Shown here: positions 1-28,838 of the stretch, piece by piece | Numbering within the stretch: position 1 is the first letter of the stretch | Layout: the number at the start of each line of letters is the position of its first letter | Notes under the pieces: model-generated | The model's input: the letters and a program-made list of their open reading frames with translations, nothing else | Told to the model about the DNA's origin: nothing | Database searches by the model: none | Made by a program: the position numbers and the translations under genes | NCBI RefSeq assembly: GCF_946479755.1 | Contig: NZ_CAMLHC010000054.1 | Location: forward strand, 1 to 28,838 | Origin: an uncultured Chitinophaga sp. | Lineage (GTDB): Bacteria; Bacteroidota; Bacteroidia; Chitinophagales; Chitinophagaceae | Length of the DNA stretch: 28,838 nt | Direction: 5' to 3'

Positions 1-1598
1 GGACCGCCGATTTTAGGCGTACCATCTCCATAGAAAGGCGTATCCCACGGCATGATGCTATTGGCATCGCTGAGAGGCGAGTAAAAGCCGCCTGACTTAC
101 CATTGGAATGGGAAATGCTGGCATTCGTGGAAAGGGACAGTCTTTCTGTAGCCTGGAAATCCACATTAAAACGGAAATTATACTTCCGGTAGCTGTCTGT
201 TATCACGGGAGCCACCTCATTAAAATAATCGCCGGAGGCGTAATATTTTACCCGCTGGTCACCACCGGATATCCATACATTGTAATTCTGTGTATGACCT
301 GTCCGCAGAAACAGATCGCGCCAGTCGGTATTATATTTCAATACGCTGTCCGGCACCATGGAATGTACATAATCGTTGATCGCCGTTTCGCTGGCACCAG
401 GGTTGGCATCTATATACTGGTTGCGGTAAATCTGCTGCTGCAGATCGAAACGCTCCCGGCTGTCCATCATCCTGAACTTCCCCAGCGATGCTTTGTTAAG
501 CCCAAAGGTAGCATTGGCACCCACTTTCGTGCCCCTGCCGCCGGCGCCGCCACGTTTGGTGGTAATCACCAGCACGCCGTTGGCCGCCCTGGAACCGTAT
601 AAGGCAGCGGAAGCTGCGTCTTTCAGTACGGTAACGGAAGCTATGTCGGTAGGAGAAATATTACTGAGCGGGTCTCTGTCATTGATGTATTCCTGGATAA
701 TACCATCGATCACCACCAGCGGCTGTGTGGCATTATACCCCATAGAACCCTTACCACGGATGACGATGGTGGAAGAAGTGTTACCAGCGCTGCTACTACC
801 GCTAAGCGATACGTTCATGCCGGCCACTTTCCCCTGCAGATTATCAAAGACAGACTGAGTAGTGGTGGTCTGTAATTCTTCCGAGGTGACCTGTGATACC
901 GCACCGGTCAGCTCTCCCATGCGTTTGTTGCTGTAACCGGTTACCACTACCTGGTTCAGCGCACGGGGCGTTTCAGAAAGGGCTACCGTCAATGGTCCGC
1001 CTACAGTATCTGTTTTTACCTTCCGGCTGTCATAACCGATAAAAGAAAATTCCAGTTGCTGACCATTGCCGGCATACAGCTGAAAATGGCCACTGCCGTC
1101 TGTAACAGCGCCGTTACCAGTGCCTTTTACCCGGATAGTCACGCCTGTCAGCGGTGCTCCGGATACAGTGGTAACAGTACCGCTCACCAGCCGGTTGTCT
1201 CCGGACGGCTCCTGCGAGGTGGACTGGTGGCTGTTTTTGGAAGGCTGCGGGGCGGTGATATACACATATTTCCCCTGTATGCGCCAGTTGTATTGTTTTC
1301 CCAGCACGGTCTGCAATGCTTCCTGGAGCGAGGCTTGTTGCAGGTTGACAGAAATATGCCTGTTCAGGTCTACTTCCGTGTCACTGTAAAAAAATTCATA
1401 GGAGGTTTTCTGTTGAATTTCTTTCAGCACAGCTTTTACTGTTCTGTCTTTAACAGATAAGGTAATGGTGGCTTTTGGCGACTGGGCGCTGACAGTTGCG
1501 GTTCCCGCGAAGACAGTCATACAGGAACAGAGCAATACGGCATGAAAACGTAGTGACCAGCCTTTTCGGAAAGGCATAGGTATCCCCTTTAGTTTCAT
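1..1598 (-). CDS. SusC/RagA-family TonB-dependent outer membrane receptor (C-terminus beyond window)
   Basis: I translated this from the reverse strand; about 532 residues are present and the beta-barrel runs off the left edge. The start chosen is ATG at 1598 (MKLKGIPMPF); an ATG at 1577 would also leave a full signal peptide, whose cleavage is predicted near A38 (VSA-Q). Visible parts in order: an STN domain (about 40-115, the short N-terminal domain of receptors that signal to a FecR), a carboxypeptidase-regulatory-like beta-sandwich (about 130-205, SGTVTTVSGAPLTGVTIRVKG), then the plug domain with the SusC signatures IRGKGSMG, PLVVIDGI and SVTVLKDAASAALYGSRAANG. The family imports oligosaccharides or other large nutrients across the outer membrane with TonB energy, usually with a SusD lipoprotein, which would lie beyond the edge. 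It follows fecR by 52 bases and fecI, so the STN domain probably transmits substrate binding to that pair. The substrate cannot be read from the sequence. Confidence 0.95.
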   Translation of the reverse strand, partial: MKLKGIPMPFRKGWSLRFHAVLLCSCMTVFAGTATVSAQSPKATITLSVKDRTVKAVLKEIQQKTSYEFFYSDTEVDLNRHISVNLQQASLQEALQTVLGKQYNWRIQGKYVYITAPQPSKNSHQSTSQEPSGDNRLVSGTVTTVSGAPLTGVTIRVKGTGNGAVTDGSGHFQLYAGNGQQLEFSFIGYDSRKVKTDTVGGPLTVALSETPRALNQVVVTGYSNKRMGELTGAVSQVTSEELQTTTTQSVFDNLQGKVAGMNVSLSGSSSAGNTSSTIVIRGKGSMGYNATQPLVVIDGIIQEYINDRDPLSNISPTDIASVTVLKDAASAALYGSRAANGVLVITTKRGGAGGRGTKVGANATFGLNKASLGKFRMMDSRERFDLQQQIYRNQYIDANPGASETAINDYVHSMVPDSVLKYNTDWRDLFLRTGHTQNYNVWISGGDQRVKYYASGDYFNEVAPVITDSYRKYNFRFNVDFQATERLSLSTNASISHSNGKSGGFYSPLSDANSIMPWDTPFYGDGTPKIGG

Positions 1599-1650
1599 CA
1601 CTATTAATTTTGGTTAATTAAAAATCAGCTGAGCTGTAAATACCCGCAGA

Positions 1651-2784
1651 CTATTTTTTTGTCACTATGATGGTTGATCCTTGCAACGAAAATGAAAATT
1701 GGTTGGTGCTGTTATTCAATGACTGGAGGCATTCTCCCAGTCCCTGTTCTTTATTAATATAGCAAGTAAAATACTGTCCTGTTAGTTGTTGTTCATCTGC
1801 CTGTATATCGATATCATACCACCTTGAAATCGTTTGTAGTATGGATGTTAATGGTTTGTTACGGAAACGTATCCAGCCGTCTTTCCACGAAGTAAATTCT
1901 TCCGTGTCCACCTGTACCACCTGCAGCTGGGTGCCACTCACAATGGCCTGTTCTCCCGGTTGCAGCACCTGGTCTTTTCCGGCGGCCTGTACTTTTACCT
2001 TTCCGTTGACCAGCGTAGTAAGCCCTTGTTGTTCTTTTTCATACTGGCGGATGCCAAACGCCGTTCCGAGCACGGTGATCTCCTGTATGCCTGCCTGCAC
2101 CACAAATGGTTGTTGCGCCTTAGCTGCCACTTCAAAATATACTTCTCCCGTCACTGTTACACGGCGCTCATTACCGGAAAAAACGGAAGGATAGGCGATG
2201 CTGGATGCGGCGTTCAGCCACACTTTGGAACCGTCGGGCAGTTGGACCTCGTAACTGGCGCCCCGTGGCGTACGCAGCGTGTAGTTCACCGGTTTGTCCG
2301 TCGCCACCTGCATATGACCATTATGTACATTCACCCGGTTACCTCCCAGCATAAAACTGCTGTCTCTGCCGTGCAGCGACACTGTTTCATCTCCTGCCTG
2401 CAATATCGCAAAATTGCCAACAGGCTTCTGTTTGGCGGCAGCCAGCGTATCTATGGACGGTGCCGGCTGTTTTGTTCGTTGCATGAACCAGTAAACACCC
2501 GCTGTCAGTAACAATACCGCTGCCGCAGCGCGCCATAATATCCGGAGGTTACGATGCTTTATCACGGTGGGCGCCGCCTCCTGTACAATGCCCGACCACA
2601 TACGGTGGGTATCGAAAGACTGCTGCAAACGCCATTCCTCCATCAGCCGGCGCAGTTGCTCCGGTTCCTCCAGCAGCACCGCCCTGGCAGGATCTTCCCG
2701 CAGCCACGACTGCACCGCAGGATCTTCCGGTTGAAGTTCCCCGCTCAGTATGCCGGATAATATGTGGATGTCTGTCTCTTCCAT
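1651..2784 (-). CDS. FecR-family anti-sigma factor
   Basis: This 377-residue protein has the usual length and layout of Bacteroidota FecR. It has a cytoplasmic N-terminal part (1-80) that would hold the sigma factor, one membrane segment (about 82-101, rich in A, L and V and ending WFMQR), a periplasmic FecR domain (about 168-262, including RTPRGASYEVQLPDGSKVWLN and TVTGEVYFEVA), and a C-terminal DUF4974 domain (about 305-375, FRNKPLTSILQTISRWYDI) that contacts the STN domain of the receptor. The start is ATG at 2784. It lies 79 bases after the sigma factor and 52 bases before the SusC receptor on the same strand, the standard cell-surface signalling order. In this family the anti-sigma factor releases or activates its sigma factor when the receptor is loaded; the specific signal is unknown here. 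Confidence 0.95.
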   Translation of the reverse strand: MEETDIHILSGILSGELQPEDPAVQSWLREDPARAVLLEEPEQLRRLMEEWRLQQSFDTHRMWSGIVQEAAPTVIKHRNLRILWRAAAAVLLLTAGVYWFMQRTKQPAPSIDTLAAAKQKPVGNFAILQAGDETVSLHGRDSSFMLGGNRVNVHNGHMQVATDKPVNYTLRTPRGASYEVQLPDGSKVWLNAASSIAYPSVFSGNERRVTVTGEVYFEVAAKAQQPFVVQAGIQEITVLGTAFGIRQYEKEQQGLTTLVNGKVKVQAAGKDQVLQPGEQAIVSGTQLQVVQVDTEEFTSWKDGWIRFRNKPLTSILQTISRWYDIDIQADEQQLTGQYFTCYINKEQGLGECLQSLNNSTNQFSFSLQGSTIIVTKK

Positions 2785-2863
2785 GGATGAAGGGCCGTTG
2801 TTATGATGACACGGATAGGTTTAAAATGTACTACGCCGGTGAGGGATTTTTTTGAAGATTTTT

Positions 2864-3484
2864 TCATCTTCCCATAAAACCCGCCAGCAGCAAGCAAATC
2901 AGCTCTAAAAGAATATTATTCCTTAATATTTCATATGCTTTGGCCACCTGGTTTCTGACGGTGAACACCGATATCCCCAGTTCTTCTGCTACCGCTTTAT
3001 ATTTTTTCTGCTCCAGGCATACCTTTTCAAACACGGTCCTGCATTGCTGCGGCAGCCCGGCCACAACCCGCTCCAGCTGCTGTACACGCTGCTGCAGACG
3101 AAGCTCCCGTTCAATAGCCTCTTCATCCACCGGGATATTCTCCGGCAAGGTGTTATCCGACACAACAGGATTGTCCCTTAAATAATTAAGGCAGGCGTTA
3201 TGAACGGCCCGGTAAGCATAGCGTTGGGGAGGCGCCTGTATATGGAGCTGGCCGCGTTTCTGCCACAAGCGGGAAAAGAAGTCCTGTACAATGTCTTCCG
3301 CCGCCTGCCTGTCTTTGACGATACGCAGCGCATAGACACACAAAGCCGCAGCCGTGCTTTTAAAAAATCGTTCAAAGGCGGCCGGATCGCGTTGCAGTTC
3401 CTCCCAGGAGTAATTTTCCGATTGGTTCAGTTGGTTCAAGTTTGCATTCGAAAGGAATACGCCAAATATATAAATTAAAATCAA
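2864..3484 (-). CDS. ECF sigma-70 factor, FecI type
   Basis: This is an RNA polymerase sigma factor of the extracytoplasmic-function group. Region 2 is visible around residues 39-105 (RQAAEDIVQDFFSRLWQKR binds core polymerase and the -10 region). Region 4 is around 140-190, with a helix-turn-helix at YKAVAEELGISVFTVRNQVAKAYEILR. A hydrophobic tail (LLELICLLLAGFMGR) follows, as is often seen in FecI-like proteins of Bacteroidota. No in-frame ATG exists upstream of region 2: the longest frame begins at a TTG at 3484, and a second TTG is at 3439. A TATATTTG promoter box at 3463-3470 lies inside the longer version, so the 3439 start (191 residues) is the more likely one. It heads the fecI-fecR-susC set and presumably transcribes the receptor gene and possibly the whole locus. 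Confidence 0.9.
   Translation of the reverse strand: MILIYIFGVFLSNANLNQLNQSENYSWEELQRDPAAFERFFKSTAAALCVYALRIVKDRQAAEDIVQDFFSRLWQKRGQLHIQAPPQRYAYRAVHNACLNYLRDNPVVSDNTLPENIPVDEEAIERELRLQQRVQQLERVVAGLPQQCRTVFEKVCLEQKKYKAVAEELGISVFTVRNQVAKAYEILRNNILLELICLLLAGFMGR
3463..3470 (-). promoter_or_regulatory. Putative -7 promoter box of the sigma factor gene
   Basis: The minus strand reads TATATTTG, matching the Bacteroidota -7 consensus TAnnTTTG. No good -33 TTTG lies at the usual 18-21 base distance, because the region upstream is occupied by the hairpin and T-tract of the preceding gene's terminator. If used, transcription would begin near 3456-3459, downstream of the TTG at 3484, which favours the TTG at 3439 as translation start. 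Confidence 0.4.
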
Positions 3485-3509
3485 AAGCCCCGCTACCGTC
3501 CGGGGTAGC
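3474..3509 (-). terminator. Rho-independent terminator after the DUF4126-like gene
   Basis: On the minus strand an 11-bp stem (GCCCTGCTACC with GGTAGCGGGGC, one U-G pair, six-base loop) is followed by TTTTGATTTT. It ends the transcript of the gene at 3599-4084 just before the sigma factor promoter, so the signalling locus is separate from that gene. A second GC-rich hairpin without a T-tract (CCCCGG/CCGGGG) lies at 3553-3570. Confidence 0.75.
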
Positions 3510-3598
3510 AGGGCCGGGGTCCTGTATTCGTGTGCAGGATACAGTACGATTCCCCCGGCAATACCGGGGATCTATAACGTAAAAGAATATACGAATAA

Positions 3599-4084
3599 TC
3601 ACTTGCCGGCTGTGGAACCGGCGCCAATGCTCACGGCCAGCAGATCTTCCACACCGCCGGCAAAACCGTCTTTCATTTTATACTTTTTACCGGCATATTT
3701 ACGCAGGTAAAAGCAGGCGTAAGATGCCGCCACCGCGGCCACCGCGCCTACCAACGCACCACGCCAGGCCTTGTCGCCATGGGCCTGGTATACGGTAGCT
3801 CCTGCCAGTCCGCCTGCTGCAGCCCTTGCTGCGAGGGCGCCGGGAATAATGCGGTCTTTAACACCCGGTACCTTGTCCACCACCATCTCGCCGGCAGCCA
3901 TGGTCTGCAGGCCACGCATCACCGTATCCCGCTGCATAAATCCCAGGGGGCTGCCTTTCAGCTGCCTCGACGGGTAACGGTTCGCATACTGGCTCGCAAA
4001 CGCAGGTCCCATGGCGCTGCGCATACCAGATACTACTCCCAGGCCAATGGCCCTTACGAATGTGGAAAGAATGGATTTTTTCAT
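3599..4084 (-). CDS. DUF4126-like small membrane protein
   Basis: The start chosen is ATG at 4084 (MKKSILSTFVRAIGLGVVSGMRSAMGPAF), giving 161 residues; the 28 residues upstream in the open frame are rich in C, R and H and do not look like protein. The N-terminal GVVSGMRSAMGPAFAS resembles the opening of DUF4126 proteins (a G-x-x-S/A-G-M/L-R motif followed by a P-A). Further hydrophobic, glycine/alanine-rich segments follow at about 88-105 (GALAARAAAGGLAGATVY) and 113-130 (GALVGAVAAVAASYACFYL). The C-terminus (KDGFAGGVEDLLAVSIGAGSTAGK) is also glycine-rich. The function of the family is unknown; it is probably an inner membrane protein. It is transcribed alone, with a terminator at 3474-3509. 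The family assignment rests on the motif only. Confidence 0.65.
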   Translation of the reverse strand: MKKSILSTFVRAIGLGVVSGMRSAMGPAFASQYANRYPSRQLKGSPLGFMQRDTVMRGLQTMAAGEMVVDKVPGVKDRIIPGALAARAAAGGLAGATVYQAHGDKAWRGALVGAVAAVAASYACFYLRKYAGKKYKMKDGFAGGVEDLLAVSIGAGSTAGK

Positions 4085-4462
4085 ACCGGCAGGGGCACAA
4101 TCATTGTGCCATGCATACCGGCTGCGGTGCACGGGCACGGAGAAAGGCCCGCAACGATACCGGCACAATAGCTGTCACGCCCAAATCCATCCCCACCCAT
4201 GGTGCATAAGCCACACTATGTGTCGCGATCACCATGCCGCTCACGGCTGTACCACAGACACGCCGGGGTTACCAAAAGATACCGCGGGACTGTTGGCGAA
4301 TTCCAGCGCGTCCGGCGCCGCAGAGATCATATTGGCGGCGCCAGCCAGGAAGCTTTTATTATACCATCAGGAATATCACTCATTCCCCATTGGTGAATAA
4401 CCGGGGAATGGGGTAAGATTTAATTAGAGTTAACGAATTGATTATTAATTATTTATAAAACT

Positions 4463-4520
4463 TGTAGATGTTTTGTAGATGTGCTTTTTCACCCCCTGTA
4501 GACCCACTGTAGTATCTACA
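4463..4520 (+). promoter_or_regulatory. TGTAG multi-box operator, copy A (upstream of the DUF4870 gene)
   Basis: TGTAG occurs at 4463, 4474, 4497 and 4508, giving start-to-start spacings of 11, 23 and 11 bases. CTACA follows at 4516, making the last box an inverted repeat (TGTAG-tat-CTACA). The first two boxes sit in a near-identical stretch shared with copy B at 6958-7015, where all spacings are the same. The element ends about where a -33 box would be, which suggests an activator site. The likely ligand is the HTH regulator encoded at 4976-6940, by proximity. Confidence 0.75.
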
Positions 4521-4546
4521 AAAGCAGGAACGGTTTTACGGCCGCC

Positions 4547-4554
4547 TACCTTTG
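4547..4554 (+). promoter_or_regulatory. -7 promoter box of the DUF4870 gene
   Basis: TACCTTTG fits the Bacteroidota consensus TAnnTTTG and starts 84 bases after the first TGTAG box, exactly as in copy B. No TTTG lies at the -33 position; the end of the TGTAG element sits there instead. Predicted transcription start is near 4558, leaving a leader of about 53 bases before ATG 4611. Confidence 0.65.
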
Positions 4555-4610
4555 TGCTGTTTCCATTTTATCCTTTTATCATTTTTTAAACATCAACATC
4601 AGCGCAACTT

Positions 4611-4940
4611 ATGAAGACAAAACAATGGGCTATCATCGCTTACATTACGATCATCGGATGGATTATCGCCTATGTGAAGAGCAAGGAGAACAAGGACAAT
4701 TTTGTTAACTACCATCTGGAACAGGCACTCGGCCTTGCGGTAGCAGGACTCATATGGTCTGTGGCCGCCGGCATCCTGTTGAGCATTATCCCCGCGCTGT
4801 CCGCGGTATTCTCCGTATTGAGCCTGCTGCCGCTGATATTCATGGTATTTGGTATTATCAATGCCAACAGCGGTGTGCAGAAACCGATACCGGTCATCGG
4901 AAAATTCTTTGAGAACCGGTTCGTTTTCCTACAGCAATAA
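4611..4940 (+). CDS. DUF4870-family (Tic20-like) small membrane protein
   Basis: This 109-residue protein has three hydrophobic segments (about 4-22, 38-60 and 63-85). It carries the motif DNFVNYHLEQALGL between the first two, typical of DUF4870 proteins of Bacteroidota, which databases sometimes label 'import component protein' from a distant likeness to Tic20. It should be an inner membrane protein of unknown function. It is the only sizeable plus-strand gene in the window and converges on the TPR regulator. Its promoter region carries the TGTAG element also found at the regulator's 5' end, so the two are probably functionally linked. Transcription likely stops at the hairpin at 4978-5010. 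Confidence 0.85.
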   Translation: MKTKQWAIIAYITIIGWIIAYVKSKENKDNFVNYHLEQALGLAVAGLIWSVAAGILLSIIPALSAVFSVLSLLPLIFMVFGIINANSGVQKPIPVIGKFFENRFVFLQQ

Positions 4941-4975
4941 ACTTAGCCCGAACATTTCATCCGGCCCCATTTCCG

Positions 4976-6940
4976 CTAACCCGCTGCGTCTTCGCTCAGC
5001 GGGTTATTTTCTCTCCAGGCCATCAGCCACGCATCCAAACCCTCTTCTTTGGCCAGTCCCAGCTTTTGTTTAATACGGTACCGTGACATCAGGATACTCT
5101 TCGGCGCTACGCCCAGGTGAGACGCAATTTCTTTGGTGGACAAACCGATGGAAATATAGGAACAGTGCTTCAAATCCAGCTTTGTAAGACTGTTACCGGC
5201 CTTCTCCTGCAGCTTCCGGAAAAACTCCGGATGAATATTTTCAAACTCCGTCCGCGTGGTCTCAAAGTTTTTATCCATCCGTTTATGCGTTTCGATCATC
5301 CGGGAAATCTGCTTCGCCAGGTCAGGCTGCACCGCTTTGTCACGGAGCTTTTCCTGCAACGTTTCGAGCAGCTCATTTTTCTGCTCCACCTGCAAAGTAC
5401 CTGCCAGCAGGTCTTTCTGCAACTGCTCTTTCTGCGTTTGTATCAGCTCCTGTTCTGCCTGCAAACGCGCCGCTTCTTCCGCCTGTAAGCGGGCCTGCAA
5501 TTCAGCTTCCTGCTTTTCCAGTTGCAGGCGCATAGCCTCTTCTTCTTTCAGGCGTATCTGCAGCACGCCATCCTGCTTCTCTTTCTCCAGCAGCTGCTGT
5601 TGCTGAATAGTGGTCTTCAAACGGAAGTGATAAGACCGGAACAGGTACAACAGCGCCACCAGGCAGGCCACAATCAATCCGATATATACAATATTGAGTT
5701 TACGGTTAAACGCCGCTTTCTCCTGGAGCGTTACCAGCTCCTGCTCCCGTTGACGGGCCTGGTATTGGGCTTCCAGCTTTTTGGCGATCGCCATTCGGTC
5801 GGCATCAAAAGCTTTGGCGTAATAGTGACTGTACTCCCGGGCATATTCAAGCGCCTTGGGCAGGTCGCCTTTTCTCTCCGCCACGTCGGACAAAGCTTCC
5901 ATCAGGCGGGCCATCAGCCGGTTGTCGGGCACGGGATAGGTTTTCAGCGCGATCAGCCCGGCCAGCAACAGGTCAGACGCCTGGTTATAGTTCCCGTCAT
6001 TCATAGCAAAGGTGCTCATCATGCCATAACAACTGGCCACTACCTCCTGTTGGTCGGTCTCCTTACCAATCTTCAGTGCGATGTTAAGGTAATGCTGTGC
6101 GGTGTCACGGTAGACGCGAGGAAAAAACTGACCATACAGGTTGGCCGTGTTCAGCGCCAGCAAAGCGATCATGCTGCGAAAGCTGATACGCTGCGCATTG
6201 GCTTCATAAACGCCGATGGCTTTACGGTTGTAGTACAGCGCGGAATCCAGCAGCTCCCGTTTAGCGGTGTCCCCGTTAAACTGGTATTCAAAACTGGTGG
6301 CCATGGCCTGGTAACCATTGCAGATATCGTCCGGGTCCGAACGGTACATGGCGGAAGCCAGACAGGCTTTCGCATAACGGTACTGTGTTTCCGTATCGTT
6401 CCAGTCAGCATAAATGGCAGCAAGGTTATAATATACATTGGTTTCGTAAACGTTGCCCGGAAAGTTCTTCCCCAGCTTCAGCGATTCCTGGAAGCTCTTC
6501 ACCGCTTCATGCGGCTTGCCGGTACGGCTTTCCAGCCACCCCTTACGGTACCATATGCTGGACAGTGTCAGCTGGTCGCCCGATTCGCGGGCCAACCGGA
6601 AGGCGCTGTCCAGGTGATGCGATGCCACTGCGGTGTCTTCTGCGGTATATTCCAGCGATACCAGCGCGGAATGCGCCAGTGCTTCATACTTTCTGTCTTT
6701 CAGGGAACGGCTCATCTCCAGCGCTGTACGCGTGCTGGCAATGGCGTCTTTCCGGCTGCCGTCTACCAGCGCGCGTCCCATCCTGATCCGTGTCATCACC
6801 TGCTCTTCCGGTGTTAACCCCGGCTGTTGCAGTACCCGCTTCAGGGAATCCTGCACGGTTTGCGCAAAACTACTGGCTGTCAGTAGGGAAAACAGGGTTA
6901 CAAACACAATGACTCCTCTCATCTTTAGGCTATGGTTCAT
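4976..6940 (-). CDS. Membrane-anchored TPR / coiled-coil / LuxR-type HTH transcriptional regulator
   Basis: The protein is about 654 residues. The longest frame begins with TTG at 6955; ATG at 6940 (MNHSLKMRG) or ATG at 6922 (MRGVIVFVTLFSLLTASSFAQ) is more likely, and both keep a good signal peptide. After it come TPR-like helical repeats (about 30-400), a membrane segment (about 415-435, NIVYIGLIVACLVALLYLF), a long coiled coil rich in E, Q and K (about 440-535), and a C-terminal LuxR/GerE-type helix-turn-helix (about 592-628, YISIGLSTKEIASHLGVAPKSILMSRYRIKQKLGL). The topology puts the TPR sensor in the periplasm and the DNA-binding domain in the cytoplasm, so it is a one-component transmembrane regulator. 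Such proteins are common and mostly uncharacterised in Bacteroidota. TGTAG element copy B lies immediately upstream of its start, and copy A lies before the convergent DUF4870 gene. This suggests autoregulation and control of both neighbours, which is inference. Confidence 0.9.
   Translation of the reverse strand: MNHSLKMRGVIVFVTLFSLLTASSFAQTVQDSLKRVLQQPGLTPEEQVMTRIRMGRALVDGSRKDAIASTRTALEMSRSLKDRKYEALAHSALVSLEYTAEDTAVASHHLDSAFRLARESGDQLTLSSIWYRKGWLESRTGKPHEAVKSFQESLKLGKNFPGNVYETNVYYNLAAIYADWNDTETQYRYAKACLASAMYRSDPDDICNGYQAMATSFEYQFNGDTAKRELLDSALYYNRKAIGVYEANAQRISFRSMIALLALNTANLYGQFFPRVYRDTAQHYLNIALKIGKETDQQEVVASCYGMMSTFAMNDGNYNQASDLLLAGLIALKTYPVPDNRLMARLMEALSDVAERKGDLPKALEYAREYSHYYAKAFDADRMAIAKKLEAQYQARQREQELVTLQEKAAFNRKLNIVYIGLIVACLVALLYLFRSYHFRLKTTIQQQQLLEKEKQDGVLQIRLKEEEAMRLQLEKQEAELQARLQAEEAARLQAEQELIQTQKEQLQKDLLAGTLQVEQKNELLETLQEKLRDKAVQPDLAKQISRMIETHKRMDKNFETTRTEFENIHPEFFRKLQEKAGNSLTKLDLKHCSYISIGLSTKEIASHLGVAPKSILMSRYRIKQKLGLAKEEGLDAWLMAWRENNPLSEDAAG
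4978..5010 (+). terminator. Terminator of the DUF4870 transcript, inside the end of the convergent gene
   Basis: A perfect 9-bp stem (AACCCGCTG at 4978-4986 with CAGCGGGTT at 4997-5005) is followed on the plus strand by ATTTTCTC. On the other strand the same bases encode the last ten codons of the TPR regulator. The two transcripts therefore overlap tail to tail. Confidence 0.6.
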
Positions 6941-6944
6941 CCGC

Positions 6945-6952
6945 CAAAAATA
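6945..6952 (-). promoter_or_regulatory. Putative -7 box of the TPR regulator gene
   Basis: The minus strand reads TATTTTTG, fitting TAnnTTTG. It ends only four bases before the ATG at 6940, so use of that ATG would give a practically leaderless mRNA; the ATG at 6922 would have a leader of about 20 bases. The TGTAG element abuts it on the upstream side and would cover the polymerase site. No -33 TTTG is seen. Confidence 0.4.
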
Positions 6953-6957
6953 CAACT

Positions 6958-7015
6958 TGTAGAGGTTTTGTAGATGGGTAAAAAATCAGTTTGTAGTAGG
7001 CATGTAGATGCTACA
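6958..7015 (+). promoter_or_regulatory. TGTAG multi-box operator, copy B (between the regulator and a short rightward transcript)
   Basis: TGTAG occurs at 6958, 6969, 6992 and 7003 (spacings 11, 23, 11), with CTACA at 7011 making the last box an inverted repeat (TGTAG-atg-CTACA). Every spacing equals copy A at 4463-4520, while the bases between the boxes 2 and 3 differ, so the pattern is not explained by a simple recent duplication. It lies between the divergent starts of the regulator and a short plus-strand unit. Confidence 0.75.
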
Positions 7016-7041
7016 AATGCCGAAGATCCGCTACTGGTAAG

Positions 7042-7049
7042 TACTTTTG
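7042..7049 (+). promoter_or_regulatory. -7 promoter box of the short rightward transcript
   Basis: TACTTTTG fits TAnnTTTG. It begins 84 bases after the first TGTAG box, the same distance as at the DUF4870 promoter, and it also lacks a -33 TTTG. Predicted start of transcription is near 7053. Confidence 0.6.
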
Positions 7050-7075
7050 CTTCACAGAGTTCATTTGCAGTGATC

Positions 7076-7138
7076 ATGAAAGAAGATGGATTGAAAAACC
7101 TGCCTGCCTCACGCAGAACTCCGCGAGCGAACATTTAA
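7076..7138 (+). CDS. Possible 20-residue peptide (or small RNA) under the TGTAG element
   Basis: An ATG at 7076 opens a 21-codon frame, MKEDGLKNLPASRRTPRANI plus stop. It starts about 23 bases after the predicted transcription start and is followed by a strong terminator at 7195-7230, so the whole transcript would be about 175 bases. The peptide is basic and has no signal peptide or membrane segment. I recognise no family. The unit could equally be a non-coding small RNA whose ORF is incidental. What supports a real transcript is the promoter with its element and the terminator, not the peptide sequence. Confidence 0.35.
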   Translation: MKEDGLKNLPASRRTPRANI

Positions 7139-7194
7139 CCGGCCTGATCCGTTGTAGTTTACCCACCCTCTTTTTTATACTGTCTAAAAAAGAT

Positions 7195-7230
7195 AATGCA
7201 GCAGTGGTCCTCCCGCTGCTGCATTTTTAT
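7195..7230. terminator. Bidirectional terminator between the short transcript and the thioesterase gene
   Basis: An 11-bp stem (TGCAGCAGTGG with CCGCTGCTGCA, one U-G pair, loop TCCTC) is followed on the plus strand by TTTTTATT and on the minus strand by ATTATCTTTTTT. It can end both the short rightward transcript and the leftward thioesterase gene that stops at 7251. Confidence 0.8.
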
Positions 7231-7250
7231 TAAATGAAACCTGTAAAATC

Positions 7251-7643
7251 CTATTCTTCCCTTAACCGTTCATCGGTATAGGTAATGGCAGTTTTTCCAT
7301 GTGGCGTTGGCGTCCCGCGTTCATCCACACTCACAAATACAATCTTATCGATCGTCAGAATACTCTTCTGGGTGATCTTATTCCGTACCTCACAGGTCAG
7401 TGTCAGCGATGTACGCCCAAAATGCACCGCCTTGATGCCCAATTCCACAATGTCCCCCTGCCGGGCGGAATTGATAAAATTGATCTCCGACATGTACTTG
7501 GTCACACACCGGTTGGTGCCCAGCTGGATAATGGAATAAATGGCCGCTTCTTCATCGATCCACCGCAGCAGACTGCCCCCGAATAAAGTACCGTGCGCAT
7601 TGAGATCTTCTGGTTTTACCCATTTGCGTGTGTAAAAGTTCAT
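7251..7643 (-). CDS. Acyl-CoA thioesterase, hotdog fold (YciA/BFIT type)
   Basis: This 130-residue protein starts at ATG 7643 (MNFYTRKWVKPEDLNAHGTLFGG). The open frame continues 42 residues upstream, but that part has no similarity to the family and was left out. The motif DLNAHGTLFGGSLLRWIDEEAA (13-34) is the catalytic signature of single-domain hotdog acyl-CoA thioesterases, with the Asn/His-Gly loop and the Asp-Glu on the central helix. GDIVELGIKAVHFGRTSLTLTCEV is the following core strand pair. It should hydrolyse acyl-CoA to free acid and CoA in the cytoplasm; the chain length preferred cannot be read. It is transcribed alone and ends at the bidirectional terminator. Confidence 0.9.
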   Translation of the reverse strand: MNFYTRKWVKPEDLNAHGTLFGGSLLRWIDEEAAIYSIIQLGTNRCVTKYMSEINFINSARQGDIVELGIKAVHFGRTSLTLTCEVRNKITQKSILTIDKIVFVSVDERGTPTPHGKTAITYTDERLREE

Positions 7644-7765
7644 ATAGCTATGATAACATGATGACTGCTGATTGTCCTCGTTCTCCTGGTTAGCAGAGAT
7701 GACAACGAAGATAGGAAAGATGATGAAAAGTGCTTTTACCGTATGCACGCATCTGCCTACCAAAA

Positions 7766-7804
7766 ACAAAAATGCTCATTTGATAAAATATCAAATGAGC
7801 ATTT
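7766..7804 (-). terminator. Terminator after tRNA-Gln
   Basis: A perfect 16-bp stem (7770-7785 with 7789-7804, loop AAA) is flanked by T-runs on both strands. On the minus strand the tail is TTTTTGTTTTTGG. It lies 82 bases downstream of the tRNA-Gln gene. Confidence 0.8.
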
Positions 7805-7885
7805 TAAATCATTTACTGTTGGCAGGATTTGCGTCGTCATCGTTTCCGCTTCCACTGATAATAATCCTGTCCATCACAGTTTTTG

Positions 7886-7956
7886 TTGCCCAACCAGGAT
7901 TCGAACCTAGACAAACAGAACCAAAATCTGTCGTACTACCATTATACTATTGGGCA
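7886..7956 (-). tRNA. tRNA-Gln (anticodon TTG)
   Basis: It folds as a 71-nt cloverleaf: acceptor TGCCCAA/TTGGGCA with discriminator A, anticodon stem ACAGA/TCTGT with loop TTTTGGT (anticodon TTG), and T arm CTAGG-TTCGAAT-CCTGG. No CCA is encoded, as is usual in Bacteroidota. It is a single-gene unit with its own promoter and terminator. Confidence 0.97.
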
Positions 7957-7978
7957 ATCACCTTGTTGTTTGGGATGG

Positions 7979-8008
7979 CAAAAGTATAACTTTTTTTATT
8001 TCTGCAAA
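7979..8008 (-). promoter_or_regulatory. Promoter of tRNA-Gln
   Basis: The minus strand has TTTG (8005-8008), an 18-base spacer and TACTTTTG (7979-7986), a full match to the Bacteroidota -33/-7 pattern. The -7 box ends about 22 bases before the mature tRNA 5' end. Confidence 0.75.
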
Positions 8009-8062
8009 AAAAACTTGCAATATTTTTCAAATATCCACCAAAACCCGCCATGGTGATACATT

Positions 8063-9103
8063 CTAGCGGATAACACTTATTACTTTTTCTGTTATCTGTT
8101 CTGGTTTGATCCATTCCATACAGGCATGATCGCCTCTGAAACAGGGCTTATTCCCAAAAACAGAACATGGCCGGCAGCCCAGATCGGTGATTTGCACCGC
8201 CCTTTCCTCCGACTGCCCGTAGCCCATAAAGCCGGCATACGGATGGGTAGCGCCCCATACAGACACCACCGGCACCCCATACAGGGAAGCCAGGTGCATA
8301 TTGGCCGAATCCATGCTGATCATCCCGTCCAGCTGACTGATCAGCGTCAGCTCTTCTTCCAGCGAGAAGCGGCCTGCTACGGAAAGCGCCTGTGGATAAC
8401 GCGCGGCCAGCTCATTCAGCTGTTCAACTTCCTTTTGTCCCCCACCGAAAAGTAATATCCGGTAGTTGTCAGACGCGGCCAACGCAGCCAGTGTCATTTC
8501 CATTTTGGCCAGCGGATACATTTTCTCCCGGTAGGTGGCAAAAGGGGCCAGCCCTATCCACTGCCGGGCGCCTTTGGCGCCGGTAACGGTCAATACCCGT
8601 TCCGGAAGCGGCCGCGGCGCAAAAACGGGTTGCGTTCCCATGGTACATTGCAGGCCCAGCTGCCGGAAAACGATCGCATATCGCTCGATAGTGCTGGTTT
8701 GCGGCTGCAACACCTTGTTCTCCTGGCGGGTAAGTGCCTTTTTACCGGCGCGGCCTTTATCGATAGCCGCTACCCGCTTGCCAGCCAGCCGGAAAAAGGT
8801 ACGCACGATCCTGGACCGCAGCACATTGTGCAGGTCCGCTACGGCGTCAATCCGGTGCTGACGGCTGATGCTGCGGAATAAACGGTATAACCCCGGCACG
8901 CCTTTATGTTCGCCTTTTACATCGGCCGGGAAAAACACCAGCCGCGGAATACCGGCGCACAGAGCGCCCCAGTTCTTGTTGGTCACAAAAACAATCTGCA
9001 CCTGCGGATTTTCGTCCAGCACCTGCTTCATAACCGGTACGGTCATCGCCACGTCCCCGAGGGCGGAAAAACGGGTGACCAGTATAGTGGTAGTAATTGC
9101 CAA
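8063..9103 (-). CDS. Glycosyltransferase family 9 (ADP-heptose:LPS heptosyltransferase-like)
   Basis: This 346-residue protein has the GT-B fold pattern of family 9. The N-terminal ILVTRFSALGDVAMTVPVMKQVLDENP is the acceptor-domain start. The C-terminal domain has APFATYREKMYPLAKMEMTL, and ISQLDGMISMDSANMHLASLYGVPVVSVWGATHPYAGFMGYG is the nucleotide-sugar binding signature. The C-terminal CRPCSVFGNKPCFRGDHACM cysteine-rich motif is typical of the family in Bacteroidota. It probably adds a heptose or similar sugar to the lipopolysaccharide core at the inner membrane. No in-frame ATG precedes the conserved GDVAM, so the start must be the TTG at 9103, eight bases after the stop of the DUF4254 gene. 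The short gap indicates an operon with translational coupling. Confidence 0.9.
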   Translation of the reverse strand: MAITTTILVTRFSALGDVAMTVPVMKQVLDENPQVQIVFVTNKNWGALCAGIPRLVFFPADVKGEHKGVPGLYRLFRSISRQHRIDAVADLHNVLRSRIVRTFFRLAGKRVAAIDKGRAGKKALTRQENKVLQPQTSTIERYAIVFRQLGLQCTMGTQPVFAPRPLPERVLTVTGAKGARQWIGLAPFATYREKMYPLAKMEMTLAALAASDNYRILLFGGGQKEVEQLNELAARYPQALSVAGRFSLEEELTLISQLDGMISMDSANMHLASLYGVPVVSVWGATHPYAGFMGYGQSEERAVQITDLGCRPCSVFGNKPCFRGDHACMEWIKPEQITEKVISVIR

Positions 9104-9111
9104 GGAACCGG

Positions 9112-9717
9112 TTATTTTTCCCCCTTGTATAACACAGGGTTCAGTGAAGGATCATTGTACATCTTCATCTGCTTGTACACTTTCATGTACTTTTTACCCG
9201 CCGCGATGTCTGCCAGCAGCGTTTCGATGGCGGTGCTCAGATCGGTGCGTTGCTCCAGCAGGATGTCGAGCTTACGCTGACAGGCTTCCCGGTGCTCCGG
9301 TGTAGCGTCTGCACGGGTAGCTTCTTCCTGCATGTGATATATCTTCAGGGCGAGAATAGACAAACGGTCAATGGCCCACGCCGGGCTTTCAGTGTTGATC
9401 TCCGCATCTGCAGCAGGCTTTACGCCTTTGTACTGCTCAAGAAAATAACTGTCAATATATTCCACCACATCGGTACGCTCCTGGTTGGACCGGTCAATCC
9501 AACGCTTGATATCCAGCGCCTCTACCGGGTTTATCTGCGGATCACGGATAATGTCTTCCAGGTGCCATTGTACCGTATCGATCCAGTTTTTCATATACAG
9601 CAGGTGTTCAATACTGCTTTTTTCATAGGGATTGCTGATGGCCTGGTGCACATCATTGTACCGGTGGTAATCCTGTATGCTCCGGTCAAATATACTGTTG
9701 GAGGTGGTTGTAAACAT
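9112..9717 (-). CDS. DUF4254 domain-containing protein
   Basis: This 201-residue soluble, helical, acidic protein starts at ATG 9717. Features typical of DUF4254 are the N-terminal DYHRYNDVHQAISNPYEKSSIEHLLYMKNWIDTVQWHLEDIIRDPQINP and the middle KRWIDRSNQERTDVVEYIDSYF. No signal peptide or membrane segment is seen. The function of the family is unknown, but it is commonly coded next to a GT9 glycosyltransferase, as here, which suggests a role in lipopolysaccharide or cell-surface glycan synthesis. A TATTTTTG box (9722-9729) ends four bases before the ATG, so the mRNA may be almost leaderless. Confidence 0.9.
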   Translation of the reverse strand: MFTTTSNSIFDRSIQDYHRYNDVHQAISNPYEKSSIEHLLYMKNWIDTVQWHLEDIIRDPQINPVEALDIKRWIDRSNQERTDVVEYIDSYFLEQYKGVKPAADAEINTESPAWAIDRLSILALKIYHMQEEATRADATPEHREACQRKLDILLEQRTDLSTAIETLLADIAAGKKYMKVYKQMKMYNDPSLNPVLYKGEK

Positions 9718-9823
9718 GCTGCAAAAATAACCATCATTTGATTATTTGATTATTTAATCATTTGAATATTTTAAACAGCCCTGATTCCTCCTAATAATCC
9801 AGTAATCAAACGACTAAATATCA

Positions 9824-9860
9824 AAATAAAAAAGAAGCGCATGGTAGAAACCATACGCTT
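9824..9860 (-). terminator. Orphan terminator
   Basis: On the minus strand an 11-bp stem with one U-G pair (AAGCGTATGGT with ACCATGCGCTT, loop TTCT) is followed by CTTTTTTATTTTG. No T-tract exists in the other direction. No annotated minus-strand gene ends nearby: the permease has its own terminator about 430 bases upstream. Confidence 0.7.
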
Positions 9861-9874
9861 GTTGTAAAAGATTG

Positions 9875-9964
9875 TCATGTGAATGTTCGAGAATGCAAAT
9901 CGTGTAGGCTTTTAATGGTTATCTTGGGGTTGAGATACCTTTCTATCGCCTGATATTTTTTCAT
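9875..9964 (-). CDS. Possible 29-residue peptide before the orphan terminator
   Basis: ATG at 9964 opens MKKYQAIERYLNPKITIKSL... and the frame stops at 9875, 15 bases before the terminator stem. The peptide is basic, without signal peptide or membrane segment, and matches no family I recognise. An in-frame stop lies one codon upstream of the ATG, so the frame cannot be longer. I see no clear promoter. Its main support is its position just before a terminator that otherwise has no gene. Confidence 0.25.
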   Translation of the reverse strand: MKKYQAIERYLNPKITIKSLHDLHSRTFT

Positions 9965-10284
9965 ACTCTATGATGATGATGTCCATAGAACACCATTGTT
10001 GGCAATAAATATTTTTCTGGTAATTTCTTTAGATGTAGAAATATATATAATACTCCGATGGCTTATATCATTTGAGGGTCCATAAAATAACATACAACTA
10101 ATCTAACAAATACTCCAGGGCATACATTTTTAGTTCAATACAAACTGATGCTGCATGCAGCGTTTACTCCGTTGTGATGTGGCAACATGCCGATTTTTAT
10201 TTTAGCTTTTCTGCTATAGGGTTTTCTGCGATCCAGTAGGGTTCTGCTTCACTAGTCCGTCCGTTTGTCTTATGCAAATTAAGA

Positions 10285-10316
10285 GGGGCCACTGCTAATA
10301 AAACCGCAGTGGCCCC
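10285..10316 (-). terminator. Terminator of the amino-acid permease gene
   Basis: A perfect 11-bp stem (GGGGCCACTGC with GCAGTGGCCCC) with a 10-base loop lies about 50 bases after the permease stop. The tail on the minus strand is TCTTAATTTG, only moderately T-rich. Confidence 0.7.
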
Positions 10317-10368
10317 GAAATCTTATACAACGTTTGTGTTAAATTTCCTTTTTTGTTGTCCTTTTTAG

Positions 10369-11814
10369 CTAGGAGAGCGCTTTTCCCTTGCTTCGCATCG
10401 CCAGAAAATAAAGGGGAATACCCAGTAAAATGATGCCCAGGCCCGGTAAAGTGTAGTTGGATTCGAAAATCAACAGCAGTGTGGCCAGTGAAAGCGCTAC
10501 CAACACATAGATCATCGGCAGCACCGGGTAACCGATAGCTTTGTAAGGCCTTTCCAGCTCCGGACGCTTCCTTCTCAGCACAAAAATGCCCAGGATGGTC
10601 AGTACGTAAAAGATCAATACCCCGAAGATCACCAGCGCCAGCAGGTCGTTGTAACGGCCTGTCAGGCACAGCAGTGATGCCCAGAAGCATTGTATCCACA
10701 GTCCGCGGGCGGGCACTGCGTGTTTGTTCAGCTCCCCTGCCTTACGGAAAAACAGCCCGTCCTGTGCCATTGTATAATAAATACGGGCACCAGAAAGGAT
10801 CAGACCGTTATTACAGCCGAAAGTGGAAATCATGATCATCACAGCGATAATACCGGAACCAATACCTCCGAAGATCTTCTCTGCAGCGGCAACCCCTACC
10901 CTGTCATTGGCAGCGAAAGCGATGTCATGCAGTGGCAATACCGCCAGGTACATCAGGTTGCAGCTTACATAAATAATGGTCACGATCAGCGTGCCGAGAA
11001 ACAGCGACCGGCCGATGTTGCGGGCCGGGTTCTTAATCTCCGCGGCAATAAAAGTCACGTTATTCCACGCATCGCTGGAAAACAGGGACCCTTTCATGGA
11101 TACGGCGACAGCACCGAAGAACGCGAGTCCCGATAAGGATTTGACAATAGTGTCTCCATTCACTGCTTCCATGGAAAAATGATTCCACGGGTCCTGCCAG
11201 TTGGCATTCCAGATCTCCGCTTTAGCACCCAGCAAAAAGCCAAAAATGATCAGGCCAAACAGGGACAACAGCTTGGCAAGCGTGAATACAGTCTGTATCA
11301 CCTTTCCGTGCTTTACGCCCCGTGTATTGATGTACGTGAGCAGGATAATGGAGACGATAGCCACCACCTGCGCTGCGGACACCTGGAAGACCGGTTTCAG
11401 CTCCGCGTTAAACGACAGGAGGATGTTTTTCTCGCTGAATCCCGGGATAAGATAAGCGGTAAACTTGGCGAAAGCCACGGCCACCGCGGCGATGGTGCCG
11501 GTCTGGATAACGCCGAACTGCGTCCAGCCAAACAAAAAAGCGATAAAAGGGTTGTAGGCTTCACGCAGATATACGTATTGTCCGCCTGCTTTGGGAAACA
11601 TCCCGGATAATTCGCCGTAACTGAGCGCTGCGATGAGCGTCACCACTCCGGCCAGTACCCACATAGCGGTCACCCATCCGGCGCCGCCCACGCTGCGGGC
11701 AATTTCTGCGGTGACAATAAAAATACCGGAACCTATCATGGAACCGGCAACGATCATTGTAGCATCTAATAAGCCCAGTGTGGGCTTGAATGAATTGTTT
11801 TGGTTGATGTCCAT
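10369..11814 (-). CDS. APC-family amino-acid permease
   Basis: This 481-residue integral membrane protein has about twelve hydrophobic segments and starts at ATG 11814. The first segment holds the APC substrate-binding motif GSMIGSGIF (about 24-32). The next region has ALSYGELSGMFPKAGGQYVYLREAYNPFIAFLFGW, the conserved start of transmembrane segments 2-3 in the APC/LAT group. ARNIGRSLFLGTLIVTIIYVSCNLMYL and the loop RRKRPELERPYKAIGYPVLPMIYVLVAL are also characteristic. It should import or exchange amino acids across the inner membrane; the particular amino acid is not evident. It is a single-gene unit with terminators on both sides. Confidence 0.93.
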   Translation of the reverse strand: MDINQNNSFKPTLGLLDATMIVAGSMIGSGIFIVTAEIARSVGGAGWVTAMWVLAGVVTLIAALSYGELSGMFPKAGGQYVYLREAYNPFIAFLFGWTQFGVIQTGTIAAVAVAFAKFTAYLIPGFSEKNILLSFNAELKPVFQVSAAQVVAIVSIILLTYINTRGVKHGKVIQTVFTLAKLLSLFGLIIFGFLLGAKAEIWNANWQDPWNHFSMEAVNGDTIVKSLSGLAFFGAVAVSMKGSLFSSDAWNNVTFIAAEIKNPARNIGRSLFLGTLIVTIIYVSCNLMYLAVLPLHDIAFAANDRVGVAAAEKIFGGIGSGIIAVMIMISTFGCNNGLILSGARIYYTMAQDGLFFRKAGELNKHAVPARGLWIQCFWASLLCLTGRYNDLLALVIFGVLIFYVLTILGIFVLRRKRPELERPYKAIGYPVLPMIYVLVALSLATLLLIFESNYTLPGLGIILLGIPLYFLAMRSKGKALS

Positions 11815-11829
11815 ATAACGGTAGAAATT

Positions 11830-11862
11830 AAAAAGTCCCGGCTCTTTGGGAAACCGGGACTA
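11830..11862 (-). terminator. Terminator of the OmpH-like lipoprotein gene
   Basis: An 8-bp perfect stem (AGTCCCGG with CCGGGACT, 12-base loop) is followed on the minus strand by TTTTTAATTTC. It lies between the OmpH-like gene and the permease start. Confidence 0.75.
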
Positions 11863-11902
11863 TAAGGTAGACAAAATTTTTAATGTTTGCCTGTTATTTT
11901 CT

Positions 11903-12520
11903 TTATTTGGCGGCAGGTGCTTCGGCGCCTTTATCGTTCATGCCTTTGATCACATCTGCAGTTACATCATAAGCCGGATCTGCGTACAGGATGTTGCTCT
12001 GACCGGTACGGAAAGAGAAGATATACGCATAACGTTTGTCTGAATTAAAGGATTTCAGAAAATCGTCCAGCCTCTTCTGCAGCTCTTCGTTGAATTTGGT
12101 TTCGCTCTGGGCATAGTCTGCACGCATATTCTGTGCTTCCTGCTCCAACTGCTGTTGTTTGGCCATCAGGCTGCGTTGTGCTGCCTCGCCCTGTTCCTGG
12201 GTCAGTGTGGACGCTTTACGCTGCAGGTCCTGGTATTCAGACTGTAAAGCTCTTGCCTTTGCTTTCAGCTGGTTTTCCATACCTTGTTGTTTCTGCTCCA
12301 GTTCCGATTTCTTTTGTTTGAAGTATTCGAAATGTGCTTCCAGGGAGTCCAGGTCCACATAAGCAATTTTGAAACCTGTTGCGGGAGCGTTCGTACCCGC
12401 GGCGGGAGTGTTAGCAGGCGCATTGTTGTTGCCAGCTTTGTTGCCGTTGCAGGCCATAAATAAACCGGCTGCCAATGCCGCTAATAATGCTTTTGATACG
12501 AATTGTTTACAAGTGCGCAT
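11903..12520 (-). CDS. OmpH/Skp-like periplasmic chaperone, lipoprotein
   Basis: This 205-residue protein starts at ATG 12520. The signal peptide ends in a lipobox (LFMAC, Cys24), so the protein is probably a lipoprotein. A low-complexity N/A/P linker (25-48) follows. Then come FKIAYVDLDSLEAHFEYFKQKKSELEQKQQGMENQLKAKA, typical of the OmpH/Skp family, a long coiled-coil pair (about 65-150) and the C-terminal KRYAYIFSFRTGQSNILYADPAYDVTADVIKGMNDK. The family traps unfolded outer membrane proteins in the periplasm; most Skp proteins are soluble, whereas lipidated versions are frequent in Bacteroidota. It is transcribed alone. Confidence 0.92.
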   Translation of the reverse strand: MRTCKQFVSKALLAALAAGLFMACNGNKAGNNNAPANTPAAGTNAPATGFKIAYVDLDSLEAHFEYFKQKKSELEQKQQGMENQLKAKARALQSEYQDLQRKASTLTQEQGEAAQRSLMAKQQQLEQEAQNMRADYAQSETKFNEELQKRLDDFLKSFNSDKRYAYIFSFRTGQSNILYADPAYDVTADVIKGMNDKGAEAPAAK

Positions 12521-12657
12521 GTTAATAGGTAGATTACTCCTTTTAAGGTTTTAAAATTGAAGGGCTAAAATAAAGCTTTTACCGGATTTTCAAATCCGGA
12601 TTCCCATTTTTAACGAAGCTTTTTGCTACAGCCCCGCGCATTATACCCCTTGACACG

Positions 12658-13347
12658 TCAATTATGGGTGATCGTAAAGGTCTTGAATAAAGATGAAGTC
12701 AATGCGTTACCCGTCATCACTACAGTATAGATCTTCCCGGTTTCTGCCTTAAAAGGAAACTGGTTGGGAACAACGGTGGTGTCGTCATTACGCCGGAAAT
12801 TAAACGGATAGGTACTGTCTCCGGGCAGTATGGCAAAGTTCGTGAACTGCGGAAAGCCCATGCCCCTGAAGATAGGGGTAGTTTTGGAAAACAGGTCCAT
12901 AGTGGCCGATTGCCCGTTTGGCCGGAAAGCCCAGCTTAAATTCACTATCCGGAATTTCATATGTTCCGGCGGTGCAGGCGTGAGATCGTCTTCTACGGCC
13001 ATGGCAACGAGCCCCTTGTTGGCAGAATCCAAGCCGATATAAGTCGAAAAAGTCCGTTTATTGCGCAGGTTGATTTGTCCTACTCTTATAGTATCCTTCG
13101 GACGTTTAGGGTCTATCAGGTAGATGGTGTACAGCTGCGCCCGCATTTCCCGGTAAGGCGTACTCTGGCCGAAAGCCAGGTCTTTCGTAATAAGCGTGCT
13201 ATCCAGCCAGACCTCATACGTAACGTCCCGGACACCGTTAAAAAACATAAAGCTGGAAGAGGTCACAGGAATGGCAGAATCGCTGTTCTTCTTACAGGCC
13301 GTCATCACTATCAGCCATCCCAATACTACAATAAGCAGTTTTTTCAT
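12658..13347 (-). CDS. DUF4397-like lipoprotein
   Basis: The start chosen is ATG at 13347 (MKKLLIVVLGWLIVMTACKK), giving 229 residues; the frame continues 20 residues upstream to another possible start, but only the shorter form has a clean lipoprotein signal with lipobox VMTAC (Cys18). The mature part is beta-rich: FFNGVRDVTYEVWLDSTLITKDLAFGQSTPYREM is the pattern of DUF4397 domains, and a second similar half follows (FRIVNLSW ... FTNFAILPGDSTYPF ... GKIYTVVMTG). It is probably attached to the outer membrane or the periplasmic face. The function is unknown. Neighbours give no clue: it sits alone between the rpoC terminator and the OmpH-like gene. Confidence 0.75.
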   Translation of the reverse strand: MKKLLIVVLGWLIVMTACKKNSDSAIPVTSSSFMFFNGVRDVTYEVWLDSTLITKDLAFGQSTPYREMRAQLYTIYLIDPKRPKDTIRVGQINLRNKRTFSTYIGLDSANKGLVAMAVEDDLTPAPPEHMKFRIVNLSWAFRPNGQSATMDLFSKTTPIFRGMGFPQFTNFAILPGDSTYPFNFRRNDDTTVVPNQFPFKAETGKIYTVVMTGNALTSSLFKTFTITHN

Positions 13348-13397
13348 GAATTTCCGGATCGTTTTTAAAACCGGGTGTAAAGTACTAAAAAGAACTT

Positions 13398-13611
13398 TGA
13401 TGGCCATGATTTTTGCTGATGTCCCTGATCCCGTCTGCTTTTACCAGTTACTGACTTTTACATAAAATAGTCTACCGGCATCCACTATCCAAAAAGAGGA
13501 CGCCCTCATCGATTTTCATCAATGAGGGCGTCCTCTTTTTATCTCAAACTGCTGGTCAGACACTGCCAATCTTCGCTCAATCAGCGACATCAGCAAAAAT
13601 CATGGCCATCA
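13398..13611. repeat. 32-bp inverted repeat bracketing the rpoC terminator
   Basis: The arm at 13398-13429 and the arm at 13580-13611 are reverse complements over 32 bases with one mismatch, including 26 bases (13398-13423 with 13586-13611) without mismatch. The right arm begins three bases beyond the rpoC stop codon. The terminator hairpin lies between them. Read inward from either side, both arms encode MAMIFADV(A or P)D. The origin is unknown. Confidence 0.85.
13491..13540 (-). terminator. Strong terminator of the rpoBC operon
   Basis: A perfect 19-bp stem (13491-13509 with 13522-13540) has an A-run at its 5' base and a T-run at its 3' base on both strands. It lies 75 bases beyond the rpoC stop and would end transcription from either side. 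Confidence 0.9.
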
Positions 13612-13614
13612 CAG

Positions 13615-16600
13615 TTATTCTTCTTCGTCAAACTGGAACACTTCTTTGGAAGAGGCCAGGATGTCGTATTCTTCTTTGGAACCTACGATCATGTTTTCGA
13701 ATTCACGCAGACCAGTACCAGCCGGGATCAGGTGACCTGTAACGATATTTTCCTTCAGACCGGTCATATCGTCGATCTTACCGTTGATCGCTGCCTGAGA
13801 CAGTACTTTCGTGGTTTCCTGGAAGGATGCAGCGGAGATCCAGCTACGGGTACCGAGAGACGCTTTGGTAATACCCTGGAGCAGCGGGCTGGATGTAGCC
13901 GGTTGTGCATCACGGAATTCTACCAGTTTCTTATCGGCGCGGCGCAGCAGGGAGTTCTCTTCACGCACCTGACGCAGGGTCACGATCTGACCAGCTTTCA
14001 GGGTGGTGGACTCGCCGGCTTCGGTTACCACTTTCTTATCAAAGATCATGTCGTTCTCTTCGAAGAAGTCGAACCTGTCTTCGGTATCGCCTTCCAGGAA
14101 GCGGGTATCTCCGGGATCTTCGATGTTTACTTTGCGCATCATCTGGCGAACAATCACCTCGATGTGTTTGTCGTTGATCTTCACACCCTGTAAACGGTAT
14201 ACTTCCTGGATCTCATTTACCAGGTATTCCTGTACGGCAAACGGACCTTTAATAGCCAGGATGTCTGCAGGAGTAGTAGAACCGTCAGACAGGGAAGTAC
14301 CAGCCTTCACGAAGTCACCGTCCTGTACCAGGATGTGACGGGTCAAAGGCACCAGGTATTTCTTGATCTGACCTTCGCGGCTTTCGATGATGATCTCACG
14401 GTTACCACGTTTGATGTTACCAAAGGCTACCACACCGTCGATTTCAGAAACGATGGCAGGGTTGCTCGGGTTACGTGCTTCAAACAGCTCGGTTACACGT
14501 GGCAGACCACCGGTGATGTCTCGCAGTTTACCGATGATACGTGGTATTTTCACGATTACCTGACCAGCTCTCACATGATCACCTTCAGAGATCACGATGT
14601 GGGAACCTACCGGTAAGTTGTAAGATTTCACCTCTTTATTACCATCTACATAAATAGACGGGATCTTGTTTTTGTCTTTGGTTTCGATAACCACTTTCTC
14701 ACGGTGACCGGTTTGTTCGTCCGCCTCTTCACGGAAGGTGATACCTTCAATGATGCTGTCGAAACGGATGTTACCCGGAATTTCAGACACGATAACGGCG
14801 TTGAAGGGGTCCCAGGTACAAATCTGTTCGCCTTTGGCCACTTTCTGTCCGTCTTTCACCAGCAGGGTGGAACCGTAAGGAATGTTGTTGGTTACCAGCA
14901 GACGATCGTTTTTCACGTCCATGATACGCAACTCACCGGTACGGCCGATAACCACCTGTACTTTCTCACCTTCGTTGTTTTCGTAGGTGGTCGTACGTAA
15001 GCCATCGAACTGGATAGTACCGTCAAATTTAGCCAGGAGGCCGGATTCAACGGAAGTAGAACCCGCAACACCACCCACGTGGAACGTACGCAGTGTCAGC
15101 TGTGTACCAGGCTCACCGATGGACTGTGCAGCGATGATGCCCACAGCATCACCACGCTGTGCCGTGTAACCGGTAGCAAGGTTTTTACCGTAACATCTTA
15201 CGCACACGCCACGACGGCTTTCGCAGGTCAGTACGGAACGGATCTCTACCGTTTCGATCGCACTGGATTCAATCTTATGAGCGATATCCTCTGTGATTTC
15301 TTCACCGGCACCTACCAGCAGTTCCTCGGTATGAGGATCGAACACGTCGTGCAGGGAAGTACGGCCAAGGATACGGTCGTACAGTGTTTCGATCACCTCT
15401 TCGTTGTCTTTCAACGCAGCGGTAGCAATACCACGCAGGGTACCGCAGTCCTCTTCGTTGATTACCACGTCCTGGGCAACGTCTACCAGACGACGGGTCA
15501 GGTAACCCGCATCCGCCGTTTTCAACGCCGTATCCGCAAGACCCTTACGGGCACCGTGGGTAGAGATGAAGTATTCCAATACGTTCAGACCATCTTTAAA
15601 GTTGGACAATACCGGGTTTTCGATGATCTCGGAACCGGTAGAACCACTCTTACGCGGCTTGGCCATCAGACCCCTGATACCTGCCAGCTGTTTGATCTGC
15701 TGTTTGGAACCACGCGCACCGGAGTCAAGCATCATATATACAGAGTTGAAGCCCTGTTTGTCTGTCGCCAGCTCACGGATCAGGGTTTCTGTCACCTTGG
15801 TATCCACGCGGGACCAGATATCGATGATCTGGTTGTAACGTTCGTTGTTGGTGATCAGACCCATGTTATAGTTGTCCCAAACTTCGTCTACTTCACCGGC
15901 AGCAGCATCAATCATTTCCTGCTTAACTTCCGGAATGATCAGGTCATTGATGTTAAATGACAGACCACCACGGAACGCCATGCGGAAACCTAATTGTTTG
16001 ATGTCGTCCAGGAATTTGGCTGTTTTTGGAATATCAGTGTATTTGATGATATCACCGATGATTTCACGCAGTGATTTCTTGGTCAGCAGTGCGTTTACAT
16101 AACCTGCTTCTTTCGGTACAAACTGGTTGAACAGTACGCGGCCTACAGTTGTTTCCACGAGTTTGTTTTCCAGGTTGCCTTCAGCCGTTCTCACCGTGGT
16201 TTTCACACGGATGTGAGCGTGCAGGTCAATTCTGTCTTCGTTCAGGGCAATGATCACCTCTTCAGCAGAGTAGAACGCTTTGCCTTCACCTCTTACCACT
16301 ACATCGCCCATGGTTTTCTTACCCTTGGTGATGTAATACAGACCGAGAACCATGTCCTGGGAAGGCAGGGTGATCGGCGTACCGTTCTGCGGGTTGAGGA
16401 TGTTGTGGGAAGACAGCATCAGCAGTTGGGCTTCCAGGATGGCAGCGTTGCTCAGCGGCACGTGTACCGCCATCTGGTCACCGTCGAAGTCGGCGTTGAA
16501 CGCAGAACACACGAGCGGGTGCAGCTGGATTGCTTTACCTTCCACCAGTTTAGGCTGGAATGCCTGGATAGACAGACGGTGCAGGGTCGGAGCACGGTTT

Positions 16601-17910
16601 AACAATACCGGGTGACCTTTCAGCACGTTTTCCAGGATGTCCCAAACCACCGCTTCTTTCCGGTCCACCAGCTTTTTCGCTGATTTCACGGTTTTCACGA
16701 TGCCTCTTTCTATCAGTTTACGGATAATAAACGGTTTGAACAGCTCGGCAGCCATATCTTTCGGCAGGCCGCACTCGTGCAGTTTCAGTTCAGGGCCTAC
16801 CACGATAACGGAACGACCGGAGTAGTCCACACGTTTACCGAGGAGGTTCTGACGGAAACGGCCTTGTTTACCTTTCAGCACGTCGGAGAGGGATTTCAGT
16901 GCACGACCACCTTCCGCTTTCACCGCATTGGATTTACGGGAGTTGTCGAACAGGGAATCCACCGCTTCCTGCAGCATACGTTTTTCGTTACGCAGGATCA
17001 CTTCCGGTGCTTTAATTTCGATCAGACGTTTCAGACGGTTGTTACGAATGATCACCCTGCGGTACAGATCGTTCAGGTCAGAAGACGCGAAACGGCCACC
17101 ATCCAGCGGCACCAACGGACGCAGTTCAGGCGGTACGACAGGGATATATTGCATGACCATCCATTCAGGACGGTTTTCCACGCGGCTGTTGGCGTCACGG
17201 AAAGCTTCCACTACGCTCAGACGTTTCAGCGCTTCCGCTTTACGTTGCTGGGAAGTTTCAGTAGCGGCCTGGTTACGCAGCTGGTAAGAGAGGCTGTCCA
17301 GGTCAATACGGGCCAGCATCATTTCCACCGCTTCAGCACCCATTTTGGCAATGAACTTGTTGGGATCTTCATCCGGCAACAGCTGATTGTCTTTAGGCAG
17401 GGTATCCAGGATGTCCAGGTATTCTTCCTCTGTGAGCAGATCACCGTAGTTCATTCCTTTCTCCTGTTTCGCACCCGCCTGTATTACCACGTATCTTTCG
17501 TAGTAAACGATGGTTTCCAGCTTTTTGGAAGACATTCCCAGCAGGTAACCGATCTTGTTAGGGAGGGATTTGAAATACCATATATGTACAACGGGCACTA
17601 CCAGACGGATGTGACCCATTCTTTCACGACGTACTTTTTTCTCCGTTACTTCCACACCGCAGCGGTCGCACACGATACCCTTGTAACGGATACGTTTATA
17701 TTTTCCGCAATAGCATTCGTAATCCTTTACAGGCCCGAATATTCTTTCGCAGAACAAACCATCACGTTCCGGCTTGTAAGTACGGTAGTTGATGGTTTCT
17801 GGTTTCAGCACCTCACCGTATGAACGCTCCAGAATTACATCGGGAGAAGCCAGACTGATGGTGATGCTGTTAAAATTAGATTTAGGACGATTTTCTTTTT
17901 TGATAGCCAT
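13615..17910 (-). CDS. rpoC: RNA polymerase beta' subunit
   Basis: This 1431-residue protein has the full length for Bacteroidota beta'. The catalytic motif [12 protein letters not shown] at 472-483 holds the three aspartates that bind the active-site magnesium. The N-terminal zinc ribbon is at C66, C68, C81 and C84 (CYCGK ... CDRCG). A second zinc site is visible downstream ([15 protein letters not shown]), followed by the trigger-loop region [26 protein letters not shown]. The bridge-helix region [23 protein letters not shown] is intact. The C-terminus ends VFQFDEEE. Start ATG 17910 gives the usual [24 protein letters not shown]. It is cotranscribed with rpoB (120-base gap holding a dispersed palindrome) and ends at the terminator at 13491-13540. 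No frameshift or missing key residue is seen. Confidence 0.99.
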
Positions 17911-18030
17911 CTGTTATTAGCTTTTAGCTGTTAGCCGTTGGTGTTAAGCCAGCGACAAAAATTTTATTCCTGCGAAATATCCAAGCTATCAGCCATTAGC
18001 CCGGGGCTAATGGCTGGTAGCTAAAAGCTC
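17911..18030. repeat. Dispersed palindromic repeat between rpoB and rpoC
   Basis: An 18-bp stem with one U-G pair (17984-18001 with 18005-18022, loop CGG) carries the core AGCCATTAGC/GCTAATGGCT. The rest of the gap has further TTAGC-type repeats (17914-17937). The same core occurs at 26848-26926. It lacks a T-tract, so it is probably not a terminator. Confidence 0.7.
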
Positions 18031-21000
18031 TTAGTCAAATTTCAGATCCAGACCCAGGCCACGCAATTCATGGATCAATACGTTGAAGGATTCAGGCACA
18101 CCGGCTTTCGGGATGTTGTCACCTTTTACGATAGATTCATATGCTTTGGCACGGCCAACGATATCATCGGATTTGATGGTAAGCAGTTCCTGCAGAATGT
18201 TGGCTGCACCGTAAGCTTCCAGTGCCCACACCTCCATCTCACCAAAACGCTGACCACCGAACTGGGCTTTACCACCCAGCGGCTGTTGCGTGATGAGGCT
18301 GTACGGTCCGATAGAACGGGCGTGCATTTTGTCGTCCACCATGTGGCTCAGTTTGAGCATGTAGATCACACCCACGGTTGCTTTCTGGTGGAAGCGGTCG
18401 CCGGTTTCACCATCATACAGATAAGTGTGGCCAAAGCTCGGCAGTCCTGCATCGGTAATATATTTGGCTATTTCTTCGGTAGTAGCACCGTCAAAGATCG
18501 GGGTAGCGAAACGTACGCCCAATTTCAGACCGGCCCAGCCCAGTACGGTTTCGTAAATCTGTCCGAGGTTCATACGGGAAGGTACGCCCAGCGGGTTCAG
18601 TACGATGTCCAGCGGTGTACCGTCTTCCAGGAACGGCATGTCTTCGTCACGCACGATCTTGGCAACGATACCCTTGTTACCGTGGCGGCCCGCCATCTTA
18701 TCCCCTACTTTCAGCTTACGTTTGCTGGCCAGGTAAACCTTCGCCAGTTTCAGTACGCCGGCAGGCAGTTCGTCACCAATGGAGATGTTGAATTTCTCAC
18801 GTTTGTAACGGCCCAGCTCTTCGTTGTACTTGATGTTGTAGTTGTGCAGCAGGGTGTTGATCTGGTCGTTGGTCACCTCGTCGGTAGTCCAGCCCAGCGG
18901 GTTCACGTTCATGAAATCAACATTCACCAGGTTCTTCTGGGAGAACTTGGAACCTTTGGAGATCAGCACTTCACCGTAAGTGTTGGTAACGCCCTGGGAC
19001 ACTTTGTCTTTCAGCAATACCAGCAGTTTGCTCATCAGCACTTCCAGCAGGTCCTCTGTATTTTTCTGGTGTATTTTCTCCAGTTTCTCGATCGCCGCTT
19101 TTTCACGGGTCTTGGAGTTTTTATCTTTCTTAGCGCGGCTGAACAGCTTCTTGTCGATCACCACGCCTTCTGTGGACGGAGGTGCTTTCAGGGAAGCGTC
19201 TTTCGCATCAGATGCCTTGTCACCGAAGATCGCTCTGAGGAGTTTTTCTTCCGGAGAAGGATCAGATTCACCACGCGGAGTGATTTTACCGATCAGGATG
19301 TCACCTTCCTTGATGTGGGCGCCCACACGGATGATACCGTTCTGGTCGAGGTCTTTGGTAGCCTCTTCGCTCACGTTCGGGATATCCGGGGTCAGTTCTT
19401 CTTCGCCCAGTTTGGTGTCACGTACTTCCAGTTCGTATTCGTCGATGTGGATGGAGGTAAAGAGGTCTTCACGTGCTACACGCTCAGAGATTACGATCGC
19501 ATCCTCAAAGTTGTAACCTTTCCATGGCATGAACGCCACTTTCATGTTACGGCCCAGCGCCAGTTCACCGCCGCGGGTAGCGTAACCTTCCGTGAGGAAG
19601 TCGCCGATTTCCACGCGCTGACCTTTCTTCACGCAAGGTCTGAGGTTGATACAGGTGCTCTGGTTCGTTTTAACGAATTTGGTCAGGTTATAGATCACCA
19701 GGTCGTCTTCGAAGCTCACCAGTTTCTGCAGCTCGTCACGCTCGTAACGAACATGGATTTCTTTGGCGTCCACGAATTCGATCACGCCCTTGCCTTCTGC
19801 AGTAATCTGCAGGCGGGAGTCGCGTGCTGCCTTTGCTTCGAGGCCGGTACCTACGATAGGCACTTCCGGGTTCAGCAGCGGCACAGCCTGACGTTGCATG
19901 TTTGATCCCATCAACGCACGGTTGGCGTCATCATGTTCGAGGAACGGAATCAAAGAAGCACTCAGACCTACGATCTGGTTAGGCGCTACGTCCATGAACT
20001 CCACTTCCTGTTTGTCCAGGATCGGGAAGTCGCCGGTTTCGCGGGATTTTACTTTATCGTTGAGGAAGTTGCCTTTGTCATCGAGCGGAGCGTTGGCCTG
20101 CGCGATCTTCACGGTATCTTCTTCTTCAGCGCTCAGGAACTCTACTTTCACCATGTCTACCTTGCCCGCGTTTACTTTACGGTAAGGTGTTTCAATGAAG
20201 CCCATTTCATTCACCTTCGCGTGTACGCAAAGGGTGGAAATCAGACCGATGTTCGGGCCTTCCGGTGTTTCGATGGTACACAGACGGCCGTAGTGGCTGT
20301 AGTGAACGTCACGCACCTCAAAGCCTGCTCTTTCACGGCTCAGACCACCGGGGCCGAGGGCGGAGATACGGCGTTTGTGCGTGATCTCAGACAGCGGGTT
20401 GGTTTGGTCGAGGAACTGTGACAGCTGGGAGGTACCGAAGAAGGAGTTGATCACGGAAGACAGGGTCCTCGCATTGATCAGGTCTACCGGCGTAAACACC
20501 TCGTTGTCGCGTACGTTCATACGTTCGCGGATGGTACGGGCCATACGGGCCAGACCTACGCCGAACTGAGCATACAGCTGTTCGCCCACGGTACGTACAC
20601 GACGGTTGCTCAGGTGATCGATATCGTCGATCTCTGCTTTACCGTTGGTGAGTTGTACCAGGTATTTGATGATGGAAATGATGTCGTCTTTCGTCAGCAC
20701 TTTCATGTCCAGCGGGGTAGACAGACCCAGTTTCCGGTTGATTTTGTAACGGCCTACGTCTCCGAGGTCATAACGTTTGTCGGAGAAGAATAATTTATCG
20801 ATGATCCCCCTTGCTGTTTCATCATCCGGCGCATCGGCACCGCGCAGCTGGCGGTAGATGTGCTGAACGGCTTCCAGCTCGGAGTTGGATGTATCCTTAT
20901 TTAATGTGTTGTAGATGATGGAGAAATCGCCGCTCACCTCTTCTTTCTGTACGAATACGCTTTTCAGACCCATATCTACAATGGTCTCGATGTTCGCTTC

Positions 21001-21840
21001 GTCCAGGATGCTGTCACGCTCGAGCATAATCTCGTTACGCTCGATGCTTACCACTTCACCGGTGTCCTCATCCACAAAGTCTTCCACCCAGCTTCTTAAA
21101 ACACGGGCAGCCAGCTTTTTGCCGGCGTATTTATCAAGACTTTTCTTGTCTGCTTTTACTTCATCAGCCATACCAAACAGCTGCAGGATGTCCTTATCGG
21201 TTTCATAACCGATGGCACGCAGCAGGGTGGTAACAGGGAACTTCTTCTTACGGTCAATGTAAGCATACATCACGTTGTTGATGTCGGTTGCAAACTCCAT
21301 CCAGGCCCCTTTGAACGGGATCACTCTTGCAGAGTAGATCTTGGTTCCGTTCGGGTGAACAGACTGACCAAAGAATACACCAGGAGAGCGGTGCAGCTGG
21401 GAAACAACTACGCGCTCAGCACCATTAATAACGAAAGTACCTCTTGGGGTCATGTAGGGAATGTTACCTAAGAACACGTCCTGCACAATTGTCTGGAAAT
21501 CCACATGCTCCTCATCATTACAGCTGAGACGCAGTTTCGCCTTCAACGGTACGGAATAGGTAAGCCCACGTTCAATACACTCCTCAATGGTATAGCGCGG
21601 AGGGTCTACGAAATAATCAAGGAACTCCAGATTGAAGATATTGCGGGTATCTGTAATCGGGAAGTTCTCCTTAAATACTTTAAAAAGGCCTTCGTTATTT
21701 CGTTTGTCTGGTGTGGTTTCTAATTGGAAGAAATCCTTGAAAGATTGGATTTGGATAGCCAACAGATCCGGTGTCTCAGTAACTTGTTTGATCTTTCCAA
21801 AATTTACTCTTTCGCTTGTTTGGGCTTTTTTTAGAGACAT
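18031..21840 (-). CDS. rpoB: RNA polymerase beta subunit
   Basis: This 1269-residue protein is full length and starts at ATG 21840 ([17 protein letters not shown]). The rifampicin-binding region reads [67 protein letters not shown]. The positions usually mutated in resistant strains (the D in FLDQ, the H in THKRR, the S in RISALG) are wild type. [14 protein letters not shown] is the conserved lysine/arginine region near the active site, and the C-terminal [38 protein letters not shown] contacts beta'. It forms the catalytic core with rpoC. It lies 219 bases after rplL, with an attenuator-like hairpin in the gap. Confidence 0.99.
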
Positions 21841-22002
21841 ATTCGAAGTTAGCAGTTATATGACTTGTAAGAATTAGGGAAATTAAGATTTCTTTGCCAA
21901 TATCCATCCTAATTTTAGATATGCCTTCTGCACATGGTCAAAGTCACCTTGGGTGATTCCCCGTTTTGACTCTCTGAAAAAGACACTTTCCCAAAGGGAA
22001 TA

Positions 22003-22033
22003 AGGCCAAAAGTACCATGGGCACTTTTGACCT
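22003..22033 (-). terminator. Hairpin between rplL and rpoB (attenuator type)
   Basis: On the minus strand an 11-bp stem (AGGTCAAAAGT with ACTTTTGGCCT, one U-G pair) follows the rplL stop. The tail is TATTCCCTTT, weak as a terminator. In E. coli a partial terminator at the same place sets the ratio of ribosomal proteins to RNA polymerase; this hairpin is a candidate for the same role. Confidence 0.5.
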
Positions 22034-22059
22034 TTAAAAGATGTATACTAAGCAAAGAA

Positions 22060-22431
22060 TTACTGAATTTCAACTTCAGCACCTGCTTCAGTCAGCTTAG
22101 CTTTCAGATCTTCAGCTTCTGCTTTGCTAACGCCTTCTTTCACAGATTTAGGAGCGCCGTCAACCAGTTCTTTCGCTTCTTTCAGACCCAGACCGGTCAG
22201 GTCTTTTACAACCTTAACAACGTTCAGTTTAGATGCACCTGCAGATTTCAGAACTACGTTGAACGCAGTTTTTTCTTCTGCAGCAGGAGCGCCGTCGCCA
22301 CCACCTGAAACTACAACAGCAGCAGCTGCTGGTTCAATGCCGTACTCGTTTTTCAGTACGTCTGCGAGTTCTTGTACTTCCTTAACAGTTAAACCTACTA
22401 ATTGTTCGGCTAATGCTTTTACGTCTGCCAT
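22060..22431 (-). CDS. rplL: 50S ribosomal protein L7/L12
   Basis: This acidic, alanine-rich 123-residue protein has a short N-terminal dimerisation domain (1-32, [32 protein letters not shown]), an A/V/G-rich hinge (about 36-53), and the C-terminal factor-binding domain ([71 protein letters not shown]). It forms the ribosomal stalk with L10 and recruits elongation factors. The start is ATG 22431, 121 bases after the rplJ stop. That gap contains several copies of an ACATTA repeat and two short GC palindromes. It is cotranscribed with rplJ. Confidence 0.99.
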
Positions 22432-22552
22432 TTTATAATGTTTTAATGTAATGTTTGTAATGTTTGTTAATTATATTGTGACTTGGAAGCCATAAGTTGT
22501 TGGAAACCAATGGTCCGGACCCAATGTAAGTCCAGGACCTGGAAGGTTCCGG

Positions 22553-23080
22553 TTATTCTGCAGCAGGAGCTTCTTCCACTGCGCCTTCTTTCTTGCCTTT
22601 TTCCAGCAAAGCAGCGATAACGCGTTTTGCAGGAGATTGCAGCAGACCGATAACTTCGCCGATAAGCTCGTTTTTGGTCTTGATGTTGGTCAGGGCAGTC
22701 AGCTGGTTGTCGCCGATGAAGATTTCGTCAGCTACGAATGCTGCTTTCAGTACTGGTTTTTCCAGTTTAGCGTTCGCTTTACGGAAGCTGGAGATGATCA
22801 GAGCCGGCTCTTTCGGGCTGTCAGAGAACATCAGGGCGGTTACACCGTGCAGAGAATCGAAAATACCGGCATATTTCTCGCTGTCCAGAGATTCCAGTGC
22901 TTTACGGATCAGGGTGTTTTTAGCCACCTTCATTTCCACCTGCTTGTCAAAGCAAGTCTTCCTCAGGTCGTTAACCTGCGCTACCGTTAATGATTCGGTG
23001 TTCGTGATGTAGAAGTTGTTATATTGAGAGAACTTACTTTTCAGCAGTTCGATCACTTCATTTTTTTGATCTTTATTCAT
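22553..23080 (-). CDS. rplJ: 50S ribosomal protein L10
   Basis: This 175-residue protein starts MNKDQKNEVIELLKSKFSQYNNFYITNTESLTVAQVNDLRKTCFDKQVEMKVAKNTLIRKALE, the RNA-binding domain of L10. The C-terminal helix (AKRVIAALLEKGKKEGAVEEAPAAE) is where L7/L12 dimers attach. Together they form the stalk base on 23S rRNA. In E. coli the L10-L7/L12 complex represses translation of its own mRNA; a leader hairpin of that kind is not evident in the 57 bases before the gene. Confidence 0.99.
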   Translation of the reverse strand: MNKDQKNEVIELLKSKFSQYNNFYITNTESLTVAQVNDLRKTCFDKQVEMKVAKNTLIRKALESLDSEKYAGIFDSLHGVTALMFSDSPKEPALIISSFRKANAKLEKPVLKAAFVADEIFIGDNQLTALTNIKTKNELIGEVIGLLQSPAKRVIAALLEKGKKEGAVEEAPAAE

Positions 23081-23137
23081 ATTTTACCGTTTGTAGCAAG
23101 CCCCTCCTTGCAGATAAGGCTACACACGCGTGATCAA

Positions 23138-23827
23138 TTAGTTTTGAACAGATTTAGTGTCGATGGCGATACCAGGGCTCATAGTAGAAGCCATGGACAG
23201 ACCTTTCAGGTAAGTGCCTTTTGCAGTAGCTGGTTTCAGCTTGATGATAGCATTGATCAGCTCCTGAGAGTTCTGTTCGATTTTATCAGCAGCAAAAGAT
23301 ACACGACCGATAGAAGCGTGGATGATACCAGCTTTATCTACCTTGAAGGTAATTTTACCACCTTTCACCTCGTTCACAGCAGCAGCTACGTCGTTGGTAA
23401 CAGTACCGGTTTTCGGGTTCGGCATCAGGTTGCGGGGACCCAGGATTTTACCCAGTTTACCGATTTTAGGCATGACAGCCGGAGTAGCGATGATCACATC
23501 GATCTCAGTCCAGCCAGCTTCAATCTTCTGGATAAACTCGTCCAAACCTACGAAATCAGCACCAGCTTCTTTAGCGGCAGCTTCTTTGTCAGGTGTGCAG
23601 AGCACTAAAACTTTCTTTGTTTTACCAGTACCGTGGGGAAGCGTTACGGAACCACGGATAGCCTGGTCTGCTTTCTTAGGATCAACGCCTAAGCGGATAT
23701 GTATATCGACAGAGCTGTCGAATTTAGTGCAGTTGATATCTTTTACCAGAGCAGAGGCTTCTTTCAGCGAATACGCCTTGTTTTTATCAACTTTAGCCTG
23801 CGCTACTTTTCTCTTTTTAGTTGCCAT
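23138..23827 (-). CDS. rplA: 50S ribosomal protein L1
   Basis: This 229-residue protein starts at ATG 23827 ([24 protein letters not shown]); a TTG two codons upstream is in frame but less likely. The L1 signature is present ([23 protein letters not shown]), and [12 protein letters not shown] is in the second domain. It binds the L1 stalk of 23S rRNA, and in other bacteria it represses the L11-L1 mRNA. It follows rplK by 43 bases and precedes rplJ by 57 bases. Confidence 0.99.
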
Positions 23828-23870
23828 TGTCAAAATGATTTAAAGTTCCTGCCTTAACAGGGTGAACCAA

Positions 23871-24314
23871 TTAGTTTTCCCAGGGAGCTTTACCTTCAAC
23901 AGTAATACCCATGCTACGAGCAGTACCAGCTACCATTTTCATAGCGCTGTTCAGTGTGAAGCAGTTCAGGTCAGGCATTTTATCCTGCGCGATAGCTTCC
24001 ACCTGTGCCCAGGTCACTTTACCCACCTTGTTACGGTTAGGCTCTTTAGAACCACCTTGAATTTTAGCAGCTTCCAGCAGCTGTACCGGTGCCGGAGGAG
24101 TCTTAATTACAAAGTCAAATGATTTGTCAGTGTAAACAGTCAGCAATACAGGCAATACTTTACCCATTTTATCCTGGGTGCGGGCATTGAACTGTTTGCA
24201 GAACTCCATGATGTTCACACCTTTGGAACCCAGTGCAGGACCAATCGGAGGTGCAGGGTTGGCCTGGCCGCCTTTCACCTGCAATTTCACGTACGTTGCG
24301 ATCTCTTTTGCCAT
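23871..24314 (-). CDS. rplK: 50S ribosomal protein L11
   Basis: This 147-residue protein starts [46 protein letters not shown], the conserved N-terminal domain including the proline-rich PPIGPALG segment contacted by thiostrepton-type antibiotics. The C-terminal RNA-binding domain ends [21 protein letters not shown]. It is the first gene of the rplKAJL-rpoBC series here and has its own promoter at 24406-24436. Confidence 0.99.
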
Positions 24315-24405
24315 TTCTTATGTGTTTAATTTGGTTAAAACGCCCTCTGCTGTACAGAGAACTCCCAAAACTAAAAGGAACTGAAATAACCTTTTAAAGG
24401 GGATG

Positions 24406-24436
24406 CAAAGGTAAATAATAATATCAAAATGCCAAA
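24406..24436 (-). promoter_or_regulatory. Promoter of the rplKAJL-rpoBC operon
   Basis: The minus strand has TTTG (24433-24436), a spacer of 19 bases and TACCTTTG (24406-24413), a full match to the Bacteroidota -33/-7 promoter. Predicted start is near 24402, giving a leader of about 88 bases before rplK. An imperfect hairpin (AATGCCCAAA ... TTTGGCATT) overlaps the -33 region and could serve as the terminator of the gene upstream. Confidence 0.75.
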
Positions 24437-24544
24437 AAGTATTTGAATTTGGGCATTCTTTTTGCTACCAGTCACCTTTTTTTTACAAATCCATTGCATT
24501 CCCGCTAAAAAAACCTTATAATCCGGAGAAGTGCAAAAGTACAG

Positions 24545-25735
24545 CTAAAACCCCACTTTATAAAAAAGTGACTTCCGGAACATCTTCCCCGTCTTAATAT
24601 ATTTGGCCACGAAAGCCTGCTCATCGGTAATACGCCGCTTCAGCTGGGTATTGGCCTCCAGTACCTCCTGCAACACCCGGCGGTTGCCCGGGTCTGTCAC
24701 CGTCAGCCGCCGCGCCTTCTTCTCTACCTCGTCCGACTGCCGCGACATCCCGTCTACCCACTCCCGGATCTCCTCATCCGGCCGGGCAGGGGAAAATTGC
24801 TTGTTGCGGAAATTCACATAGTCATTAAAGGTGCCGGTCAACCGGTTATACAGCCGGCTGCACTCGTTGATCTGGTCTGCCACCCGGTTCTGTTCCATAA
24901 TGCTGGCGTTCTGCCGCTCTACGGTCAACTGATTGATCAGGAAAGTCAGTTCTGCGGAGATCAGCTGGTTGGTAACCCCGAAGCGTCCTACCCTGGCGGC
25001 CATGTTCTCCGACTTGGCCAGTGCGGACATCTTATTAAAGGCGGCCAGTGTATCGCGGAACACGAACACCGGCTGGTCCGTTCCGCCGCTCCATTTGCCA
25101 TCGCGGATTTCATCGTGCCGCAGCGGGTATTCGGAGAACTGGAACAGGGGATCGAAGGGCACATGCGTTTTCAGGTATTCGTGCGGTTCCACCAGGAAGT
25201 GCCTCCAGGTGAGCCGGGGCGTGTATTTGTTGTTGGTCACTGAACCGGAGCCCCAGGTGGGGTCTACCATCTTCCATTCATTGTCTGGTTGTACGGCCAC
25301 CCAGGCGTGACTGGCATTGTCGGGCCGGCCGTTGACCAGCGGATAGCCGGTCACCACCATGGCCGGGATACCGGCACGGCGCGCTATGTCCACATACAGT
25401 GAGGCATACCCTTCGCATACCGCAGTACGTGTCTGCAGGGTTTTGTTGATCGCGTCAGCGGTATCTTTATAATACCCCGGCTGAAAGGTATTGACCACAT
25501 CATAATAAATATGGGAAGACATCCAGGCATAGAGTGAGCGGAGGATAGCGGTCTTGTTTTCACAATGGGATACCAGCCAGGCCGCCATGGAGGCGGAAGA
25601 ACCGGTCACCGAATCGGGGATGGCCGGGTAGTTGATGGCGGGCGCAGGTGTTACAGCAGGTTTCTTTAGCGGTTGCTGGGCTGAGGCAGACAGCAGCAGG
25701 AGGCAGCCAGCCATACCGCAAAGCAATTTTTTCAT
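24545..25735 (-). CDS. Secreted transglutaminase-like (cysteine protease fold) protein
   Basis: This 396-residue protein starts at ATG 25735 and has a signal peptide (MKKLLCGMAGCLLLLSASAQ). The transglutaminase-like core is at about 60-170 with a complete catalytic triad: Cys107 in TRTAVCEGYASLYVDIARRAGIPAMVVTGY, His143 in ASHAWVAVQ and Asp158 in KMVDPTWGSG. The C-terminal half (about 190-396) is helical, with coiled-coil character and no domain I recognise. It is probably periplasmic, acting as a protease or transpeptidase-type enzyme; the substrate is unknown. It sits between nusG and rplK, where the classical order has nothing, but has terminators around it and looks like an independent gene inserted in the cluster. 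Confidence 0.85.
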   Translation of the reverse strand: MKKLLCGMAGCLLLLSASAQQPLKKPAVTPAPAINYPAIPDSVTGSSASMAAWLVSHCENKTAILRSLYAWMSSHIYYDVVNTFQPGYYKDTADAINKTLQTRTAVCEGYASLYVDIARRAGIPAMVVTGYPLVNGRPDNASHAWVAVQPDNEWKMVDPTWGSGSVTNNKYTPRLTWRHFLVEPHEYLKTHVPFDPLFQFSEYPLRHDEIRDGKWSGGTDQPVFVFRDTLAAFNKMSALAKSENMAARVGRFGVTNQLISAELTFLINQLTVERQNASIMEQNRVADQINECSRLYNRLTGTFNDYVNFRNKQFSPARPDEEIREWVDGMSRQSDEVEKKARRLTVTDPGNRRVLQEVLEANTQLKRRITDEQAFVAKYIKTGKMFRKSLFYKVGF

Positions 25736-25848
25736 GTGGTTATTTTATGATTTTCGCATTAGGTTACGGGATACCGGGTTATTGACAGGTGACGTATGGC
25801 GTCCTGAAAAAGACGCAGCACAGGAAGTCATCCCTCTAAGATCAACAT

Positions 25849-25883
25849 AAAAAAAGCGCTCCGGGGTGCGGAGCGCTTTTTTA
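25849..25883 (-). terminator. Terminator of secE-nusG
   Basis: A perfect stem of about 14 bp (AAAAAAGCGCTCCG with CGGAGCGCTTTTTT) with a 4-base loop carries A- and T-runs on both sides. It lies 20 bases after the nusG stop, so nusG is not read through into the transglutaminase gene or rplK. Confidence 0.88.
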
Positions 25884-25902
25884 TAATTATTTGATACAGT
25901 AA

Positions 25903-26469
25903 CTATGCTAATTTTTCCACCTGCATGAAGTTCAGTTCCACAGGGGTGGCGCGGCCAAAGATTTTCACGGTTACTTTCAGTTTCTTTTTGTCTTCGATCA
26001 CTTCTTCGATGACACCGTTGAAGTCGTTGAACGGTCCGTCGATGATCTTGATCGTTTCGCCGACGATGAAAGGTTCGCTCATGGTGAGTCCCTGATCGCT
26101 CAGTTCGTCCACTTTACCTAACATTTTGTTGACTTCGGCTTTACGGAGTGCAATGGGTTTTTCCTTGCCCAGGAAGTGAATAACGCCAGACACGTTACGG
26201 ATGGCCTGGATCACTTCGTCGGTCATTTTACCATCGATGGCTTCAATCATCACATAACCGGGATAGAAGTTTTTCTCACGCATTACTTTCTTACCGGCCT
26301 GCACTTTATACACTTTTTCCACCGGGAGAAATACCTGAGTGATTACGTTACCCCAATCAGATCGGCGCACTTCAATATCCAGGTATTCCTTCACTTTTTT
26401 TTCCTTGCCACTAACAACGCGGAGTACATACCACTTTGTTTCCTGCGCAGGAATATTGGTTGCATCCAT
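25903..26469 (-). CDS. nusG: Transcription termination/antitermination factor NusG
   Basis: This 188-residue protein has the NGN domain first (TKWYVLRVVSGKEKKVKEYLDIE ... FYPGYVMIEAIDGKMTDEVIQAIRNVSGVIHFLG). The C-terminal KOW domain follows (ETIKIIDGPFNDFNGVIEEVIEDKKKLKVTVKIFGRATPVELNFMQVEKL). It binds the beta' clamp helices and links RNA polymerase to Rho or the ribosome. The start ATG 26469 lies four bases after the secE stop, so the two are translationally coupled. Confidence 0.98.
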   Translation of the reverse strand: MDATNIPAQETKWYVLRVVSGKEKKVKEYLDIEVRRSDWGNVITQVFLPVEKVYKVQAGKKVMREKNFYPGYVMIEAIDGKMTDEVIQAIRNVSGVIHFLGKEKPIALRKAEVNKMLGKVDELSDQGLTMSEPFIVGETIKIIDGPFNDFNGVIEEVIEDKKKLKVTVKIFGRATPVELNFMQVEKLA

Positions 26470-26473
26470 TTAT

Positions 26474-26671
26474 TTATTTTTTGAATATTTCATAATAGTG
26501 TGCTAACACAAAATTGGAAGCGGCGTCCATACCCCACACCAGCGCTGTAACAAAGAGAGTTGCTATCAGCACGATCATGGTGGAGGACTGCAGTTCCTGC
26601 CAGGTAGGCCAGGATACTTTGTAGACCAGCTCATGATAAGACTCGCGGAAGTAGTTTCTGATCTTATTCAT
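26474..26671 (-). CDS. secE: Preprotein translocase subunit SecE
   Basis: This 65-residue protein has an amphipathic N-terminal helix (FRESYHELVYKVSWPTWQELQ, with the conserved SWPTW motif) and one membrane segment (about 32-53, MIVLIATLFVTALVWGMDAASNF). It is the single-span form found outside the enterobacteria and clamps SecY in the translocon. It precedes nusG in the same transcript. A possible -7 box (TAACTTTA, one base off consensus) lies 9 bases before the ATG. Confidence 0.97.
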   Translation of the reverse strand: MNKIRNYFRESYHELVYKVSWPTWQELQSSTMIVLIATLFVTALVWGMDAASNFVLAHYYEIFKK

Positions 26672-26713
26672 TCTGTAAAGTTAACGATTTATGGTCAATT
26701 GATTAAAGCCTAA

Positions 26714-26760
26714 AAATGGTTGAATTGTTCTATTTTTTAATAATAACAATTCAACCATTT
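26714..26760 (-). terminator. Terminator of the tuf / tRNA-Trp unit
   Basis: A perfect 16-bp stem (26714-26729 with 26745-26760) with an AT-rich 15-base loop is followed on the minus strand by TTTTTAGGCTTTAA. It lies just after tRNA-Trp and separates it from secE. Confidence 0.8.
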
Positions 26761-26771
26761 AATTAACCTTG

Positions 26772-26844
26772 GCACGGGTACTAGGATTCGAACCCAGATC
26801 AAAGGTTTTGGAGACCCGTATGCTACCGTTGCACCATACCCGTG
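26772..26844 (-). tRNA. tRNA-Trp (anticodon CCA)
   Basis: It is 73 nt with acceptor CACGGGT/ACCCGTG, anticodon loop CTCCAAA (anticodon CCA), and T arm CTGGG-TTCGAAT-CCTAG. The anticodon stem has one mismatch and one U-G pair at its outer end, and the discriminator reads C, both slightly unusual. Its place between tuf and secE is the usual one in this phylum. Confidence 0.93.
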
Positions 26845-26847
26845 TAT

Positions 26848-26926
26848 AAGCCATTAGCTTTGAGCTTTCAGCAGTCAGCAAATATATCAATAAATCCTGA
26901 CATTTAATAGCCGAAGCTAATGGCTT
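26848..26926. repeat. Dispersed palindromic repeat between tuf and tRNA-Trp
   Basis: A perfect 13-bp inverted repeat (AAGCCATTAGCTT at 26848-26860, AAGCTAATGGCTT at 26914-26926) with a 53-base loop shares its core with the repeat at 17984-18022. It may fold in the tuf mRNA 3' region. Confidence 0.65.
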
Positions 26927-26944
26927 TTAGTATTTTGGAAATAC

Positions 26945-28132
26945 TTATTTGATAATTTCAGTAACCTGACCGGCACCTACTGTACGACCACCTTCACGGA
27001 TAGCGAATTTCAGACCTTTGTCCATCGCGATCGGCTGGATCAGTTTTACAGTCAGTGTAACGTTATCACCAGGCATTACCATTTCAACACCTGCAGGCAG
27101 TTCAACTTCACCAGTTACGTCAGTTGTACGGAAGTAGAACTGAGGACGGTATTTGTTGAAGAACGGAGTGTGACGGCCACCTTCTTCTTTGCTCAGTACG
27201 TAAACTTCGCATTTGAATTCAGTGTGCGGAGTGATGGAGCCGGGTTTGCAGATAACCATACCACGACGGATCTGGTTTTTCTCAATACCGCGCAGCAGCA
27301 GACCAGCGTTGTCACCAGCTTCACCTTCGTCCAGGAGTTTTTTGAACATTTCAACACCTGTACAAGTAGATTTCAGGGGTTCTTCCTGCAGACCTACGAT
27401 TTCAACGTTCTCACCAACTTTGATACGACCGCGTTCGATACGACCTGTAGCAACGGTACCACGACCTGTGATAGAGAATACGTCTTCTACGGACATCAGG
27501 AAGTCCTGATCAACTGGACGAGGAGGCAGCGGAATGTAAGTGTCAACAGCTTCCATCAGTTGTTCGATAGCGCCAACCCATTTTTCGTCACCAGCCAGTG
27601 CGCCGGTAGCAGAACCCTGGATTACAGGAACGTTGTCACCGTCGAAGCCGTTAGAGCTCAGCAGGTCACGGATTTCAATTTCAACCAGTTCCAGCAGTTC
27701 AGCATCGTCAACCAGGTCAACTTTGTTCATGAACACTACGATACGAGGTACACCTACCTGGCGAGCCAGCAGGATGTGCTCTCTGGTTTGTGGCATAGGA
27801 CCGTCTGTAGCGGCAACCACCAGGATAGCACCGTCCATCTGGGCAGCACCGGTGATCATGTTTTTCACATAGTCAGCGTGACCAGGGCAGTCAACGTGAG
27901 CATAGTGACGGTTAGCTGTCTGATACTCTACGTGAGCTGTATTGATAGTGATACCTCTTTCTTTTTCTTCAGGAGCAGCATCGATCTCATCATAGCCTCT
28001 TTTCTCTGCCAGACCCTTGTTTGCCAAAATTGTGGTAATGGCAGCAGTCAAGGTAGTTTTACCGTGGTCCACGTGGCCGATGGTACCAATGTTTACGTGG
28101 GGTTTATCCCGCTTAAAGGTTTCTTTTGCCAT
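26945..28132 (-). CDS. tuf: Elongation factor Tu
   Basis: This 395-residue protein is full length. The GTPase motifs are intact: GHVDHGKT (19-26), [12 protein letters not shown] (switch I, about 59-70), DCPGH (81-85) and NKVD (136-139). Domains 2 and 3 follow ([46 protein letters not shown]). It delivers aminoacyl-tRNA to the ribosome. It lies downstream of a tRNA cluster on the same strand, as tufB does in E. coli, so tRNAs and tuf are probably one transcript. The leader contains a tRNA-like element and a 9-bp inverted repeat. Confidence 0.99.
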
Positions 28133-28151
28133 TGTATTTTCTTTTTAGATG

Positions 28152-28203
28152 GTTTGTAAAGATTGTATTGATAGTTGTTTTTAAAACACGGCTTTTTACA
28201 AAC
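28152..28203 (-). promoter_or_regulatory. Inverted repeat in the tuf leader
   Basis: GTTTGTAAA (28152-28160) and TTTACAAAC (28195-28203) are perfect 9-bp complements with a 34-base AT-rich loop, filling most of the space between the tRNA-like element and the tuf start. No promoter box is seen here. It may be a leader structure; the regulatory role is inference. Confidence 0.35.
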
Positions 28204-28206
28204 TTG

Positions 28207-28286
28207 TACCGCTGATGAGAATTGAACTCATGTCCTTCCCGATAAAGTAAAAATTGTGGGATGCTCTTCCATTGAGCTACAACGCT
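28207..28286 (-). tRNA. tRNA-like element with expanded anticodon loop (degenerate tRNA-Thr?)
   Basis: It is 80 nt. It folds with acceptor AGCGTTG/CAGCGGT (one G-G mismatch, one U-G), D arm GCTC/GAGC, and a perfect T arm ATGAG-TTCAATT-CTCAT. The anticodon arm is abnormal: TCCC/GGGA enclosing 17 bases instead of 7, so no anticodon can be assigned. The T loop TTCAATT is identical to that of the neighbouring tRNA-Thr and differs from the other tRNAs here, and GTTGTAGCTCA is also shared, which suggests a duplicated tRNA-Thr that diverged. It could be a pseudogene or a structure kept for control of tuf. Confidence 0.6.
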
Positions 28287-28406
28287 AAGTTTATTTCGGA
28301 GTGCAGAATTAACAAATTCGAATCCGAAATCCGAATTTTATGGAGTGTATGTAGTGGCGAAGTGATGTCACTGCGACCGCGATGCTTCTCTTCTAAAATT
28401 CAAAAG

Positions 28407-28478
<72 letters not shown>

Positions 28479-28493
28479 TTGAAATTATATGCG

Positions 28494-28566
28494 AGCGGGA
28501 GACGAGGTTCGAACCCGCGACCTACAGCTTGGAAGGCTGTCGCTCTACCAACTGAGCTACTCCCGC
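28494..28566 (-). tRNA. tRNA-Gly (anticodon TCC)
   Basis: It is 73 nt with acceptor GCGGGAG/CTCCCGC, anticodon arm ACAGC-CTTCCAA-GCTGT (anticodon TCC), and a T loop TTCGAAC. It corresponds to glyT of the E. coli cluster. Confidence 0.97.
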
Positions 28567-28715
28567 ATACCGGACAAATCCAACACAGCAAGGTAATAAC
28601 GCTGTATGAATTTTCCTGAATAAATTAAAGAACATAAAAGGCTGTTGTATCACAGGCGCCGGGAATTACTTTGTCTGTCAACCGAGAATTTGTTCTCACC
28701 TTCCACTCAACAACA

Positions 28716-28749
28716 TTGTTCCGCCTCTGCTAGGGCAAAAGCGGAACAA
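28716..28749. other. Hairpin between tRNA-Tyr and tRNA-Gly
   Basis: A perfect 9-bp stem (TTGTTCCGC with GCGGAACAA) has a 16-base loop. There is no T-tract, so it may be a processing signal in the tRNA transcript and not a terminator. The remaining spacer (28567-28715) shows no gene. Confidence 0.45.
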
Positions 28750-28759
28750 GCCGTTTTGG

Positions 28760-28838
28760 TGGGCAGGATAGGATTCGAACCTATGAAGTCGAAAGACAGC
28801 GGATTTACAGTCCGCCCCATTTGGCCGCTCTGGAACCT
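28760..28838 (-). tRNA. tRNA-Tyr (anticodon GTA), 5' end cut by the window edge
   Basis: The anticodon arm is GCGGA-CTGTAAA-TCCGC (anticodon GTA), with a class II variable arm and T arm ATAGG-TTCGAAT-CCTAT. The 3' acceptor half is CCTGCCC with discriminator A. Only the last three bases of the 5' acceptor strand (AGG) lie inside the window. Confidence 0.95.

Follow-up and report, generated by a model that had tools for sequence, protein, structure and literature searches.

A putative membrane-tethered TPR/HTH regulator and its probable paired TGTAG operators in Chitinophaga and other Bacteroidota

LuxR receptors for acyl-homoserine lactones carry an autoinducer-binding N-terminal domain, and to our knowledge operators have been described for few of the membrane one-component regulators in Bacteroidota. 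In the portion of the source available (PMC4797271), ComA of Bacillus subtilis is described with 11-bp direct repeats (TTGCGG-5 nt-TTGCGG) by the -35 region and with type II activation. For Porphyromonas gingivalis, the corresponding part of a second paper (PMC11053733) presents FimS/FimR, in which the periplasmic TPR sensor is a histidine kinase that works with a separate regulator. Literature on DUF4870, on TPR/LuxR one-component and FimS/FimR regulators, and on Chitinophaga or Bacteroidetes operators contained, among the papers listed and as judged mainly by titles and the openings of abstracts, no description of the switch set out below.

Operators and regulator in the window

The window, i.e. 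the whole stretch of 28 838 nt of Chitinophaga DNA analysed here, holds a regulator gene between two operators, with the following features.

4463–4512, + strand: operator A, with TGTAG boxes at 4463, 4474, 4497 and 4508, read from the sequence; perfect in 12/12 named clade loci
4547–4554, + strand: TACCTTTG, -7 element in the promoter for DUF4870; offset +84 relative to box 1, +50 relative to box 3
4611–4940, + strand: gene for a DUF4870 membrane protein of 109 aa (PF09685 at 27.3 bits, cut-off 25; model pLDDT 91)
4976–6940, - strand: regulator of 654 aa, ATG at 6940, with an N-terminal hydrophobic helix, TPR domain, one transmembrane (TM) segment, coiled coil and GerE HTH
6945–6952, - strand: TATTTTTG, -7 element for the regulator itself, separated by 5 bases from operator B box 1; the same in 11/12 clade loci
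6958–7007, + strand: operator B, with TGTAG boxes at 6958, 6969, 6992 and 7003, read from the sequence; perfect in 12/12 named clade loci
7042–7049, + strand: TACTTTTG, -7 element in the promoter for the candidate small RNA; offset +84 relative to box 1 in 18/18 sequences

The initial annotation had proposed four TGTAG boxes with the same 11-23-11 spacing in both copies, and a TAnnTTTG element 84 bases from the first box. Both can be read directly, the latter at 4547 and 7042, and the boxes exceed chance: the window has four occurrences of TGTAGN6TGTAG, against zero in 100 shuffles that preserve dinucleotides. The CTACA said to follow the last box is indeed present at 4516 (copy A) and 7011 (copy B), but it stands at +8 of box 4 in only 3 of 70 operators from relatives, and is thus discarded as a general operator part. 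Both operators flank the regulator in all eight species of the nearest subclade (≤2 mismatches); this arrangement, with DUF4870 and operator A on the far side, is derived and belongs to the C. eiseniae clade.

Pfam places only TPR-type and GerE families on the regulator, with no kinase family and no receiver. The GerE HTH (PF00196) covers residues 590–635 at 26.0 bits (cut-off 23.5), with residues that are nearly invariant amongst the relatives compared, and a hydrophobic segment at about residues 412–435 is the predicted TM. Sensor, TM and HTH lie on one chain, as judged by Pfam, hydrophobicity and the structural model, with the topology predicted, and the protein would appear to be a membrane-tethered one-component regulator whose TPR domain is predicted to be periplasmic. 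Two other identities were rejected: an acyl-homoserine lactone LuxR receptor, given the exclusively TPR-type and GerE families in Pfam, and a FimS-type TPR two-component sensor, given the lack of a kinase family in Pfam and a FimS model score of 51.1 against 600 bits. A sequence search of the PDB found no relatives.

DUF4870 and the copy B transcript

The annotated link between the regulator and DUF4870 is upheld, as this gene is the commonest target, present at 57 of 80 named loci (which are related, so that counts from them are not independent) and mostly divergent. At 45 of the 80 it occupies the position of copy B, divergent from the regulator. A likeness of DUF4870 to Tic20 was set aside: TOC-TIC chains take the first three places among the matches, but E-values of 1.2–3.8 make this a weak lead.

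In the window, copy B precedes a different unit.

7054–7228, + strand: candidate small RNA (predicted start and end), with a 5′ stem at 7057–7062/7116–7121 and the core ATTGAAAAACC at 7090–7100
7195–7225, + strand: terminator hairpin followed by a T-run; hairpin in 18/18 sequences

The assignment of a short transcript to copy B is incomplete, the putative transcript being a conserved unit. Alongside the promoter found in 18/18 sequences, the terminator hairpins, judged one by one, are equally constant in presence and have several unrelated stem sequences, and the core differs by one substitution among 16 sequences. The transcript is apparently a conserved, non-coding RNA unit of the C. eiseniae clade. 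A weakly supported conserved fold is claimed for the 5′ stem alone (consensus energy -0.25 kcal/mol; six pairs, one changed on both sides; single-sequence z -2.1). Rfam 15 returned only tRNAs in the window at gathering score, with the copy B transcript unmatched. Pairing of the RNA with the 5′ regions of the DUF4870 and regulator mRNAs was rejected, with z of -2.7 to +1.7 and no shared site across 12 loci.

It is fairly unlikely that this transcript is a functionless relic, from a promoter that stayed behind when DUF4870 moved across, or that it encodes a short peptide. Such readings would accord with DUF4870 occupying the copy B position at those 45 loci, with a 20-codon ORF in the window's unit, with an insertion in the unit of two species (L090 and L091), and with an RNA model that recovers only its 15 source genomes and has weak structural support. 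A conserved peptide is, however, rejected by a broken reading frame in the nearest relative (L036), and the retention of promoter offset, core and terminator argues for the conserved RNA unit.

Operators and promoters amongst relatives

The boxes had been held to belong with the TPR-membrane-HTH regulator gene, and the refuting conditions set there, a pattern missing in front of orthologous genes or scattered randomly over the genome, were checked; the four-box pattern passed. The 79 Chitinophaga genomes contain 34 perfect four-box matches, of which 31 lie ≤1 kb from a regulator-type gene; for all four-box matches in these genomes, 43 of 67 are beside regulator genes and 24 are >1 kb away. A family scan of 147 genomes placed 10 of 11 matches beside regulator genes. 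At 66/80 named loci from four Bacteroidota orders, the divergent strand carries a perfect TGTAG-N6-TGTAG pair 5′ of the regulator (controls: 0/80 on the forward strand, 0.1 in shuffles), and 11/80 are without four boxes even at ≤3 mismatches.

Spacing within a pair is constant at 11, and the distance between pairs is variable, with the second beginning 31–34 bases after the first. Enrichment is seen only for the four-box arrangement or for a pair with its T-rich core: a single TGTAG pair in the nearest genome gave 16 matches against 28 in the reversed control, whereas the core with period 11 gave 26 against 6 (period 12, 14 against 11). These comparisons support the boxes as companions of the TPR/TM/HTH regulator gene. 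The notion of a small local regulon, on the other hand, falls, as the system is present in at least four Bacteroidota orders and also has unlinked targets.

Boxes occur at 14 of 23 loci without DUF4870 and at none of three loci of a kinase version of the TPR sensor, one of these with DUF4870. As the same TPR sensor is also found in this kinase version beside DUF4870, the output modules may have been swapped. Kinase-type relatives with an adjacent response-regulator gene occur in the same genus.

Unlinked operators stand upstream of WG-repeat genes and, in eight genomes, far from any regulator gene. This would fit binding of the boxes by some other protein, for instance a response regulator or a sensor-HTH linked to SusC/D, with the TPR regulator only a frequent neighbour or target, a reading we consider improbable. 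In the SusC/D-linked family, 15 of 30 loci have TGTAG pairs on the divergent strand, so that TGTAG is probably recognised by more than one GerE-type protein; however, these pairs have a different core (GATGTAGTAATGATGTAGT) and, mostly, a pair distance of 55 bp. In four orders the 11-(31 to 34)-11 form accompanies the gene for the TPR regulator, with or without DUF4870, and it is missing from the three kinase-version loci, which favours the TPR regulator as the reader.

SUFU, SUKH and DUF6985 genes are present at other loci. Of 91 neighbouring proteins, 10 are SUFU, each from Pedobacter or a closely related MAG, and SMI1/KNR4 genes are found at L145 and L067. In polyimmunity loci (PMC3482391), immunity families including SUKH and SUFU form arrays; the neighbours seen here are possible toxin-immunity genes. 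A T6SS link in Chitinophaga was rejected: 30 loci from the 40 TssD matches listed were scanned, and none carries the pair. In Pedobacter and its relatives, the TssD-like neighbours match weakly; strong matches include L216, a locus without the operator.

Neither copy A nor copy B has a TTTG at the -33 distance, and in relatives TTTG lies 25–27 bases from box 3 in at most 12 of 70 operators. The distance from box 3 to the start of TAnnTTTG is exactly 50 bases in 51 of the 70 and 51 bases in one, and no other tested offset has the element; this places an 11-bp direct repeat at a fixed position by the -33/-35 region, as in direct-repeat class II promoters. The strict element is missing from 18/70 operators and from all seven operators of WG genes. 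A TTTGG-like stretch is seen near the -33 position in some distant operators. Because the boxes end well upstream of -7 at a fixed distance and a -33 TTTG is rare, the target promoters would be activator-dependent, in agreement with the initial annotation, and their geometry supports an activator. That the regulator instead represses its divergent targets is very improbable, since the TTTGG-like stretches and, in the C. eiseniae clade, the closeness of box 1 to the -7 element of the regulator itself, the latter fitting repression of that promoter, are outweighed on the target side by this same fixed distance and scarcity of TTTG. Control of the regulator by itself through copy B, also proposed earlier, takes another form: as boxes 1 and 2 of B lie within its own promoter, with box 1 placed 5 bases from its -7 element in 11/12 clade loci, the geometry suggests repression, not activation.

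Proposed mechanism and comparison with described systems

Box geometry, its coupling to the regulator gene and -7 element, and its conservation are read from the sequences compared; from these we infer binding, activation, autorepression, topology and signal. Very probably, a membrane-tethered one-component activator reads A, B and the unlinked operators, driving DUF4870, the small RNA and WG-repeat genes, respectively. The TPR domain, predicted to be periplasmic, would sense a ligand, and the single TM helix and coiled coil would relay its state to the cytoplasmic GerE-type HTH. This may bind directly repeated TGTAG half-sites with a period of one helical turn (11 bp), in two pairs: the proximal pair keeps a constant 50 bp to the -7 element, and the distal pair lies about three turns further upstream. 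Sitting just upstream of -33, where a good -33 element is mostly missing, the HTH could recruit RNA polymerase in class II style, and occupation of boxes 1 and 2 of operator B would repress the regulator's own promoter.

A wider reading is possible but doubtful: a phylum-wide envelope-to-DNA switch in which the periplasmic TPR detects envelope attack (a toxin or released peptide) and the tethered HTH reads a TGTAG 11-(20 to 23)-11 operator, turning on an immunity programme and, in the C. eiseniae clade, the small RNA. Such a programme, if true, would comprise DUF4870, WG-repeat, DUF6985 and SUFU/SUKH proteins, and Hcp-like proteins in some Pedobacter relatives. Independently of this reading, the operators tie the uncharacterised DUF4870 membrane protein, WG-repeat proteins and immunity-like genes to one putative switch. 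With half-site, period, fixed -7 distance and usual targets defined from sequence, regulons can be listed by pattern search, and copy B yields a candidate small RNA whose promoter and end are defined.

Amongst described proteins, the BT3442 family (NCBIfam NF053779), a TPR multidomain Bacteroides protein, matches regulator residues 342–630 at 32 bits against a cut-off of 940; the available part of PMC2954219 describes no regulatory role for it. The TPR fold is shared with Rap and NprR, as the Foldseek matches include phage Rap, NprR and RapF in complex with the ComA DNA-binding domain (E ~1e-5), but these are cytoplasmic, whereas the regulator's TPR is predicted to be periplasmic and its best Foldseek matches are eukaryotic LGN/Pins TPR (E 2e-8). 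FimS resembles the regulator in its TPR sensor, the NCBIfam FimS model matching residues 62–432 at 51 bits, far below the cut-off of 600; the regulator carries its output, an HTH, on the sensor chain itself, whereas FimS, in the account available, is a histidine kinase with a separate regulator. ComA and the regulator have HTH domains that we take to belong to the same superfamily (tetrahelical HTH), and direct repeats of 11-bp period lie beside the -35 region of ComA targets and the -33 region of the putative targets here. ComA, as far as its available description goes, is a soluble response regulator with an additional canonical inverted repeat, whereas the regulator is, by prediction, a membrane one-component protein with a TPR sensor, a TGTAG half-site, two pairs of boxes and a fixed distance to TAnnTTTG.

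Operators A and B and their coupling to the regulator gene

Both operators in the window are as the initial annotation described, with TGTAG boxes at 0, 11, 34 and 45 and the −7 promoter element TAnnTTTG at +84. They flank a regulator gene:

3–3484: consecutive SusC-like ORF (by eye), FecR and sigma-70 family genes
4463–4512 (+): operator A, 5′ of the DUF4870 gene
4976–6940 (−): regulator, 654 aa, with TPR repeats and a GerE HTH
6958–7007 (+): operator B, with the regulator on one side and a short divergent transcription unit on the other
7054–7228 (+): copy B transcript, a candidate small RNA with predicted ends
28207–28286 and 28760–28838: two further tRNAs by Rfam, not listed by ARAGORN

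Within the window, the TGTAG pair (TGTAG-N6-TGTAG, period 11) has 4 matches, versus 0 in 100 shuffles. Across the whole of the nearest genome, G001, whose regulator is 98 % identical, the bare pair shows no enrichment (16 matches versus 28 in the reversed control) and so carries little meaning by itself. The concern that the pattern might occur at random thus holds for the bare pair, but not for the core-bearing pair or the four-box pattern, which both exceed their controls. The former (TGTAGN4TTTGTAGA) has 26 matches in 12 related genomes against 6 in the reversed control, with a period 12 variant, as spacing control, giving 14 against 11.

A search of related Chitinophagaceae, as the initial annotation had proposed, places the four-box pattern beside the regulator. 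Scanning 147 genomes of the family with up to 2 mismatches yields 11 matches, spread over 7 genomes, against 2 in the reversed control; 10 of the 11 adjoin a regulator homologue, the homologues having been found separately, in 12 genomes. For the genus (79 genomes, with G001 and G007 common to both sets) there are 67 matches versus 4 in the control, and 43 lie within 1 kb of a regulator-type match: 31 of 34 perfect matches, 9 of 20 with one mismatch and 3 of 13 with two. Regulator-type matches number 92 in 53 genomes, at least two being long kinase-type proteins, and their surroundings comprise approximately 0.06 % of the sequence, assuming 7.5 Mb per genome.

Regions upstream of regulator orthologues give the same picture. 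Amongst the best 80 of 291 loci, many of which are related to one another and hence not independent, 66 carry a perfect pair on the divergent strand in the 600 bp 5′ of the regulator, and none carries one there on the forward strand (mononucleotide shuffles give 0.1); if up to 3 mismatches are allowed, all four boxes are present in 69. Box-bearing loci span four orders, including Chitinophaga, Pedobacter, Galbibacter and Algoriphagus. Of the 57 loci with DUF4870, 56 have boxes, as do 14 of the 23 lacking it; none of three TPR kinase loci does, though one of these adjoins DUF4870. By this distribution, the boxes track the HTH protein. Separately, two regulator homologues stand in tandem at G212:C6:77176-80914.

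Regulator-related TPR histidine kinases, all next to a response-regulator-like gene
L082: 4404–6647
L083: 3936–6203
L084: 4046–6289; DUF4870 gene next, in the same direction as the kinase; TGTAG boxes absent

Clade-specific layout and the copy B transcript

DUF4870 occurs in 57 of the 80 loci, divergent at the operator in 45 and past the regulator 3′ end in 12. The latter constitute the window's clade, and in all 12 a perfect four-box operator precedes DUF4870. As DUF4870 is usually divergent, and lies beyond the regulator only here, the flanking layout is, from this comparison, a derived one. Operators A and B are both present in 8/8 species of the nearest subclade.

The copy B transcript was compared across 18 sequences (the window, L036 and L085–L100). 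All 18 have TAnnTTTG at +84 and a terminator hairpin 165–182 nt on (203 and 220 nt in two with an insertion), the stems of which differ widely in sequence yet retain pairing. The core, ATTGAAAAACC, has one substitution among 16 aligned sequences and is lost in L091; most share a 6-bp stem close to the 5′ end, which shows little covariation. Searching 79 genomes with a model of the core yields a single copy in each of 15, always at operator B, these being exactly the genomes used to build it, and an Rfam search of the transcript returns no match. We read the transcript as a putative clade-specific small RNA controlled by the same proposed activator. In L090 and L091 it is split by an insertion in which CCCAGGACT words recur.

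Further probable target genes and a second TGTAG-bearing family

A third, unlinked operator exists in 7/8 species of the nearest subclade, each 5′ of WG-repeat genes, with strict TAnnTTTG in 0/7; in three more genomes a related site lies 5′ of a protein similar by eye. G001 has five core-bearing sites: A, B, the WG genes, a second DUF4870/regulator cassette and a lone pair 5′ of a DUF6985 gene. At other target loci, 14 of 30 proteins match a Pfam family (including DUF2314, SMI1/KNR4 (SUKH), WGR, WGR with LRR, WG, DUF6985, DUF1266 and phosphoesterase) and 16 match none. Mechanical calling at 68 named loci, some without an operator, gives 91 neighbouring ORFs, amongst which the commonest Pfam families are SUFU (10) and TssD (9). 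Of the matches tested singly, the three to SUFU are strong and the three to TssD weak, one of the latter failing to reach the cut-off. Every SUFU gene is from Pedobacter or a closely related MAG, and two of ten TssD-type proteins come from L216, a locus without an operator. Immunity to polymorphic toxins is dominated by SUKH and SuFu (PMC3482391). A possible role in antagonism or immunity is suggested. In L224, L237 and L238, the operator, DUF4870, TssD-like and SUFU genes are consecutive, a possible link to contact-dependent competition.

Sensor-HTH regulators of approximately 980 aa beside SusC/SusD genes (L018 at 5066; L019 at 5068 and 5123; L262–L291) also have TGTAG pairs, in 15 of 30 loci, or 19 with one mismatch; pairs are absent in the ten most distant of the 30. 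Their core, GATGTAGTAATGATGTAGT, is distinct, and their pairs are mostly 55 apart. TGTAG is therefore probably common to several GerE-type regulators, with specificity arising from flanks and spacing.

Proposed mode of action and likeness to known systems

The second pair starts 33 bases from the first in 41 operators, 34 in 22, 32 in 5 and 31 in 1. Relative to box 3, TAnnTTTG starts at +50 in 51 of 70 operators and +51 in one, at no further offset from 16 to 109, with 18 having none; relative to box 1, a set of 51 operators that partly overlaps the first has it at +84 in 32, at +85 in 2 and not at all in 17. At most 12/70 have TTTG 25–27 from box 3, close to where the canonical −33 element would lie (consensus cited in PMC7366714). 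Boxes directly upstream of −33 at fixed spacing are what a class II activator would require. ComA sites share the 11-bp period of direct repeats, there used for class II-type activation (PMC4797271). In 11/12 loci of the C. eiseniae clade, 5 bases separate box 1 of operator B from the TAnnTTTG of the regulator itself, so that occupancy should block the regulator's promoter, implying probable autorepression.

The regulator itself has one hydrophobic segment near residues 412–435 plus an N-terminal hydrophobic helix. Its structure model (mean pLDDT 84, pTM 0.60) contains a TPR domain, a C-terminal HTH and, at low confidence, a long coiled coil. The sensor half resembles FimS, a periplasmic TPR kinase whose signal is described as not known in PMC11053733. 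The TPR model best matches LGN/Pins, with the Rap/NprR peptide sensors ranking lower, and these matches make a peptide or protein ligand plausible.
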